Shown: positions 1 through 64,000, counted from the stretch's first letter. The stretch is DNA of 64,000 nucleotides from Flavobacteriales bacterium (GCA_023957375.1 JAMLHB010000003.1:131830-195829), one strand, 5' to 3'. Program-made: numbers and translations. Notes: generated by a model from the sequence alone, not told the origin.

Positions 1-737
1 AGCATGAAACACTTGAGCCTGAAATTGTAAAAGACCAGGTCCAGGTAAAAATCCTCGTCACCAATGTGGATGCGCTGCTGCCTTTCCACGAAGGCGAAGC
101 CTTTCCCCAGTTCGAGGAGAAAGTCCTTCAGGTTGTCGATGATGGCCTGTTCCAGCGTGCTTTCCTGATAGGTCTTGTCCTGTAGGTTCAGGAAATCCAG
201 GATGTACGGGTCCCGCAGGAAATCCTTCGGGGATTCGGCCAGTGGCGCTGTGCGCTCGGTTGCTTCCTTGACCACCGGCAGCTTATCCTTGCTGCTGAGC
301 AGTCGTTCGTAGTAGAGCACGCCGATCTGGCGCTCCAGGGCACGCACGCTCCAATTCGCGCTAATGGCCTCGTGGGCATACCACTCCCGCGCCGAAGGGT
401 TTTCCAGCCGTGCGAGCAGGTTGTAGTGCGACCAGCTTAATTCAAGAGACAGTGTCTCTCGAATTGGAAAGGCCAGATGAAATCGCCTCATGTTCCGCAG
501 GTTACTGGCATCGAAGCCTTTGCCGAACTGCTCGGAGAGGCGCGTGGAGAGCTCCGCCAGCTGCCGCTTTCCGTAAGCCGCGCGGGCCTGGCCTTGTTGC
601 TCATGTTCCACGATCAAGCGGCCGATCTCCCAATAGCTGGCCACCATGGCGCTGTTCACGCTTTGGCGCACTTGGCCGCGGGCCTGTTGGATGATGTCGG
701 CTATCCGGCCGACAAGCGGGCTCAATTCATCGGTCAT
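1..737 (-). CDS. PDDEXK nuclease-type protein, DUF1016/YhcG family (C-terminus beyond window)
   Basis: The reverse strand is open from an ATG at 737 to the window edge, about 245 residues, so the C-terminus is missing. The N-terminal half shows the helical DUF1016 region ([18 protein letters not shown] near residue 32, then [29 protein letters not shown] and [13 protein letters not shown]). The visible C-terminal part enters the nuclease fold ([12 protein letters not shown], then [18 protein letters not shown]), where the DLVFY aspartate is expected to be a metal ligand. The remaining catalytic residues lie outside the window. Family members are predicted DNA nucleases often found near restriction or mobile genes, but their biochemical role is poorly established. 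It is divergent from fbp. Short ORFs on the other strand here are shadows. Confidence 0.85.
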
Positions 738-864
738 GTGGCTGGTAGGCAATACGGATGCATGGCACGAAGGTCGGACAAGTCCGATATTTGCAACGAA
801 GTACAATCGTCCACGTCCAGCATCACCACATCAGCTGATCTTCCGATCACCCGATCCTCCTCCC

Positions 865-1845
865 ATGGCCCAACCCATCACCACCCTTTCCGAATTCATC
901 ATTGAGCGCGAGAAGGATTTTCCATTCGCCTCCGGCGACCTTTCGCAATTGCTTACATCCATCCGGCTGGCGGCGAAGCTGGTGAACCGCGAGGTGAACA
1001 AGGCCGGTCTGGTGAATGAGATCTTGGGCGAGACCGAGCAGCACAGCGTGAACGTGCAGGGCGAAAAACAGCAGAAATTAGACGTGTACGCCAACGAGCG
1101 CTTCATCAACGCCATGCGCAACCAGGGCGCGGTGTGCGGCGTGGCCAGCGAGGAAAATGATGAGCACATCGTCTTCGACCATCCCGTGTCGGCCGGTGGC
1201 AAGTACGTGGTGGCCATGGACCCGCTGGACGGCAGCAGCAACATCGACGTGAACGTGAGCATCGGCACGATCTTCAGCATCTACCGCCGGCTCAACGACA
1301 ACGAGGTGACGGTGAATGATTTCCTGCAGCCCGGCAGCGCACAAGTGGCGGCGGGCTACGTGGTGTACGGCAGCAGCACCATGCTGGTGTACACCACCGG
1401 CAACGGCGTGAACGGCTTCACGCTGGACCCCAGCATCGGCGTGTTCTGCCTAAGCCATCCCAACATGCGCATCCCGGAGAACGGCAGCATCTATTCGGTG
1501 AACGAGGGCAACTACTTCGACTTTCCGGAGCAGGCGCGCAACTACATCGATGCCTGCAAGAAGAAGAAGATGAGCGCACGCTACATCGGCAGCTTGGTGG
1601 CGGACTTCCACCGCAACCTGCTGAAGGGCGGCATCTACATGTACCCCGGCACCACGGCCAAGCCGGAAGGCAAGTTGCGCTTGGTGTACGAGGCGAACCC
1701 CTTGGCGATGCTTATAGAGCAGGCGGGCGGCGCCGCCACCGACGGCAAGCAGCGCATCCTGGACATCAAGCCCGGGAAGCTGCACCAGCGCACGCCGCTG
1801 TTCATTGGTAGCAAAGCGATGGTGGAGGAGGCGGGGAAGGCGTAA
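865..1845 (+). CDS. fbp: Class I fructose-1,6-bisphosphatase
   Basis: Hydrolyses fructose 1,6-bisphosphate to fructose 6-phosphate in the cytoplasm, the committed step of gluconeogenesis. It has 326 residues, the usual length for the class I family. Visible signatures are [12 protein letters not shown], the metal-site glutamates in ASEENDEHI, the metal-binding loop [10 protein letters not shown], the substrate segment [14 protein letters not shown] and the C-terminal [20 protein letters not shown]. The reading frame stays open upstream, but homology begins at the ATG at 865 ([12 protein letters not shown]), so that start was chosen. A weak promoter-like GATATTTG lies near 786. The gene stands alone, followed after 20 bases by a toxin-antitoxin remnant. 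Confidence 0.96.
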
Positions 1846-1865
1846 CTTGGTGCAAAATTGCGTTG

Positions 1866-2033
1866 ATGGGCGAAGCAGCGAAGAAGAAGACCGGACGGAG
1901 GTCCACGATAAAAAAGACCGTCCCGAAACGGCAGAAAAGGCCATTGCCGGACGTACGCAGGTTTGCCGGCTCAATACCCGGCATAGATAAGTGGGCGCTT
2001 GAGGAGGTAAGGCGTATGCGCGATGAGTGGTGA
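1866..2033 (+). CDS. Small basic protein, probable antitoxin of the adjacent PIN toxin
   Basis: A 55-residue frame too short to stand out by length alone. The N-terminal half is very rich in Lys and Arg (KKKTGRRSTIKKT). The C-terminal part reads RFAGSIPGIDKWALEEVRRM, like the toxin-wrapping tail of short antitoxins. Its stop overlaps the PIN gene's ATG (2023) by 11 bases, the arrangement typical of VapBC-like pairs, with the antitoxin first. No DNA-binding fold can be named from the sequence. With its toxin broken, it may be an orphan antitoxin. Confidence rests on position more than on family recognition. Confidence 0.6.
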   Translation: MGEAAKKKTGRRSTIKKTVPKRQKRPLPDVRRFAGSIPGIDKWALEEVRRMRDEW

Positions 2034-2359
2034 ACGGATCGTTGCGGATACCAATGCGTTAATCCGCATGTTCGCGGGTGAAGCGGCCGTGGTGAATCTG
2101 CTTGTTGGAACTGACATCCACGTTTCGTTTATTACGGAAATCGAGCTATTGGGCACTACACGGATCACCACTGCACAAGCCAAGAAAATCCGTGCCTTCC
2201 TTGATCAATGCCGGGTGATCGGGGCTGTAAAAGACATACGGAACTACACGATCGAGTTTCGCAAATCCACGGGTCTATAACTGCCCGATTGCATGATTGC
2301 TGCAACTGCTGCCTATCTCAATATGCCCTTGGTTACCGGCGACAGGCATTTTGACCGGT

Positions 2360-3591
2360 GGGTAGTTCGAAGAACCTGTTGAGAACTTGAGGTTGGAGGA
2401 TCTTGACAATGTGGATCCTGATCGATCACTTCGCAGCATGAAGAAGCGCCCTGCCCGCAGCCTGTTCGACGAGCATTTCAGGGACCAGGCCTTGGAGAAG
2501 ATCAACGACGTGCTGCCCCGGCTGTCACGCTTGGTGAACTGGGAGGCCTTCCGCCCGGAAGTGGAAGCGCACTTCCCGGTACGGGACCCCAAGAAAGGAG
2601 GGCAGCCTCCTTACGACCGCCTGATGCTCTTCAAGGCCGTGGTGCTCATGGAGCTGTACGGGCTGAGCGCCGAGGCGTTGGAATACCAGGTGAATGACCG
2701 CCGGAGCTTCCAGCGTTTCCTGGGCCTGCAGCCCCAGCATCAGGTTCCCGACTCCACCACGGTGCGCCTGTTCGTGGAGCATCTGACCAAGGCCAAGGCC
2801 ATGGAGGGGCTGTTCGCATCCTATCACGCCCGGTTGAGCAAAGCGGAATTGGTGGTGAACCAAGGCAAGATCGTTGATGCGAGCATGGTGCATGCTCCCA
2901 TCCAGCACAACAAGCGGGAGGACCGCGAACTGCTTGAGAACGGCGAGGTGCCCGCCAACTGGTCTGCGCGCAAGAAGGCACAGAAGGACCTCGACGCCAC
3001 GTGGGCCAAGAAGAACAGCAAGAGCTACCACGGGTACAAGAACCATGTGAAGGTGGACGCCCAGAGCAAGCTGATCGATCATTACGTGGTGACCACGGCC
3101 TCGGTCCCCGATGGGGAGATGGCCTGGGAGCTGCTTGATGAGCGCGATGAGGGCCAGGACCTGTACGCCGACAAAGGCTATGACTGGGAGGATGTGAAGG
3201 AGGGCATCGCGCTGGCCAAGATGGAGGACCGCACCCACAAGAAAGCTCGTCGCAACAAGCCCCTCACCGAGCAGGAAGAGGCCCGCAACAAGGAGCTCGG
3301 CCGGACCCGCGCCCGCGTGGAGCATGTGTTCGGCAGCATCCATAAGCAGTTGCACGGGTTGAGCGTCCGCTGCATCGGCCTTAGGCGCGCCACATTCCGG
3401 GTGGGCCTCACCAACCTGTGCTACAACCTGCTGCGCACGCTCACCCTTCTCTCCAAACGACCAGCCATGGGGAGCGTGTGACCTCGTGGATCGAAAAAGC
3501 CCGAAAAACGGGCTGAAAAGCCCTGCCGATGAACCGAAATTCAATCAAGCCAAATGATGCGCTTCGCTCAATACGGTTCTTCGGACCACCC
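2360..3591 (+). mobile_element. IS5-family insertion sequence, complete, with CGGT target duplication
   Basis: The left end GGGTAGTTCGAAGAACC (2360) and the reverse complement of the right end, GGGTGGTCCGAAGAACC (ending 3591), match at 15 of 17 positions and form terminal inverted repeats. Outside them lies a direct repeat CGGT, at 2356-2359 and 3592-3595, fitting the 4-base target duplications of the IS5 group. The element is about 1.23 kb with one transposase gene, so it looks complete. A short hairpin (AGCCCG, five A, CGGGCT) lies after the transposase at 3498-3514. It was inserted into the 3' end of the PIN toxin gene. The near-perfect ends suggest a fairly recent insertion. Confidence 0.9.
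2438..3481 (+). CDS. IS5-family DDE transposase
   Basis: Catalyses excision and insertion of the surrounding element. The N-terminal DUF772-type region is visible (RSLFDEHFRDQALEKIND, QPPYDRLMLFKAVVLMELYG, then VPDSTTVRLF). The catalytic triad can be assigned: Asp in GKIVDASMV, Asp in DLYADKGYD, and Glu in RARVEHVFGSIHK. The C-terminus NLCYNLLRTLTLL is typical. The chosen start is the ATG at 2438 (MKKRPARSLFDEHF), which matches where the family usually begins; a TTG at 2387 would add 17 residues. At 347 residues it is full length, with no frameshift or stop, so it may be active. Confidence 0.93.
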   Translation: MKKRPARSLFDEHFRDQALEKINDVLPRLSRLVNWEAFRPEVEAHFPVRDPKKGGQPPYDRLMLFKAVVLMELYGLSAEALEYQVNDRRSFQRFLGLQPQHQVPDSTTVRLFVEHLTKAKAMEGLFASYHARLSKAELVVNQGKIVDASMVHAPIQHNKREDRELLENGEVPANWSARKKAQKDLDATWAKKNSKSYHGYKNHVKVDAQSKLIDHYVVTTASVPDGEMAWELLDERDEGQDLYADKGYDWEDVKEGIALAKMEDRTHKKARRNKPLTEQEEARNKELGRTRARVEHVFGSIHKQLHGLSVRCIGLRRATFRVGLTNLCYNLLRTLTLLSKRPAMGSV

Positions 3592-3649
3592 CGGTTGGAA
3601 CAGGAAATTGCCTTGTTCCGCATCTGAGCGGATATTAAGCAGCACCCGG

Positions 3650-4084
3650 CTATTCCACCACCATCTTCGCCAGCAGTGCCCGCACCTTGATGCGGTCCGT
3701 CATGCCTGAAATGCGGTACTCGGTGCGCGCCGTGAAATTGATGATCAAGTCCAGGTCGTCGGCCACGCCCATGGTGAAGGGCCTGCCGCCGCTGAAGCCC
3801 ATGGCCAAATACTGCAGGCCGGGCAGCGGGCGGAAGTTGTGCCGCAAGGGCGTGTAGCTCTTCATGGCCTCGGTGGCCGTGGCCATGCGGTCATCCTTCA
3901 CGTTGGTGAAAGCCGCGCCCTTGCGGAACAAGGCCCAGGCCATGGCGTTCGCCGATGCCGAGGTGTAGCGTTCCGCCGGTAGTTGCTTGAAAACGTGGAT
4001 GCTGTCAATGCGCTGTGCGCTGACAGGCCGCGCAAGCAGCAACACGAGCGGAAAAATCAATCCGTGGCGGGACAAAATTGACAT
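3650..4084 (-). CDS. Exported protein of unknown function
   Basis: 144 residues from the ATG at 4084. The N-terminus (MSILSRHGLIFPLVLLLARP, then VSAQ) is a clear signal peptide with cleavage likely after SAQ, so the protein is periplasmic or surface-exposed. The mature part contains ARTEYRISGMTDRIKVRALL near the C-terminus and is rich in short alternating segments. No family is recognised. The frame runs upstream to 4231, but the signal peptide fixes the start. It is convergent with the remnant of the toxin gene and divergent from the YCF48 pair. Confidence 0.65.
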   Translation of the reverse strand: MSILSRHGLIFPLVLLLARPVSAQRIDSIHVFKQLPAERYTSASANAMAWALFRKGAAFTNVKDDRMATATEAMKSYTPLRHNFRPLPGLQYLAMGFSGGRPFTMGVADDLDLIINFTARTEYRISGMTDRIKVRALLAKMVVE

Positions 4085-4221
4085 GGGGGACCAATGTATT
4101 GCGCCGGCCTGAGGGTCATGGCCGGAATCCAGACCGGCTGGCTTCAAAGACTCAACCCACCTGTCAATGATAGTGTTTGGCCCACTACATACCGCCAGTC
4201 CGCACCATCTTTGGCAAACCC

Positions 4222-6852
4222 ATGCGAACACTCCATACCCTGCTCCTTTCCGCCCTCGCCCTTTCCGCCAGCGCCCAATGGGAGCTGATGACCCCGATCA
4301 AGAACACCAGCGAATACGAGGACATCGTGATGGTGAACGAGCTGGTGGGCTATGCGGCCGACCGGCCCACGGGCACAATCATCGCCACGGAAGATGGCGG
4401 CAACAAGTGGGTGCGCAGGCAACATCTATTGAGCAACAACCCCTTGGCGATCCACATGTGGGATGAGCAGCGCGGTGTGTGCGTGGGACAGACCGGAAGC
4501 GTGTTGCGCACCACCGACGGTTTCCGCACGGTACAATCCTCTTGGAACGCGGGGTACGGCCACCTCAACTGCGTGTTCTTCATCAACGACACGCTGGGCT
4601 GGGTGGGCACGCAAAGCGGGCGCATCTACCGCAGCACCGACGCGGGCGCTACCTGGAGCCTGATGCAAAGCGGCCAGAGCAGCACCAACTACATCACTTC
4701 CATCAATTTCGTGGACGAGCACATCGGCTATGCCAGCTGCTACGGCGGTGGCAAGATCCTGAAGAGCGTGGATGGAGGACTGACCTGGCAGAACCTCGCT
4801 TCGGAGATGTCGGTATTCCTCCGCGACCTGCACTTCTTCGATGCACTCACCGGCGTGGGCGTGGGCAGCGCCGGCCATGTGGTGCGTACCACCGACGGAG
4901 GCGCCACTTGGGCCTTCATGCCCAGCAACACCACGTACAGCCTGCAAGACCTCGCGGTGCAAGGCGACCACCTGGTGGCCTGCGGCTGGTGGGGGCGCAC
5001 CATCCGCAGCAGCGATGGCGGCCTCACGTGGAGCGAACAGTATTTCGGGCAGGATCATACGGCGGTCACCCTCACCCCGAGCGGCTTCGGGTTGATGGGC
5101 AGCATCGGCAAGATCTACCGCACCATGGACTTCGGTGCCACGTGGGAGCTGTTCAAGGATGGCACCTCGTCGGCCAGCATCAACAAGATCAGCTTCGCGG
5201 GCAACATCGGCATCACGGCCAACGCCCTGCGCACCACCGATGGCGGCGCCACCTGGGCAGACTCCGGCGCGGGCGGCGGGCTGGGCGTTCACATCAACGC
5301 CAATGGCAGTGGTAGCCGCGGTGGCGGCAGCGGCACCTTCGCACGCACCACTGATCTCTTCGCCACCTACGAGCCGGTCTTCACCGGCCCCAGCGTGGCT
5401 ATCCGATGCACCTGGAGCTTGAACGCATCCACGCACTTGGTGGGCGGCGGTCCCGTGAACGGCGGCATTTACCGCACCACCAACTACGGCAGCACATGGA
5501 CGCTTGTTCTGGACCAAGGGAACATCCTCATCAACGACCTCTGGCTCGTGAACGACACGCTGGGCTTCGCCGTGGGCGAGAACGGCAACAGCCACCGCAC
5601 CACCGATGGCGGCCTTACCTGGAGCACCATGGGCGGCAGTGGCGGGCACACCATCTTCTTCACCGATGAAGAATACGGCTGGACACGTGTAGGCCGCACC
5701 ACCGATGGCGGCGACACGTGGACGATGATGGGCGGCACACCGCAGAGCACCATCAGCATCTTCTTCACCGGGCGCGATACCGGCTATGCGGTGGGCGCCG
5801 GCGGGCAGGTGGTGCGCTCGCTGGACGGCGGCATCACGTGGGCCAACTTCCTGCCTGCGATCTTCAACGCGAGCATACACGATGCGGCATACGTTGATGG
5901 CTACATCATCATCGCGGGCGGCACCGGCGACATCTTCCGCGCACAGGTGGGCTGCCCTGCCCCGTGGGAGCCCGTGGTGAACGAAAGCAACGGCCTGCTG
6001 TGTGCAGACGGCCCGGGCAGTGCGCAATGGTACTTCAATGGCTTGCCGATCGCAGGGGCGACCGAAAGCTGTTTTGCCCCGGCCATGCCCGGCGATTACC
6101 ACGTGGTGGTCACCGATGCGCTGGGCTGTGCCTCGGGTCCCTCCCTGCTCTACACGGTGGAATGCGAAGCATTGCCAGCCGCGGAGGTGACGCAGGAAGG
6201 GAATGAACTGTGTACCACCACCACGGGCCAGCCGCAGTGGTATTGGAACGGCGATCCCATTGCGGGCGCCACCACGCCCTGCATCACACCGGAGACGCCG
6301 GGCCTGTACCACGTGGTGGTCGCCGACCCGTTCGGCTGTGCATCGGCACCATCGGAAGTGTTCGAGGTGGAATGCCCGCTGATCCCTGCCCCGGAGATCA
6401 CCGTGGAGGCCGATGGCCAGCTATGCACGCCGGAAATGTGGTTCATCTACTGGTACCATAACAACGAGCTGATCATCGACGGCGGAGGCATGCCCTGCCT
6501 CGTACCCGAAGCGTCCGGCACCTATTACGTGGTGGTGGAGACGGAGCATGGCTGTGTTTCCGGACCTTCTCTGCCGGTGGAAGTGATCGGCACCGGAGTG
6601 GAAGCGCTCTTGGGCGCCCCGGCGTTCGCGCTCGCGCCCAACCCGGCCACGGACCACATCGTGATCGCTGCTGCCAATGGCGCGCTCATCCAAAACATCG
6701 AAGTGTTCGCATCCAACGGCGCGTTGATGCACCGCTCGGCCACTCCCGGTGCAAGGGCTTCCATTGAGGTGAGCGCATGGCCACACGGTCTGTACGCCGT
6801 ACAGGTGCGCACTGCGGAAGGCATGAGCTCGCAACGCTTCGTCAAGGATTGA
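4222..6852 (+). CDS. YCF48/BNR-type beta-propeller protein with T9SS sorting domain (paralogue 1)
   Basis: A secreted protein of 876 residues. The signal peptide is MRTLHTLLLSALALSASAQ, which sets the start at 4222. Residues of roughly 20 to 575 hold more than ten repeats of the pattern RTTDGGATW, characteristic of YCF48/photosystem-assembly-like and BNR propeller blades. Three Ig-like modules follow (SAQWYFNGLPIAGATESC, PQWYWNGDPIAGATTPC, IYWYHNNELIIDGG), each closing with YHVVV or YYVVV and a cysteine. The C-terminus starts with FALAPNPATDHI and ends RFVKD, the pattern of type A T9SS sorting domains. The partner and target are unknown; surface attachment or binding is inferred. A paralogue follows after 79 bases. 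Confidence 0.88.
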   Translation: MRTLHTLLLSALALSASAQWELMTPIKNTSEYEDIVMVNELVGYAADRPTGTIIATEDGGNKWVRRQHLLSNNPLAIHMWDEQRGVCVGQTGSVLRTTDGFRTVQSSWNAGYGHLNCVFFINDTLGWVGTQSGRIYRSTDAGATWSLMQSGQSSTNYITSINFVDEHIGYASCYGGGKILKSVDGGLTWQNLASEMSVFLRDLHFFDALTGVGVGSAGHVVRTTDGGATWAFMPSNTTYSLQDLAVQGDHLVACGWWGRTIRSSDGGLTWSEQYFGQDHTAVTLTPSGFGLMGSIGKIYRTMDFGATWELFKDGTSSASINKISFAGNIGITANALRTTDGGATWADSGAGGGLGVHINANGSGSRGGGSGTFARTTDLFATYEPVFTGPSVAIRCTWSLNASTHLVGGGPVNGGIYRTTNYGSTWTLVLDQGNILINDLWLVNDTLGFAVGENGNSHRTTDGGLTWSTMGGSGGHTIFFTDEEYGWTRVGRTTDGGDTWTMMGGTPQSTISIFFTGRDTGYAVGAGGQVVRSLDGGITWANFLPAIFNASIHDAAYVDGYIIIAGGTGDIFRAQVGCPAPWEPVVNESNGLLCADGPGSAQWYFNGLPIAGATESCFAPAMPGDYHVVVTDALGCASGPSLLYTVECEALPAAEVTQEGNELCTTTTGQPQWYWNGDPIAGATTPCITPETPGLYHVVVADPFGCASAPSEVFEVECPLIPAPEITVEADGQLCTPEMWFIYWYHNNELIIDGGGMPCLVPEASGTYYVVVETEHGCVSGPSLPVEVIGTGVEALLGAPAFALAPNPATDHIVIAAANGALIQNIEVFASNGALMHRSATPGARASIEVSAWPHGLYAVQVRTAEGMSSQRFVKD

Positions 6853-6931
6853 TCGCGTGGTATGTGGAAGAACCATTGAACCATCGGCCATCACACGTGT
6901 ACCGGATGCACATTCCAACTTCGTCCAGCTC

Positions 6932-9169
6932 ATGAGAACACTCCCAACCCTGCTCCTGACCGCCATTGCCATCGGTGCCGCCGCCCAGCAATGGGAACTG
7001 ACCACGCCGATAAAGACCCGCAGCGAGTTCCACCAGATCCACATGGTGAACGACCTGGTGGCCTACGCCGCCGACAGGCCGATGGGCTCGATCGTGCGCA
7101 CCACCGACGGCGGGCACAACTGGACGCGGCCTTACCAGAACCACTTCAACGACCCCATGGCCGTGTTCATGTGGGACGAACTGCGGGGCATCGCCACGGG
7201 AGAACTCGGCTTGGTAGTGCTGACCACCGACGGCTTCGCCACCACCACCACCGCCACCACCACGCCGGGCAACGGCAACTACCGCTGCGTGTTCTTCCTC
7301 AACGACACCCTGGGCTGGATCGGCACGGAGACGGGCCGCATCCTGCGCAGCACCGATGGCGGCGCGAACTGGGCGTTGATGGAGAGCGGGCTGGCCGCCA
7401 GCAACTACATCACCGACATCCAGTTCCTCGACCCCGATACGGGCTATGCCAGCTGCCTGAGCAGCCGCGTGATCAAGACCACCGACGGCGGCTTCACCTG
7501 GCAGGTAGTGGGTCCTTTGGAGATACAGATGGTGGTGCATGACATCCACTTCTTCGACACGCAGACCGGTGTGGGCGTGGGCACCACAGGCAACGTGATC
7601 CGCACCACCGATGGCGGCACCACCTGGGATTCCATCCCCTCGCCCACCACGTACAGCATGTTCGACCTCGCCGTACAGGGCAACACGCTGGTGGCCTGCG
7701 GTGCATGGGGCCGCGTGATGCGCAGCACCGATGCGGGCCTCACGTGGAGCGTGCAGCAAGTAGGCAACACGGACCACCAAAGCGTGGCACTATCTCCCGG
7801 CGGGCGCGGCATCCTCGGCACCGATGGGCGCATCCAGTGCAGCAACGACATGGGCGTTACATGGTCCATCACCAATGAAGGCACTTGGCACACCGTGCTG
7901 AACAAAGTAGCGTTCCAGAATGACCAAGTGGGCGTGGCCGTGGGCTGGCTCACAAGCGGCGGCCTGGAAAGCGGACTGCTGCGTACCACGGATGGAGGCC
8001 GCCACTGGGCCAAGGCCGACGGCGGCGGGCTGGGCGTACACCTCACGCCCACCGGTGCAGGATGCCTGGGTGGCGGCAGCGGCAGCTTCGCCAAAACCAC
8101 CGATGGCTTCGCCACGCGCACGCCGGCCAATGGACCCAACGTGGCCATCCGCTGCACGTGGAGCTTCGATGCGCTCACGCACATCGTGGCGGGCGGTGCG
8201 GTCTATGGCGGCATCTACCGCACGGCCAACGGCGGCGCCACCTGGACGCACGTGCTGGACGTGGGCAACATCACCATCAACGACCTGTGGTTCGTGAACG
8301 ACCTGAAGGGCTATGCCGTGGGCGTGTACGGCGACAATTACCGCACCATGGACGGCGGCCTCACCTGGCAGCCCATGACCGGCACGCCCGGCGGGCACAC
8401 GGTTTTCTTCCTCGACACGCTGCACGGATGGATGCGGAACTTCCGCACCATGGACGGAGGCGATACGTGGATCCCGATCAACAGCCCGCAAGGCACCGTG
8501 AGCATGTTCTTCAACAACGTGGACACGGGCTACGCCGTTACCGGCGGCGGCCAGACCGAGCGCACCACCGACGGCGGCCTCACCTGGAGCACCGTGCTGC
8601 CGAACATCACAAATGCCCAGATCGGTGATGCCGCCTACGTGGATGGATACATCGTGGCCGTGAGCCGCTGGGGCGACATTTATCGGGGGCAGGTGGCCTG
8701 TCCTTTGGCAGCGTTCACCCCGGAGATCACCGATCAAGTTGATATGCTTTGCGCCAGCGGCATCGGCAGCTTCCAATGGTACCGCGATGGCGAGCTTTTG
8801 GCAGACACTACCGCGTGCATCGCGGCGCTGGAAGAAGGCAGCTACACCGTGGTGGTGACCGATGGATTGGGCTGCGTCTCCAACACCTCGGCACCGGTGC
8901 AGGTGATCCACACGGGCTTGGCGAACACAGTTGCCGAACCCTCCTTCCGATTGGTGCCGAACCCGGCTTCGGGCCAGGTGCAGGTGGAGCGCGCAGAAGG
9001 CACATCAGCCTGGATTACGGTGCTGGATGTGCAGGGACGTGCAGTGCTGGAAACGCCGATCACCGGACCTTCCGCCATGCTGAATATCTCCGGATTGAAG
9101 AGCGGTGTGTATGTGGTGTGGATCGCTGCGCCGGAGGCGGTTGACGTGGGGCGGTTGGTGGTGGAGTGA
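6932..9169 (+). CDS. YCF48/BNR-type beta-propeller protein with T9SS sorting domain (paralogue 2)
   Basis: 745 residues, tandem paralogue of the gene before it. The signal peptide MRTLPTLLLTAIAIGAAAQ fixes the start at 6932. The propeller part aligns blade by blade with paralogue 1 (shared phrases include GVGVG, RTTDGGTTW, NGGATW and AAYVDGYI). Only one Ig-like module remains (SFQWYRDGELLADTTAC, SYTVVV), against three in paralogue 1. The C-terminal sorting domain begins FRLVPNPASGQVQV and ends GRLVVE. The duplication is old enough for many substitutions to have accumulated. Function is unknown; secretion through T9SS is well supported. Confidence 0.88.
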   Translation: MRTLPTLLLTAIAIGAAAQQWELTTPIKTRSEFHQIHMVNDLVAYAADRPMGSIVRTTDGGHNWTRPYQNHFNDPMAVFMWDELRGIATGELGLVVLTTDGFATTTTATTTPGNGNYRCVFFLNDTLGWIGTETGRILRSTDGGANWALMESGLAASNYITDIQFLDPDTGYASCLSSRVIKTTDGGFTWQVVGPLEIQMVVHDIHFFDTQTGVGVGTTGNVIRTTDGGTTWDSIPSPTTYSMFDLAVQGNTLVACGAWGRVMRSTDAGLTWSVQQVGNTDHQSVALSPGGRGILGTDGRIQCSNDMGVTWSITNEGTWHTVLNKVAFQNDQVGVAVGWLTSGGLESGLLRTTDGGRHWAKADGGGLGVHLTPTGAGCLGGGSGSFAKTTDGFATRTPANGPNVAIRCTWSFDALTHIVAGGAVYGGIYRTANGGATWTHVLDVGNITINDLWFVNDLKGYAVGVYGDNYRTMDGGLTWQPMTGTPGGHTVFFLDTLHGWMRNFRTMDGGDTWIPINSPQGTVSMFFNNVDTGYAVTGGGQTERTTDGGLTWSTVLPNITNAQIGDAAYVDGYIVAVSRWGDIYRGQVACPLAAFTPEITDQVDMLCASGIGSFQWYRDGELLADTTACIAALEEGSYTVVVTDGLGCVSNTSAPVQVIHTGLANTVAEPSFRLVPNPASGQVQVERAEGTSAWITVLDVQGRAVLETPITGPSAMLNISGLKSGVYVVWIAAPEAVDVGRLVVE

Positions 9170-9217
9170 AAGCTCCCAGCCCGGCATCGTCTCGTGAAAG
9201 CATAACCGTTCACGATC

Positions 9218-9619
9218 ATGCAGGATACCCGAAGTATCCATAACCTCATGCCCCTCACTCGTTGGTTCGAAGCCCATCATTTCACGCCTGCCGAGTTCAA
9301 GAAAGGCAAGGCCTGGGTATTCACGCATGATGGCGGAAGCATCTTCAGCTACAAGCTGCGGGAACGGGTGGGTTATTCCACGTGGTACAAGGAAGCGGCC
9401 GGCGGTAGCCTGATCGTCCTTGAAGTGACAGAGGATGAATTCGGGGTGAAGTTTGACGGCTATTGCCCCTTGCTGCTCTTCGGCATCTGGGAAAGGAAGC
9501 TGTCGTTCAAACCCGATGCGGGCTGGCTAACGCGCTACCGCAAGGAGGGTTGGGAGTTGGCTCAGGCATTCAGGCAGCATTTGGCGAAGACCGACGGGAC
9601 ATCAACTTTTGACCCATGA
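9218..9619 (+). CDS. Conserved hypothetical protein
   Basis: 133 residues with no signal peptide and no recognised domain. Aromatic residues are frequent (TRWFEAHHF, STWYKEAAGG, FGIWERKLSF). The start could be the ATG at 9218 or the one at 9248 (MPLTRWFEAHHF). Its stop overlaps the next gene's ATG by four bases (ATGA), so the two are probably co-transcribed and translationally coupled. No function is proposed. Confidence 0.6.
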   Translation: MQDTRSIHNLMPLTRWFEAHHFTPAEFKKGKAWVFTHDGGSIFSYKLRERVGYSTWYKEAAGGSLIVLEVTEDEFGVKFDGYCPLLLFGIWERKLSFKPDAGWLTRYRKEGWELAQAFRQHLAKTDGTSTFDP

Positions 9620-10005
9620 CCAAGCTCGACCCCATCATCGCCGTTGCCAACGTGGAAGCCAGCGCAGCTTGGTATGCACAAGTCTTCGGTTTGCGCAACG
9701 ATCACGGCGGCGCCCACTTTGCCACGCTGCGGGATGAACGCGGCGAGGTGGTGATCTGCCCGCACCCCTGGGAAGCCCACGGCCACCCCACCATGGCCGA
9801 TCGCAGCATTCCTCCGGGCAACGGCTTAATCCTGTATTTCCGCACGGCGCAATGGGAGGCCATAGTGAAACGCGTACAAGCCCTGGGCGTGAAGCTGGAA
9901 GAAACGCTGCACACCAACCCGAACTCCCATAAGAAGGAATTCTCCTTCCGCGATCCCGACGGGTATTATTTGACGGTAACCGAAGGCCATGATTACGAGG
10001 GGTGA
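9616..10005 (+). CDS. VOC-superfamily (glyoxalase/bleomycin-resistance-like) protein
   Basis: 129 residues with the two beta-alpha-beta-beta-beta modules of the VOC fold. The first begins IIAVANVEASAAWYAQVFGL; the second ends EFSFRDPDGYYLTVTEGH, the usual closing strand. Members are metal-dependent lyases, dioxygenases or drug-binding proteins. The substrate cannot be read from sequence. The expected metal-ligand positions are only partly evident, so a binding role is possible. It overlaps the preceding gene by four bases. Confidence 0.82.
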   Translation: MTKLDPIIAVANVEASAAWYAQVFGLRNDHGGAHFATLRDERGEVVICPHPWEAHGHPTMADRSIPPGNGLILYFRTAQWEAIVKRVQALGVKLEETLHTNPNSHKKEFSFRDPDGYYLTVTEGHDYEG

Positions 10006-10020
10006 AATTGAAATCAATCC

Positions 10021-10057
10021 CGGCTCAGGGTCCCCTTCGGGAGACCGCTGAGGGAAC
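10021..10057. repeat. Hairpin repeat, GGTCCCC-type, intergenic copy
   Basis: Between the VOC and DUF1697 genes lies a palindrome. The outer arms are CTCAG and CTGAG. The inner arms are GGTCCCC and GGGAGACC around a TTC loop. Its reverse complement matches the core of the palindrome inside mfd at 12629-12689 (GGTCTCCCG, one variable base, AGGGGACC), so the two are copies of one dispersed element. No T-tract follows, so it is unlikely to be a simple terminator. Confidence 0.7.
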
Positions 10058-10069
10058 CAATACCAACCC

Positions 10070-10630
10070 ATGCCCTATACCACCTTCCTCCTCCTCTTCC
10101 GCGGCGTAGGCGGTCCCGTGCAACTGCCGGTCGCCGAGCTGCGCGCAGCGCTCACCAAGGCTGGTTTCAAGCAGGCCACCACCTACATCAACAGCGGCAA
10201 CGCGCTGGTACGGAGTGCGCTTTCGCGCGAGGAAACCTTGGCCAACGTGGCGGAGATCTGCCTCAAGAAGTTCAAGTACGACCGGCCCATCTTCGCGCCC
10301 AGCGCAGCAGAGTGGGCCACTGTGCTGAAGCGCGACCCGTTCCCGCAGAAGGCGGAAGGCAAGCACGTGCATGCGGTGCTGCTGGCGGAAAAACCGAAAC
10401 CTGAAGCCGTGGCCAAGTTGCAGGCATTGGCAGTGGGCGATGAGGCGTTGCTCGTATTGGATAAACCGATCGGCGCTTACCACGTGTGCTACCTGCACAC
10501 CCCGAACGGCCTCATCGCGTGCAAGCTCGGCGAGAAGTTCGACAAGGGCATCGGCGTGGTGAACACCGCGCGCAACTGGAACACGGTGGTGAAGATGCAG
10601 GAGTTGGCGCAGGGGTTGGAGGGGAAGTGA
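10070..10630 (+). CDS. DUF1697 family protein
   Basis: 186 residues covering the whole DUF1697 domain. The N-terminus (TTFLLLFRGVGGPVQLPVAE, then LRAALTKAGFKQATTYINSG) and the C-terminal KFDKGIGVVNTARNWNTVVK are diagnostic. The family is widespread in bacteria and has no established function. There is no signal peptide, so the protein is cytoplasmic. It stands alone between repeat elements. Confidence 0.88.
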   Translation: MPYTTFLLLFRGVGGPVQLPVAELRAALTKAGFKQATTYINSGNALVRSALSREETLANVAEICLKKFKYDRPIFAPSAAEWATVLKRDPFPQKAEGKHVHAVLLAEKPKPEAVAKLQALAVGDEALLVLDKPIGAYHVCYLHTPNGLIACKLGEKFDKGIGVVNTARNWNTVVKMQELAQGLEGK

Positions 10631-10647
10631 TCAACCCGGCGACCGCG

Positions 10648-10700
10648 ACCTTTGCACCACCCAAACCCGATGCCGGAATTCCCCGGCACCGGGTTTCGGG
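10648..10700. repeat. 53-base direct repeat, copy 1 (promoter element plus hairpin)
   Basis: ACCTTTGCAC followed by a hairpin (AACCCGATGCCGG, AATTCC, CCGGCACCGGGTT). It matches the segment at 11733-11785 in 50 of 53 bases. Copy 2 lies directly before mfd and holds its TACCTTTG -7 element; here that element reads GACCTTTG. The two copies are direct repeats about 1.09 kb apart and bracket the Bro gene. Confidence 0.8.
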
Positions 10701-10818
10701 CGTTTGGGGCCTTCCTTAGCCTGATCCTTGCTGCGGCCGCGTTGCCCTTGTGCAACCGCATGCGCGTTCAAGCGGGCGTTATCTTGTCCAGCACCTCCTT
10801 GGCAAATTCCACGTCACC

Positions 10819-11714
10819 ATGAGTAGCCAGCAAGATGAAAGCACCCGCATTGCCGTCTTCCAACGCAAGGAAGTGCGCCGCACCCTGCACAACGGCGAGT
10901 GGTGGTTCGTGATCGCGGACGTGGTGCTGGCGCTGACCAACACCGCCGATGTGAAGAGTTACATGCGGGACATGCGCAGGCGCGATCCCGAGCTTGACCA
11001 AGGGTGGGGGAATATTTCCCACCCCCTTTCATTTCCCACCGGTGGAGGCCCCCAGAAGCTCGCCTGTGCGAACACCGAAGGTCTCTTCCGTTTGATCCAG
11101 GCGATCTCCAGCCCCAAGGCCGAGCCTTTCAAGCGCTGGTTGGCGAAGGTGGGCTATGAGCGGGTTCAAGAGATCGAAGACCCCGAACTGGCGAACAAAC
11201 GTACACGGGCATTGTACAAGGCAAAAGGATACAGCGATGACTGGATCGAGAAGCGCATGCGCTCCATCGCCATCCGCGATGAGCTGACCGATGAGTGGAA
11301 GAAGCGCGGGGTGAAGGAACAGCGCGAATACCCCCCCCGGATGAAACTCCGGGGCTCACAGCGGAGATCAGTGATGCCACCTTTGGCATGACGCCCAGCG
11401 AATATGCACGGTTCAAGCAGCTGAAGCGGGAGAATCTCAGGGACCACATGACCGATCTTGAGTTGATCTTCTCCATGCTTGGTGAGGCCGCCACCACCGA
11501 GATCGCCCGCAACCGCGATGCCCAAGGTTTCCCGGAGAACAAGCAGGCCGCACGCGCCGGTGGCGATGTGGCCGGCAAGGCACGCAAGGATTTGGAACAA
11601 CGAAGTGGCCGTAAGGTGGTAACGAGCGGGAACTACGTAGGGCTGGCACAAGCGGATGGGAAGAAAAGGCACCACAAGGCTTCCATACCGAAGAAGGGCG
11701 CAGGTAAAAAGTGA
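10819..11714 (+). pseudogene. Bro-N domain antirepressor-like protein, frameshifted at a C tract
   Basis: The first frame (10819 to about 11331) has the Bro-N domain (EWWFVIADVVLALTNTADVK, PKAEPFKRWLAKVGYERVQE) and the family's conserved middle (LYKAKGYSDDWIEKRMRSIA, IRDELTDEWKKRGVKEQREY). The typical next part (LTAEISDATFGMTPSEYARF, LRDHMTDLELIFSMLGEAAT) is in another frame that runs to 11714. The shift lies in a run of eight C at 11331-11338; nine would join the frames. The spot also carries a small palindrome (CCCCGGA, TGAAAC, TCCGGGG) not expected in the family. A true mutation, slippage or a sequencing error are all possible. The family is linked to phages and mobile DNA. Confidence 0.82.
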
Positions 11715-11732
11715 GCCGTCCTGTTCACACGT

Positions 11733-11785
11733 ACCTTTGCACTACCCGTACCCGATGCCGGAATTCCCCGGCACCGGGTTTCGGG
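11733..11785 (+). repeat. 53-base direct repeat, copy 2, carrying the probable mfd promoter
   Basis: Contains TACCTTTG at 11732-11739, matching the Bacteroidota -7 consensus TAnnTTTG, followed by a hairpin (CCCGATGCCGG, AATTCC, CCGGCACCGGG). mfd starts at 11799, so the hairpin would sit in its short 5' leader. It matches copy 1 at 10648-10700 in 50 of 53 bases. No good -33 TTG is evident upstream. Confidence 0.72.
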
Positions 11786-11798
11786 TTTTCCGGGTTCC

Positions 11799-14700
11799 AT
11801 GCCAGAAACCAACGTCGCTACCTCTCCTGTCCGCCAACTTTCGGACCTCCTTGAACTTTATCGCACCGATCCCCGCGTTGCCCGCATAGCGGATATCCTG
11901 CGCGAAAAAGCTGCCCGCGTACAGGTGGGCGGCACCATCGGTTCATCACAAGCGCTGATCGCACAGGCCGTGATGCAACAGGCACCCGGCGTACATGTGT
12001 TCGTGCTGAACGACCGCGAAGAGGCGGCGTATTTCCTGAATGACTTGGAGGCGCTGAGGAGTGAAGAGGTGAAGAGGAGAGGAAGTAAGGAAGAGAAAAA
12101 GGGAGAAAGTGAAGAAGCAAGGAACCCAGGGCAGAACTTGTATTTTTTTCCGGCTCCTTCGCGTACGCCATACGACCCTGACGGCCACCACGACGGTGAA
12201 CGAGTTAGCCGCACGGAGGTGCTGGAAGCGCTCATGTCCAGGGCGGGCGGGGCGGCCACTTCTTCACCTCTTCACCTCCTCTCCTCTTCCCTCACCCTCG
12301 TCACCTACCCCGAAGCCCTCGTACCGCTCGTGGTGGCCAAGGAAACGATGGCCAAGAACACCCTCACCATCAAGCGCGGCGAGGAACTGCCCATCGACAC
12401 GCTGGAGGAATGGCTGCATGAGACCGGTTTCCAGCGCACGGAGTTCGTGTATGAGCCGGGCAAGTTCAGCATCCGCGGCGGCATCGTGGACGTGTTCAGC
12501 TACGGCAGCGACAAGCCTTTCCGTATCGAGCTCTTCGGCGACACCGTGGAGAGCGTGCGCCGCTTCAGCCCGGAGGACCAGCTTACCGTGGAGTTTCTGA
12601 AAGAAGCGGTGATCGTGCCCGATATCATGGCTTCTGGGTCCCTAGTTCCATCAAGGTCTCCCGCAGGGGACCTTGAGGCCAGAAGCCACCAACTCTTCTT
12701 CGACCAACTCCCCGAAGACGCCGTGATCTGGCTAGGCAACATGCAGGCCATCGGCGATGCCGCCAAGCAACGCCTGAAGCTGCTCACCGAAGCATACGAG
12801 CGTTCGCCTGAAAAGGAAAAACACGCCAAACCCGAAACGCTGCTCGCCACGGACAGCGCGTTGATCAAGGGGTTGCTGGGGTTCAGGAAGGTGTTTTGGG
12901 GAGGACAGTTGTCAGTTGTCAGTTCTCAGTTGTCAGGCGGGCAAGCGACTACCCGCAACGAACGGCGAACGACTGACAACCAACAACTGACAACCAACAA
13001 CCAAGCACACAACACCGTCGATTTCCAACTCCGCCCCCAACCCGCCTTCGCCAAGGAATTCAAGGTCCTCGCGGGCGACCTGCACAACAAGCGCAACGCC
13101 GGCTATACCAACCTGATCGCCTGCAACAGCGCCAAGCAGAGCGAACGGCTGCACGCCATCTTCGCCGATATGGAAGGCGGGGATGCCGCCAAGGGCAACA
13201 GCAGCTTCACGCCCCTGATGCTCGACCTGCACGAGGGCTTCATCGATCCCGAACTGAAGCTGGCGCTCTACACCGACCACCAGATCTTCGAGCGTTACCA
13301 CCGCTACCGCCTCAAAGAAGGTTTTCGAAAGAACGCGCAGGCACTTACACTCAAGGAGCTCACGCAACTGAAGCCCGGCGACCTGGTGGTACACATCGAC
13401 CATGGCATCGGCGTGTTCAGCGGATTGGAGACCATTGAAACACCGCGCGGGCCGGGCGAACCGCCGATCCGCCAAGAGGCCATCCGCCTGAAATACCGCG
13501 ACAACGACATCCTGTACGTGGGCATCCACAGCCTGCACCGCGTGAGCAAGTACAGCGGAGAGGAAGACGGAAAAGCGCCAGCCGTGAGCAAACTCGGCAG
13601 TCCCGCCTGGAAGAACCTGAAGGAGAAGACCAAGAAGAAGATCAAGACCCTGGCCTTCGACCTGATCCAGCTCTACGCCAAGCGCAAGAGCAAGCCGGGC
13701 TTCGCCTTCCTGCCCGACACCTACCTGCAGGCCGAACTGGAGGCCAGCTTCATCTACGAGGACACGCCCGACCAGGAAAAGGCCACCGCCGACGTGAAGC
13801 GCGACATGGAAAGGCCCGTGCCCATGGACCGCCTGGTCTGCGGCGATGTGGGCTTCGGCAAGACCGAAGTGGCCGTGCGCGCCGCCTTCAAGGCCGCGGC
13901 CGACGGCAAGCAGGTGGCCGTGCTGGTGCCCACCACCATACTCGCGCTACAGCACTGGAAAACCTTCCGCGACAGGCTCAAGGACCTGCCCGTGCGAGTG
14001 GATTACATCAACCGCTTCCGCACCGCCAGCGCCACCAAGGAGATCCTCAAGGACCTCAAGGAAGGCAAGATCGACATCCTTATCGGCACGCACCGCCTGG
14101 TAAGCAAGGATGTGCAGTACAAGGACCTCGGCCTGCTGATCATCGACGAGGAACAGAAATTCGGCGTGAACGTGAAGGACAAGCTGAAGACCTTGCGCGC
14201 CACGGTGGACACGCTCACCCTCACCGCCACGCCCATCCCGCGCACGCTGCAGTTCAGCCTCATGGGCGCACGCGACCTCAGCATCATCAGCACCCCGCCG
14301 CCCAACCGCTACCCCATTACCACCCTCCTGCAGCCCTACGACGAGGTCACCATCCGCGGTGCCATCGAATACGAGCTCAGCCGCGGCGGGCAGGTGTACT
14401 TCCTGCACGACAAGGTGAAGAACATCGAGCACATCGCCGACATGATCCGCAAGCTGGTGCCGGGCGTGAAAGTGGGCGTGGGCCATGGACAGCTCGAAGG
14501 CCACAAGCTCGAACAGGTGATGATGGACTTCATCGAGGGCGAGACCGACGTGCTGGTCTGCACCACCATCGTGGAGAACGGCTTAGACATCCCCAACGCG
14601 AACACGATCATCGTGAACGAAGCGCAGAACTTCGGCCTCAGCGATCTGCACCAATTGCGCGGTCGCGTGGGCCGCAGCAACAAAAAGGCCTACTGCTACC

Positions 14701-15449
14701 TGCTGGCACCCAGCCCGCACCTGCTGCCCGACCTTAGCCGCAAGCGCCTGCAGGCCATCGAACAGTTCAGCGACCTCGGCAGCGGCATCCACATCGCCAT
14801 GAAGGACCTGGACATCCGCGGCGCGGGCGACCTGTTGGGCGCCGAACAAAGCGGCTTCGTGAACGACATCGGTTTTGAGACCTACCACAAGATCCTCGAA
14901 GAAGCCGTGCGCGAGCTGAAGGACGAGCACTTCAAGGAGCTCTTCGCCGACGCGCAAGGTGGCAGCCAACTCGCCCGTGGCTCCCGCCGCGACCAGAGCG
15001 ACGACTGCATCATCGAGACAGACCTGACGATGCTGATCCCCGCCAGTTACGTGAGCGAGACCGCCGAACGCCTCGCACTCTACCGCAGGTTGGACGACAT
15101 CAAGGACGAGAACGAGTTGCAAGCCTTCGCCGCCGAGGTGCAGGACCGCTTCGGGCCCATCCCCCACGAGGTGAACGAGCTGATGGAAGGCATCCGCCTG
15201 CGCTGGTTGGGCCAACGCATGGGCTTGGAAAAAATGATCCTGAAAAAAGGCGACTTGCGCGGCACCTTCATCGCGGACCAGAAGCACGCGTTCTTCTCCG
15301 GCGATACGTTCAACGCGGTGCTGCGCGCGGTACAGGCGCAACCCAAGCGCTTCAAGGTGTACGAGAAGAACGGCACGCTGCGGATCTCGGTGGCGGCGAT
15401 GAAGAACATCGGGGAGGCTAAGCGGGCGCTGGAGTCTGTTCTCGCTTAA
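11799..15449 (+). CDS. mfd: Transcription-repair coupling factor Mfd
   Basis: A DNA translocase that removes RNA polymerase stalled at lesions and recruits UvrA. 1216 residues. The N-terminal UvrB-like region is interrupted by insertions. The RNA-polymerase-interacting domain follows near residue 525 (LKPGDLVVHIDHGIGVFSG). Next come the helicase motifs: Walker A GDVGFGKTEVA near 681, the DEEQ box in LLIIDEEQKFGV, TATPIPRTLQFSLMGARDLS, and motif VI QLRGRVGRSNKKAYCYLL. The C-terminal TRCF domain ends the protein. It differs from normal Mfd by four in-frame inserts near residues 86-107, 153-166, 277-297 and 368-402, all made of dispersed repeats and all in the non-motor half. The frame is intact, so the protein is probably functional. 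Confidence 0.95.
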   Translation: MPETNVATSPVRQLSDLLELYRTDPRVARIADILREKAARVQVGGTIGSSQALIAQAVMQQAPGVHVFVLNDREEAAYFLNDLEALRSEEVKRRGSKEEKKGESEEARNPGQNLYFFPAPSRTPYDPDGHHDGERVSRTEVLEALMSRAGGAATSSPLHLLSSSLTLVTYPEALVPLVVAKETMAKNTLTIKRGEELPIDTLEEWLHETGFQRTEFVYEPGKFSIRGGIVDVFSYGSDKPFRIELFGDTVESVRRFSPEDQLTVEFLKEAVIVPDIMASGSLVPSRSPAGDLEARSHQLFFDQLPEDAVIWLGNMQAIGDAAKQRLKLLTEAYERSPEKEKHAKPETLLATDSALIKGLLGFRKVFWGGQLSVVSSQLSGGQATTRNERRTTDNQQLTTNNQAHNTVDFQLRPQPAFAKEFKVLAGDLHNKRNAGYTNLIACNSAKQSERLHAIFADMEGGDAAKGNSSFTPLMLDLHEGFIDPELKLALYTDHQIFERYHRYRLKEGFRKNAQALTLKELTQLKPGDLVVHIDHGIGVFSGLETIETPRGPGEPPIRQEAIRLKYRDNDILYVGIHSLHRVSKYSGEEDGKAPAVSKLGSPAWKNLKEKTKKKIKTLAFDLIQLYAKRKSKPGFAFLPDTYLQAELEASFIYEDTPDQEKATADVKRDMERPVPMDRLVCGDVGFGKTEVAVRAAFKAAADGKQVAVLVPTTILALQHWKTFRDRLKDLPVRVDYINRFRTASATKEILKDLKEGKIDILIGTHRLVSKDVQYKDLGLLIIDEEQKFGVNVKDKLKTLRATVDTLTLTATPIPRTLQFSLMGARDLSIISTPPPNRYPITTLLQPYDEVTIRGAIEYELSRGGQVYFLHDKVKNIEHIADMIRKLVPGVKVGVGHGQLEGHKLEQVMMDFIEGETDVLVCTTIVENGLDIPNANTIIVNEAQNFGLSDLHQLRGRVGRSNKKAYCYLLAPSPHLLPDLSRKRLQAIEQFSDLGSGIHIAMKDLDIRGAGDLLGAEQSGFVNDIGFETYHKILEEAVRELKDEHFKELFADAQGGSQLARGSRRDQSDDCIIETDLTMLIPASYVSETAERLALYRRLDDIKDENELQAFAAEVQDRFGPIPHEVNELMEGIRLRWLGQRMGLEKMILKKGDLRGTFIADQKHAFFSGDTFNAVLRAVQAQPKRFKVYEKNGTLRISVAAMKNIGEAKRALESVLA
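12058..12120 (+). repeat. GTGAAGAG-type purine-rich repeat inside mfd
   Basis: A run of GAGGTGAAGAGGAGAGGAAG-like sequence encoding a charged linker (SEEVKRRGSKEEKKGESEEA) in place of the short loop normally found before the FFPAPSRTPYD strand of Mfd. The same repeat unit forms the intergenic hairpin at 24711-24836. It keeps the frame. Confidence 0.75.
12259..12297 (-). repeat. GTGAAGAG-type repeat inside mfd, inverted copy
   Basis: The pyrimidine-rich complement of the repeat at 12058 (TTCTTCACCTCTTCACCTCC), encoding TSSPLHLLSSSL just before the conserved VTYPEAL strand of Mfd. Together with the copy 140 bases upstream it makes an inverted pair within one gene. It keeps the frame. Confidence 0.72.
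12629..12689. repeat. Palindromic GGTCTCCCG-type repeat inside mfd
   Basis: The outer arms TGGCTTCTGG (12629) and CCAGAAGCCA (12680) pair perfectly. Inside lie AAGGTC and GACCTT-type arms around CCCGCAGGG. The stretch is translated as MASGSLVPSRSPAGDLEARS, between a conserved Mfd strand (VIVPDI) and HQLFFDQLPEDAVI. The core matches the intergenic hairpin at 10021-10057 in reverse orientation. Confidence 0.8.
12904..13003. repeat. Palindromic TTGTCAG-type repeat inside mfd
   Basis: The left arm repeats CAGTTGTCAGTTGTCAG (12906 on). The right arm reads ACAACTGACAACC (12984 on). The centre has its own small hairpin (GCGGG, CCCGC). It is translated as GQLSVVSSQLSGGQ through TTDNQQLTTNNQ. The same element, with a different centre, lies in miaB at 47851-47950, read in the same frame (QLSVVS at the start and NQQLTT at the end). 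Confidence 0.85.
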
Positions 15450-15484
15450 GCTTTGGCGGTGAAAGGGGTTGTTAGGAACGACAC

Positions 15485-15515
15485 TTGATACTATCATCGC
15501 TCGTTAGTATATTTG
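15485..15515 (+). promoter_or_regulatory. Bacteroidota-type promoter of higBA
   Basis: TTG at 15485-15487, a 20-base spacer, then TATATTTG at 15508-15515. This fits the TTG-N19-20-TAnnTTTG consensus of the Bacteroidota primary sigma factor. The higB ATG follows six bases later, so the transcript would have almost no leader. Confidence 0.78.
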
Positions 15516-15521
15516 CCAAGC

Positions 15522-15803
15522 ATGATCAAGTCGTTCAGGTCGAAGCAGACGGAAGCGATATGGAACGGTGAGGTCGTGCGCAAACTGCCGTCAACGATCC
15601 AGGAAACGGCAAGAAGAAAACTCAGGATGATCAACAACGCACAAGACATCGCAGACCTCCGCATTCCTCCGGCCAATAGGCTGGAGAAGCTGGCAGGGCG
15701 CCTGAAGGACTTCCACAGCATCCGTATCAACGACCAGTGGCGCATCATCTTCAAGTGGCACAACGGCAATGCCAGCGACGTTGAGATCATCGACCACCAT
15801 TGA
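15522..15803 (+). CDS. higB: HigB-like toxin (RelE/ParE superfamily)
   Basis: 93 residues. In other systems HigB cleaves mRNA on the ribosome. The sequence has the HigB pattern: MIKSFRSKQTEAIWNGE, then ARRKLRMINNAQDIADLRIP, RLEKLAGRLKDFHSIRINDQ and the closing strand WRIIFKWHNGNASDVEIIDH. The start is the ATG at 15522, directly behind a strong promoter. The toxin gene comes first and the antitoxin follows three bases after the stop, which is the order typical of higBA. No truncation is seen, so the pair is probably functional, unlike the toxin at 2 kb. Confidence 0.93.
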   Translation: MIKSFRSKQTEAIWNGEVVRKLPSTIQETARRKLRMINNAQDIADLRIPPANRLEKLAGRLKDFHSIRINDQWRIIFKWHNGNASDVEIIDHH

Positions 15804-15805
15804 AC

Positions 15806-16138
15806 ATGAAACACATGAAGACGTCTTCGTCCCGCCGTAGCGGAAAGCTCCCCAACATCCATCCCGGCACAGTGCTCCAAGAAGAGTTCCTGTTGCCTAT
15901 GGGCATCAGTGCGTACCGCCTGGCGAAGGACATCGGCATTCCGCAAACGCGCATTTCGCAGGTCATCAAAGGCGAGCGGCGCGTAACTGCCGATACCGCG
16001 CTGCGCCTATCCAAGTACTTCGGCAACTCGGCCAAGTTCTGGTTGGGGCTTCAGAATGATTTTGACCTGGAGGAGGAGCTGGTCGGTAAGGAAATGGAGT
16101 TGGCGGGGATTCCACTGGCAACGAACAAGGCGGCTTGA
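15806..16138 (+). CDS. higA: HigA antitoxin (XRE-type helix-turn-helix)
   Basis: 110 residues from the ATG at 15806. A helix-turn-helix of the HigA type is clear: HPGTVLQEEFLLPMGISAYR, LAKDIGIPQTRISQVIKGER and VTADTALRLSKYFGNSAKFW. It neutralises HigB by direct contact and represses the shared promoter. A TTG-led start six bases earlier would overlap the higB stop; the ATG is preferred. Gene order and spacing support co-transcription. Confidence 0.94.
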   Translation: MKHMKTSSSRRSGKLPNIHPGTVLQEEFLLPMGISAYRLAKDIGIPQTRISQVIKGERRVTADTALRLSKYFGNSAKFWLGLQNDFDLEEELVGKEMELAGIPLATNKAA

Positions 16139-16153
16139 GGCACCTCAATCAGG

Positions 16154-17806
16154 TCACCACATCGGCGGCAAGCCCGCAGTCGTCGCCGCTTCCTTCCCCT
16201 CACAGCATTTCTTGTACTTCTTGCCACTGCCGCACGGACATGGATCGTTGCGTCCGACCTTCGGTGTAGCGCGCTTAATGGGCAGCGTCACCAGGGGTGC
16301 ATCATCAAGCCCGTCATCCTCCCATTCATCCTCATCCTCCCATTCTTCCGCATCCATGGCGGCTGAACGCTCCTCCATGCTGGCCATTTCGGCATAGCGT
16401 TCCACGATGCCCAGCATATCCTGTTTGTGCCTTCCGGTGGTGCGTTCAGCGAACTGCTCCCTTACCCGCTCGATCGTGCCGCAAATGTTCGATGGCACGT
16501 ACCCGCGCGCATAAAGCGATTCAACGACAGGCATCAACGAGCCAAGTCCCAGGTCCAGGATGTCGGCCACCATCAGGCCCAGTTGCGTGGCATCCATCAC
16601 CTCATCCAAGGGCGAGGCTGAGTTGTAGAAATCCAGGAGCCCGGCATACCAGCGTTCCACTTCCGGCAACAGGTCCGGCCGATGTTGGCCCAGCTGGTTC
16701 ACGGCCTCAGATACCACCACCTTGCTAAAGCCATGCAATTGCGAGGCCCGCATGAAGGTATCCAGCCTGGACAAGTTGCCCTCCGCCATCTTGGTCAGTG
16801 GTTCCCACACATCCTCCGTCAGCCAGTCGCCCAGGTACAGGTCAAGGTACTCACGGCTCTGGGAGAGCGCGAGCAGCGCAGTCTCCAAACAGTCCGCGCC
16901 ACGCAATTCGCCCAGCAATTGCAGGGCATGATGAACGAAGGACAGCCGGTCGTACCAATAGTCCTCCTCGTGCTCCAGATAGTAGTGGAACCGGTCGATG
17001 CTGTGCTGCACGATGGCATGCAGGTCTTCCACCAGGGTTTCCCGGGGAAGCGCCAAGATCCCTTCCAGTTCTTCGGCCCGCAGGTCCATCGACCGGTTGA
17101 ACAGCACACGCAGCTGATCATGGTGCAGAACCAGTTCGCGATCCGCATGCGGACTTACCGGTTGTACCTTGAACTCCATCCTTGGCATGCCCTCCAATTC
17201 GGCCTGTTCCTCCGCGTGACCCTTCGCTACCAGGCCCAAGGTGATCCCCATCTCCAGGTCATCAAGCCATTCCTGGTCATCACAGATTGATCGCAGCGTT
17301 GACACACGCTCTTGGGCACGATCAAGGTCCTCGGTCAGAATGAGGTACCGGATACAGGCATTCTCGAACGTTTCCACCTCCATGATGTGGAACTCCTCCC
17401 GGTCCGGGAATCGCTCCTCGATCCGAAGGCCCGGCCCGAGCAGCTGCAGCGCCTCTTCCATGCGGTTCTGCGCGGTACGTATGGTTGCCAAGCTTGTAAC
17501 GCCGAAGAGATACTCCGGGAACCGTTCATGCGACCGCTCCATCATGGCGATTGCCTGATCCTGCTCACCCCGCGTTTGATGCCAGGTGCCCAAGTAATTG
17601 AGGAAGATGGGATTGCCCGGATAGCGTTCCACTTGCTTGCGGATGTACTTGCCGCCGCTGGCCAAGCCCGCAAGTGCCATGGCGTGGCATTTCTCAATCT
17701 CCGTACGTTGCGCAGCATCCAGCCCAAAGCGTGCATCTTGAAGATGAATATTATCCGTGATCTTCAATTGGGCCAAATGCCCCGTTGGTGAGTAGATGGT
17801 GTTCAT
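16154..17806 (-). CDS. Large protein with C-terminal SEC-C zinc-binding motif
   Basis: 550 residues from the ATG at 17806 ([10 protein letters not shown]); a start at 17902 would add 32 residues without family support. The first third looks helical and TPR-like ([34 protein letters not shown]). An acidic linker ([15 protein letters not shown]) precedes the C-terminal SEC-C motif [19 protein letters not shown], whose Cys-X-Cys and Cys-Cys ligate zinc, as in the tail of SecA. SEC-C proteins of this kind are often linked to ribosome or SecB interaction, but no specific function is known. It is convergent with higA. Confidence 0.8.
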
Positions 17807-17914
17807 CAGGATCGGAAGATGCCACGAAGGTACTGTGGGCGTGGGCCGCTTACTGGCCCCGTGATCTACCTTGGCGATCACAAGAAGACGTAACGGTGCC
17901 ATCGCCCATCATCC

Positions 17915-19423
17915 ATGAACGAGATCATCTGCCCCCACTGCCACAAGGCCTTCAAGATCGACGAGGCCGGTTATGCCGACATCCTCAAGCAGGTGCGCGA
18001 CGGCGAGTTCGAGAAAACCTTGCACGAGCGGCTGGAATTGGCCGAGAAGGAGAAAAATTCCGCCATTGCGCTCGCCGAGGCCAAGGTGACAGGCAAGCTG
18101 GAAAAGGAAGTGATCAAGAAGGACGCGGAGATCAAGCTGCTGAAGGAGGAGGTGAAGTCCGTTGCGGAATTGGCGCGGGTGCAAACCAGCAATGACCTGA
18201 AGGACGATGCCGCGAAGAAGGATGCCGAGATCGAACGGCTCAAGCAGGAGCTGAAATCAGCCGAGGTGGCCAAGCAACTGGCCCTGAAGGAAACGCTCGG
18301 CGCGGTGGAGAAAGAGCGCGATGGATTGGTGAACGACCTGGCGAAGGTGAAGCAGGAGCTGCAGACCGCCGCCCTATTGGCCGATGAGAAGCGCGCAAAC
18401 GAATTGCAGAAAGCCGCTGCGGTGAAGGATGCCGAGATCCAAGGGCTGAAGGCGAAGCTCGACGCCGTAGAAGTAGCGAAGAAGCTCGCCATCACCGAGG
18501 CGCTGGGCGCGGTGGAGAAGGAGCGCGATGAGTTGAAGAACGGCCTGAAGCAGGCGGCATTGGAGAAGGAGCTTGCCGAGAAATCGCTCAAGGACAAGTA
18601 TGTGACGCAGATCAAGGACCGCGACGACACCATCGAGCGCCTCAAGGACATGAAGGCGAAGCTTTCCACGAAGATGGTGGGCGAAACACTGGAGCAACAC
18701 TGCGAGATCGAGTTCGCACGGATCCGGCACACCGCCTTCCCGAACGCCTATTTCGAAAAAGACAACGACGCCAGCAGCGGCAGCAAGGGCGACTTCATCT
18801 TCCGCGACCAGAACGAGGCCGGCACCGAGGTCGTGTCGATCATGTTTGAGATGAAGAACGAGAACGACGGCACCGCTACCAAGAAGAAGAACGAGGACTT
18901 TCTGAAAGAGCTGGACAAGGACCGCAACGAGAAGGGCTGCGAGTACGCCGTGCTCGTTTCACTCCTGGAGCCCGATAACGAGCTGTACAACGGCGGCATC
19001 GTGGACATGAGCCACCGCTACCCGAAGATGTACGTGGTGCGGCCGCAGTTCTTCCTCCCCATCATCACGCTGCTGCGCAACGCCGCCCAGCACGCGCTGA
19101 AGTACAAGACGGAGCTGGCCTTGGTGAAGGCGCAGAACATCGACATCACCAACTTCGAGGATCAGTTGGAGGCGTTCAAAGCGGGCTTTGGGCGCAATTG
19201 GAGACTGGCTTCCGAGGGCTTCGAGGAGGCGATCAAGCGCATCGACGAGGCGATCAAAGACCTGGAGAAGACGAAAGACGCCCTTCACAAATCGGCGAAC
19301 AACCTGCGCATCGCCAACGACAAGGCGGAGGACCTCACGATCAAGAAGCTCACGCGTGGCAACCCTACGATGACGGCGAAGTTCGCGGAGTTGAAGAAAG
19401 CCGGCCCGGAAGGCGAGGGCTGA
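17915..19423 (+). CDS. DUF2130 domain-containing protein with long coiled coil
   Basis: 502 residues. A short zinc-ribbon-like N-terminus ([16 protein letters not shown]) is followed by roughly 230 residues of charged coiled coil. The DUF2130 domain comes next ([30 protein letters not shown], then [11 protein letters not shown]), resembling restriction-endonuclease-like folds. The coiled coil contains an internal duplication: [20 protein letters not shown] is echoed by [20 protein letters not shown], and both are followed by [10 protein letters not shown] or [10 protein letters not shown]. Function is unknown; a cytoplasmic role in nucleic acid handling is only an inference. Confidence 0.87.
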
Positions 19424-19524
19424 AACTCCTGCACAAGCCGCGCAGGAAGATCTCGGAAACGTGCTTCTCTAACGGTGGGGCTTGAAAATACGCGAGCCAC
19501 CGGCAGGTGCCATGCAGGCGTGCC

Positions 19525-19911
19525 TCACAACCCCTCCACCACCCGCTTCAGTTTGTCCCGCACTTCACCGGCGATGGCGCCGAGTCCTTCGTTCTTCACC
19601 GCCATCATACTGGCTACGGGGTCCACGGCGCTGACCTCCACTTGGCCGGGGGCGTGCTCCTGCACGATTACGTTGCAGGGCAGCATGGTGCCGATGTGCG
19701 GCTCGGCGGTTACGGCCTGGTGCGCAAAGGGCGGATTGCACGCCCCGAGGATCTTGTACTTACGGAAATCCACGCCCAGCTTGTTCTTCAGCGCGGCCTG
19801 CATGTCGATCTCGGTGAGGATGCCGAAGCCTTCCTGCTTCAGTGCCTCCGTGACTTTTGCAATGGCCGCATCGAAGTCCGTGGAAAGGGTCTTGGAGAAA
19901 TGGTAGCTCAT
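19525..19911 (-). CDS. DUF302 family protein
   Basis: 128 residues from the ATG at 19911 (MSYHFSKTLSTDFDAAIAKV). The family core is complete: ALKQEGFGILTEIDMQAALK, KYKILGACNPPFAHQAVTAE, GTMLPCNVIVQE and VSAVDPVASM. DUF302 proteins are small and cytoplasmic, of unproved function, and are sometimes associated with redox or sulfur metabolism. The longer frame to 19986 lacks family support. It is transcribed toward the DUF2130 gene. Confidence 0.88.
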   Translation of the reverse strand: MSYHFSKTLSTDFDAAIAKVTEALKQEGFGILTEIDMQAALKNKLGVDFRKYKILGACNPPFAHQAVTAEPHIGTMLPCNVIVQEHAPGQVEVSAVDPVASMMAVKNEGLGAIAGEVRDKLKRVVEGL

Positions 19912-20020
19912 GCACCAAAGGTCGGAAGCAGGTGCCATGCGTTCCGTGAGTTTGGTCACCGTGTACAGGCCGCGTTTCCGCACCATGGCCTGTCTTCATT
20001 GCATATCTTTTCGAACAACC

Positions 20021-20914
20021 ATGCATCGCCTCACATTTGCTTTGGCTTTGGCCCTGGCCCTCCCCTCGCTGGCTCCCGCCCAACAACCCTTCGCGGCCAT
20101 CGGCAGCACATGGACCTACACCCAAGGCTCCTGCTGCGGGCCGGACACCAACGTGGCGGTGATCATCGTAGCCGGCGATACCTCGATCGATGGTCATGCC
20201 TATCATCACCTCATTGCCTCCTCAGGCTGGTTCATTTGCTACACGATCGCACCTTTCATCCGGAATGTCAATGACTCCATGTTCTATCGGGAAGCGGGAG
20301 GAACGGAGGAGCATCTTTTGTTCCGTTGGAATGCCGTCCCTGGAGACACTTGGTCCACCCCCATCGGCCCTGATGGCGTGGACACGTTGGACTGGACTGT
20401 TGCGGACACCGGCCATGTGGATGTGGACGGTATCACCCTCCGGACGCTGACCGTCAACCAATTTTCAAGACAGTTCGCCTTGATCGCTCCGACGAATGGG
20501 TTGGTGACGGAACGGCTGGGACCTTCCACCGCTCCATTCTGCTGGACCAGCGGCGTGTGTGACGGGGAGTCCTTCATCGATCTGCGCTGTTTCACGGACG
20601 GGCAGATGGATATGCTCAACCCGCAGTACCCGCAATGCAGTCTGGTCACGGGCATCGTTGAAGCACCGGAGCCGGATTCCTTCACCGTGTTCCCCGCCTC
20701 GGTGGAAAGCGGCGGCCTGGTACACGTACAGGTAGGGGCCGATGCGGTAGGCCACAGCATGCTGGAGGTTCGTGATGTGGCGGGACGAACGATCAGATCC
20801 GTGCAGGTCACGGGTGAAGACATGGCCATCACCATGAACCGTGCAGGCGTGATGCTGGTGACGTACACCCCCAACAACGGGCACCGGATAACCCGTCGCG
20901 TGCTGGTCCGTTGA
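20021..20914 (+). CDS. Secreted protein with T9SS sorting domain
   Basis: 297 residues. The signal peptide MHRLTFALALALALPSLAPA ends in QQ, giving the start at 20021. The mature part begins with an aromatic, cysteine-containing segment (IGSTWTYTQGSCCGPDTNVA) of no recognised family. The C-terminus (SFTVFPASVESGGLVHVQV, then MLEVRDVAGRTIRSVQV and ITRRVLVR) fits a type A T9SS sorting domain with a weak PNP motif (here FPAS). A TATCTTTTCG element near 20003 may be its promoter. Confidence 0.78.
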   Translation: MHRLTFALALALALPSLAPAQQPFAAIGSTWTYTQGSCCGPDTNVAVIIVAGDTSIDGHAYHHLIASSGWFICYTIAPFIRNVNDSMFYREAGGTEEHLLFRWNAVPGDTWSTPIGPDGVDTLDWTVADTGHVDVDGITLRTLTVNQFSRQFALIAPTNGLVTERLGPSTAPFCWTSGVCDGESFIDLRCFTDGQMDMLNPQYPQCSLVTGIVEAPEPDSFTVFPASVESGGLVHVQVGADAVGHSMLEVRDVAGRTIRSVQVTGEDMAITMNRAGVMLVTYTPNNGHRITRRVLVR

Positions 20915-20938
20915 AGGTGGAGCGCCGCTCTACCTTCG
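20911..20938 (+). promoter_or_regulatory. Promoter of the LOG-family gene
   Basis: TTG at 20911, a 17-base spacer and TACCTTCG at 20931-20938, a close variant of TAnnTTTG. The ATG lies only four bases further on, implying a leaderless or nearly leaderless message. Confidence 0.6.
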
Positions 20939-20942
20939 CGCC

Positions 20943-21728
20943 ATGACGCCACCGAAAAGCGATCGCGCCCACATCGACCTCAGTTTCCTCAGCGGTCCTC
21001 GCTCGCGTTGGAAGGAGTTCAAGACGCTCCTGAAGATCGCCCAGCAGTTCTTCTACGGCTTCCGCAAGCTGCACTTCGTGGGGCCTTGCGTCACCTTTTT
21101 CGGAAGTGCCCGCTACAATGAAGGCCATGAGTACTATGAAGCCACCCGCTCCATCGCGCGGCGCGTGGGCCGCGTGGGCTTCACGGTGATGACCGGCGGC
21201 GGGCCCGGCCTGATGGAGGCCGCGAACCGTGGTGCCAAGGACGTGGGCGCCACCAGCGTGGGCTGCAACATCGTGCTGCCCATGGAGCAGTATGCCAATC
21301 CTTACCTCGATGTGAGCCTCACCTTCGACCACTTCTTCGTGCGCAAGGTGCTGCTGCTGAAATACAGCATCTGCTTCGTGGTGATGCCCGGCGGCGCAGG
21401 TACGATGGACGAGCTTTTTGAAACAGCCACCTTGATCCAGACCGGAAAGGTGAAGGGCTTTCCCATCATTCTTTACGGCAAGGACTTCTGGGCGCCGGTG
21501 CTGGAACAGCTGAAATTGATGGTGGAGAAAGGCACCATCAGTCCGGGCGAAATGGACTTCATCCACGTGGTGGACAGTGTGGAAGAGGCCACCGAAGTGC
21601 TACAAGCGGAGCTGGTGAACATGTGGGAACAGCGCAAAGGCAAGGGCTCGGACGTGCCCGCCTGGTGGTTTCTGCACCAGCCGATCAAGGGCAAGACCTT
21701 CTTCCAGCGGAAGGAGGTGGGCAGCTGA
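20943..21728 (+). CDS. LOG family protein (TIGR00730-type nucleotide 5'-monophosphate nucleosidase)
   Basis: 261 residues. The family hydrolyses nucleoside monophosphates to base and ribose 5-phosphate; the eukaryotic LOG enzymes activate cytokinins. The signature PGGxGTxxE is present as VVMPGGAGTMDELFE. Upstream are the nucleotide-binding segments CVTFFGSARYNEGHEYYEA and VMTGGGPGLMEAANRGAKD. The C-terminal part runs to FFQRKEVGS. The N-terminal extension before FFGSAR is typical of the longer bacterial subgroup. Whether the role here is purine salvage or housekeeping cannot be told from the sequence. Confidence 0.9.
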   Translation: MTPPKSDRAHIDLSFLSGPRSRWKEFKTLLKIAQQFFYGFRKLHFVGPCVTFFGSARYNEGHEYYEATRSIARRVGRVGFTVMTGGGPGLMEAANRGAKDVGATSVGCNIVLPMEQYANPYLDVSLTFDHFFVRKVLLLKYSICFVVMPGGAGTMDELFETATLIQTGKVKGFPIILYGKDFWAPVLEQLKLMVEKGTISPGEMDFIHVVDSVEEATEVLQAELVNMWEQRKGKGSDVPAWWFLHQPIKGKTFFQRKEVGS

Positions 21729-21733
21729 CCGCG

Positions 21734-21750
21734 TAACATAACGTTAACCC
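21734..21750 (+). promoter_or_regulatory. Candidate Pho-box-like direct repeat before the TonB receptor
   Basis: TAACATAACGTTAACCCC contains AAC at 21735 and at 21746, exactly 11 bases apart. The same 11-base spacing of AAC recurs before the Na/Pi cotransporter (27534/27545) and the PhoB-like regulator (30020/30031). OmpR/PhoB-type regulators bind 11-base direct repeats. The assignment is an inference. Confidence 0.4.
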
Positions 21751-21796
21751 CGGCCAAAGGCAGGGGCAATGGGCGGCGGGGACTTTTGCGGCGCAA

Positions 21797-24637
21797 ATGG
21801 CAACCCCCGTCCGCATGCGATCATTACGCGTCTTTCTCGTGCTCTTCCCATTCCTACTCTCCATTGCGGTTTCAGCCCAGCAAGGCACCATCACCGGGGT
21901 GGTCACCGCCCTGGAGCAGGGCAAGCAAGAACCGCAACCCTTCACCAGCGTGGTGGTGAAGGGCACAAACCTGAGGGCTTCCACCGGCCTGGACGGCGGG
22001 TTCAGCCTGATCGCACCGCCCGGCACCTACACGGTGGTGGCCAGCCTGGTGGGCCATGCCAACATCGAGCGGGAGATCACCTTGGGCACGGCATCCACGG
22101 TGAACGTGGTCCTTGTGTTCGAGGAGGGCGGTGTGCAAATGGAAACCGTGCAGGTGGTGCGTGAGCGGAGGGTGGCATCGGAGATCGCCGTGCTGCAGGC
22201 CGTGCGCAACAGCGACCAGTTGGCCAACGCCGTGGGCCGCGAACAGATCGCCAAAGGGCAGGACCGCACGGCGGCCGACGTGGTGAAACGCGTGCCCGGC
22301 GTTACGCTCCAGGGCGACCGCTTCGTGATGGTGCGCGGGCTCGCCGACAGGTACAACAACGTGCTGCTGAACGGTGTGGCCGCGCCCAGCATGGAACCCG
22401 ACCGCAAGGCCTTCAGCTTCGACCTGCTGCCCAGTGGAGCGCTGGACCGCATGATGGTGTACAAAAGCGGCGCGCCCGAACTGCCGGGAGAGTTCGCCGG
22501 CGGCATCATCGACCTCTCCACCATGGGCGTGCCAAGCCGCAATGAGGTGAAGGTGAGCTATGGCGCAGGCATCCGCAGCGGCACCACGTTCCAGGAATTG
22601 CAAATGGACCAGGCCGGCAAAACCGACTTCCTCGGTTTCGACGATGGTTCGCGCAGCCTTCCCGCTGCTTTTCCCGCACACCTGAACACGGTGTCCAACC
22701 CCGCACAGCTTGCCGGCTTGGGCCGCCAACTCCCGAACACCTGGGGCACCAGCACCAACATGGCCGGTCCGGACCAGCGTTTCGGCATCCTCATCGCCCG
22801 CCGCTTCGGCAAGGAGAACGCACGCAACCACTACGGCACCGTTACTTCCATCGACCTTTCCAACACAAGCTCCTCCTACACGGCCCAAAACCTCAACTAC
22901 AACTCCTTTGATGCGGCCTCCGGGAAGAACGACACCATTTACCACTTCACCGACCGGGAGAACATCCGCACGGCCCGCTTAGGCGTGATGCACAACTGGA
23001 GTGCGCTGATCGGCACGGGCACCAAACTGGAGTTCCGCAACCTGTTCAACCAAGTGGGCCAGAACCAGACCACTGTACGCACCGGGCAGAACATGGAGGC
23101 CGGTTTTGATGAGCGCGACTTTGCGTTCCGGTACACACAACGCACGCTGTACAGCGGGCAGCTCCAAGGTCGGCACGACCTGATGGAGGACCGTACCCAC
23201 CTGGATTGGACCCTCTCCTACGGCCTGGCCTTGGGCAAGGAGCCCGACTACCGCCGCATACGCACCGTGCGCACCATCGGCGAGAGCGATGCGCCCTTCC
23301 AGGTGGTGATCGCGCCCACCGCCTCCACCCTGGATGCCGGGCGCTTCTACAGCGATCTGAACGAACGCACAATGACCGGAAAACTGGGGCTTGCCCGCGA
23401 CCTGGGGAACCCCGATGATGGCAAGCTCAGCGCCGTGGTGCGCATGGGCGGGCTGGCGGAACGGAAAGACCGCAACTTCAGCGCCCGCTGGATGAGCTTC
23501 CGCAAAGCCAATTCAGCGCAGTTCGACCCCGCATTGGGCAGCTTGCCGCCCACCTCCATCTTCAATGCGGCCAACATCAACGGCACCGACGGCTTCAAGC
23601 TGGAGGAAGGCACCAACCCCAGCGACCGCTACACCGCCGCGAACACCCTGATCGCCGGTTATGCGGGCACCACCGTGAAGTGGGCCAAGCTGTTCGTGCT
23701 GAGCGGCGGGGTGCGCGTGGAGCACAACCGGCAGGAACTGGACGGAGCCACCTACGGCGGTGCCAACGTGCGCGTGGACCAACCGTTGACACACGTGCTG
23801 CCCTCGGTGAACGCCTCGTGGAACATCACGGAAAAGTCCTTGGTGCGCGTGGCCTGGAGCAACTCCGTGAACCGCCCCGAATTCCGCGAGCTGGCGCCGT
23901 TCTCCTTCTATGACTTCAGCACCAACAATGTGCTCTATGGAAATCCCGCGCTCACCACGGCCACCATCACCAACCTGGATGCCCGCTGGGAAGTGTACCC
24001 CGGCCTGGGCGAGGTGTTCAATGTGGGCGTATTCCGCAAGGACTTCACCAACCCCATCGAGATGTTCTTCGTGCCCGGTGCGGGATCCGGCGGCACGCGC
24101 AACTTCACCTTCAGGAACGCGCAAGGCGCCACCAGCATGGGTGCCGAAATGGAAGTGCGCCGGTCCATGGCATCCTTCACGGGCAACAAGTTCCTCCAAC
24201 GCATAGGCGTGCTGTTCAATGGCACGGTGATCAACAGCACGGTAACGCTGGGCGCACAGGCCGTGGGCCAGGAGCAGAACCGGCCCATGATGGGGCAAAG
24301 CCCCTACGTGCTGAACGCCGGGCTCTTCTATGCCGACACCGCAGCGAAGTTCCAAATGAACGTGGTGTTCAACACCTTCGGAAAGCGGCTCTATGCCGTG
24401 GGCAGCACCGGCACCCCGGACATTTATGAGATGCCCTCCCAAGGATTGGACATCACATTGGGCAAGGACTTCGGCAAGCACTTTGCCCTGAAGGCCGGCC
24501 TACAAAACCTGCTCGATCCCCTCTTCCTCCTCAAGCAGGACAGCGATGGGAATGGCCACATCGGGAACAACGATGCCTTGATCTCGAGTTTTCGGCGTGG
24601 CATGTACTTCAGTGCGGCGTTTACCTATACCCTTTGA
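21797..24637 (+). CDS. TonB-dependent outer membrane receptor with carboxypeptidase-like N-terminal domain
   Basis: 946 residues. After a signal peptide (FLVLFPFLLSIAVSAQ) comes a CarboxypepD_reg-like domain (GTITGVVTALEQG, ASTGLDGGFSLIAPPGTYTV). The plug domain follows (AVGREQIAKGQDRTAADVVK, RVPGVTLQGDRFVMVRGLAD, RYNNVLLNGV), then a beta-barrel ending FRRGMYFSAAFTYTL with the usual C-terminal aromatic. Such receptors import ligands using TonB-ExbBD energy. No SusD partner is present; a lipoprotein gene follows instead. The place beside PhoR, a Na/Pi cotransporter and PhoB suggests a phosphorus-containing ligand, but nothing in the sequence proves it. Confidence 0.92.
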   Translation: MATPVRMRSLRVFLVLFPFLLSIAVSAQQGTITGVVTALEQGKQEPQPFTSVVVKGTNLRASTGLDGGFSLIAPPGTYTVVASLVGHANIEREITLGTASTVNVVLVFEEGGVQMETVQVVRERRVASEIAVLQAVRNSDQLANAVGREQIAKGQDRTAADVVKRVPGVTLQGDRFVMVRGLADRYNNVLLNGVAAPSMEPDRKAFSFDLLPSGALDRMMVYKSGAPELPGEFAGGIIDLSTMGVPSRNEVKVSYGAGIRSGTTFQELQMDQAGKTDFLGFDDGSRSLPAAFPAHLNTVSNPAQLAGLGRQLPNTWGTSTNMAGPDQRFGILIARRFGKENARNHYGTVTSIDLSNTSSSYTAQNLNYNSFDAASGKNDTIYHFTDRENIRTARLGVMHNWSALIGTGTKLEFRNLFNQVGQNQTTVRTGQNMEAGFDERDFAFRYTQRTLYSGQLQGRHDLMEDRTHLDWTLSYGLALGKEPDYRRIRTVRTIGESDAPFQVVIAPTASTLDAGRFYSDLNERTMTGKLGLARDLGNPDDGKLSAVVRMGGLAERKDRNFSARWMSFRKANSAQFDPALGSLPPTSIFNAANINGTDGFKLEEGTNPSDRYTAANTLIAGYAGTTVKWAKLFVLSGGVRVEHNRQELDGATYGGANVRVDQPLTHVLPSVNASWNITEKSLVRVAWSNSVNRPEFRELAPFSFYDFSTNNVLYGNPALTTATITNLDARWEVYPGLGEVFNVGVFRKDFTNPIEMFFVPGAGSGGTRNFTFRNAQGATSMGAEMEVRRSMASFTGNKFLQRIGVLFNGTVINSTVTLGAQAVGQEQNRPMMGQSPYVLNAGLFYADTAAKFQMNVVFNTFGKRLYAVGSTGTPDIYEMPSQGLDITLGKDFGKHFALKAGLQNLLDPLFLLKQDSDGNGHIGNNDALISSFRRGMYFSAAFTYTL

Positions 24638-24906
24638 CCCGGAACGATCTCCCGTGGCTCATTTCCGCATTGGTCCAAGAGCGGCCCGGCCGTGCCTTTG
24701 ATGTGCTATAGTGAAGAGGTGAAGAGGTGAAGATGTAAAGAGGTGAGGAGGTGAAGAGGTGAAGAGGTGAAGAGGTGAAGAGGCGTACCCTTCCATCCTC
24801 TCTTCCCCTCTTCCCCTCTTCCTCTCTTCCTCTCACCCGCTCACACCTTGCGCCCTTCCTCACCATCCACTTCATTAACCTCCGCATAATGTCCCGGAAC
24901 GATCTC
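24638..24906. repeat. GTGAAGAG hairpin block flanked by 14-base direct repeats
   Basis: The gap between the TonB receptor and the lipoprotein holds a purine-rich arm of GTGAAGAG units (24711-24783) and a pyrimidine-rich arm (CCTCTTCCCCTCTTCC-like, 24796-24836) that can fold back on it. CCCGGAACGATCTC occurs at 24638-24651 and again at 24893-24906, on either side. This looks like an insertion with duplicated target, or a repeat-mediated rearrangement. The unit is the same as the two copies inside mfd. Nothing coding is seen in the gap. Confidence 0.72.
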
Positions 24907-24980
24907 ATAAGGTCCGGAGTACATTGAAGCAACGTTGGACTGGTCCCTTTGCGGCATCAAACAAAACCTCAAAAGGACAG

Positions 24981-26378
24981 ATGAACTTTCCGACCCAAAA
25001 GCAGATCTCGACCACCCTTCTTGGTGTGGCTTTGATCGCCTTCGCGGCCTGCAAGAAGGACGAAACCGCAGCGCCTTCGGCACCTGCGCCCTCCGGCAGC
25101 GCCTTCACCATCACCGACATCGGCAACAACACCAACAAGGTGGAGGGCACCACCACGGCCAACTTCACCTTCACCAGCAACAAGCAGTGGCTGCTGCAAG
25201 GCTTCGTGTACGTGGAAAGCGGCGCCACGCTCACCATCCAGCCCGGCACGGTGATCAAGGGCGACAAGAACAGCAAGGGCACGCTGATCATCAAGCGCGG
25301 CGCGAAGATCAACGCGGCAGGCACCAGCAGCCAGCCCATCGTGTTCACCAGCAACCAGCCTGCGGGCAGCCGCGACTACGGCGATTGGGGCGGCGTGATC
25401 ATTTGCGGACGCGCGAACAACAACCAGCCCGGAGGCGAGGCGCTGATCGAAGGCGGCCCCGATGCCTACTACGGCGGGGGAAGCAGCCCGAACGATGCGG
25501 ACAACAGCGGCATCATGCAGTATGTGCGCATTGAATTCCCGGGCATCGCGCTGCAACCCAACCAGGAGATCAACGGACTGACGTTGGGCGCGGTGGGCAG
25601 CGGCACCACCATCGACCACATCCAGGTGAGCTACAGCGGCGACGACAGCTTTGAATGGTTCGGCGGCACGGTGAACGCCAAGTACATCGTGGCCCTCCGC
25701 GGCTGGGATGATGACTTCGACACCGACAACGGCTTCCGCGGAAAAGTGCAGTTCGCCTTGGGCATGCGCGACCCGGCCATCGCCGACCAAAGCGGCAGCA
25801 ACGGCTTCGAGAGCGACAACGACGCCAGCGGCTCCACCACCGCTCCCTACACCATGCCCATCTTCAGCAACATCACCTTCTTCGGCCCGCTGGCAGTATC
25901 CGGAGGCACCCCGAACACCCAGTTCAAGCGTGCAGCGCACATCCGCCGCAACAGCCGCCTGAACGCCTACAACACGGTGTTCGCAGGTTACCCCACAGGC
26001 ATTTTGTTGGACGGTGCGCCCACCGAGGCTGCCGCCACCGGCAATACCCTGAAGATCCGCGCCAGCGTGGTAATCGGCTGTACCACGCCCCTGGCGGTAA
26101 ACTCGGGAAGCACCTTTGACATCACCTCCTGGTTCAACACATCGGGCTGGAACAACAGCGTGGTCACCGATGCCAGCTCCTTGGGCTTGACCGTACCGGT
26201 GACCCTCACTTCACCGAACCTGCTCCCCAACGGAGGTTCGTCCTTGCTGAGCGGCGCGGACTTCACCGGCAACGCCGCCGACCCCTTCTTCCAGCAAGTG
26301 TCCTTCCGTGGTGCGTTCGGCACCGAGAACTGGACCAGCGGCTGGTGCAACTGGGACCCTCAGAACACGGCCTATTGA
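24981..26378 (+). CDS. Probable surface lipoprotein, partner of the TonB receptor
   Basis: 465 residues. The start at 24981 gives a lipoprotein signal (TTLLGVALIAFAACKKDE) with the lipobox cysteine near residue 23 and KKDE after it. The mature part has right-handed beta-helix character: ASGATLTIQPG-like turns appear as GATLTIQPGTVIKGDKNS, and there are runs such as IIKRGAKINAAGTSSQPIVF and YVRIEFPG. No catalytic motif is recognised. It lies 344 bases after the receptor, beyond the GTGAAGAG repeat block. Ligand capture or degradation at the cell surface is an inference from position. Confidence 0.75.
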   Translation: MNFPTQKQISTTLLGVALIAFAACKKDETAAPSAPAPSGSAFTITDIGNNTNKVEGTTTANFTFTSNKQWLLQGFVYVESGATLTIQPGTVIKGDKNSKGTLIIKRGAKINAAGTSSQPIVFTSNQPAGSRDYGDWGGVIICGRANNNQPGGEALIEGGPDAYYGGGSSPNDADNSGIMQYVRIEFPGIALQPNQEINGLTLGAVGSGTTIDHIQVSYSGDDSFEWFGGTVNAKYIVALRGWDDDFDTDNGFRGKVQFALGMRDPAIADQSGSNGFESDNDASGSTTAPYTMPIFSNITFFGPLAVSGGTPNTQFKRAAHIRRNSRLNAYNTVFAGYPTGILLDGAPTEAAATGNTLKIRASVVIGCTTPLAVNSGSTFDITSWFNTSGWNNSVVTDASSLGLTVPVTLTSPNLLPNGGSSLLSGADFTGNAADPFFQQVSFRGAFGTENWTSGWCNWDPQNTAY

Positions 26379-26399
26379 GGCACGTGGAAAATTGCGACC

Positions 26400-26426
26400 A
26401 AGGGCTGCCTTCGGGCGGCCCTTTTT
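26400..26426. terminator. Rho-independent terminator between convergent genes
   Basis: The arms AAGGGCTGCC (26400) and GGCGGCCCTT (26414) enclose a TTCG tetraloop, followed by TTT. It lies between the lipoprotein gene and the convergent kinase gene. The A-rich sequence on the other side is short, so it acts mainly on the plus strand. Confidence 0.75.
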
Positions 26427-26444
26427 CGTGCTTTGAACTTGCAC

Positions 26445-27458
26445 CTATGCCTTTGGAAGCGTGAAGGAGAACGTGGTGCCCTCCCCTTCCGTGCTCTTCA
26501 CGGCGATGGTGCCGCCCTGCGCCTCCACGATGTGCTTCACGATGGCCAGGCCCAGGCCCGATCCTCCTTCGTTGCGCGCACGGCTCTTGCCCACGCGGTA
26601 GAAGCGCTCGAACAGGCGTGGAAGGTGTTCCGAGGCAATGCCCGGCCCGTCATCCGCCACTTCCACCAGCACTTCCTTGCCGATGTCGAATACCTGCACC
26701 GTGCAGTTGCCGCCTTCGCGGCCATAGTGGACGGCGTTGGCCAGCAGGTTCTGGAACACTTGTGCCAAGCGGTCACGGTCCGCATGCACCCATACTTCAT
26801 CGCCGATGGCGTTGTGCAGGTGGTATTTCCGCAGCTGTGCTTTCGGACGCAGCCCGTCGATCATCTCATCCACCAGGGCCTTCAGCTCCATGCGTTTCGC
26901 CTGCACCGTCACCACGCCGCTCTCCAGGTTGGAGATCACATCCAGGTCTTCGATGATGCGGATCATGCGGTCGGTGCCATCGCTGGCGCGCTGCAGGAAC
27001 ACGCGGTTCACCTTGGGGTCCTCCAGGCCGCCTTCCAGCAGCGTGAGGATATAGCCCTGGATGCTGAATGCGGGGGTGCGCAGCTCATGGGCCAGGTTGC
27101 CGATGAACTCCCGGCGGAAGCGTTCACGCTCGCGCAGGTCCACCAGTTCCTTGCGCTTCTCCTCGGCCCAGGCCGCCACTTCAGTGTCCACCTCCTGCAA
27201 TCCTGCCGCTGGTTTTGCCTGGTGCCCGCGCCCGGTGCGTGCTTCATGCACGGTGCGGTGGATCAGGTCCACGCGGGCCTGCACGTAGCGTTGCACCAGC
27301 CACCAGGTGCTGCCGCCGGCAGCGATCATCACGGCCACCACCACCGCCACCTGTCCAGCCTCCCCTTCGCCCGGGAAAACACGCAACACCGCAACACTTG
27401 CCAGCGCCGTGAACAGTGCGGCCAACAACGCGATCGCGCGGGGTGAACGTGGCGTCAT
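26445..27458 (-). CDS. phoR: PhoR-like sensor histidine kinase
   Basis: 337 residues from the ATG at 27458. Two membrane helices lie at the N-terminus (IALLAALFTALASVAVL and VAVVVAVMIAAGGSTWWLV) with only a short loop between them. The HisKA domain carries the phospho-acceptor in FIGNLAHELRTPAFSIQGYI. The ATPase domain has the N box (FQNLLANAVHYG), the G1 box (VADDGPGI), an F box (LFERFYRVGKSR) and the G2 box (GGSGLGLAIVKHIVEAQGG). The small sensing loop and the next-door phosphate transporter and PhoB-like regulator point to phosphate control. The open frame extends to 28763, but that part is antisense to the transporter. Confidence 0.86.
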   Translation of the reverse strand: MTPRSPRAIALLAALFTALASVAVLRVFPGEGEAGQVAVVVAVMIAAGGSTWWLVQRYVQARVDLIHRTVHEARTGRGHQAKPAAGLQEVDTEVAAWAEEKRKELVDLRERERFRREFIGNLAHELRTPAFSIQGYILTLLEGGLEDPKVNRVFLQRASDGTDRMIRIIEDLDVISNLESGVVTVQAKRMELKALVDEMIDGLRPKAQLRKYHLHNAIGDEVWVHADRDRLAQVFQNLLANAVHYGREGGNCTVQVFDIGKEVLVEVADDGPGIASEHLPRLFERFYRVGKSRARNEGGSGLGLAIVKHIVEAQGGTIAVKSTEGEGTTFSFTLPKA

Positions 27459-27532
27459 GGGTTGCGAAATTAGCTGTGGGGTTCCCCGCCCGGTCCCCGG
27501 TTTTTGCAGCAAAGGGGTGCGGGCGGCAGACT

Positions 27533-27549
27533 TAACGTTGCGGCAACAT
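27533..27549 (+). promoter_or_regulatory. Candidate Pho-box-like repeat between phoR and the Na/Pi cotransporter
   Basis: TTAACGTTGCGGCAACAT: AAC at 27534 and 27545 are 11 bases apart. A -7-like TAATTTTCG lies at 27558, 18 bases before the transporter ATG at 27576. The site is in the shared divergent region and could serve both genes. Inferred from spacing alone. Confidence 0.42.
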
Positions 27550-27575
27550 GGGCGGGGTAATTTTCGCCCTTTGGC

Positions 27576-29270
27576 ATGGCCATGCAGGGGTTCGGTCTTT
27601 GGGGCTTGTTGATGCTGGCAGGCTCGTTGGGGTTGCTGGTCTTCGGCATGAAGCTGATGAGCGCCAGCCTGCAGCAGGTGGCCGGCCCCCGGATGCGCCG
27701 CGGGGTGGATGCCCTTACGGAAGGCCGTTCGAGGGGCGTGTTCACCGGGCTGGCCCTCACTGCGGTGATGCAGTATTCGTCCGTGGTGGCCGTGATGGTG
27801 GTGAGCTTCGTGAACTCCGGGATCCTGTCGCTGCGGCGCGCCATCCCCGTGCTGATCGGGGCCAACATCGGCACCACGCTGAAGCTGCTGCTGTTCGCGG
27901 CCATCGGCTTCTCCGCCTGGCAATTGTCCTCCGTGGCGCTGCCCCTGTTGGCACTGGCCTTGCCGTTGTTGCTTGCCCGCTCGCCCCGGCTGAAAACGGC
28001 CAGCAACCTGCTGGTGGGCATGGCGCTTCTTTTCCTGGCCATCGGCCTGGTCCGCGACCATGTGCCCCCCCCTTCGGCGGCCACCATGGGCTTTTTGCAC
28101 ACGCTCCAGGACCTCGGTCCGGTCTCGGCCCTCTTGTTCGTGGCCATCGGTGCGTTGCTCGCCATTACGGTGCAATCCTCCAGCGTGGCGCTGGTGCTTA
28201 CCCTCGCGCTTTGCGGGGCCGGCACTATCAACTTTTCCTCCGGGGCAGCGCTGGTGCTTGGGGAGAACATCGGCACCACGTTCACGGCGATCATTGCGGC
28301 ACAGGCGGGCAACGCCTGGGCCAAGCGTGCAGCGCGGGCGCACCTGCTGGTCAAATTGATCGGCGTGGCGGGGGCGCTGGTGCTCTTCAAGCCGTTGCTG
28401 GAGGGCATTGCCGCGCTCACGCAGTGGATCAACGGCGCCGATCCGCGCACCGATGCTTCCGTCCTTAAATGGGCGTTGGCCTACCTGCATTTTGCCTTCA
28501 ATGTGCTCAACGGGCTGATCCTGCTGCAATGCGTGCCTTGGCTTGAACGGATAGTGACCCGCTGGGTGCCCGCGCACAACGCGCCCGATGCGCAACACCG
28601 CCTCACCTACATGGAAGACCCGATGATGGCCCTCACGCCGGAGCTTTCCCTGCTGGAGGCGGAGAACGAGGCCGTGAACCAGGCCAAGCGTTGCGAACGG
28701 ATGGTGGGCATGGTGCGCAAGCTTCTCCTTACCGCCGACCCGGAAGCTCAGGCCGCGCTGCATAAGCGCATTGCCAAGTACGCACGGATCAGCGAACGCG
28801 TGGAGCTTGAACTAAGCCGGTTCCTTGCGCAGGCGGGCATCGGGGCAACGGGGGAAGCCACTGGCAGGCGCCTGGAAACCATGCGGTCGGTGGCGCACAG
28901 CCTGGAACGGACCGCCGCGTCGCTCCTGCTCATGGCCCGCACCTTGGAGCACCGCACCGCAGAGGGCTTGTGGTTCGATCCGGTCCAGCGCCGGGACCTG
29001 CTCTCCCTGTTCGACCTGCTGGAACAGGCCGCGCGCATCGCCGTGCGCAATTTGGAGGAGCCCGGAACATGCGACTTGGGCGAGGCGGAGCGCACCGATC
29101 AGGCGCTCAGGCAACATGGCAGGAGCGCGCGCACCGGTCCGGAACCGCAACCTGATGCGGGCACCCGGGCATTGCGCTCAAGTCCAGTACTATCCGCGCT
29201 GCTGGGCACCGGGGAGGAAGTGGGAGGCCACTTGCTGAACATCTCCAGGGTGCTGGCCGCAGCACAGTGA
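27576..29270 (+). CDS. Na/Pi cotransporter family protein with PhoU-like C-terminal domain
   Basis: 564 residues. The N-terminal two thirds is a membrane domain with two inverted repeats. Each holds the family's serine-rich signature (VMQYSSVVAVMVVSFVNSGI in the first, ITVQSSSVALVLTLALCGAG in the second), and both are followed by GANIGTT or GENIGTT. The C-terminal third is helical and PhoU-like (NQAKRCERMVGMVRKLLLTA, SVAHSLERTAASLLLMART). Homologues move phosphate with Na+. The gene begins 18 bases after TAATTTTCG and divergently from phoR. It lies between the kinase and regulator genes, an unusual interruption of a two-component pair. Confidence 0.92.
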   Translation: MAMQGFGLWGLLMLAGSLGLLVFGMKLMSASLQQVAGPRMRRGVDALTEGRSRGVFTGLALTAVMQYSSVVAVMVVSFVNSGILSLRRAIPVLIGANIGTTLKLLLFAAIGFSAWQLSSVALPLLALALPLLLARSPRLKTASNLLVGMALLFLAIGLVRDHVPPPSAATMGFLHTLQDLGPVSALLFVAIGALLAITVQSSSVALVLTLALCGAGTINFSSGAALVLGENIGTTFTAIIAAQAGNAWAKRAARAHLLVKLIGVAGALVLFKPLLEGIAALTQWINGADPRTDASVLKWALAYLHFAFNVLNGLILLQCVPWLERIVTRWVPAHNAPDAQHRLTYMEDPMMALTPELSLLEAENEAVNQAKRCERMVGMVRKLLLTADPEAQAALHKRIAKYARISERVELELSRFLAQAGIGATGEATGRRLETMRSVAHSLERTAASLLLMARTLEHRTAEGLWFDPVQRRDLLSLFDLLEQAARIAVRNLEEPGTCDLGEAERTDQALRQHGRSARTGPEPQPDAGTRALRSSPVLSALLGTGEEVGGHLLNISRVLAAAQ

Positions 29271-29298
29271 ACGCGCGCCAGCAGGGCACGGATCCACC

Positions 29299-29973
29299 TC
29301 ACGCCTCGAACCGGTAGCCCATGCCCTTCACTGTGCCGATGCGGTCGTCGCCGAGTTTCTCGCGCAGCTTGCGGATGTGGACATCGATCGTGCGGTCGCC
29401 CACGATCACCTCATTGCCCCACACGCGTGCATAGATCTCATCCCGCAGGAACACCTTGCCCGGTTTGCTCATCAGCAAGGCCAGCAGTTCGAATTCCTTC
29501 TTAGGCAGCTGGAGTGTTTTGTCATCCTTGGTAACGGTAACGCGTTCCAGGTCCACCCGAATGCCGTTCGACTCCAGCACTTTCGAATCTTCGCCCTTGG
29601 TTCCTGACCGCTTTAACAACGCCTGCACTTTGGAGACGAACACCTTGGGGCGCACCGGCTTGTTGATGTAGTCATCCGCACCGGCCTCGTATCCGGCGAT
29701 GTGGGAATAATCCTCCGTACGCGCCGTGAGAAAGGCGATCAACAAGCCTTCCAAGCCCGGCATCCGCCGCAACTCCCCGCACACCTCCACGCCGTCCATG
29801 CCGGGCATCATGATGTCCAGCACGGCGAGGTCGGGCAGCTCGCGCTTGGCCGTTTGCAGCGCCTCCATGCCATTCACGGCCGTGAAAACGCGGATGCCCT
29901 CGCGCTCCAGATTGTACCGCAGGAGTTCCAGGATGTCCTGTTCATCATCCACCAACAACACCTTCTTTGCCAT
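29299..29973 (-). CDS. phoB: PhoB-like response regulator (receiver plus winged helix)
   Basis: 224 residues. The receiver domain begins KKVLLVDDEQDILELLRYNL, with the phosphorylated aspartate in AVLDIMMPGMDG and the conserved lysine in DDYINKPVRP. The OmpR/PhoB-type winged helix follows (LQLPKKEFELLALLMSKPGK, EVIVGDRTIDVHIRKLREKL, IGTVKGMGYRFEA). It most likely pairs with the kinase at 26445. The two are split by the divergent transporter gene, which ends 28 bases from this one. An 11-base-spaced AAC repeat lies upstream and could mean autoregulation. Confidence 0.9.
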   Translation of the reverse strand: MAKKVLLVDDEQDILELLRYNLEREGIRVFTAVNGMEALQTAKRELPDLAVLDIMMPGMDGVEVCGELRRMPGLEGLLIAFLTARTEDYSHIAGYEAGADDYINKPVRPKVFVSKVQALLKRSGTKGEDSKVLESNGIRVDLERVTVTKDDKTLQLPKKEFELLALLMSKPGKVFLRDEIYARVWGNEVIVGDRTIDVHIRKLREKLGDDRIGTVKGMGYRFEA

Positions 29974-30010
29974 GTGTGCCGGAGCCGAATGGGTTCAGGT
30001 TCCGCGATGC

Positions 30011-30036
30011 AAATTGACGAACTGCACGTTAACTGA
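30011..30036 (-). promoter_or_regulatory. Upstream region of phoB: 11-base AAC repeat next to a -7-like element
   Basis: On the plus strand AACTG occurs at 30020 and at 30031, 11 bases apart. Just downstream in the gene's direction is TCAATTTG (complement of 30011-30018), one base from TAnnTTTG. The repeat takes the place where a -33 element would lie, as activator boxes do. Inferred. Confidence 0.42.
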
Positions 30037-30091
30037 TCGTGAAATATGCGATGGGCCGGCAGGTTCAGGCCAGGGGCCGGAGAGCGCTGGT

Positions 30092-30178
30092 TCACCAGCC
30101 CCGCAACAACGCCAGCACCACCGCATACCGCGCGGCCTTGCCGATGAACATCAGCAGCAGCACCGGCCAAAAGCGGGG
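30092..30178 (-). pseudogene. 3'-end fragment of a yqaA-like gene (left junction of the island)
   Basis: Reading the minus strand gives PRFWPVLLLMFIGKAARYAV, then VLALLRGW and a stop at 30092. This is the C-terminal segment of the intact YqaA-like protein encoded at 35621-36079 (RLWPVLLLMFIGKAARYAVV). The DNA at 30116-30178 matches 35657-35719 in about 60 of 63 bases. Beyond 30178 the similarity stops. This is the arrangement expected for the displaced original 3' end of a gene used as an integration site. Confidence 0.8.
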
Positions 30179-30225
30179 CGTGCTGAAGAAGGTTGGGCAA
30201 TCAGGAAATCAACGGCCAAGGAATG

Positions 30226-30264
30226 GCCCGCCTACGTTGCCAACGCCGACTAGAGCGGGGTTGC
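30226..30264. repeat. REP-like GTTGCnAACGC repeat, copy 1
   Basis: GCCCGC, then ACGTTGCCAACGCCGAC, TAG, and GCGGGGTTGCTG. It resembles the stretch at 62907-62945 (GCGTTGCAAACGCGGAC, GAG, TGTGGGGTT). The core GTTGCCAACG is a short palindrome. It is the kind of dispersed repeat often seen at mobile-DNA margins, and here it is just inside the left end of the island. Confidence 0.5.
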
Positions 30265-30387
30265 TGATAACGATTACGTATATGAAACGTTTGGCATTTC
30301 GAAGCACGTTCCTGTCAAGTTACAAGTACATTTAATACGGGCTGAATTGCTTGATAATGCACTGACTGCCAAATGTTTTATATACGA

Positions 30388-30403
30388 TGTTACAGGTAGG
30401 CGT
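30388..30403. repeat. 16-base inverted repeat flanking the island cargo (left copy)
   Basis: TGTTACAGGTAGGCGT at 30388-30403 is the inverted match (15 of 16) of ACGCTTACCTGTAACA at 35244-35259. The pair brackets the WG-repeat gene on one side and the small peptide gene on the other. It could be the ends of an inner mobile unit or a recombination site. The rest of the 29974-30420 gap shows only the yqaA fragment and the REP-like repeat. Confidence 0.5.
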
Positions 30404-30419
30404 TCTTTCTGTTCGATTG

Positions 30420-31121
30420 TCATACCGTTAATGTTTTTAGTCCTTTTTCATTAATAATTATTTTTTCGCTTTCAAATGTTGTCACCAAAGCAAAACCGTT
30501 ATAAAATGGTTCAATTGTCAAGTAACGATTCTTATAAACTTCGTTTCCTTTCTTGTCAATATGAAACCAACCGTTCTTGTCTTTAGCTGTCGCAAAGTTT
30601 TTGTGGAAAATTCCCAAGTCAAGAAATGATTTGTCGTTGATGAAGTTTCCATTCTTGTCGATGTGTCTGCAAAAACCGTCTTGTGATTTTACACAAGCAA
30701 TTCCGTCTTTGTAGTCTCCTGCGTAAACGTAATTCTCTTTATAGATGCGATTTCCGTTTAGGTCAATATGAAAATAATGGTTGTCAGCATTGCGAACAGG
30801 GCAAATGTTTTCTTGATAGTTACCTGTCCATAAGTAAGAAACTGAATATACTTTGCTGCCTTTTTCATTGATGTGAAACCAACGGTTATCGTCAATAACA
30901 GAAGCTCGATTACAGTAAAAACCAAATGTCCGTGAGTAACGATTTGAGTATAGTTCGTGTCCGTTGGTGTCAATGTGGTAAGCACCTGAATTGTCTTTTA
31001 CTGGTGCAAGTCCTGGAGAATGAAATTTCAATACTTCAATAAAGATTTTGGCGAAAATCGGTTTTCCGTCATTAATAAAATGTGTGTTGTCGTCTGAGAC
31101 TTGTATGTCTTTCCAATTCAT
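30420..31121 (-). CDS. WG-repeat protein
   Basis: 233 residues made almost wholly of repeated units of about 42 residues of the WG type: WFHINEKGSKVY, YFHIDLNGNRIYKENY, FCRHIDKNGNFIND, WFHIDKKGNEVYKNRY. Each is preceded by a segment like GDYKDGIACVKSQD. WG repeats form beta structures thought to bind proteins or glycans, but no biochemical role is settled. There is no signal peptide, so it is probably cytoplasmic. Its ATG overlaps the methyltransferase stop by four bases, so it is the last gene of a coupled operon. Composition is AT-rich like the rest of the island. Confidence 0.85.
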   Translation of the reverse strand: MNWKDIQVSDDNTHFINDGKPIFAKIFIEVLKFHSPGLAPVKDNSGAYHIDTNGHELYSNRYSRTFGFYCNRASVIDDNRWFHINEKGSKVYSVSYLWTGNYQENICPVRNADNHYFHIDLNGNRIYKENYVYAGDYKDGIACVKSQDGFCRHIDKNGNFINDKSFLDLGIFHKNFATAKDKNGWFHIDKKGNEVYKNRYLTIEPFYNGFALVTTFESEKIIINEKGLKTLTV

Positions 31122-32083
31122 TTTTCGAAAATCAAAATGGTTTGTAATTCATTTAATTTGGTTTCGCTATGAAATTGAAAACCTGTATTCTTACAAAGCA
31201 AGATGTATTGAGTTGATGCTCTTTCGTAGCTTTCACACATAGCAGTCATATTAAGCGAAAGCAAAGACAAATCTATTTTTATTTTATCTGAACAGTTTTC
31301 AATTACATATAATGTTCCATTATTTGGCAATGCTTCAAAGCAATTTTTCAAAATGATGCTCACTTTTTTATCATTCCAATCGTGAAGAACCCTTGAAAGG
31401 ATTATAGTTTCTGTTTGATTTGGAATTATGTCAAAGAAACTTCCGCTTATTTTCTTGATACTTGGAATTGATACTTTATCAATAACTTGGGGCAAGTCAA
31501 ACAAAATACATTCTAGGTTTGGAGTTTTATTTTTGATGTTTTCTAAAACTGCTCCATAACCACCACCAACATCCATTACAGATTTGTGTTTGCTGAAATC
31601 AATCACATCGGACAAATTTTTGTAATCATCTTTAGCGTATTCATACATTGCTTTGTGGTAGGCATCAAGTTTTTCAGGATGATTGTTGAGATAATCAAAA
31701 AATGGCTCCCCATAAATTTCTTCAAAAGAACTTTTACCTGTTTTGATTGAATAATCTAAGTATTGCCAAGCGGTTAAATGTTCGCTACTCCAATTCAAAC
31801 AAGCATATTTTAAGCTTTCAGGATTGTTACCTATAAGAAATTCCGATATGGAATTGACCTTGAAATAATGACCACTTTTATCTAAATAACCAGCATTATG
31901 CAGCGCATTTAGCAACAACAATAATTTTTCTTCATTCAATGAAAGTTTTTCAACTAATTGTTTTGCTGTTTTGGCGTCTTGTAAATTATCGAATAAGTCG
32001 AGTTTACAAGCTGAGCTAACAGCCATATATGTCCAATGTTCCGTAAAAAACGATTTGAGTTTATCTCTCATAAATTCTTCCAT
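31118..32083 (-). CDS. SAM-dependent O-methyltransferase-like protein
   Basis: 321 residues. The N-terminal winged-helix dimerisation domain is evident (LDLFDNLQDAKTAKQLVEKL, EKLLLLLNALHNAGYLDKSG). The SAM-binding motif I is SVMDVGGGYGAVLENI, followed by the acidic ILFDLPQVID. Further on come ETIILSRVLHDWNDKKVSII and an LYVIEN strand. This is the O-methyltransferase family of plant and natural-product enzymes; histidine in RVLHDW is the usual catalytic base position. The substrate is unknown. It overlaps the phosphatase gene by 23 bases and the WG gene by four, so expression is coupled. Confidence 0.88.
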   Translation of the reverse strand: MEEFMRDKLKSFFTEHWTYMAVSSACKLDLFDNLQDAKTAKQLVEKLSLNEEKLLLLLNALHNAGYLDKSGHYFKVNSISEFLIGNNPESLKYACLNWSSEHLTAWQYLDYSIKTGKSSFEEIYGEPFFDYLNNHPEKLDAYHKAMYEYAKDDYKNLSDVIDFSKHKSVMDVGGGYGAVLENIKNKTPNLECILFDLPQVIDKVSIPSIKKISGSFFDIIPNQTETIILSRVLHDWNDKKVSIILKNCFEALPNNGTLYVIENCSDKIKIDLSLLSLNMTAMCESYERASTQYILLCKNTGFQFHSETKLNELQTILIFEK

Positions 32084-32630
32084 TTATAAAAGTTAAACCC
32101 GTCATATAGTTTATCCAATTGTCTTTTTTATATACTTTCTTGTTTATACTGAAATGATAAAAGGCAATCAACATATCGTGGGTAATGAAAATAGTAGTTC
32201 CGTTCTCAGTTGAGTTTTCCTTTATGAAACTCGTAATTCTATAATTCAACTCGTCAATGTTAGTCATCCCGGGAATTTCTTCGCCTTTCATAAATTGTTG
32301 ATACATTTTATCAAAACCGTATTGAAGATAAAATTCCCCTGCAATTTTTTCGTCTGTAATGTGAAGGCCGGGCGCGCCTAATGCCTTTGTTTCAATGATT
32401 TCTATTGAACGTCCATAACCTTTTACAAGAAATTCAGCCGTCTGAACACAACGTCCAACGGGACTTGTAAAAATTCTATTGATTTTATTTACTGCTAATT
32501 TTTCTCCAAAACTTTGTGCGTTCTGTTTCCCTTTTTCGTTCAATAGGATTTCATTTCCGAAAGAACCTTGAGGAATGTCATCTCTGTCAGCGTGGCGAAG
32601 TAAAAGCGATATTTTTTCGTTTTCCTTCAT
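32061..32630 (-). CDS. Histidine phosphatase (phosphoglycerate mutase-like) family protein
   Basis: 189 residues. The catalytic RH motif is at the N-terminus (SLLLRHADRDDIPQGSFGNE), where His becomes phosphorylated. A second arginine lies in FTSPVGRCVQTAEFL, and the second histidine in TTIFITHDMLIAF. Family members remove phosphate from sugars, nucleotides, lipids or proteins. In this operon a sugar phosphate or phosphorylated intermediate is a reasonable guess. The ATG follows the stop of the upstream gene with no gap, and the 3' end overlaps the methyltransferase by 23 bases. Confidence 0.88.
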   Translation of the reverse strand: MKENEKISLLLRHADRDDIPQGSFGNEILLNEKGKQNAQSFGEKLAVNKINRIFTSPVGRCVQTAEFLVKGYGRSIEIIETKALGAPGLHITDEKIAGEFYLQYGFDKMYQQFMKGEEIPGMTNIDELNYRITSFIKENSTENGTTIFITHDMLIAFYHFSINKKVYKKDNWINYMTGLTFINGRIYER

Positions 32631-34922
32631 TTAGTTTGGTTTGCGCATATTGCAGGTTTTACATAAATCAATTTTCTTGTAATTCTTAACTAGATTTTGG
32701 TAATTGTCGCTCCGTAATACTTCTTCAATGCTTGTGTTTTCAATGTTTCCAAAGTATCCAAGAGTTTTTCGCATTTCATCTGGGGCGCAACAAGGCGAAA
32801 TATTTCCTGTTGCTGAAACCCAAAGTTCCTTTTCTAAAAACGGACATTCGTAGCTTTCGGGGATTTCTTTGTTTTCGTTTTTCTGTAATGAAATAATGTT
32901 TTCCAAAATCACCTTATCGCCATTTGGCTTGCGGAATTTTTCTTGTGCTTCGTTCGCTTGTTTTACATACTCATTCCATTGCAAAATACTTTCGGGCGTT
33001 GCTTTCATTGATAAATGTTTGATTTCATCAAAATGCGTCCAAAGTTGGTGTCCCTTTACTCTGTCCACACCAAGTTGTGAAGCCAATTTTACGATGTCTG
33101 CTAATTCGTACATATTGTTTTGCATAAACGTAAGTTGAAACGTTACACGGCAGTAATAACCTGTTTTTGCAAAGTGTTCATCACGAATACGGATAAACTC
33201 TTTCACGTTTGCAACTGCTTCTTCAAAGTTTATTTTTAACATTACTTTTTGCGAAGTTTCGGCAGTTGCACCGTTCCAACTTATTTTTACGTCTGTTGTA
33301 ATTGGCACAATTAGTTTCGCCCATTCGGTAACGGTTTTCTCTGTTGTTCTCGGAAATGTTCCGTTAGTTGTCAAATTCATCTTGATGTTGTATTTGTAAC
33401 ACAACTCAATAAAGTGGGCAAAATGCTTGTAGATTAGCGGTTCGCCCATTGTGGACGGTATCATTTCCGTAACACCGATTTTTTTCGCTTGCTCAAAAAT
33501 TGGTTCTAACCATTCTTTCGGCATTCTGCGATGTTTACCGTTTAGTTTTTCTTTGATGTAAGTTGAAAACGGACTGTGTTCTTCGCACATTGTGCAACTC
33601 AAATTACAATCTTCAGGATTTGTGTCAAGCGTAACACGCCAAAGTTTGTAAATGAATTTGCTGTAAATGTTTTCTAGTTCTTTGCAATGGTCTTGAATAT
33701 TTGGAACGCTTCCGTCTGCGGAATACAAATAACCTTTTTCGCCTAACGTTTTCATTTTGTCAGGATTTGAAACAGCAAATTTCATTTGCTCCGCTAAGGA
33801 ATTTGCGTTGCGATGTTCAAACAAAAGTCCGTTTACATTGTGCTGAACATATTCTTTCATTCCGCCAAAATCGGCTGTGATTACAGGAACTTTACACGAT
33901 TGCGCTTCGTGAATTACAAGGGGCGAATTTTCGCCCCAAATACTCGGAACCACAATGCAGTCAACATTTGAAAAAACATCATTCGCCAAATTATGATTGA
34001 TGTATTCTCCCGAAAAATCAATCTTGTTTTTTGAATTTTCGGCTAATGATTTGAAAGCATTTGTGCTTTGTCCGTTTGCTCTGCCAAATATTTTAAGCGT
34101 TGCAGGTTCTTCAATTTGCTTAAATGCTTCAATAAGGATGTTTACTCCTTTTGCTGGAATGTGAGTTCCGATATATCCAAAAGTGTAATTCGTTTTCTCT
34201 TTTGATTTTTCGGTTTGGGTTAGATATTCAGTAGGAAACCCATAATCTAAGTAAATGATTTTGTTTTTGGGAACACCAAAGTCATTGATAAATCTTTCAC
34301 GCAAATAGTTTGAAGGTGCGATAAATAAATCCACTTTGTTGATGATTGCTTTTGTTTCAACCATTCGTTGGTGTATCCAGCTGCTCCAATTTTCAATTTC
34401 TGCGTTTTCGTTTTCCTCTCGTCCACTGAAATAAACTTTATAGCAATCAGTTGCACATTTTTTATTGTTTTGTTTTTCGCATAACTGAAAGTTGTTTTCG
34501 TTTCCAATGCTTCGTGTCAAAAATTGTCCACGTGGACACATTAACCAAAAGTCGTGAAGCGTGTAAACAATAGGAATTTTGAGTTTATTCAGTTCGTCAA
34601 TCAAACCTGTTGAAAGGTGATTAACGTGTCCGATGTGTGCAATATCGGGATTTAATTTTTTCACTAACTCCGAAAAGTTATCGTCCATTTGTTTATGACG
34701 ATAACCGTCTTTGCCTTGTGGATTGTTTACGAAGTATAGCTTTAAATTCTCGTTTATTTTCTGTTCACAAATACTGAAACAATCTGAATACGGATTTTCT
34801 TCTCGTGTAAAAACAGAAACTTTGTGATTCTTTGAAAGTTCGTTACAGATGGATTGGCTGTAAACTTCTGAACCTGCATTATAGTTTGGCGGATAGCCGT
34901 GTATTATTTTTAAAATGTGCAT
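32631..34922 (-). CDS. Glycosyltransferase family 4 / radical SAM-SPASM fusion protein
   Basis: 763 residues from the ATG at 34922 (MHILKIIHGYPPNYNAGSEV); the frame is open 19 codons further but spans a terminator. Residues 1 to about 420 are a GT-B glycosyltransferase (YTLHDFWLMCPRGQFLTR, FGYIGTHIPAKGVNILIEAF, and the donor-site SPLVIHEAQSCKVPVI). From about 430 a radical SAM domain follows, with the 4Fe-4S cysteines in CNLSCTMC (about 439, 443, 446) and the SAM strand STMGEPLIYKHF. The C-terminus has SPASM-type cysteines (YECPFLE, SPCCAPDE, CKTCNMRKPN) for extra Fe-S clusters. The fusion suggests glycosyl transfer coupled to radical modification of a sugar or peptide. First gene of the operon; its stop abuts the phosphatase ATG. 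Confidence 0.86.
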   Translation of the reverse strand: MHILKIIHGYPPNYNAGSEVYSQSICNELSKNHKVSVFTREENPYSDCFSICEQKINENLKLYFVNNPQGKDGYRHKQMDDNFSELVKKLNPDIAHIGHVNHLSTGLIDELNKLKIPIVYTLHDFWLMCPRGQFLTRSIGNENNFQLCEKQNNKKCATDCYKVYFSGREENENAEIENWSSWIHQRMVETKAIINKVDLFIAPSNYLRERFINDFGVPKNKIIYLDYGFPTEYLTQTEKSKEKTNYTFGYIGTHIPAKGVNILIEAFKQIEEPATLKIFGRANGQSTNAFKSLAENSKNKIDFSGEYINHNLANDVFSNVDCIVVPSIWGENSPLVIHEAQSCKVPVITADFGGMKEYVQHNVNGLLFEHRNANSLAEQMKFAVSNPDKMKTLGEKGYLYSADGSVPNIQDHCKELENIYSKFIYKLWRVTLDTNPEDCNLSCTMCEEHSPFSTYIKEKLNGKHRRMPKEWLEPIFEQAKKIGVTEMIPSTMGEPLIYKHFAHFIELCYKYNIKMNLTTNGTFPRTTEKTVTEWAKLIVPITTDVKISWNGATAETSQKVMLKINFEEAVANVKEFIRIRDEHFAKTGYYCRVTFQLTFMQNNMYELADIVKLASQLGVDRVKGHQLWTHFDEIKHLSMKATPESILQWNEYVKQANEAQEKFRKPNGDKVILENIISLQKNENKEIPESYECPFLEKELWVSATGNISPCCAPDEMRKTLGYFGNIENTSIEEVLRSDNYQNLVKNYKKIDLCKTCNMRKPN

Positions 34923-34941
34923 TTTACTTGAATTAAAATTT

Positions 34942-34970
34942 AAAAAAGCAAGCGGGCTTCGCCCGCTTGC
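34942..34970 (-). terminator. Rho-independent terminator after the small peptide gene
   Basis: On the minus strand, GCAAGCGGGC, loop GAA, GCCCGCTTGC, then six T and an AT-rich tail. It lies 12 bases after the stop of the 45-residue peptide gene and 20 bases before the ATG of the fusion gene. The peptide would thus be made mostly from its own short transcript, with readthrough into the operon. Its GC-rich stem contrasts with the AT-rich surroundings. Confidence 0.88.
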
Positions 34971-34981
34971 AGAATGCACAG

Positions 34982-35119
34982 CTATCTCTTACCTTTTTGG
35001 TTCGGATTAAGCTGTTTCCCACGATTACCTTGATTTTTGTCAAAGGTCGTGTTGCTTCCATTAGTTCCCTTGTTTGGGTTCTTAATGTCTGCCTGATGAT
35101 TAGATGATTTGTTTTTCAT
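34982..35119 (-). CDS. Small hydrophilic 45-residue protein
   Basis: Frame from the ATG at 35119 to TAG at 34982. It begins MKNKSSNHQADIKNPNKG, continues TNGSNTTFDKNQGNRGKQ and ends LNPNQKGKR. Very rich in Asn, Lys, Gln and Gly, no Cys, one aromatic, no membrane segment, so probably disordered. A strong terminator follows the stop at once. I recall similar short Asn/Gln-rich proteins in other Bacteroidota but cannot name a function. Its place before a radical SAM operon makes a substrate role imaginable; a general stress-type hydrophilin is the more cautious reading. Confidence 0.6.
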   Translation of the reverse strand: MKNKSSNHQADIKNPNKGTNGSNTTFDKNQGNRGKQLNPNQKGKR

Positions 35120-35350
35120 AAATCACAACAGTTTAGAAGTTACGCCTACTCTTAATTTGCTTTTCGGCATCCGCACCGTCAGTTTTGAATGGACTTCAGA
35201 ATAACCATTTTTTGTCACCGTTGTCAGTTTGTAGTGTCGTTTTACGCTTACCTGTAACAACTTGTTCCCGCATTGCGTCAATTTCCGGACTTGGAAAAGC
35301 TGCCTATTGCGACAACATGTCCCCAACAGGACAAAAGACGCAATGGGCTA
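35120..35350. other. Non-coding stretch holding the right copy of the inverted repeat
   Basis: Between the small peptide gene and the integrase remnant no convincing gene is seen; a 67-codon frame on the minus strand has no protein-like pattern. ACGCTTACCTGTAACA at 35244-35259 pairs with 30388-30403. Composition changes here from AT-rich to the GC-rich background. Confidence 0.5.
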
Positions 35351-35592
35351 TTACAGGTCCAAGTCATCCAATGGGCTGCGGATCTTGCCAAGGGCTTTGG
35401 TGCTAACGTGGGTGTAGATCTCGGTGGTATTGCTCGAACTGTGCCCAACAAGGCCTGGATGTAGCGGAGGTCTGTGCCTTTCTCCAGGAGGTGGGTGGCG
35501 AGAATATTCCACAAGGTATGCACGGAAACGGGTTTTGCAATACCCGCCCGTTCCTTGGCCCGATGAAAGATGGCCTGTACATGTATGCTCAC
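35351..35592 (-). pseudogene. Tyrosine recombinase (integrase) C-terminal remnant, frameshifted
   Basis: The minus strand reads HVQAIFHRAKERAGIAKPVS, VHTLWNILATHLLEKGTDLR, YIQALLG, then after a one-base deletion near 35444 continues in another frame as HSSSNTTEIYTHVSTKALGK and IRSPLDDLDL to a TAA at 35351. This is the C-terminal third of an XerD-type integrase, including the nucleophile tyrosine in EIYTHVS. The catalytic HTLRH motif reads HTLWN, so both the arginine and the second histidine are lost. The N-terminal two thirds are absent. It sits between the cargo and the right junction repeat, as an island integrase would. Confidence 0.85.
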
Positions 35593-35620
35593 CCGAGATC
35601 AGGTGCGTGGACCAGAAGGA

Positions 35621-36079
35621 TCATAGCGGCCATGCCATTCCGCGCAACACGGCGATCACCACCGCATAGCGCGCGGCCTTGCCGATGAACATCAGCAGCA
35701 GCACCGGCCAAAGGCGGGCGCGGAACAAGCCCAAGGCGATGGCGATGGGGTCGCCGACAACCGGCAGCCAGCACAGCAGCGCGCACCAACTGCCATGGCG
35801 CCGCACCAGCACATGCCATCGTTCAGCCTTTCCGGGGTCCACCCGCAACCGGCGCATCAGCCTGCCTTCGGGGATCCAACGCCCAAGGCCGTAGTTCGTT
35901 ATGCCGCCCAGCGTATTGCCGATGCTGGCCGTAAGCAGCAAGGGCAGCGTGCCCCAGGGGCCCAAGGCCATGGCGGCAAGTAGCGCCTCCGAGCTGAACG
36001 GCAGGATGGTCGCAGCCAGGAAGCTGGCCAGGAAGAGTGCCGGCAGGCCGGCATTGGCCCAACCCGTGAAAAGCTCCAT
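35621..36079 (-). CDS. YqaA-like small membrane protein (DedA/VTT superfamily)
   Basis: 152 residues with several hydrophobic segments (LPALFLASFLAATILPFSSE, LLAAMALGPWGTLPLLLTAS) and the family's IGNTLGGITNYGLGRW and CWLPVVGDPIAIALGLFR motifs. Members are inner-membrane proteins of the VTT/DedA superfamily. Some DedA proteins act in lipid carrier or proton-linked transport; the YqaA group is uncharacterised. The last residues (VIAVLRGMAWPL) differ from the displaced copy at 30092 (VLALLRGW), consistent with replacement of the 3' end by the island. Confidence 0.85.
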   Translation of the reverse strand: MELFTGWANAGLPALFLASFLAATILPFSSEALLAAMALGPWGTLPLLLTASIGNTLGGITNYGLGRWIPEGRLMRRLRVDPGKAERWHVLVRRHGSWCALLCWLPVVGDPIAIALGLFRARLWPVLLLMFIGKAARYAVVIAVLRGMAWPL

Positions 36080-36129
36080 GGGGCGCGAAGTTCAGCGGAT
36101 CGGCACGCGATCGGCTAACCCAACCCGAA

Positions 36130-36822
36130 ATGATCTGTAAAATGCATAAAACAATCCTCGCCACCACCATCTTGTTGGCCAGCCTGTCCGCCTCTGCGCA
36201 GGAACGCTCTTATCCCGGCAACGTCGGTGGCAACATCGGCATGGGCATCCCCTTGACTGAATTCGCCGACACCTGGGGCAAGGACATGTTCACCCTTGGT
36301 GCGCACCTCACGCTCCCCGCGCGGCACATTCCGTTCCAATTGGGCGCTGGCTTCAATTACGCGGCCATGGGCGGTACGCGGCAGACGGTTCCGGTATCGG
36401 TGCCCAACCTGGCCGCCACCGAGGGCCGGCTGGCCGTGAAGGCCAAAGTGCTCAGCTACCATCTGCTGCTGCGTTTCAGCCCGTTCAAAGGCCACGTGCG
36501 TCCCTACGTGGACGGGCTTGCGGGCATTCGGCAATTCACCACCCAAAGCACCATCAAGGTGGAAGGGCTGCATGACCCCGTGCAGCGCGAACGCAATGCG
36601 AACGACTTCACCTTGAGCGCAGGTTGGGCCGCCGGCCTGATGATCGACCTCGGTGAATCGGCCTACTTCGAGGCGCGTGCCGAGCGTTTCTTCACCGGAA
36701 AGGCCAGCTACGTGGATCCCACCTCCATTGCAGTGGACGACCAGGGTGCACTGCAGTTCAACACCTTGGAAAGTGGAACGGGCACGCTGAACCTGTTGGT
36801 AGGCGTGGGTTTCCGGTTCTGA
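36130..36822 (+). CDS. Outer membrane beta-barrel protein
   Basis: 230 residues. Signal peptide KTILATTILLASLSASAQ. The mature protein alternates hydrophobic and polar residues in strands (NVGGNIGMGIPLTEFAD, PFQLGAGFNYAAMG, YHLLLRFSPFKGHVRPYVDG, LNLLVGVGFRF) and ends in phenylalanine, the usual outer-membrane insertion signal. It belongs to the small OmpW/OMP_b-brl-like barrels common in Bacteroidota; the role is unknown. Either ATG (36130 or 36142) gives the same mature protein. Confidence 0.8.
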   Translation: MICKMHKTILATTILLASLSASAQERSYPGNVGGNIGMGIPLTEFADTWGKDMFTLGAHLTLPARHIPFQLGAGFNYAAMGGTRQTVPVSVPNLAATEGRLAVKAKVLSYHLLLRFSPFKGHVRPYVDGLAGIRQFTTQSTIKVEGLHDPVQRERNANDFTLSAGWAAGLMIDLGESAYFEARAERFFTGKASYVDPTSIAVDDQGALQFNTLESGTGTLNLLVGVGFRF

Positions 36823-36917
36823 CGGAGCTGTCTGGCGCCACGCTTTGGGGCCCCTTTCCGGGCCACTCGCACCGCTTTGTTGGAAAAAGTGGTGAAAATC
36901 CGCTGACTTCCCCGGAA

Positions 36918-36944
36918 TTGTTCGGCTCTTGAAGGGTAAACTTG
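36918..36944 (+). promoter_or_regulatory. Probable purH promoter
   Basis: TTG at 36918, then a 16-base spacer and TAAACTTG at 36937-36944, one base from TAnnTTTG. The ATG is at 36962, 17 bases on. The spacer is shorter than the usual 19-20. Confidence 0.5.
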
Positions 36945-36961
36945 CGCAACCCTAGCCCGGC

Positions 36962-38518
36962 ATGGCAGAAGCCACCAAGCGCATCGAGCGTGCGCTGATC
37001 TCCGTATTCAACAAAGACGGCCTCGAACCCATGGTTCGTGAGCTTCACCGGCTTGGCGTTACCTTGTACAGCACCGGCGGCACGTGCAACTTCATTGAGG
37101 GCTTGGGCATCCCCGTGGTGCCCGTGGAAGAGCTGACGAACTTCCCCAGCATCTTGGGGGGACGGGTGAAAACACTGCATCCCAAGGTGTTCGGCGGCAT
37201 TTTGGCGCGCAGTGGCCTGAAGGAGGACCAGGAGCAGCTGCGTGAACATGCCATCCCGCCCATCGACCTGGTGGTCGTGGACCTGTACCCGTTCGAGGCC
37301 ACGGTGGCCGCAGGCGGCACGGAGCAGGAGATCATCGAGAAGATCGACATCGGCGGCGTGTCGCTGCTCCGTGCGGCGGCCAAAAACCACGCCGACGTGC
37401 TTGTGCTGCCGGCCCAGCGCTACTATGCCGAGGCGCTGCTGCTGATCAAAAGCCAGGACGGCGGCACCACAGCGGACCAGCGAAAGGCCTTTGCCCGGCA
37501 TGCCTTTGCGGAAACAGCCCATTACGACCGCGCCATCCATGGCTGGTTCAGCGGCTTCGATCCGGAAGCCGTTCTGCGCACTTGCACCGGCAACGAACCC
37601 GTCCACCCGCTGCGCTACGGCGAAAACCCCCATCAGCCCGCCAGCTTCATCGGCGACCTGGGTGCCCTGTTCGAACAGCTCGGGGGCAAGGAACTAAGCT
37701 ACAATAACCTGCTGGACCTGGATGCCGGCCTGGGCCTGATCGACGACCTGGCCACCCTGTGCAAAACCGGGGAGGAAGTGCCCTTTGCCATCCTGAAGCA
37801 CAACAATGCCTGCGGGGCCGCCATCCGGCCCACCGCGCTGCAGGCGTGGGAAACAGCCTTGGCTGGCGACCCGGTGAGCGCCTTTGGGGGCGTGCTGGTC
37901 ACCACCGCCACCATCGACGGGGACACGGCCAAGGCCATCGACCGTTTGTTCTTCGAGATCATTTGCGCGCCCGGCTACGACCCCGGTGCGCTGGAGATCT
38001 TGCGCCACAAGAAGAACCGCATCATACTGCGCCGCAAGCAAGCACGTATTCCGCCACGCCGCGTGCGCTCCGCCCTCAACGGCGTGCTGTCCCAATTGCC
38101 CGACCATTTGCGCGAGGGAGCGGCCGACATGCACACAGTGACCGCCAAGGCACCAACCGCGGCCGAACTGCGCGACTTGGTGTTTGCAAACGTACTGGTG
38201 AAACACACCAAGAGCAACGCCATCGTGCTGACCAAGAACGGGCAACTGCTGGGCAGCGGCACCGGCCAGACCAGCCGGGTGGACGCCCTGGAACAGGCCA
38301 TCGCCAAAGCCGCCAAGTTCAACTTCAACCTGCACGGGGCAGTGATGGCCAGTGATGCCTTCTTCCCCTTCCCCGATTGCGTAACCATCGGCGCAACCGC
38401 CGGCATCACGGCCATCGTACAACCCGGCGGAAGCATCCGCGACCAGGAAAGCACCGACGCGTGCAACAAGCTCGGCATCGCCATGTGCACCACCGGCAAC
38501 AGACACTTCAAACACTGA
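36962..38518 (+). CDS. purH: Bifunctional AICAR transformylase / IMP cyclohydrolase
   Basis: Carries out the last two steps of IMP synthesis: formyl transfer to AICAR and ring closure. 518 residues, full length. The N-terminal MGS-like cyclohydrolase domain shows LISVFNKDGLEPMVRELHRL, YSTGGTCNFIEGLGIPVVPV and the KTLHPKVFGGILAR motif. The transformylase domain shows HPLRYGENPHQPASFIG, the catalytic KHNNACGAA, DPVSAFGGVLV and the closing FFPFPDCVTIGATAGITAIV. It lies just upstream of the mre operon with a nine-base gap, so the two may share transcripts. Confidence 0.96.
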   Translation: MAEATKRIERALISVFNKDGLEPMVRELHRLGVTLYSTGGTCNFIEGLGIPVVPVEELTNFPSILGGRVKTLHPKVFGGILARSGLKEDQEQLREHAIPPIDLVVVDLYPFEATVAAGGTEQEIIEKIDIGGVSLLRAAAKNHADVLVLPAQRYYAEALLLIKSQDGGTTADQRKAFARHAFAETAHYDRAIHGWFSGFDPEAVLRTCTGNEPVHPLRYGENPHQPASFIGDLGALFEQLGGKELSYNNLLDLDAGLGLIDDLATLCKTGEEVPFAILKHNNACGAAIRPTALQAWETALAGDPVSAFGGVLVTTATIDGDTAKAIDRLFFEIICAPGYDPGALEILRHKKNRIILRRKQARIPPRRVRSALNGVLSQLPDHLREGAADMHTVTAKAPTAAELRDLVFANVLVKHTKSNAIVLTKNGQLLGSGTGQTSRVDALEQAIAKAAKFNFNLHGAVMASDAFFPFPDCVTIGATAGITAIVQPGGSIRDQESTDACNKLGIAMCTTGNRHFKH

Positions 38519-38527
38519 CAACCCGAC

Positions 38528-39556
38528 ATGGGCTGGTTCAACAGCTTTTTCACCCAGGAGATCGCCATCGACCTTGGCACGGCCAACACCCTGATCATCC
38601 ACAACGACAAGGTGGTGGTGGACGAGCCAAGCATTGTGGCCAAGGACCGTACCACCGGCAAGGTGATCGCCATCGGCCGGCAGGCCCAGCAGATGCATGG
38701 CAAGACCCATGAGAACATCAAAACCGTGCGCCCGCTGAAGGACGGCGTGATCGCCGACTTCCAGGCCGCCGAGGAGATGATCAAGGGCATGATCCGGATG
38801 ATCAATCCCGGACGGCAGTTGTTCACGCCCAACATCCGCATGGTGATCTGCATCCCCAGCGGCATCACCGAGGTGGAGAAGCGTGCGGTGAAGGACAGTG
38901 CCGAGCACGCCGGAGCCAAGGAAGTGTACTTGATCCACGAACCCATGGCCGCCGCCATCGGCATCGGCATTGATGTGGAGGAGCCCATGGGCAACATGAT
39001 CATCGACATCGGCGGGGGTACCTCGGAGATCGCCGTGATCGCCCTGGGCGGCATCGTGTGCGACAAGAACATCCGCGTGGCGGGCGATGAGTTCACCGAC
39101 GACATTGAGGAGTACATGCGCCGACAGCACAACATCCTGGTGGGCGAGCGCACGGCCGAGCAGATCAAGATCGAGGTGGGCAGTGCCTTGGTGGAGCTCG
39201 AAGAGCCCCCGGCGGACTATGCCGTACGCGGGCGCGACCTGATGACGGGCATCCCCAAGGAGATCGTGGTGACCTACTCGGAAATTGCACAGGCGCTGGA
39301 CAAATCCATCAGCAAGATCGAGGAGGCCATCCTGAGCGCGCTGGAAAGCACCCCGCCCGAGCTGAGCGCCGACATCTACCGCACGGGCATTTACCTGGCC
39401 GGCGGGGGCGCCCTGTTGCGCGGGCTGGACAAGCGCATCAGCATCAAGACCAAACTGCCCGTGCACGTGAGCGAAGACCCCCTGCGAGCCGTGGCCCGCG
39501 GCACCGGCATCGCCTTGCGCAACATCGACCGGTTCCAGTTCCTGATGCGCGAATAG
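38528..39556 (+). CDS. mreB: Rod shape-determining protein MreB
   Basis: Actin-like protein that forms membrane-bound filaments and guides elongation of the cell wall. 342 residues. The amphipathic N-terminus MGWFNSFF is followed by the phosphate-1 motif EIAIDLGTANTLI. The connect and phosphate-2 regions (NMIIDIGGGTSEIAVIALGG) and the adenosine motif (GIYLAGGGALLRGLD) are present. It heads the operon mreB-mreC-mreD-mrdA-rodA, with mreC 48 bases on. Confidence 0.97.
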   Translation: MGWFNSFFTQEIAIDLGTANTLIIHNDKVVVDEPSIVAKDRTTGKVIAIGRQAQQMHGKTHENIKTVRPLKDGVIADFQAAEEMIKGMIRMINPGRQLFTPNIRMVICIPSGITEVEKRAVKDSAEHAGAKEVYLIHEPMAAAIGIGIDVEEPMGNMIIDIGGGTSEIAVIALGGIVCDKNIRVAGDEFTDDIEEYMRRQHNILVGERTAEQIKIEVGSALVELEEPPADYAVRGRDLMTGIPKEIVVTYSEIAQALDKSISKIEEAILSALESTPPELSADIYRTGIYLAGGGALLRGLDKRISIKTKLPVHVSEDPLRAVARGTGIALRNIDRFQFLMRE

Positions 39557-39604
39557 GGCCGGGTCAACGATCCGGTCCTGCGCGAACGATGACGAGCCAG
39601 GAAC

Positions 39605-40432
39605 ATGCGCGATCTCTTCCGCTTCTTCTTCCGCCAGCGCAACAACCTGCTCTTCCTGGCCCTGATGGCCCTGTCCATGTACCTGCTCATCAATGGCAAC
39701 ATGCACCAGCGCGCACAGGCCATCAGCAGCAGCAATGCCGTTATCGGCCAGCTGTACAGCGTACGCAACGAAGTGGCCGAATACGCCGGCCTGCGTGAGG
39801 TGAACCGCCGCTTGGCCGCAGCCCTGGCCGCCGAGCGCAACCTGCGTTACAGCCTGCCCCTGCGGGCGGACAGTGCCCCGCCCGACACCGACAGTACCGG
39901 CCTGCAGACCTACCGCTTCATTACCGCCCACGTGATCAACGGCACCGTGCACAAGGAACGCAATTACATCACCTTGGGCAGCGGCTCCCTGGCCGGTATC
40001 CGGCCGGACATGGGCGTGATCGGCATGGACGGGCTGGTGGGCATCGTGCGCGAGGTGAGCCCCCATTTCGCCCTGGTGACCAGCGTGCTCGGAAATGAAT
40101 TCCGCACCAGCGTGCGCCTGAAACGCACCGGCCACTTCGGCCTGTTGACCTGGGATACAGGCGACCCGGCCACTGCCTCGCTCACCGACGTGGCCAACCA
40201 CGTACCGGTGTCGCCGGGCGACACCGTGGTCACCGGCGGCAACGACGGCATCTTCCCCCCGGACATCATGGTGGGCACCGTAACCAACGTGGACGATGAC
40301 CCTTCCAGCAACTTCCACGGCATCAAGGTCCACCTTAGCGAGGACCTGTCCCGGGCCGCGTATGTGCATGTGGTTTCGGACCTGCTGAAGGCCGAACGCG
40401 ATACCCTGCAAGCCAAGGTTGCCCAGCCATGA
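39605..40432 (+). CDS. mreC: Cell shape-determining protein MreC
   Basis: Periplasmic scaffold of the elongasome, linking MreB to PBP2 and RodA. 275 residues. A membrane anchor lies at residues of about 12 to 32 (NNLLFLALMALSMYLLINGN). A coiled-coil stretch follows (EYAGLREVNRRLAAALAAER). The beta-domain shows the family's YITLGSGSLAGIRPDMGVIG, GLVGIVREVSPHFALVTSVL and VVTGGNDGIFPPDIMVGTV. Its stop overlaps the mreD start by four bases (ATGA). Confidence 0.94.
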   Translation: MRDLFRFFFRQRNNLLFLALMALSMYLLINGNMHQRAQAISSSNAVIGQLYSVRNEVAEYAGLREVNRRLAAALAAERNLRYSLPLRADSAPPDTDSTGLQTYRFITAHVINGTVHKERNYITLGSGSLAGIRPDMGVIGMDGLVGIVREVSPHFALVTSVLGNEFRTSVRLKRTGHFGLLTWDTGDPATASLTDVANHVPVSPGDTVVTGGNDGIFPPDIMVGTVTNVDDDPSSNFHGIKVHLSEDLSRAAYVHVVSDLLKAERDTLQAKVAQP

Positions 40433-40950
40433 TCGCCACCATCCTCAACCAGGTCCTTGCGTTCGTGGCCCTCGTGCTGATGCAGGCCATGGTGCTCGAC
40501 CACCTGGACCTGGCGAACGGCTGGGTGGTGCCCTACCTCTATGTGTTCTTTCTCATTGCCCTGCCTTTCAACACCCCCCCTTGGGCCACCCTGCTGCTGG
40601 GCTTTGCGCTGGGCATGGCCATGGATTTCTTCACCAGCACGCCCGGCATGCACGCCAGCGCCTGCACCCTGATGGCGTTCGTACGCCTGCTGATGCTGCG
40701 CCTACTGGCCCCGCGCGACGGTTACGACCCCCTGAAGCGGCCCATCGTGGCCCACATGGGGATGGCCTGGTACATCACCTTTGCCTCCGCCCTCATCCTT
40801 GCGCACCATTTGTGGCTTTTCTTCGTTGAGGTTTACCGCTTCGACAACTTTCCCTCCACATTCCTGCGCGCCGTGATGAGCGCTGCGGCCACGCTGCTGC
40901 TCTGCCTGCTGGCCCAAGCGCTCACCACACGCGCTACCCGCCTGCAATGA
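40429..40950 (+). CDS. mreD: Rod shape-determining protein MreD
   Basis: Integral membrane partner of MreC. 173 residues with about five hydrophobic helices (NQVLAFVALVLMQAMVLDHL, YLYVFFLIALPFNTPPWAT, LLLGFALGMAMDFFTSTPGM). The DFFTSTPGMHAS segment is typical of the family. Start and stop overlap the neighbouring genes by four bases each, which indicates translational coupling across mreC-mreD-mrdA. Confidence 0.88.
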   Translation: MIATILNQVLAFVALVLMQAMVLDHLDLANGWVVPYLYVFFLIALPFNTPPWATLLLGFALGMAMDFFTSTPGMHASACTLMAFVRLLMLRLLAPRDGYDPLKRPIVAHMGMAWYITFASALILAHHLWLFFVEVYRFDNFPSTFLRAVMSAAATLLLCLLAQALTTRATRLQ

Positions 40951-42794
40951 ACCTCGATGAACGCAAGTACGTCCTGATCGGCGGGGTGCTGTTCATCTGC
41001 GTCGTGTTCGTGCTGCGCTTGTTCTGGATCCAAGTGGTGGACCAGCACTGGGCGGCACGCGCGGCCGACATCAGCGAGCGCAAGATCACCGTGTTCCCTT
41101 CGCGCGGCCTCATCATCGACCGCCATGGGGAGCTCTTGGTGGCCAATACGCCCGTGTATGACATCATGGTGGTTCCGCGCGAGGTGAAGGGCCTGGACAC
41201 CCTGGGCCTGTCGCAGCTGCTCAATGTGCCCATGGACCAGGTGCGGGAACGTCTGCGCAAAGCGGCGGAATACTCCGTTTGGAAGCCCAGCGAATTTGAA
41301 AAACAGATCACCGCCGGCCAGTATGCCGCCATCTCGGTGCAGCTGTACAAGTACCCCGGCTTTTACGCCCAGAGCCGCACGCTGCGCACCTACCCCCCCC
41401 ACGTGGGCGCCCACATGCTGGGCTACATCAGCGAGGTAAACGCACGGCAGGTGGAGCGCGACCCCTACTACAAGCCCGGCGACATGATCGGGGTGGGCGG
41501 ACTGGAGAGCTACTACGAAAAGGAACTGCGCGGCCGGCGCGGCGTGAAGTACGTGGTGGTGGACGTGCACAACAACATCCAGGGTTCGTTCAACGGAGGG
41601 GAGTTCGACACCTTGGCGCACGCGGGCAAGAACCTATATACCTCCATCGACCTGCAACTGCAGTCCTTGGGTGAGCGGTTGATGCAGCACAAAAAGGGCA
41701 GCATTGTGGCACTGGACCCCAAGACCGGGGAAGTGCTGGCCCTAGTGAGCTCCCCGGCCTACGACCCGGAACTGCTCACCGGGCGGGTGCGCAACAGCAA
41801 CTACCGCATCCTGCAGCAGGATTCCCTTCGGCCGCTGTTCGACCGGGCCCTGCAGGCCCAATACCCGCCCGGTTCCATCTTCAAGCTGGCCCAGGCGGCC
41901 ATCGCTTTGCAGGAAGGCGTGATCAACCTCAACACGGGTTTCCCGTGCAACAAAGCCCTGGTGGGGTGCCACAACCATCCGTACGCCGCCAATGTGGAGC
42001 AGGCCGTGCAGTTCTCCTGCAACCCCTACTTCTACCAGGTCTTCAAGCGCGAAGTGGAGCAGGGCGCGGCCAAGAACCGCTTTGAGGATGCGGCGCTGGG
42101 GTTGGCCAAATGGAAGACGGCCATGGAAAGCTTCGGGCTGGGCCACCCCCCGCACTTGGACCTGCCCGCCGTAAAGGGGGGAAGCATACCGGGGGTAAGC
42201 TTCTACAACCGCATCTACGGGGAGAAAGCCTGGTCGTTCAGCACCATCTATTCGCTCAGCATCGGCCAAGGGGAAGTGTTGGTGGCCCCGGTTCAAATGG
42301 CCAACCTGGCCGCCATCTTCGCCAACAGGGGCTACTACTACGACCCGCATCTGGTGCGGGCCATCGGCTCGCCGGACAGCCTGAACATGCACGTGCAGCG
42401 GCACCACACCATGGTGGACGACCAGTGGTTCCCCCCCTTGGTGGAAGGCATGCGCCGCGTGGTGAACGAGCCGGGCGGCACCGCGCGCCAGGCACGGATA
42501 CCCGGCATTACCGTGTGCGGGAAGACAGGCACGGCACAAAACCCGCATGGCAAGGACCACGCCGTGTTCATCGCCTTTGCGCCCATGGACGACCCGAAGA
42601 TCGCCATCGCCGTGTACGTGGAAAACTCAGGCTTCGGCGGCACCTGGGCAGCACCCATCGCCAGCCTGTGCATGGAGCAGTACCTCACGGACACCATCAC
42701 CCGGCCCGACCTGATGCAGCGCATGCTGGAGGCCGACCTGATCGCCACCGAGGGCAACTACACCAAGTTCGTCAGCAAACGGCGCAAGCAATGA
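40947..42794 (+). CDS. mrdA: Penicillin-binding protein 2 (transpeptidase of the elongasome)
   Basis: Crosslinks peptidoglycan during elongation, working with the glycosyltransferase RodA. 615 residues. One N-terminal membrane anchor (YVLIGGVLFICVVFVLRLFW). The dimerisation domain includes SRGLIIDRHGELLVANTPVY. The transpeptidase motifs are SxxK in PPGSIFKLAQAAIAL, an SxN-type motif near TIYSLSIGQGE, and KTGT in VCGKTGTAQNPHGK. It overlaps mreD and rodA by four bases (ATGA) at both ends. Confidence 0.95.
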   Translation: MNLDERKYVLIGGVLFICVVFVLRLFWIQVVDQHWAARAADISERKITVFPSRGLIIDRHGELLVANTPVYDIMVVPREVKGLDTLGLSQLLNVPMDQVRERLRKAAEYSVWKPSEFEKQITAGQYAAISVQLYKYPGFYAQSRTLRTYPPHVGAHMLGYISEVNARQVERDPYYKPGDMIGVGGLESYYEKELRGRRGVKYVVVDVHNNIQGSFNGGEFDTLAHAGKNLYTSIDLQLQSLGERLMQHKKGSIVALDPKTGEVLALVSSPAYDPELLTGRVRNSNYRILQQDSLRPLFDRALQAQYPPGSIFKLAQAAIALQEGVINLNTGFPCNKALVGCHNHPYAANVEQAVQFSCNPYFYQVFKREVEQGAAKNRFEDAALGLAKWKTAMESFGLGHPPHLDLPAVKGGSIPGVSFYNRIYGEKAWSFSTIYSLSIGQGEVLVAPVQMANLAAIFANRGYYYDPHLVRAIGSPDSLNMHVQRHHTMVDDQWFPPLVEGMRRVVNEPGGTARQARIPGITVCGKTGTAQNPHGKDHAVFIAFAPMDDPKIAIAVYVENSGFGGTWAAPIASLCMEQYLTDTITRPDLMQRMLEADLIATEGNYTKFVSKRRKQ

Positions 42795-44110
42795 GCCAAC
42801 GGGACAGCATATGGCGCAACATGGACAAGCCGCTGGTGCTGATGTACCTGCTGCTGATGGCCATGGGCTGGGCCAACATCTACAGCGCCGCCTACGACCC
42901 CGAGCACGCCAACCTCTTCGACCGCGCCCGCGAATACGGCGCACAGAGCGTGTGGATCGTGGCCTCGCTGCTGATCGGTGCCGCCATGCTGCTGGTGCGC
43001 GGCGAGTTCATCCGCAACCTGGCCTACCCCGTTTACGCCTTCGTGCTGCTGCTGCTGGTGCTGGTGCTGCTGGTGGGCCGCGAGGTGAACGGTGCCAAGG
43101 CCTGGTTCGGCGTGGGCGGCTTCGGCATCCAGCCGGCCGAGTTCAGCAAGTTCGCCACTTCCTTGGCGCTTTCCAGTTACCTCAGCGGGCTGAAGACCCT
43201 CAAGGAGGCGCGCTCCCGGGTGGTGGCCGCAACACTGATCCTGCTGCCCGTGGGCCTGATTATGCTGCAGCCCGACACCGGCACCGCCTTGGTGAGCGCG
43301 GCCTTTGTGCTGGTGCTCTACCGCGAGGGCCTGTCGGGTAACATCCTGTTGATCGCCATCCTGGCCGCCATCCTCGTGGTGCTTTCGTTGATCATGAAGG
43401 AATCGGTGTATTCCATCCCGTTCACCGGCACGGAGGTCCACGGGCAATACTTCCTGATCTTCCTGTTGGCGGTGTTCTGCCTGCTCATCTTCCTGTTCGT
43501 GCGCAAGTTCGTTCTCAAGCACCGCCGCAAGCGCATCTATGTGTACCTGCTCGCCGTGCTGCTGGGGTCGGCCGCCTTCATCAGCAGTGTCGACCACCTG
43601 GTGGACCGCATGCCCGCACACCAGCAAACGCGCATCCGGGTGCTGCTCGGGCTGGAGTATGATCCGCGCGGGTTCGGGTACAACGTGGAGCAAAGCAAGA
43701 CGGCCATCGGCAGCGGAGGCTTGCTGGGCAAGGGTTTCCTGAACGGCACCTTCACCAAGTACAAGTACGTGCCCATGCAAAGCACCGATTTCATTTTTTG
43801 CACCGTGGGCGAGGAATGGGGCTTCGTGGGGTCGGCCGTGGTGGTGCTGCTCTTCGGGGCGCTCATCCTGCGCTGTATCCAGATCAGCGACCGCCAACGG
43901 TCGCGCTTCACGCGGATCTACGCCTATTGCGTGGCCAGCATCTTCTTCCTGCACCTGATGATCAACGTAGGCATGGCCATCGGGCTGGCCCCGGTGATCG
44001 GCATTCCACTGCCCTTCTTCAGCTACGGGGGCAGTTCGCTCATCGGGTTCACCATCCTGCTGGCCATCCTGGTGCGCTTGGATGCTGAGCGGCTCGAAGT
44101 GCTGCGGTAG
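42791..44110 (+). CDS. rodA: Peptidoglycan glycosyltransferase RodA
   Basis: SEDS-family polymerase that extends glycan strands from lipid II. 439 residues with about ten membrane helices. Diagnostic segments: GAKAWFGVGGFGIQPAEFSK, MLQPDTGTALVSAAFVLVL, GLLGKGFLNGTFTKYKYVPM, DFIFCTVGEEWGFVGS and IGIPLPFFSYGGSSLIGFTI. The WFGVGGFGIQPAEFSK loop holds the conserved residues near the catalytic site. The start is the ATG at 42791 overlapping the mrdA stop; the longer frame from 42110 is a shadow of mrdA. Confidence 0.95.
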   Translation: MSQRDSIWRNMDKPLVLMYLLLMAMGWANIYSAAYDPEHANLFDRAREYGAQSVWIVASLLIGAAMLLVRGEFIRNLAYPVYAFVLLLLVLVLLVGREVNGAKAWFGVGGFGIQPAEFSKFATSLALSSYLSGLKTLKEARSRVVAATLILLPVGLIMLQPDTGTALVSAAFVLVLYREGLSGNILLIAILAAILVVLSLIMKESVYSIPFTGTEVHGQYFLIFLLAVFCLLIFLFVRKFVLKHRRKRIYVYLLAVLLGSAAFISSVDHLVDRMPAHQQTRIRVLLGLEYDPRGFGYNVEQSKTAIGSGGLLGKGFLNGTFTKYKYVPMQSTDFIFCTVGEEWGFVGSAVVVLLFGALILRCIQISDRQRSRFTRIYAYCVASIFFLHLMINVGMAIGLAPVIGIPLPFFSYGGSSLIGFTILLAILVRLDAERLEVLR

Positions 44111-44174
44111 GGATGCACCACTGCCGTTCCCTGTTGGGGGCATCCCCCTCCGGCAACCGGTAGGCCTTAATAAA

Positions 44175-44205
44175 GAAGGGCGACCCGCCGAGTGGGCCGC
44201 CCTTC
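44175..44205. terminator. Hairpin between rodA and the convergent foldase gene
   Basis: GAAGGGCG (44175-44182) pairs with CGCCCTTC (44198-44205), with further CCC/GGG pairing inside. A short A/T-rich flank (AATAAA) precedes it. It lies between two convergent genes and probably serves both directions. Confidence 0.65.
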
Positions 44206-44230
44206 CGGGTTCTGTTGTACGGATCGGAGC

Positions 44231-46327
44231 TCAATAGTACTGCGAGCGGTTGTCCTTCACGTCGGCGCCTTCCACCAACGCATTGAACACTTGTCCGGCG
44301 GCGCGATTGCGCACCCGGTCCGTCAGCATCTTCAGGTCTTCAGCGCCTGCGGGCATTTCACCGGCGGGCACCAGCGAACCCATCTGGGCCACGCACACCG
44401 CCATGTCGCCGGTGAGCGGAGCGCTGGTGGTGCCGTTGGCCAAGGCAAAGATGGATCCGATCAGCTTCACGTCGCTGTACCCCCCTGGCAGGGAATTCGT
44501 GCTGAAGGCCAGCGCATTGGCCTGCTGCACCGTGCTGCCAACTTCCTGGGCCAGGGCTTGCAGGTCGGCCTTGTTCGTCATTTTCGCCACTAAGGCCTCG
44601 GCCTTTTTCCCCTTCCTTACTTCCTTGGTAAACTGCTCGCGGACATCGGCCAATTGGGGCACCCCGGGCTGGCGGATCGCATGCAGGCTGCACACCACGT
44701 AACTGTCGCCGCTCACCAGCGGTTCGCTGCTGGGCGCATCGGCGGCGGCGTGGTTCACCCAGCGCACCACCTCATCCGCGTTCTGCAGGCCCGGCACGTA
44801 ATTCTGGTCAGGCCGAATGTTGTCCACGGGGGTGTACACCAAGCCCTGCTCTTCCGCCGCCTTGCGGAATGAGGCCGAATCCGGGTGGTTCAGGGAAAAC
44901 TCGTTCGCCGTCTTCCACATGGCCTTCATGGCCTGCAGGGGCGTGATCTTGCGGGTGATGGTCCGCACCCGGCGCTCCTTGCGCGAGCGCTTGCCCAGCA
45001 CTTCCACGATGTGGTAGCCGTAAGAGGTTTTCGCGATGGTGATCGCGCCCACGGGCTCATCGAAGCTGGCCTTGGTGAACTCGGGCACCATGCGCTGGCG
45101 GTCGAACCATTCGTATACCCCGCCGGTGTTCTTGCTGCCGGGATCGTCCGAGAAGCGGGACACCATCTGTTCAAACTTGCTGCGGTCGCGCTTCACCACG
45201 GCCAGCAGGCTGTCGGCACGCTGCTTGGCGGCCAGGTCCTGCTCGGAACCATCCCCGGGGGAGGTGAGCAGGATGTGCCGCACGCGCGCCTCCTCCACAT
45301 CCGCCAGTTCGGCCACCTTCACCAGCTCCCAACTGCCCCCGTTGCGGAAGGGGCCGATCACGGTGCCCACCTCGGCATGGGTGATCAGGGAATCGTTCAG
45401 GTGGTCCGCCGTTCCTTCCTGGTAGGCGGTGGGCGCAGGCGAGCGGTTGTCCGAATAGGACATCACCAGGGCGCTGTCCGCGCTGCTGGTCGTGGCGGCC
45501 TCAAAGTCGGCCTTCAGGGCCTGCATGTCTTCGCGGGCGTGCTCGATGTCCTCTTGGCTCGGGGTGGCGTTGAACTGCACGTAGGCAAAAGCGCGCGAGG
45601 CGGTTTGGCGGTACTGGCGGTCGTTCTTGTGGGCGTCGTAGAAGCGGCGCAGCTCCGCATCGGCAACAGGGTACAGGCTGTCCGGCTCGGCATCCATGCG
45701 CTGGGCCACGAACTTGAAGTCGGCCTTGAGGTTCTTCGCCTGCCATTCGTCCAGCACCTGTGCACCGTTCACAAAGCAGCTCTTCTTCACCAGGTCGTTG
45801 TACTTGGCTTGGATGCGCTGGGGCACGAAGGTGCGCTTCTGCATGTCGAACAGGGCGAGGTTGTTCTCCTGCACGTATTTGAAATACTGCTTGAGGCGCT
45901 CGGTGCTCACCTGGCCCGTGGCCGGGTCCATGAAGCTTTGGTTGTTGCGGAAATCGGGCAGGATGTTGTTGCCGAAGCGGATATCATCATATTCCTCCCG
46001 GCTGATGGTGGTGCCGAAACCGGCTTCCTCCGCCTGCTCGCTCAGGGTGTAGTGGCGCAGCAGGTCGCTCCATACGCCGTTGCGCACTTGCTGCTGCAAG
46101 TTGTTGTCCACCGTGGTGCCGTTCTGGCGGTACAGGTCCAATTGCTGGTCCACCAAGTTGGAGAACTGTTGCACGTCGATGTCGTTGCCGGCAATGGAGC
46201 CCACGTTGCGGTCGGGCCCGCCGGAACGGTTGCCGATGAAATCGCCCACCACGAACAGCGCCAGGGCACCGCCCACAATGATCCCCAACAGGGTTCCCCG
46301 CTCGCGGATCTTTCCAATTACTGCCAT
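44231..46327 (-). CDS. PpiD/SurA-like periplasmic peptidyl-prolyl isomerase
   Basis: 698 residues. A single N-terminal membrane anchor (GTLLGIIVGGALALFVVGDF) is followed by the SurA_N-like chaperone region (NDIDVQQFSNLVDQQLDLYR). In the second half is a parvulin domain (EARVRHILLTSPGDGSEQDL, FSDDPGSKNTGGVYEWFDRQ, then KTSYGYHIVEVLG), with the conserved HILL and GYHIVEV strands. Such proteins help fold outer-membrane proteins at the periplasmic face. The gene is alone, with a good promoter, between the mre and miaB operons. Confidence 0.88.
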   Translation of the reverse strand: MAVIGKIRERGTLLGIIVGGALALFVVGDFIGNRSGGPDRNVGSIAGNDIDVQQFSNLVDQQLDLYRQNGTTVDNNLQQQVRNGVWSDLLRHYTLSEQAEEAGFGTTISREEYDDIRFGNNILPDFRNNQSFMDPATGQVSTERLKQYFKYVQENNLALFDMQKRTFVPQRIQAKYNDLVKKSCFVNGAQVLDEWQAKNLKADFKFVAQRMDAEPDSLYPVADAELRRFYDAHKNDRQYRQTASRAFAYVQFNATPSQEDIEHAREDMQALKADFEAATTSSADSALVMSYSDNRSPAPTAYQEGTADHLNDSLITHAEVGTVIGPFRNGGSWELVKVAELADVEEARVRHILLTSPGDGSEQDLAAKQRADSLLAVVKRDRSKFEQMVSRFSDDPGSKNTGGVYEWFDRQRMVPEFTKASFDEPVGAITIAKTSYGYHIVEVLGKRSRKERRVRTITRKITPLQAMKAMWKTANEFSLNHPDSASFRKAAEEQGLVYTPVDNIRPDQNYVPGLQNADEVVRWVNHAAADAPSSEPLVSGDSYVVCSLHAIRQPGVPQLADVREQFTKEVRKGKKAEALVAKMTNKADLQALAQEVGSTVQQANALAFSTNSLPGGYSDVKLIGSIFALANGTTSAPLTGDMAVCVAQMGSLVPAGEMPAGAEDLKMLTDRVRNRAAGQVFNALVEGADVKDNRSQYY

Positions 46328-46349
46328 TTACTTATGCTTGAAAGGGGGG

Positions 46350-46357
46350 CAAATATA
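46350..46357 (-). promoter_or_regulatory. -7 promoter element of the foldase gene
   Basis: The minus strand reads TATATTTG here, an exact match to TAnnTTTG, 22 bases before the ATG at 46327. No clear TTG is found at the -33 position. Confidence 0.6.
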
Positions 46358-46529
46358 GGCGGGTGGCCCGTTCAGAAAGAATTCATGCAGCGGTCACGGT
46401 TCTTCCGGCACCTGCCCTCCCTCTTGAACGATCGGATCCGAACCCGGTGAACGCTGCTTGCTTGCCCGCCATGTGCCCCCATCACGCAGGAAAGGCGCGG
46501 GCTTCCACGCGCGGACTTCGGCTGCCACA

Positions 46530-46560
46530 TTGTCACCCAAGCGCGCAATTGGTACCTTCG
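46530..46560 (+). promoter_or_regulatory. Promoter of the miaB operon
   Basis: TTG at 46530-46532, a 20-base spacer and TACCTTCG at 46553-46560, one base from consensus. The miaB ATG is 13 bases downstream. This is the only clear promoter before the five coupled genes from miaB to secG. Confidence 0.68.
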
Positions 46561-46573
46561 CCCCCCTTTTACA

Positions 46574-48061
46574 ATGAGCAAGAAGTTGTATATCGAAAGC
46601 TACGGCTGCCAGATGAACGTCAGCGACAGCGAGGTGGTGGCGAGCATTCTGGCCAAGGAGGGCTACACCGCTGTGGGCAGTGCCGAGGAAGCCGACCTGA
46701 TCCTGCTGAACACGTGCAGCGTGCGCGAGAAGGCCGAGCAGACCGTGCTGCAACGCATCAACGAGATGAACCGCCTGAAGGCGGTGAACAAGGACCTGAA
46801 GGTGGGCGTGCTGGGCTGCATGGCCGAGCGGATGAAGGAGAACCTGCTGGTGGAGAAGAAGGTGGTGGACCTGGTGGTGGGGCCCGATGCCTACCGCAGC
46901 CTGCCCCGCCTGTTGGATGAAGTGGGCAGCGGGCAACGCGCCGTGAACGTGCTGCTGAGCCGGGAGGAAACCTACGGGGAGATCGTGCCGGTGCGGCTGA
47001 ACAGCAACAGCGTTACCGCCTTCGTCACCATCATGCGGGGCTGCGACAACATGTGCGCCTTCTGCGTGGTGCCCTTCACCCGCGGGCGCGAACGCAGCCG
47101 GGACCCGGAAACCATTGTGCAGGAGTGTGTGCAATTGGTGGCCGACGGCTACAAGGAGGTCACCCTGCTGGGGCAGAACGTGGACAGCTTCCGCTGGAAC
47201 ATCGACGCACGGGGAACCGTGAAAGACCCCGGCCTGCCCGTAACGGATTTCGCCGACCTGCTGGAAATGGTGGCCTTGGCCTGCCCCGGCCTCCGCATCC
47301 GGTACAGCACCAGCCACCCCAAGGACATGACCGACAAGGTGCTGGCGGTGATGGCCAAGTACGGCAACATCTGCAAATACATCCACCTGCCGGTGCAAAG
47401 CGGCAGCAGCCATGTGCTCCAGGGCATGAACCGCGGCTACGACCGCGACTGGTACATGGAACGCGTAGCCTCCATCCGGCGCTACATGCCTGATTGCGCC
47501 TTGAGCACCGACATCATCGCGGGTTTCTGCGGCGAAACCGAGGAAGACCACCGGGCCACCCTCTCCCTGATGGACGAGGTGGGCTACGACATGGCCTTCA
47601 TGTTCAAGTACAGCGAACGGCCCAAAACCTTGGCGGCCCGGAAGCTTCCGGATGACGTGCCCGAAGAGGTGAAAAGCCGCCGCCTCACCGAGATCATCGA
47701 TGCCCAGAAGGCCAACTCGGCCAAGCGGATGGCCACCTATGTGGGCCAGGTGCACGAGGTACTGATCGAAGGGGTGAGCAAGCGCAGTGACCAGTTCATG
47801 TTCGGGCGCAACACGCAGAACTCCGTGGTGATCGTGCCGCGTTTCAGTGAGCAGTTGTCAGTTGTAAGTTGTCCGGCTGCAAGGAAGGGCGATGGCCGCG
47901 ATGAAAGTTCTCTTCGCGACCTGACAACCAGCAACCAACAACTGACAACCCCTGAGTTACGTCCCGGCGACCTCATCCAAGTCCGCATTACCAGCGCCAC
48001 CGCCGGGTCGCTGCAAGGGGAACCGCTGGCCATGATGAACGCAACCGCACCGTCGGCATGA
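46574..48061 (+). CDS. miaB: tRNA-2-methylthio-N6-dimethylallyladenosine synthase MiaB
   Basis: Radical SAM methylthiotransferase that modifies A37 of tRNAs. 495 residues. The N-terminal UPF0004 domain has the three cluster cysteines in YIESYGCQMN, LNTCSVREKA and VLGCMAERMKE. The radical SAM cluster is in IMRGCDNMCAFCVVPFTRGR (CxxxCxxC). The TRAM domain is at the C-terminus (LRPGDLIQVRITSATAGSLQ). Just before TRAM, residues of about 426 to 459 are an in-frame palindromic repeat insertion (QLSVVS to NQQLTT) not found in ordinary MiaB. It overlaps the next gene by four bases. Confidence 0.95.
   Translation: MSKKLYIESYGCQMNVSDSEVVASILAKEGYTAVGSAEEADLILLNTCSVREKAEQTVLQRINEMNRLKAVNKDLKVGVLGCMAERMKENLLVEKKVVDLVVGPDAYRSLPRLLDEVGSGQRAVNVLLSREETYGEIVPVRLNSNSVTAFVTIMRGCDNMCAFCVVPFTRGRERSRDPETIVQECVQLVADGYKEVTLLGQNVDSFRWNIDARGTVKDPGLPVTDFADLLEMVALACPGLRIRYSTSHPKDMTDKVLAVMAKYGNICKYIHLPVQSGSSHVLQGMNRGYDRDWYMERVASIRRYMPDCALSTDIIAGFCGETEEDHRATLSLMDEVGYDMAFMFKYSERPKTLAARKLPDDVPEEVKSRRLTEIIDAQKANSAKRMATYVGQVHEVLIEGVSKRSDQFMFGRNTQNSVVIVPRFSEQLSVVSCPAARKGDGRDESSLRDLTTSNQQLTTPELRPGDLIQVRITSATAGSLQGEPLAMMNATAPSA
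47851..47950. repeat. Palindromic TTGTCAG-type repeat inside miaB
   Basis: Left arm GCAGTTGTCAGTTGTAAG (47851 on); right arm ACAACTGACAACC (47938-47950). The centre is unrelated to that of the mfd copy at 12904. Both copies are read in the same direction and frame, giving QLSVVS at the start and NQQLTT at the end. It separates the radical SAM part of MiaB from the TRAM domain. Confidence 0.85.
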
Positions 48062-49266
48062 ACGTGCAACCCATCAAGCAACGCTTCGGCATCATCGGCG
48101 CCTCGCCCTTGCTGGACCGTGCCATTGAGATCGCCGCGCAGGTGGCGCCCACCGACCTCAGCGTGCTGATCAGCGGCGAAAGCGGCAGCGGCAAGGAGGT
48201 GATGCCCCAGATCGTGCACGCCTTCAGCGCCCGCAAGCACGGACCATACATCGCCGTGAACTGCGGCGCCATACCCGAGGGCACCATCGACAGCGAGCTC
48301 TTCGGCCACGAAAAAGGGGCCTTTACCGGGGCGCATGAGGCCCGCAAGGGCTATTTCGAGGTGGCCAACGGAGGCACCATCTTCCTGGATGAGGTGGGCG
48401 AACTGCCCTTGGCCACGCAAGTGCGCCTGTTGCGCGTGCTGGAAACCGGCGAGTTCATCCGTGTGGGCAGCAGCAAGGCCCAGAAAACGGATGTGCGCGT
48501 GGTGGCCGCCACCAACGTGGACATGCTGCAGGCCGTGCAGCGCGGCCGCTTCCGCGAAGACCTTTACTACCGGCTCAACACCGTCCCCATTCACGTGCCC
48601 GCCCTGCGTGAAAGGCCGGAGGACATCCACCTGCTCTTCCGTTGGTTCGCCCAAGAGGCGGCCACTCGCTACAAGGCCCCGCCGATCACCCTCTCCGAAA
48701 AGGCCCGCCAACTGCTCACCGCATACCGCTGGCCCGGCAATGTGCGCCAGCTACGCAACCTCACCGAGCAGATCAGCGTGATCGAAAAGGAACGCGAAAT
48801 AGGCGCCGAAACGCTCGCCAGCTACCTCCCCCGCGAAAGCACCGCCCTGGTGCCTGCCGGGGAATTGGGCACCGCACAGGGCATGGAGGCCATCAACGAA
48901 AGGGAGCTCATCTTCAAGTTCCTCTTCGACATGAAGAGCGACCTCAACGCCTTGAAGGAACAAGTACGCCTGCTGGGCGGGGCAGCGCAAGGCATGGTGG
49001 CCCACCAGCCCCCCGCCCCCTACCCGGACCAGATCCTGCTGGCCCACGGGGCCGACGGGGGCATGAGCATCAGCATGCCCGACCGGGCGGACGAGGAGGT
49101 GGAGCACACCGAGGTGCAGGAATCCCTGAGTTTGGAGGAAAAAGAACGCGAGCTGATCCAAAAAGCGTTGGACAAGCACCGCGGAAAGCGCAAAAAGGCC
49201 GCGCAGGAACTCGGCATCAGTGAACGTACCCTTTACCGCAAGATCAAGGAGTGGAACATCGGATGA
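48058..49266 (+). CDS. Sigma-54-dependent transcriptional activator without receiver domain
   Basis: 402 residues. The AAA+ domain starts within 15 residues of the N-terminus: Walker A in LISGESGSGKEVMPQIVHAF, the sigma-54 contact loop in GHEKGAFTGAHEARKGYFEV, Walker B in GGTIFLDEVGELPL, and the arginine-finger region in RGRFREDLYYRLNTVPIHVP. A linker of about 130 residues leads to a Fis-type helix-turn-helix (KRKKAAQELGISERTLYRKI). No REC, GAF or PAS domain precedes the ATPase, so control must come from another protein, from abundance, or be absent. Four-base overlaps with miaB and lptE place it in a conserved envelope operon. Confidence 0.93.
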   Translation: MNVQPIKQRFGIIGASPLLDRAIEIAAQVAPTDLSVLISGESGSGKEVMPQIVHAFSARKHGPYIAVNCGAIPEGTIDSELFGHEKGAFTGAHEARKGYFEVANGGTIFLDEVGELPLATQVRLLRVLETGEFIRVGSSKAQKTDVRVVAATNVDMLQAVQRGRFREDLYYRLNTVPIHVPALRERPEDIHLLFRWFAQEAATRYKAPPITLSEKARQLLTAYRWPGNVRQLRNLTEQISVIEKEREIGAETLASYLPRESTALVPAGELGTAQGMEAINERELIFKFLFDMKSDLNALKEQVRLLGGAAQGMVAHQPPAPYPDQILLAHGADGGMSISMPDRADEEVEHTEVQESLSLEEKERELIQKALDKHRGKRKKAAQELGISERTLYRKIKEWNIG

Positions 49267-49760
49267 CCACCGCCATGGCGGGCCTGGCGCTGATCGCAGC
49301 GGCCGGTTGCACCGTGAACTATTCGCTCAGCGGCGGGTCCGTGCCCGCGTCGGCAAAAACATTGAGCGTGGCGGCCATGGATGCGCGCGCCCCGCTCTGC
49401 CCCCCGCAGGCCGCCCAGGTGATCACCGAGGCCGTGCGCGACCTGATGCAGGCCCAAACACCGCTCAACCTGGCGCAAGGTGATGGCGACATTGCCTACG
49501 AAGGAACCATTACCGGCTACGACGTGCAACCGGTGAGCATCCAGGCCGATGAAACCGCCGCCCTCAACCGGCTCACCGTCACCCTCACCGTCCACTATAC
49601 CAACAAGGCGGACAGCAAGGCCAACGCGGATTTCACCGTTTCCCGCTTCGCCGACTACCCCAGCACGCAGGACCTTGGCAGCGTGGAGACCGCCTTGGTG
49701 GAGGATATCGCCAAGCAATTGGCACAGGATATATTCGACCGTACTTTGGGCAACTGGTGA
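49263..49760 (+). CDS. lptE: LptE-family LPS assembly lipoprotein
   Basis: 165 residues from the ATG at 49263, overlapping the preceding stop. The N-terminus MTTAMAGLALIAAAGCTVNY is a short lipoprotein signal with the lipobox AAGC. Then comes the family phrase VNYSLSGGSVPASAKTLSVA, and further on GTITGYDVQPVSIQADETAA and LTVTLTVHYTNKADSKA. It acts as the plug partner of LptD in the outer membrane. The synteny (sigma-54 activator before, TPR protein and secG after) matches that in many Bacteroidota. Confidence 0.87.
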   Translation: MTTAMAGLALIAAAGCTVNYSLSGGSVPASAKTLSVAAMDARAPLCPPQAAQVITEAVRDLMQAQTPLNLAQGDGDIAYEGTITGYDVQPVSIQADETAALNRLTVTLTVHYTNKADSKANADFTVSRFADYPSTQDLGSVETALVEDIAKQLAQDIFDRTLGNW

Positions 49761-50872
49761 TCAACGGCAACATGGACCGCGAACGACTTGCCGAACTGCT
49801 TCAACACCCCGCCCGCACGGCAGAATCGGACCTGGCCGGCCTGCGCGCCATGGCCGGGCGGTTTCCCTGGTTCAGCGGTGCCCGGCTGTTGATGGCCGTG
49901 GGCGCGCACGGCACGGGCAACGTGCTGGACGCCGAAGGCCAGGAACCATCGGCCGCGCACCTGCCCTCACGTGCCGTGTTGTATGACCTGCTGCACCCGG
50001 AGGAAACGGTCCCTGCCACGGTGGCTATGCAGGTAGTGAGGGAGGAAGTGGCGGTACCACCGTTGCCGACCCTTGCTGCACCCATTGGCACGGCCCCGGC
50101 AACGGGCCCGGATCCCGACCAGGTGGCCCAAGACGCCATGGAACAACGGCCGGAACCGGAAGTTCGGAACGAAAAGGAGGGTGACCAAGCACCGGACGCC
50201 ACCGGTCCCGCCACCCCGCTGGCCGGCGGCAATACCGCCGCTTTGCCTGGCGAAGCGCCCGGCACCCCAGATTTCCTGGCCCGCCTCTATGCCGAAGCCG
50301 TGCAAAGCACCCACTTCAACATAGAGCAGTGGGCCACTCCTGCCCCACCTCCCCAGCCAGCCGGGCCGGAACAGCATGCGGAACAGGGCGAAAGCCGTCC
50401 CGTTCCACCGGAACCCTCCGGCGGCGCGATCGGCTCCGACGCGGCGCCCCCCACGGCCAGCGATAGAATGCGGCTGACCGACTGGCTCGCACAAGCCAGC
50501 ACCCCAAGCCCGGGTGCCACGGCGCCCACCCCGGCACCACCAGCCGCACATGAAGCAGGCATGGGCGTGAAGGCCGCCGCAGGGCCGGACCCGGGGGCCC
50601 CGGACCAGTCGGCGATCCTGGACCGCTTCATCCAGCACGCCATCCCGCCGCCCAAGGCGGAAAAGGCCGCGTTCTTCACCCCCCAAAAGGCCGCCAAACG
50701 CAGCCTGCAGGATGAAGGGATCGTGAGCGAAACACTGGCCCGCATACACGAAAAGCAAGGCAATTTTGCCAAGGCCAAGGAAGTATATGACCGCCTGGCT
50801 GTCCTGCATCCGGGGAAAAGCATTTACTTCGCAGCCCTTTCCAAGGCCCTTGAAGGCCGAACGAACAAGTAG
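49757..50872 (+). CDS. Proline/alanine-rich protein with C-terminal TPR-like segment
   Basis: 371 residues if the GTG at 49757 is used (it overlaps the lptE stop) or 366 from the ATG at 49772. The N-terminus (LAGLRAMAGRFPWFSGARLL) and the C-terminus (VSETLARIHEKQGNFAKAKE, VYDRLAVLHPGKSIYFAALS) are conserved in the homologous operon position in Bacteroidota. The middle of about 220 residues is low-complexity, rich in Pro, Ala and Gly, and probably disordered. Function unknown; the TPR-like tail suggests a protein-binding role. secG follows after two bases. Confidence 0.75.
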   Translation: MINGNMDRERLAELLQHPARTAESDLAGLRAMAGRFPWFSGARLLMAVGAHGTGNVLDAEGQEPSAAHLPSRAVLYDLLHPEETVPATVAMQVVREEVAVPPLPTLAAPIGTAPATGPDPDQVAQDAMEQRPEPEVRNEKEGDQAPDATGPATPLAGGNTAALPGEAPGTPDFLARLYAEAVQSTHFNIEQWATPAPPPQPAGPEQHAEQGESRPVPPEPSGGAIGSDAAPPTASDRMRLTDWLAQASTPSPGATAPTPAPPAAHEAGMGVKAAAGPDPGAPDQSAILDRFIQHAIPPPKAEKAAFFTPQKAAKRSLQDEGIVSETLARIHEKQGNFAKAKEVYDRLAVLHPGKSIYFAALSKALEGRTNK

Positions 50873-50874
50873 AA

Positions 50875-51207
50875 ATGGTCGCCATCTCCATCATCATCAT
50901 CATCCTGGCCGTGCTGCTCGGCTTGGTCGTACTTGCGCAAAACCCCAAGGGTGGCGGCCTCGCCGCGGGCTTCACCGGTGCCCAGCAGATCGGTGGCGTG
51001 CAGCGCACGGCGGACTTCATGGAAAAGGCCACATGGACGTTGGCCATCGCCATCATGGCCCTGTGCCTGGTGTCCGCATCCCTGCAAAACACCACCGTGG
51101 TGGGCGACAACCTGGACGCCCCCATCGTGCTGGACGAAAACCCCAATGCGAGCTCGGCCATCGTGCCCAGCGACAGCATGGCGGTTTCAGCCCCCCAAGG
51201 CAATTGA
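50875..51207 (+). CDS. secG: Preprotein translocase subunit SecG
   Basis: Small membrane subunit of SecYEG that eases protein translocation. 110 residues. Two membrane helices (VAISIIIIILAVLLGLVVLA and WTLAIAIMALCLVSASL) flank the loop AQNPKGGGLAAGFTGAQQIG, which carries the family signature. The C-terminal tail is acidic and serine-rich and longer than in E. coli, as is common in Bacteroidota. Last gene of the miaB operon; 142 bases separate it from groES. Confidence 0.93.
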   Translation: MVAISIIIIILAVLLGLVVLAQNPKGGGLAAGFTGAQQIGGVQRTADFMEKATWTLAIAIMALCLVSASLQNTTVVGDNLDAPIVLDENPNASSAIVPSDSMAVSAPQGN

Positions 51208-51349
51208 GAAGCGGCTACGGCCAGCCTGTCAGTTCCAACTGACATAACGGAGCGGCTCCCCGCTCTCTCGGACACTTTTGGCAGTCCGGTGTACTTGGCA
51301 CGGGAATGGCTGGCTGCGCGCCGCAAATCAATCCAATCCCAAACAAAAC

Positions 51350-51643
51350 ATGGCGACCAAAGTGAAGCCCTTGGCTGACCGCGTGCTGGTAGAAGCTGCC
51401 GCGGCCGAAGAAACCACCAAAGGCGGGATCATCATCCCCGACACGGCAAAGGAGAAACCCCAACGCGGCAAGATCATTGCCATCGGAACCGGCCGCATTT
51501 CGGACGAAGGCAAAGTGACCCCGCTAAGCGTGAAGGTGGGCGACCAGGTCCTCTACGGCAAGTACAGCGGAACCGAGCTGAACTTGGACGGCAAGGACTA
51601 CATGATCATGCGCGAAAGCGACATCTACGCCGTGCTGAACTGA
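51350..51643 (+). CDS. groES: Co-chaperonin GroES
   Basis: Lid of the GroEL chamber. 97 residues from the ATG at 51350 ([20 protein letters not shown]). The mobile loop ([20 protein letters not shown]) and the roof and base strands ([45 protein letters not shown]) are complete. Possible -7 elements upstream include TGTACTTGG near 51290. No CIRCE element was recognised before the gene. groEL follows after 45 bases. Confidence 0.97.
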
Positions 51644-51682
51644 GCGCACACCAACAACGGACAACGCAAAAACGACAACTGA

Positions 51683-53323
<1,641 letters not shown>

Positions 53324-53343
53324 GCCCACAAGCCTCAGCAAAC

Positions 53344-53374
53344 GGAAGGGCCGCCCGGATCGGGCGGCCCTTCC
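53344..53374. terminator. Strong hairpin terminator after groEL
   Basis: GGAAGGGCCGCCCG and CGGGCGGCCCTTCC, a perfect 14-base stem with loop GAT, followed by TGTTCTTG. The convergent CHAT gene ends 19 bases later, so it probably serves both strands. Confidence 0.85.
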
Positions 53375-53392
53375 TGTTCTTGCACGTTCCGT

Positions 53393-56300
53393 TCATCGCG
53401 CACCCCCTCCCGCCGCTTCGCGCTTCCGGCGGGAACGAACGCGGAGCACGCCCCATCCCGCGAGCAGCACGCCCAGGGTCGTAAGCATCCACCACCATGG
53501 CCACCGGCCCCGTGTTTCCACCGGTGCCACATCCCCGGTAAGCACCAAGCCCGCCCAGTAGTAGGGCAAGGCCAGTTCATCCTGGGCCGTGGCGAGGAAC
53601 TCCAACTTGGCTTGGCGCAGCGCCTGGTGCTTGGGCATGCCCTGCTCCAAGTGCTTGAAAAAACTGTCCATGATCTGTGCGCTCACCTTTTCATCGATGC
53701 TCCACAGGGAAGCCACCAAGCTGGGGCAACCAGCATAAGCAAAGCTCGCCCCCAGCGAGCGCACACCCTCGCCCGGGTCCACCTTGCCGCTGCCCGATTC
53801 ACACGCCGTGATCACGGCCAGCTGGGCTTTCAGGTCCAGTGCATAGATCTCATAGGCGTGCAGGTATCCATCACCACCACTGGCCGTGCCGTCGCCGTCC
53901 TTGCTGAGCACCAAGCGGGAATACATCGGCGACTTCGGGTTCATCTCGGCATGGGTGCCGAGGAACAGGATCCCGTAGGTGCCCGCTTGTCTCGTGAAGG
54001 CCTCTTCCGTGGCCGCGGTACCCGTAACCACCGTGGCACCTTCCGACTCTCCAAGTGCCATGGCCGTGCCCATGGCGAACGGTTGCCGCACGAAGCTCAG
54101 GAAGCGGCGATCCATTTCGGCGGTGTCCTTCACTTGGGTGCGATAGGCCTGCTTCACATCGTCGGTAAATCCGGGGGCCATGGCCAGCGTGCCCTTCGCC
54201 CTGCCGGGTGCGCCATCGGCAAATTGGAGCGCCGTGGTGGCACTGAGCAGGTAACTGATCGTGTAGCGATGGATCAGCAGGTGCTCCTTGAAATCCTTCA
54301 CGCCGGGTTGGGAAAGCAAGGCCTCGAAGTTCACCGAACCCAGCTCCGCATCGGGAATGATGAACAATTCACGCGCCGGCAGCTTTTCAGCGATCGGCGC
54401 GAACACGTGGTTGTACACTGCATGGGCATTGGCCACGTAGGCTGCTGATTCACGCTTCATCAACGCGGCCCGGAGTTCATCCACGGCCCGGCCCAGGTCC
54501 TTGGCATCCATCCGCACCAGGTCCGCCGCTTTCTCCCCCACCATCAACGCATAGAGGTGGTCGCCGGCACGCACGTACGACAGCAGTTGCCGGTCCGGTG
54601 CAAGCAAGTGCTTCCGGATGTCCGCAAGGGATGCCGTGCGTCCGCCATGGCGCAGGGCGAAATACTTGGGGTAGGTGTGCTCCAGGAACACCAGGAAATC
54701 GGCATACTCCCGCTCATGCCGGTCCAGATCGGTAATGGAGGCGCGATCTCCTCCCTCAATGGTGACCGCGTCCTGCAGCTCCTGTTCGCGCACCAGGATC
54801 GAATCCGGGACGCCCGCAAACCGTAAGCCCGCGAAGGAATTCAACTTTTCCTTGAGCAGGATCGACCGGTTGGCCTCGGAAAGATCCAGGAACCCTTGGA
54901 GGTCCGCCTCGGAGCGGCTGCGTGCATACTGTTCATAGGCAAGGTCCAGCGCCAAGGCGAAGAGGCGCTGTTGCGATCCGGTAAGCCGTAGCTTGCTGGC
55001 TGCATCCGACAGCCCCGCCCGGTTGCGCTCCAGCGACCGGATGGCCAGCCCGATCATGTCCTTCCAGGTTTTCCGGACGCTGTCGGGGACGGGCATGGCT
55101 TGCTCCGCACGGATCGTCCAGTACACCACATCGGGCAGCAGCCCAGGCTCGGCGCAGGAGGTCGGGCCGTTCCCGGTGAGCACCGCTTGTGCGCGGTCCT
55201 GCATCATGGCCCAGGCTCCGCGGGCCAGGTCGCGCGCTTGTTGGAAGCGGCCGATGAGGAATGCCTGCTCGGCCATGCGTACATCGCACAAGGCAACACC
55301 TGCGTTGTCCTCCTGCGTCGCAAGGCGCGCCGCGATATCCCGTGCTTGCCGCAAATCGTCGAAGGCTTCCGTGTGCAGGCCCAGGCCGCTTTTCATGCTG
55401 GCCCGCTTTTTCAAGGTGCCCAGCAGGATGGAGCTGGTGGCGTCATCCGCAACGTGCCGCCCATTGGCAATGCTGAGCCGGAACAGCGAATCCGCACTGG
55501 TGCGGTTCCCCTGCTGCGCCAAGATATCGGCCAGCTTCGCTGCTGCGCGGACGTACTCCTCGCTCTGCTTGCCGTAGCGCTGTTCGCAGGCAGTGAGGTA
55601 GGCGCGCTCAAGCACTTCGGCCTTTTTCAACGCGCCTGCCGCCAGTTCCAGGTCGGCCATGCGATCGCGCACCGAGAGCAGCTGCGGATCATCGGGGTGC
55701 AGCACGCTGCTGCGGTCCGTCCAGGCCAGTTCCAGCAGTTCCCGCGCGCGGCCCTCGTCGCCGATGGCGAAGTACACGGTGGCCAGGTTCAAATACGTAC
55801 GGGAGCGGTTCACCGTGGCTTCATCGCGGGTGAACGGGTCCTTGGTCGCAGCCAGCAGCTGATCGAACATCCGCAAGCTGGCGTGGTAATTGGCTTTGCT
55901 TCGCGCCAGATCGCCTGATTGCTGCCAGAGCACACCCAAGTTGCCATAGGTGCTGGCCTTGCGGTTCAGGATGGGCTCCGTGGTGCCGTCCCCCAATGTT
56001 TCCAAGGCCTTGTTGTACCATTCTTCAGCCTCATGGACAAAGCCGAGGTGCCAATTGGCCACGCCTGCGGCGGTGTACGATTCGGCCCATTGCGCCACAG
56101 CCACCGAATCCGCCTTTGCGTACTCCCTCAATGCCGCCTTGGCCTGGGCAAGGGAACTTCGGTGATCGCCGATGATGCTGTAATCGAACGCCAAGTACTG
56201 GTGTGCCCTTCCGCCCATGGCGCGGGGCACTCCGGGCCGTTTCGCGACCACGGTGGCCAGTGAATCAACCCGCACGCATTGCTTGTACCGCCCGGCCTCG

Positions 56301-56635
56301 TAATAGATCCAGCTCAGGTCGAAGAGGGCATCCATGCGGTCTGCCGCCTTGTAGGTGCTCCCCATGCGCGCCAACACGCTTTCGGCAGCGGCAATACCGG
56401 CATCCGCGCCTTTGGTCTTACCCATGGCGCGGCCATACTTGTACAGGTACTGGTGGAGGGAATCCTGCCACGTGGTGCCTTGGGCCTGCTCCAGTTGGGC
56501 CTCGATCAAGCGTGCCACTTCCGCGTAGCGCTCCGCTTCATACGCTTTGCCAATGAGCGCGTGGCGCGCAGCCAGATCCTGCGCCCCGGCATGGAGCGAA
56601 ATAGAGACCAACAGCAATGCCCAAAAGCTCCTCAT
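53393..56635 (-). CDS. CHAT-domain (caspase-like) protease with TPR array
   Basis: 1080 residues. Signal peptide MRSFWALLLVSISLHAGAQ. Residues of about 25 to 450 form TPR-type helical repeats (AYEAERYAEVARLIEAQLEQ, TYGNLGVLWQQSGDLARSKA). The CHAT domain occupies about 700 to 1020: catalytic His near 895 in ILFLGTHAEMN and catalytic Cys near 945 in AVITACESGSGKVDPGEG, then ASFAYAGCPSLVASLWSIDE. A membrane helix near 1045-1065 is followed by a basic tail (RVRSRRKREAAGGG), so the protease should face the periplasm anchored in the inner membrane. It is the third gene after an ECF sigma factor and an anti-sigma-like protein. CHAT proteases are known in bacterial defence and death pathways, but others serve signalling; the role here is open. 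Confidence 0.88.
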   Translation of the reverse strand: MRSFWALLLVSISLHAGAQDLAARHALIGKAYEAERYAEVARLIEAQLEQAQGTTWQDSLHQYLYKYGRAMGKTKGADAGIAAAESVLARMGSTYKAADRMDALFDLSWIYYEAGRYKQCVRVDSLATVVAKRPGVPRAMGGRAHQYLAFDYSIIGDHRSSLAQAKAALREYAKADSVAVAQWAESYTAAGVANWHLGFVHEAEEWYNKALETLGDGTTEPILNRKASTYGNLGVLWQQSGDLARSKANYHASLRMFDQLLAATKDPFTRDEATVNRSRTYLNLATVYFAIGDEGRARELLELAWTDRSSVLHPDDPQLLSVRDRMADLELAAGALKKAEVLERAYLTACEQRYGKQSEEYVRAAAKLADILAQQGNRTSADSLFRLSIANGRHVADDATSSILLGTLKKRASMKSGLGLHTEAFDDLRQARDIAARLATQEDNAGVALCDVRMAEQAFLIGRFQQARDLARGAWAMMQDRAQAVLTGNGPTSCAEPGLLPDVVYWTIRAEQAMPVPDSVRKTWKDMIGLAIRSLERNRAGLSDAASKLRLTGSQQRLFALALDLAYEQYARSRSEADLQGFLDLSEANRSILLKEKLNSFAGLRFAGVPDSILVREQELQDAVTIEGGDRASITDLDRHEREYADFLVFLEHTYPKYFALRHGGRTASLADIRKHLLAPDRQLLSYVRAGDHLYALMVGEKAADLVRMDAKDLGRAVDELRAALMKRESAAYVANAHAVYNHVFAPIAEKLPARELFIIPDAELGSVNFEALLSQPGVKDFKEHLLIHRYTISYLLSATTALQFADGAPGRAKGTLAMAPGFTDDVKQAYRTQVKDTAEMDRRFLSFVRQPFAMGTAMALGESEGATVVTGTAATEEAFTRQAGTYGILFLGTHAEMNPKSPMYSRLVLSKDGDGTASGGDGYLHAYEIYALDLKAQLAVITACESGSGKVDPGEGVRSLGASFAYAGCPSLVASLWSIDEKVSAQIMDSFFKHLEQGMPKHQALRQAKLEFLATAQDELALPYYWAGLVLTGDVAPVETRGRWPWWWMLTTLGVLLAGWGVLRVRSRRKREAAGGGAR

Positions 56636-56638
56636 TGC

Positions 56639-57361
56639 TCATTGACCGATCTTGTCCTCGATCTGCCGCACCCGTTCTCCGTATGTACCGTCCCGCTCCA
56701 TGCCCAGTGCCCGCATCTCTTCGTAACGGCCTTCATGCAGCAAGGAGAGGAACAGGAACCACTTGGCCTTTTCATGGAAAGCCGACGCCGGATCGTTGGC
56801 GACAGCCTTGTACAGGGGAATTGCGCCGGCGGCATTGCCTTTCGCGAGCTGTGCGTTGGCGATGTAATAGTTCAAGGTGTCATTGCCGGGCGAGGCAGGC
56901 AACAGCTTGTTCCATTTGTCGGCAGCTTCCTGGTAGTCTCCCAGTTTATAGGCCACCATGGCATCCTGGAAGGCGGGATTGCGGGTGGCGCTCATGGGCA
57001 CGGGCAGTCCCGGGTCTGTTTGGTGGAATTCCGCATAGAGGCGCTCATTCAGCGGCGGGCGGCTGAACCACCACAGCCCACCGATGAGCAGCACGGCCAC
57101 GGCAGCGGCGTACTTCAGGAAATGGCCCCATCCGGTGGATCCGCGTTCTTCATCCTGCGCCATGATGCTGCGCAACGATCGCTGCATGCCGCCCAATTCC
57201 ACGGCCAGCATGTTCTCGCGCTGCATCGCCACTTCGGCGCGCAGCTCCGGGTCGGTGTTCAGCTCCTGCTCGAACCGCACGCGATCTGCTGCCGGCATGC
57301 TTCCGAGCAAATAGGCCTCGATGGCCTCAAACCGTCCTTGTGCCAATGCTCCCTTGCTCAT
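56639..57361 (-). CDS. Anti-sigma-factor-like membrane protein with TPR-like periplasmic part
   Basis: 240 residues. The N-terminal part (FEAIEAYLLGSMPAADRVRF, EQELNTDPELRAEVAMQREN) has the helical pattern of the zinc-free anti-sigma domains usual in Bacteroidota. One membrane helix follows (FLKYAAAVAVLLIGGLWWF). The periplasmic part has TPR-like helices (MVAYKLGDYQEAADKWNKLL, NAQLAKGNAAGAIPLYKAVA). The ATG overlaps the sigma gene's stop by four bases, and the CHAT gene starts three bases after this stop. It probably holds the sigma factor at the membrane and senses a periplasmic state. Confidence 0.8.
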   Translation of the reverse strand: MSKGALAQGRFEAIEAYLLGSMPAADRVRFEQELNTDPELRAEVAMQRENMLAVELGGMQRSLRSIMAQDEERGSTGWGHFLKYAAAVAVLLIGGLWWFSRPPLNERLYAEFHQTDPGLPVPMSATRNPAFQDAMVAYKLGDYQEAADKWNKLLPASPGNDTLNYYIANAQLAKGNAAGAIPLYKAVANDPASAFHEKAKWFLFLSLLHEGRYEEMRALGMERDGTYGERVRQIEDKIGQ

Positions 57362-57942
57362 GGTTCAGTCTCCTTTCCCCCATCCGCAATGTGCTTGCGG
57401 AAGGCGCGCAGCTTCATCATGCAGCGGTATTTGATGGTGCGGATGCTTTCTTCGGTTACGCCCATCGCTTGGGCGATGGTGGCCATGTCTTCCCGCTGGA
57501 AATAAAAACGGCCCAGCACGGTGCGGCAGTGTTCGTCCATGCGGTCGTACACCTGTATCAGCCGTTGGATCCGTTCTTCCAGGTCCACCGTTTCCACGTC
57601 ATCGGGCGCGCCGGTATGTTCAACGGGTACCACGGTCATGGTGCGCTGTGCGGCCGACCGTACGCGGTCCAGCCATTTGTTTTTGGAGACCCGGAACAGG
57701 AAGGCACCCGGTTCGGTATTCTGTTGCAAGGTGCCGTCCTTGGCCTTCAGCCACAGCACGGTAATGGCATCCTGGAACACGTCCCGGGCATCCTCCGCGG
57801 TGCCGCTGTTGCGTTGCACATACTGCTTCACCGTGGGGAAATGCAGCGCATACAGCTTCTTGAGCGTACCGGGATCGTTCCGCACCAGTGCTTCCGCCCA
57901 AGCGGAAAAAAACAATATGTCCGCCGCAGCCTTTTGTTCCAC
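57358..57942 (-). CDS. ECF-type RNA polymerase sigma factor
   Basis: Region 2 is visible (LKKLYALHFPTVKQYVQRNS, EDARDVFQDAITVLWLKAKD, FLFRVSKNKWLDRVRS). Region 4 ends the protein (EHCRTVLGRFYFQREDMATI, AQAMGVTEESIRTIKYRCMM). No ATG precedes region 2 in the right place; the GTG at 57942, with GGAAG nine bases before it, gives 194 residues of normal size. The open frame continues to 58155 without family support. First gene of the sigma - anti-sigma - CHAT operon, divergent from the large T9SS gene, which it might control. Confidence 0.88.
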   Translation of the reverse strand: MEQKAAADILFFSAWAEALVRNDPGTLKKLYALHFPTVKQYVQRNSGTAEDARDVFQDAITVLWLKAKDGTLQQNTEPGAFLFRVSKNKWLDRVRSAAQRTMTVVPVEHTGAPDDVETVDLEERIQRLIQVYDRMDEHCRTVLGRFYFQREDMATIAQAMGVTEESIRTIKYRCMMKLRAFRKHIADGGKETEP

Positions 57943-58155
57943 TGGCTTTTGCTTCCAAGTTGCGATAATACGGGAATTGGGCGGTTTGTGCCATCGCTCT
58001 GGTCGCCCCGATTTTGACCCGGGTTCAAGAACCCATCGGGGTAGGTTGAAAAGGTGAACGGGCTTGGCTGAAAAATTCTTGGGAATAACCCTTCCCCATC
58101 CCTTGAAGACTGGCTGCCCGCGCGGCCGCCACCGGTAGTCGCTCTTTTGCAGCAC

Positions 58156-58347
58156 CCTGTCCGTGTCCCCCTATTGTGGGATTGACACCCGCCCTGGCAA
58201 TTTTCCTGATTTGCTATTGGCAATCATGCCATCCAGACCTCAGTGACAAGGCAGCAAAAAAAATGAACCGCCCGTTCACATCCCGACCCGCAATCCGATA
58301 AGCAGTCATCAAACGTCCTCAACCCTTCCTCTAAACCGTTACGCACC
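58156..58347. other. Divergent promoter region
   Basis: 192 bases upstream of the large T9SS gene, facing the ECF operon on the other side. No exact TAnnTTTG match was found. The region would hold control signals for both directions. Otherwise nothing is recognised. Confidence 0.3.
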
Positions 58348-61300
58348 ATGAAACCCAACCGAAGACTCCTTGCCCACGCCCTGGCCCTGGCCGTACCGCT
58401 GTGTACATGGGCGCAAACGGAAACGGAACCCAACAACGCCTGGAACCAGAACAACCCGGTGGCGGAAGAAAGCTCCATGAGCGGTTCCTCCGGCACCTGC
58501 AGCCCCACGGACAACAGTGTGGACTACTTCGCGCTGGCCCTGACCCAGGTGGGGCAGTTGAAGATCCGCACCAGCATGAGCAACGATGGACCCACCTCCG
58601 GGGTTTCCCTCGCGCTGTATGATAAGAACGTGGGTCAGATCGCCAGTTTCAACCTCGCCAGCGGGGTGAACGGCGCTTCCGCGCTGGACAGCATCGTCTT
58701 TACGTGCCGGGGCACCGGCACCTACTACCTGCGCCTGAATGCGCCAGCCATCGGCTGCCTGAGCTACACCTTCAGCTACGAAATTTTGCCACCGGTCTTT
58801 GGCGCCGACACCGAGAACAACAACAACTGGAACACCGCCAATACCGACACCGTGGCAGTGAACACCAATGCGGACGGGCGAATCAATTTCAGCCAGAACG
58901 ACGACAACAGCGATTTCTTCATTCTGGAACTGGACGATGACGGCATCCTGAACGTCCACATCCAGGCCGAACACGTGGATGCCTCCACGGGGGACAGCCT
59001 CACAGTACGGTTGTACAATAGCAGCGTAGCCCTACAAAAGACCTGGCGCGTGGGCATCGGGGCGAACTCCACGCCTCTCGCTTCCACCGTTAGCATCCCC
59101 TGCCGGGGCAATGAGCAGCGCTACTTCCTGCAATTCGCCAGTGATGCCTGCGGCACCTCCTACCGCTTCAGTTACGATGTGACGCCACCGGTGTTCGCCG
59201 ATGACAATGGGGACAACTACAACTGGAATTCCCCCAACACGGATACCGTGGCCGTGGGCGCAGATCAGGACGGTCGCCTCAACTTCAACTACGATGACAA
59301 CAGCGATTACCACATCCTGACGCTGGACGATGACGGCATCCTGAACGTCCACATCCAGGCCGAACAAGTGGATGCCTCCACGGGGGACAGCCTCACGCTA
59401 ACGCTCTACAACAGCTCGGCCCAACTGCTCAAGACCTGGCGCGTGGGAGTCGGGGCCAATTCCACGCCGCTTGATTCCACGGTCCACATGACCTGCCGCG
59501 GGAATGAGGCTCGATACTTCCTCAAGTTCGCCAGCGATGCCTGTGGCACCTCCTACCGGTTCAGCTACGACGTGACCTCCCCGGTGTACGCCGATGACAA
59601 TGGGGACAACTACAACTGGAATTCCCCCAACACGGACACCGTGGCGGTAAGCACCGATGCCGACGGCCGCCTCAACTTCTACTACGACGACAACAGCGAT
59701 TACCACATCCTGACGCTGGACGATGACGGCATCTTGAACGTCCATATCCAGTCCGAACACGTGGACGCCTCCACGGCGGACAGCCTCACGGTACGGCTGT
59801 ACAACACCAGCAACGGCCTGCTCCAAACCTGGCGGGTGGGCATCGGGGCCAATTCCACGCCGCTTGATTCCACGATCCACATGACCTGCCGCGGGAATGA
59901 GCAACGCTACTTCCTCCAATTCGCCAGCGATGCCTGCGGCACCTCCTACCGTTTCAGCTACGACGTGACCTCCCCGATGTTCGCCGATGACAATGAAGAC
60001 AACGACAATTGGAATTACCCCAACACCGACACGATCTTCCTGGACTCCGCTGCGGTGACCGGTCGGTTGGCCTTCTACTACGATGACAATTCGGACTTCT
60101 ATAAGGTGGTCCTCACCACAGCGGGGACGATCACGGTGGACAGCCGGGCCGAGAATGCCAATGCCGCCGGCACTTACGACGTGCACTTGTACAACAGCAA
60201 CGTGAACCAGATCGCTACCCACACCTACCCGGTGGGCGGCTCCTCCACCCCCGCAAGCGATACATGGACCTCCGGGCCCCTGGCCGCAGGCACCTACTAC
60301 CTGCGAGCCACAAACGCTCCGTGCGGCACTAGCTACAGCTTCCTGTGCAACGATGAGGATGATGACGGCGTGTGCAACGGCTTTGACCTTTGCCCCGGCA
60401 CACCCAACGGCGAAGGCGTGAATGCCAACGGCTGCTCCTGCTCGCAGGTCACCGTGGATGACGGCGATCCCTGCACGCTGGACGAATGCCTCAACGGCGA
60501 CGTGACCCACACCTTCCAGGATGCCGACGGCGACCTGACCTGCGATGCCAACGACGGCTGCCCCAACGATGCCAACAAGACGGCGCCCGGTGCCTGCGGC
60601 TGCGGCAACCCCGATGTGCCCACCACGTGGTATGCCGATGCGGACGGTGACGGCTTGGGCGACCCCAATAACAGCATAGCGGGCTACACCTGCATCCAGC
60701 CTCCGGGCTACGTGTCCGACAACACGGACGGTTGCCCCAGCGTGACCGGCACCGTGGGCAGCGCCTGCGACGACGGCAACCCCAACACCACCGGCGATGC
60801 GCTCGATGCTAGCTGCAACTGTGTGGGCACGCCCATGGGCTGCGATGACGGCGACCCCTGCACCTTGGACACCTGGGACGGATTCCAGTGCGTGCACACC
60901 TTCCAGGATGCCGATGGTGATGGCACCTGCGATGCCAACGACGGCTGCGTGAACGACCCCGACAAGACCGCCCCCGGCGCTTGCGGTTGCGGCAATCCCG
61001 ATGTGCCCACCACCTGGTTCGCAGATGCGGACGGTGACGGCTTCGGTGACCCGAACACCAGCCAGGCCGGCTTCACCTGCATCCAGCCTCCGGGCTATGT
61101 GGCCGACAACACCGACCACTGCGATGGCGATGTGAACAAGACCGATCCCGGCGCCTGCGGCTGCGGCGTGGCCGATGTGGCCACCACGTGGTACGCCGAC
61201 ACCGATGGGGACGGCTTGGGCGACCCCAACAACAGCCAGGCGGGCTTCACCTGCATCCAGCCTCCGGGCTATGTGGCCGACAACACCGACCTGTGCCCTG

Positions 61301-62685
61301 CCGTGACCGGCACCGTGGGCAGCGCCTGCGACGACGGCAACCCCAACACTACCGGTGATGCCATCGATGCCAATTGCAACTGCGTGGGCACGCCCAACGG
61401 TGGCCCCTGCACCGGCAACCAAGTGGTGGTCAACATCACCACGGACGCGAACCCTGCACAGTTGAGCTGGGAGATCCGCGACGGCGGGAACGTGCTGGTG
61501 GCCTCCGGTACGCCCGCCACGCCCAATGGCCTGAACTCTGAAACCGCCTGCTTGGGCAGCGTGGTTGAAAGTGCCTGCTACAGTTTCAAACTGCTGGACA
61601 GCTTCGGCGACGGGCTTGCCGGAGCAGGTGGCTGGGAACTGCGCACCACGGACGGCAAACTGGTCCTGCGCGATGATTTCGCCAACGGAAGTGTGTCACC
61701 CGCCACCCCGACGGCCTCGCCGAGCTACGGCAGCGGCCACAGCTTCTGCCTGCCCTTGGGCTCCTCGCGCGTCATGGCCAACGAGTGCAACGTATTCACC
61801 AACGGCATGTATGACAAGGTGTACTGCAGCAAGGTGACCGGTGCCACCCAGTACCAGTTCGAGTTCAGCGACCCCGACGCAGGCTTCATCCGCCGCATTG
61901 CACGCCCGCACAACTACGTGGTGTTCTACGAGATGGTCTCCAGCCCCTTAGTGCCCGGCGTAGTGTACTTCACCCGCGTGCGCACCAATGAGGACGGTCC
62001 CTTGGCCAGCGCACACTGGGGTTCGGGCTGCGACCTCGGCCTAGGCATCGCCCAGGTGGTGCAGTGCACCCAGCTGATACAGGCGCCCGCCTACGGCCAC
62101 TCCTGCAACGAGACCCGCAGCTTCATCGCGCCCTACAACTACCTCTATGCCAAGCCCGTGACCGGCGCCACCACGTACACCTTCAAGATCACCGGTGACG
62201 ACGGCAACTATAACGGCGGCATCGAGTTCGTCCGCAACACCTACATCCTCGCACTGGGCTGGGGTACTGGCGAGGCACCGGCCTTGACGGACCAAACCAC
62301 CTACCAGGTGCAGGTGCGCGTAACGGTGAACGGCATCGAAGGCACCTACTGCGGCAACTCGTGCAACGTCACCATCGACAACAACCCCGGTTTGAGGCCG
62401 CGCCTGGCACAGACCGAGGGACAGCCTGAAATGAGCCTCTGGCCGAACCCCAACAACGGACAGCACCTCAACGTGGCCATGGGCGGCTTGAACAGCGAGC
62501 TCACCACCGCCGACGTGCGCCTGATGGACCTCACCGGTCGCGTGGCCTTGGGCACCCAACTGAACGTGTTGGACGGTGCCATCAACAGCGTGATCGAGCT
62601 GAGCAGTACCGCCAACGGCACCTACCTGCTACAGATCATCGCCGGTGGCAACACCTACACCAAGCGCGTGGTGGTGAGCAAGTAA
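58348..62685 (+). CDS. Giant repeat-containing surface protein with T9SS sorting domain
   Basis: 1445 residues. Signal peptide PNRRLLAHALALAVPLCTWA then Q. An N-terminal module with pre-peptidase-like features (TETEPNNAWNQNNPVAEESS, GTGTYYLRLNAP) is followed by four tandem units of about 131 residues (58803 to about 60350). The next part (60350-61420) has calcium-type Asp-rich repeats (WYADADGDGLGDPNNS) and many cysteines (TAPGACGCGNPDVPTTW), in three or four copies. Further domains lead to the sorting domain (MSLWPNPNNGQHLNVAMGGL to YTKRVVVSK). It is probably an adhesin or structural surface protein. No enzymatic motif is seen. Confidence 0.88.
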   Translation: MKPNRRLLAHALALAVPLCTWAQTETEPNNAWNQNNPVAEESSMSGSSGTCSPTDNSVDYFALALTQVGQLKIRTSMSNDGPTSGVSLALYDKNVGQIASFNLASGVNGASALDSIVFTCRGTGTYYLRLNAPAIGCLSYTFSYEILPPVFGADTENNNNWNTANTDTVAVNTNADGRINFSQNDDNSDFFILELDDDGILNVHIQAEHVDASTGDSLTVRLYNSSVALQKTWRVGIGANSTPLASTVSIPCRGNEQRYFLQFASDACGTSYRFSYDVTPPVFADDNGDNYNWNSPNTDTVAVGADQDGRLNFNYDDNSDYHILTLDDDGILNVHIQAEQVDASTGDSLTLTLYNSSAQLLKTWRVGVGANSTPLDSTVHMTCRGNEARYFLKFASDACGTSYRFSYDVTSPVYADDNGDNYNWNSPNTDTVAVSTDADGRLNFYYDDNSDYHILTLDDDGILNVHIQSEHVDASTADSLTVRLYNTSNGLLQTWRVGIGANSTPLDSTIHMTCRGNEQRYFLQFASDACGTSYRFSYDVTSPMFADDNEDNDNWNYPNTDTIFLDSAAVTGRLAFYYDDNSDFYKVVLTTAGTITVDSRAENANAAGTYDVHLYNSNVNQIATHTYPVGGSSTPASDTWTSGPLAAGTYYLRATNAPCGTSYSFLCNDEDDDGVCNGFDLCPGTPNGEGVNANGCSCSQVTVDDGDPCTLDECLNGDVTHTFQDADGDLTCDANDGCPNDANKTAPGACGCGNPDVPTTWYADADGDGLGDPNNSIAGYTCIQPPGYVSDNTDGCPSVTGTVGSACDDGNPNTTGDALDASCNCVGTPMGCDDGDPCTLDTWDGFQCVHTFQDADGDGTCDANDGCVNDPDKTAPGACGCGNPDVPTTWFADADGDGFGDPNTSQAGFTCIQPPGYVADNTDHCDGDVNKTDPGACGCGVADVATTWYADTDGDGLGDPNNSQAGFTCIQPPGYVADNTDLCPAVTGTVGSACDDGNPNTTGDAIDANCNCVGTPNGGPCTGNQVVVNITTDANPAQLSWEIRDGGNVLVASGTPATPNGLNSETACLGSVVESACYSFKLLDSFGDGLAGAGGWELRTTDGKLVLRDDFANGSVSPATPTASPSYGSGHSFCLPLGSSRVMANECNVFTNGMYDKVYCSKVTGATQYQFEFSDPDAGFIRRIARPHNYVVFYEMVSSPLVPGVVYFTRVRTNEDGPLASAHWGSGCDLGLGIAQVVQCTQLIQAPAYGHSCNETRSFIAPYNYLYAKPVTGATTYTFKITGDDGNYNGGIEFVRNTYILALGWGTGEAPALTDQTTYQVQVRVTVNGIEGTYCGNSCNVTIDNNPGLRPRLAQTEGQPEMSLWPNPNNGQHLNVAMGGLNSELTTADVRLMDLTGRVALGTQLNVLDGAINSVIELSSTANGTYLLQIIAGGNTYTKRVVVSK
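58803..60350 (+). repeat. Four tandem intragenic repeats of about 393 bases
   Basis: Units begin near 58803, 59200, 59590 and 59983, each starting with a phrase like ADDNGDNYNWNSPNTDTVAV and containing LDDDGILNVHIQAEHVDAST and FASDACGTSYRFSYDV. The second and third share long identical DNA runs; the fourth is diverged. This suggests recent unequal crossing-over or gene conversion. Confidence 0.85.
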
Positions 62686-63119
62686 TTGCCCCGCCCGCTC
62701 AAGGCAAAAGGGCCGTTCCGAAAGGGGCGGCCCTTTGTGCTGGGGCCATCCGGCGAGCAGCCCATGGGGCAATAAGGTTTCACGATGGGTCTACCTCGTG
62801 TGATCCTGCGCGCACCCAAGGCGCGCTTGCAGCGCGCTCCAACTACAAAGGGCAGGTGGACTTTGACATGGCATAGGGGTGGTCGTTGCAAACCACCGGG
62901 AGGTTGCGCCCGCGTTGCAAACGCGGACGAGTGTGGGGTTAATGCCAAATTCGTTGCCCGCATACAAAGTCGGATCACTTCTTGGACGTAACGGCTCTTA
63001 CTTGACATGTTCCTCTAATTGTTATTTTCGTTGACCATGGCTGCGACGCGAATAGTGTAAAGCAGCATACCTAATATCAAAGACTCAATGTTCCCCGCGC
63101 CAGTGCATGGGTATTCATC
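62686..63119. other. Intergenic stretch with a REP-like repeat
   Basis: 434 bases without a convincing gene; a 68-codon frame at 62785-62991 has no protein-like pattern. Contains the terminator at 62707 and, at 62907-62945, a stretch (GCGTTGCAAACGCGGAC, then GTGGGGTT) resembling the repeat at 30226-30264. Several GC-rich short palindromes (GCGCGCTTGCAGCGCGC) occur near 62822. Confidence 0.5.
62707..62736 (+). terminator. Terminator of the large T9SS gene
   Basis: AAAGGGCCG (62707-62715) pairs with CGGCCCTTT (62728-62736), 21 bases after the stop codon. The run of T after the stem is short, being part of the stem itself. Confidence 0.75.
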
Positions 63120-63995
63120 GTGGCTCAAAGACTTCGGACTGCGGCTGCAAGCCATTGGGACGCCGCGCTCTCATCATTGGTACGGTCCGGAAAACGGAAT
63201 GGTAAACAGGCTGCCATGTTGAAGGACATTGCCAAGAACCCCGACGTTGCCGAACTGGCAACCACACTGCACGCATTGCGCGCTGGAGTCCGCGGCAAAG
63301 TTGGAAGTGGCAAGGCGCAACCGGGCGCATTGATCAAGATACTCGCCGCCTTCCCAGGCCATTACTTGTACATATACAACTACCGGAAAGGGCGCATCAC
63401 CCATCACCAGGGTTTTGGGGAAGTATTGGGCTATGCCGATGATGAAGTGAGCATAGGTACGCTTTATCACGCCTTCCACCCGGAGGATGCCCCTGCCCTG
63501 GCCATGCTCACCGAACAGATGATCGGTGCCATGTCGCGCATCAGCAATGCACACGACCCGCTCGGTTTGGCGTGGATGGTGGACTACCGCGTAAGGCGGA
63601 AGGACGGGCAGTACATCAAAGTGCTACGGCAAAGCATGGTGTTTGAAGTGGGTCCGGCGAACGACGAGGTGATCAGTACCATCAACCTGTGCAAGGCCAT
63701 CAGCGCCGAGCACACCGGCCACACCATTGGTTGGCGCATCCTAGGTCCCACTATGGTGGATCTCGACCATCACAAATTGGCCTCAATGCAGCCTAAGCTG
63801 CAGTACCGGCCAAGCTCCCGTGAACTGGAAGTGGTGCGCGAACTGGTCAGGGGTAAAAACAGCAAGGAGATCGCCGCCGCATTGAACATCTCCGTGTTCA
63901 CCGTGTCCACACACCGCCGTAACCTCCTGTTACGCACCGGCACGCACAACACGCCGGAGTTGGTGTGCCAGGCCATGGAACATGGGTGGGTGTAG
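63120..63995 (+). CDS. PAS-like sensor with LuxR-type DNA-binding domain
   Basis: 291 residues from the GTG at 63120, or 259 from the ATG at 63216 (MLKDIAKNPDVAELATTLHA), which is equally plausible. The middle looks like a PAS fold (HYLYIYNYRKGRITHHQGFG, EVLGYADDEVSIGTLYHAFH, VDYRVRRKDGQYIKVLRQSM). The C-terminal LuxR helix-turn-helix is clear (SSRELEVVRELVRGKNSKEI, AAALNISVFTVSTHRRNLLL). It is a one-component transcription regulator of unknown signal. Ends just inside the window edge. Confidence 0.88.
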   Translation: MAQRLRTAAASHWDAALSSLVRSGKRNGKQAAMLKDIAKNPDVAELATTLHALRAGVRGKVGSGKAQPGALIKILAAFPGHYLYIYNYRKGRITHHQGFGEVLGYADDEVSIGTLYHAFHPEDAPALAMLTEQMIGAMSRISNAHDPLGLAWMVDYRVRRKDGQYIKVLRQSMVFEVGPANDEVISTINLCKAISAEHTGHTIGWRILGPTMVDLDHHKLASMQPKLQYRPSSRELEVVRELVRGKNSKEIAAALNISVFTVSTHRRNLLLRTGTHNTPELVCQAMEHGWV

Positions 63996-64000
63996 CCGGG

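Follow-up and report, generated by a model that had tools for sequence, protein, structure and literature searches.

In Craspase, the type III-E CRISPR system with Csx29, Csx30 and CASP-sigma, a TPR-CHAT protease is already known to accompany a sigma factor together with an inhibitor of it: Csx29 cleaves the sigma-inhibitor Csx30 (PMC10028731). Csx29 is cytoplasmic and is activated by RNA through Cas7-11, and Csx30 has not been described as a membrane anti-sigma factor. CHAT genes have also been found in the genetic context of the ECF54 group of sigma factors, for which proteolytic control was proposed (PMC8999054) and which was described without an anti-sigma factor. HetF combines a CHAT domain, TPRs and one membrane helix (PMC8406250). 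The catalytic fold recurs in separase (C50), a eukaryotic protease that cuts cohesin and is held by securin. In the DegS/RseA/RseP and RsiW-type pathways a membrane anti-sigma factor is cut outside the membrane and then by an M50 protease.

Here we describe an operon at positions 53,393 to 57,942 of a 64,000-nucleotide stretch of DNA from a Flavobacteriales bacterium (GCA_023957375.1 JAMLHB010000003.1:131830-195829), referred to as the window. Like Craspase it groups a TPR-CHAT protease with a sigma factor and an inhibitor, but unlike Csx29 its CHAT protein has a signal peptide, a membrane anchor and a predicted pocket residue paired with a motif in the neighbouring protein. In contrast to the published description of ECF54, an anti-sigma factor is central here, and in contrast to HetF, which has its CHAT domain at the N-terminus, acts in heterocyst development and at the divisome and has no sigma/anti-sigma pair described with it, the CHAT protein belongs to such a pair. 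The predicted two-step proteolysis resembles that of the DegS/RseA/RseP and RsiW-type pathways, except that the site-1 protease would be a cysteine CHAT protein with a large TPR part and not a serine PDZ protease such as DegS. We propose, with a probability of roughly three in four, that the CHAT protein acts in the periplasm as a site-1 protease dedicated to the neighbouring membrane anti-sigma factor, whose cleavage would release the sigma factor.

A tightly packed sigma/anti-sigma/CHAT operon

The operon consists of three genes on the minus strand:

57358..57942, minus strand: ECF sigma factor (Pfam Sigma70_r2/r4, TIGR02937), conserved as the leading gene of the trio across the genus
56639..57361, minus strand: anti-sigma factor, 240 aa (NCBIfam/Pfam, AlphaFold model, relatives)
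53393..56635, minus strand: TPR-CHAT protease, 1080 aa, membrane-anchored and predicted periplasmic (PF12770, model, structural matches)

An initial interpretation made from the DNA without database searches (the sequence-only reading) had named three coupled genes, and all three were recovered as open reading frames at these positions and on this strand. The sigma and anti-sigma genes overlap by 4 bp, and the anti-sigma and CHAT genes are 3 bp apart. The sigma gene is best started at the GTG at 57942, in agreement with the initial placement, within an open frame that extends to 58155. Its product matched the Pfam models of sigma-70 region 2 (E=3e-8) and region 4 (E=2e-6) and has these two regions only, as is typical of an ECF sigma factor. 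In a tblastn search with the window proteins, a large majority of the loci of the genus that have this particular CHAT gene showed an identical gene order, so the arrangement of the trio is not a chance one. PADLOC, which identifies defence systems, returned zero matches for the sigma, anti-sigma and CHAT proteins, and a defence-system identity of the operon was therefore set aside. Among the annotated neighbours of the operon there were no Cas proteins, and no CRISPR partner was seen there.

The CHAT protein is a predicted membrane-anchored protease of the periplasm

The following features of the CHAT protein are relevant here:

56579..56635, minus strand: signal peptide, residues 1-19
53531..54427, minus strand: CHAT catalytic domain, residues 737-1035 (Pfam)
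54065..54067, minus strand: Thr857, proposed S1-pocket position, on helix 852-861 (covariation with the P1 residue of the motif)
53951-53953, minus strand: His895
53801-53803, minus strand: Cys945
53438..53497, minus strand: C-terminal membrane helix, residues 1047-1066, which marks the sigma-linked class

The match to the Pfam CHAT family (PF12770) was far above the cut-off (E=7e-55; 187 bits versus 24), and the genome of 3.8 Mb encodes this one CHAT protein alone. The catalytic His and Cys that the sequence-only reading had considered to be kept are His895 and Cys945, and both are invariant in 38/38 membrane-anchored relatives. The signal peptide and the C-terminal membrane helix, which had likewise been pointed out, are visible in the protein sequence, the former as MRSFWALLLVSISLHAGAQ, and both recur in relatives. 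In the structural model (pLDDT 89) a helix of residues 1047-1076 spans the predicted anchor, and the membrane helix is followed by the basic tail RVRSRRKR. Because of this helix and its basic tail, the positive-inside rule places the TPR superhelix and the catalytic domain in the periplasm, which, judged from hydropathy, they should face.

The best structural match of the model was Csx29, with a Z score of 30.8 over TPR and CHAT parts together. The catalytic domains of separases followed a similar fold at 3 A (Z 27, rmsd 3.1 A), although the score against Peptidase_C50, 18.1 bits versus a cut-off of 27.8, leaves the protein outside the separase family. A profile search of PDB sequences gave TPR proteins alone among the matches listed. 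The loop 947-956 after Cys945 is the sole longer stretch of the model with a pLDDT below 50. In Csx29, activation rearranges the loop that bears the catalytic Cys, and since the low-confidence loop parallels it, an allosteric switch of the same kind is plausible for the CHAT protein.

The anti-sigma factor carries a conserved motif just outside the membrane

The 240-aa protein matched the NCBIfam entry "anti-sigma factor" with E=7e-8, under the equivalog cut-off, and TPR_16 with E=2e-6, slightly under the curated cut-off. Its AlphaFold model (pLDDT 91) predicts a cytoplasmic helical domain (residues 1-72), a membrane helix (78-99), a juxtamembrane helix (104-112) and a periplasmic TPR domain (129-218), with a loop of lower confidence (113-128) between the last two. 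N-terminal cytoplasmic helices, one membrane helix and a periplasmic domain in the model, together with the adjoining ECF sigma gene, make up the layout of a membrane-spanning anti-sigma factor. Combined with the predicted location of the CHAT protein, this layout would put the anti-sigma sensor and the protease into the same compartment.

Two features lie in the loop (the arrow marks the proposed bond):

56987..57016, minus strand: putative cleavage motif D116-PGLPVPM↓SA125, near-invariant in the genus, loop pLDDT about 72
codons 56993-56995 and 56990-56992, minus strand: proposed scissile bond M123↓S124 (motif conservation)

Related anti-sigma factors have a variable stretch between membrane helix and TPR domain that terminates in a near-invariant residue pair. 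In most Bacteroidota this pair is Arg (rarely Lys) followed by Ser, Gly, Asn or Asp. In the genus of the window, in its short paralog and in several other families it belongs to a Met-type motif, P-G-[LF]-P-x-x-Met followed by Ser or Gly. It is in this region, between the membrane helix and the sensor domain, that anti-sigma factors are cut by site-1 proteases.

The motif is not unique to CHAT-linked pairs, as 15/17 lone anti-sigma factors with no CHAT gene within 8 kb, mostly from genomes with CHAT genes elsewhere, have kept it; a linked CHAT gene is therefore not required for the motif. The opposite idea, that the motif is always lost where CHAT is absent, seemed true in four genomes (L138, L142, L226, L227) but was undercut by the CHAT-less genome G455, which has R↓G in the motif region of its anti-sigma factor, and by three recently decayed pairs that retain the motif. 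The sequence comparison thus makes a loss of the motif together with CHAT suggestive at most. A plasmid search using the anti-sigma factor as query gave zero matches.

Membrane-anchored CHAT proteins are linked to the sigma/anti-sigma pair

Within the genus, 36/45 genomes carry CHAT, and nearly all loci of the window type have the order sigma, anti-sigma, CHAT. A second, short CHAT protein of the genus (about 800 aa) also adjoins a sigma/anti-sigma pair, in several loci in convergent orientation. In a tree of the class Bacteroidia, soluble CHAT proteins form a clade of their own (29 rows, 98/98 support) apart from the membrane-anchored ones, and a sigma/anti-sigma pair was nearby in 19/29 anchored loci versus 4/31 soluble loci (Fisher p=4e-5). 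A general link between CHAT and sigma factors is ruled out by this low count in the soluble clade and by the CHAT-bearing genomes outside the class, most of which are without this anti-sigma factor.

When 197 genomes of the class, which span about a dozen families but are related and so not independent, were scored for anchored CHAT and the anti-sigma family, 26 had both, 165 had neither, and 2 and 4 had one only. Three of the four genomes counted as having CHAT only (G053, G208, G231) have a weaker anti-sigma match directly beside the CHAT gene. In a GTDB sample of 80 named loci, 44 anchored CHAT genes had sufficient flank; both partners were within 3 kb in 27/44, sigma only in 1/44 and neither in 16/44. 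The CHAT gene was found tail-to-tail with the pair, divergent from it, co-directional with it, or between a divergent anti-sigma gene and a convergent sigma gene. As the partnership has been kept through so many rearrangements, operon inertia is no explanation for it.

Three species of genus g56 gave no CHAT match (G430, G520, G491). In G430 and G520 the start of sigma is fused to the end of the anti-sigma factor, so that the DNA-binding end of sigma and part of the sigma-binding domain of the anti-sigma factor are gone; in G491 the sigma gene is missing. Short CHAT remnants are left in G491 and G520. We count this joint decay of CHAT and the pair in favour of a partnership. The sequence-only reading had asked for a survey of co-occurrence in Bacteroidota and had named independent variation of CHAT and the sigma pair as the observation that would speak against it. 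For the membrane-anchored class no such independence was seen, and the trio of the genus, the genome counts, the rearranged neighbours and the joint decay all support linkage.

The putative P1 residue of the motif covaries with a proposed pocket residue of CHAT

The motif type of each neighbouring pair was set from the anti-sigma factor alone, before CHAT columns were examined, with ambiguous cases decided by eye. Among all aligned CHAT columns, column 857 showed the highest mutual information with motif type. It is Glu in 64/64 Arg-type, 1/2 Lys-type and 0/2 Leu-type pairs and in no Met-type pair; Met-type pairs have Thr, Leu, Tyr, Ala or Asn there, and two degenerate paralogs have an Asp aligned at this column within a gapped stretch. 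In a second sample, with types again set beforehand, Glu was present in 28/29 Arg-type and 0/3 Met-type pairs, and one case of ambiguous type was without it. The one Arg-type exception of this sample, L254, is without Glu in a place where the alignment is gapped. The soluble clade has Glu in 32/32, and Glu is therefore the family default that was lost where the motif changed.

Residue 857 is located on the helix 852-861 that follows the first catalytic strand (beta-1) of the CHAT model. Among clan CD proteases, gingipain R, MALT1 and, in models, separase bind the P1 Arg through a residue on the element after beta-1, and the helix that follows beta-5 contributes another acid (PMC4626109, PMC4357240). 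Position 982, which begins the helix after beta-5 in the window protein, is Asp in 63/66 Arg/Lys-type and mostly Glu in Met-type pairs. Arg-type relatives thus match both P1 acids of separase, whereas the window protein has lost the first and is predicted to prefer Met. The bacterial Craspase TPR-CHAT protein has Lys in place of the matching separase acid and does not cleave after Arg (PMC9729208).

Covariation of this kind between two genes is the pattern expected of a protease and its cleavage site, and it suggests that CHAT cuts the anti-sigma factor. The sequence-only reading had left the choice between the anti-sigma factor and another envelope target; its proposal is supported, and the match between P1 and S1 points to the former. 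Part of the covariation, as far as the sequences tell, reflects shared ancestry: a tree built without column 857 implies about 6 switches of motif type, and strongly supported branches force 2 changes only. That linkage and descent explain all of it, motif and column 857 having changed in the same lineages without contact, is nevertheless very improbable in our view, as column 857 ranks first of all columns and sits where clan CD enzymes bind the P1 residue, the Met-type cases are spread over several families, and the second sample agrees.

Covariation shows contact and not turnover, and the motif might also block the active site as a pseudosubstrate, just as securin holds separase as an inhibitor (PMC9729208); the anti-sigma factor would then govern the protease, with another envelope protein as the target. 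The predicted common compartment of the two proteins fits such a role as well. We regard it as unlikely, since the position after P1 almost always holds a small residue (S/G/N/D/A), as at bonds that are cut, the motif lies at the usual site-1 position, and Csx29 does cut its sigma-inhibitor.

The sigma factor probably controls its own operon and few further genes

Three features were identified upstream of the operon:

58035..58059, minus strand: predicted sigma-dependent operon promoter, GTTCAC-N15-CGAT (genus upstream regions, window matches)
58274..58299, plus strand: the same motif, facing the divergent gene (motif scan)
58348..62685, plus strand: divergent gene for a secreted, T9SS-sorted protein of 1445 aa, a candidate member of the regulon (Por_Secre_tail)

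The motif GTTCAC[AC]-N13-17-CGAT was present in sense direction in 24/25 upstream regions of the genus versus 0.07 expected, and 20 upstream regions also hold it in the opposite direction. The window contains two matches versus 0.03 expected, which flank the sigma start; the second lies 49 bp upstream of the gene for the T9SS-sorted protein. Genome-wide there were 18 matches versus 2 for a reversed control. Three further sites are at or just before the starts of genes, whose products are a protein of 405 aa with no match in Pfam and two regulators of the LuxR type (GerE). The motif distribution suggests that the sigma factor probably serves a small regulon in addition to its own operon.

The position of CHAT in an autoregulated operon, and the existence of sigma/anti-sigma pairs without a nearby CHAT gene, would also fit an ordinary envelope-stress switch that has CHAT as its output, that is, as a regulated envelope protease. 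Such an arrangement gives no account of the covariation between motif and pocket, and as other lineages place CHAT on the opposite strand, convergent or divergent, co-transcription is not the conserved trait. We consider it quite improbable.

Proposed mechanism and implications

We therefore favour the role of CHAT as the site-1 protease of the anti-sigma factor. It would be a separase-like cysteine protease that is anchored in the inner membrane and exposes its TPR and catalytic parts to the periplasm. An envelope signal would presumably be sensed by the TPR superhelix of CHAT or the TPR domain of the anti-sigma factor, whereupon CHAT would cut the anti-sigma factor in its loop close to the membrane; the residue before the cut would be Met123 in the window protein and Arg in most relatives. 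Intramembrane cleavage by an M50/RseP-type protease would follow, for which the single such gene of the genome (PF02163, E=1e-52) is the candidate, and the freed ECF sigma factor would then drive its operon and a small number of additional genes. In this scheme the signal and the direction of signalling, the topology, the cleavage and the site-2 step are all inferred.

Proteolytic control of anti-sigma factors, cleavage of a sigma-inhibitor by the TPR-CHAT protein of Craspase and CHAT genes near ECF54 sigma genes were already known. New in the accessible literature are the class of periplasmic, membrane-anchored CHAT proteins coupled to a membrane anti-sigma factor across Bacteroidota and the covariation of motif and pocket that names a bond and a specificity residue; an earlier mention of CHAT in some Bacteroidota ECF group is possible. 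For a large, mostly uncharacterised protease class this provides a concrete candidate substrate, scissile bond and specificity residue, and targets of CHAT proteins outside CRISPR become directly testable with one residue swap per partner.

We think it fairly likely that periplasmic, anchored, separase-like site-1 proteases of anti-sigma factors are widespread in Bacteroidota and that pocket and site have co-evolved, from Arg to Met in several lineages. Envelope signalling in this phylum is thereby predicted to use another kind of site-1 protease, and the unusual CRISPR pathway of Csx29/Csx30 is linked to a module with a wider distribution. If true, cleavage of a sigma inhibitor by a TPR-CHAT protease would, together with Csx29/Csx30, be a general bacterial module that operates on both sides of the inner membrane.

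In the structural model of the membrane-anchored TPR-CHAT protein encoded in the window (53393-56635), the loop directly after the catalytic Cys (residues 947-956) was predicted with very low confidence, and it was the sole longer stretch of this kind in the model. A diverged second CHAT gene with an in-frame TAG was present at locus L037 (G005:C118:50312-51508), where it is adjoined by a weak anti-sigma and sigma match.

At loci L157, L159, and L161, a different anti-sigma gene was located on either side of CHAT. The Prolixibacteraceae anti-sigma homologues at L163, L166, L169, L171, and L173 were unusually long (~500 aa) and kept the R|S motif, the putative cleavage motif.

For the sigma/anti-sigma pairs of the same family at L125-L139, L142, and L143, no CHAT gene was found within 8 kb; the genes adjoining these pairs include those for a histidine kinase, a Fic protein, a TonB-dependent receptor, and DsbD. 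At L239 (genome G430) and L241 (genome G520), belonging to two species that lack CHAT and share a single genus, the sigma and anti-sigma genes were fused in frame through an internal deletion, and a CHAT remnant adjoins one of the two fused loci.

In the genome from which the window comes, the sigma promoter motif was present at each of two near-paralogous LuxR-type regulator genes, L283 (C2:366634) and L284 (C2:369438), which are separated by ~3 kb.
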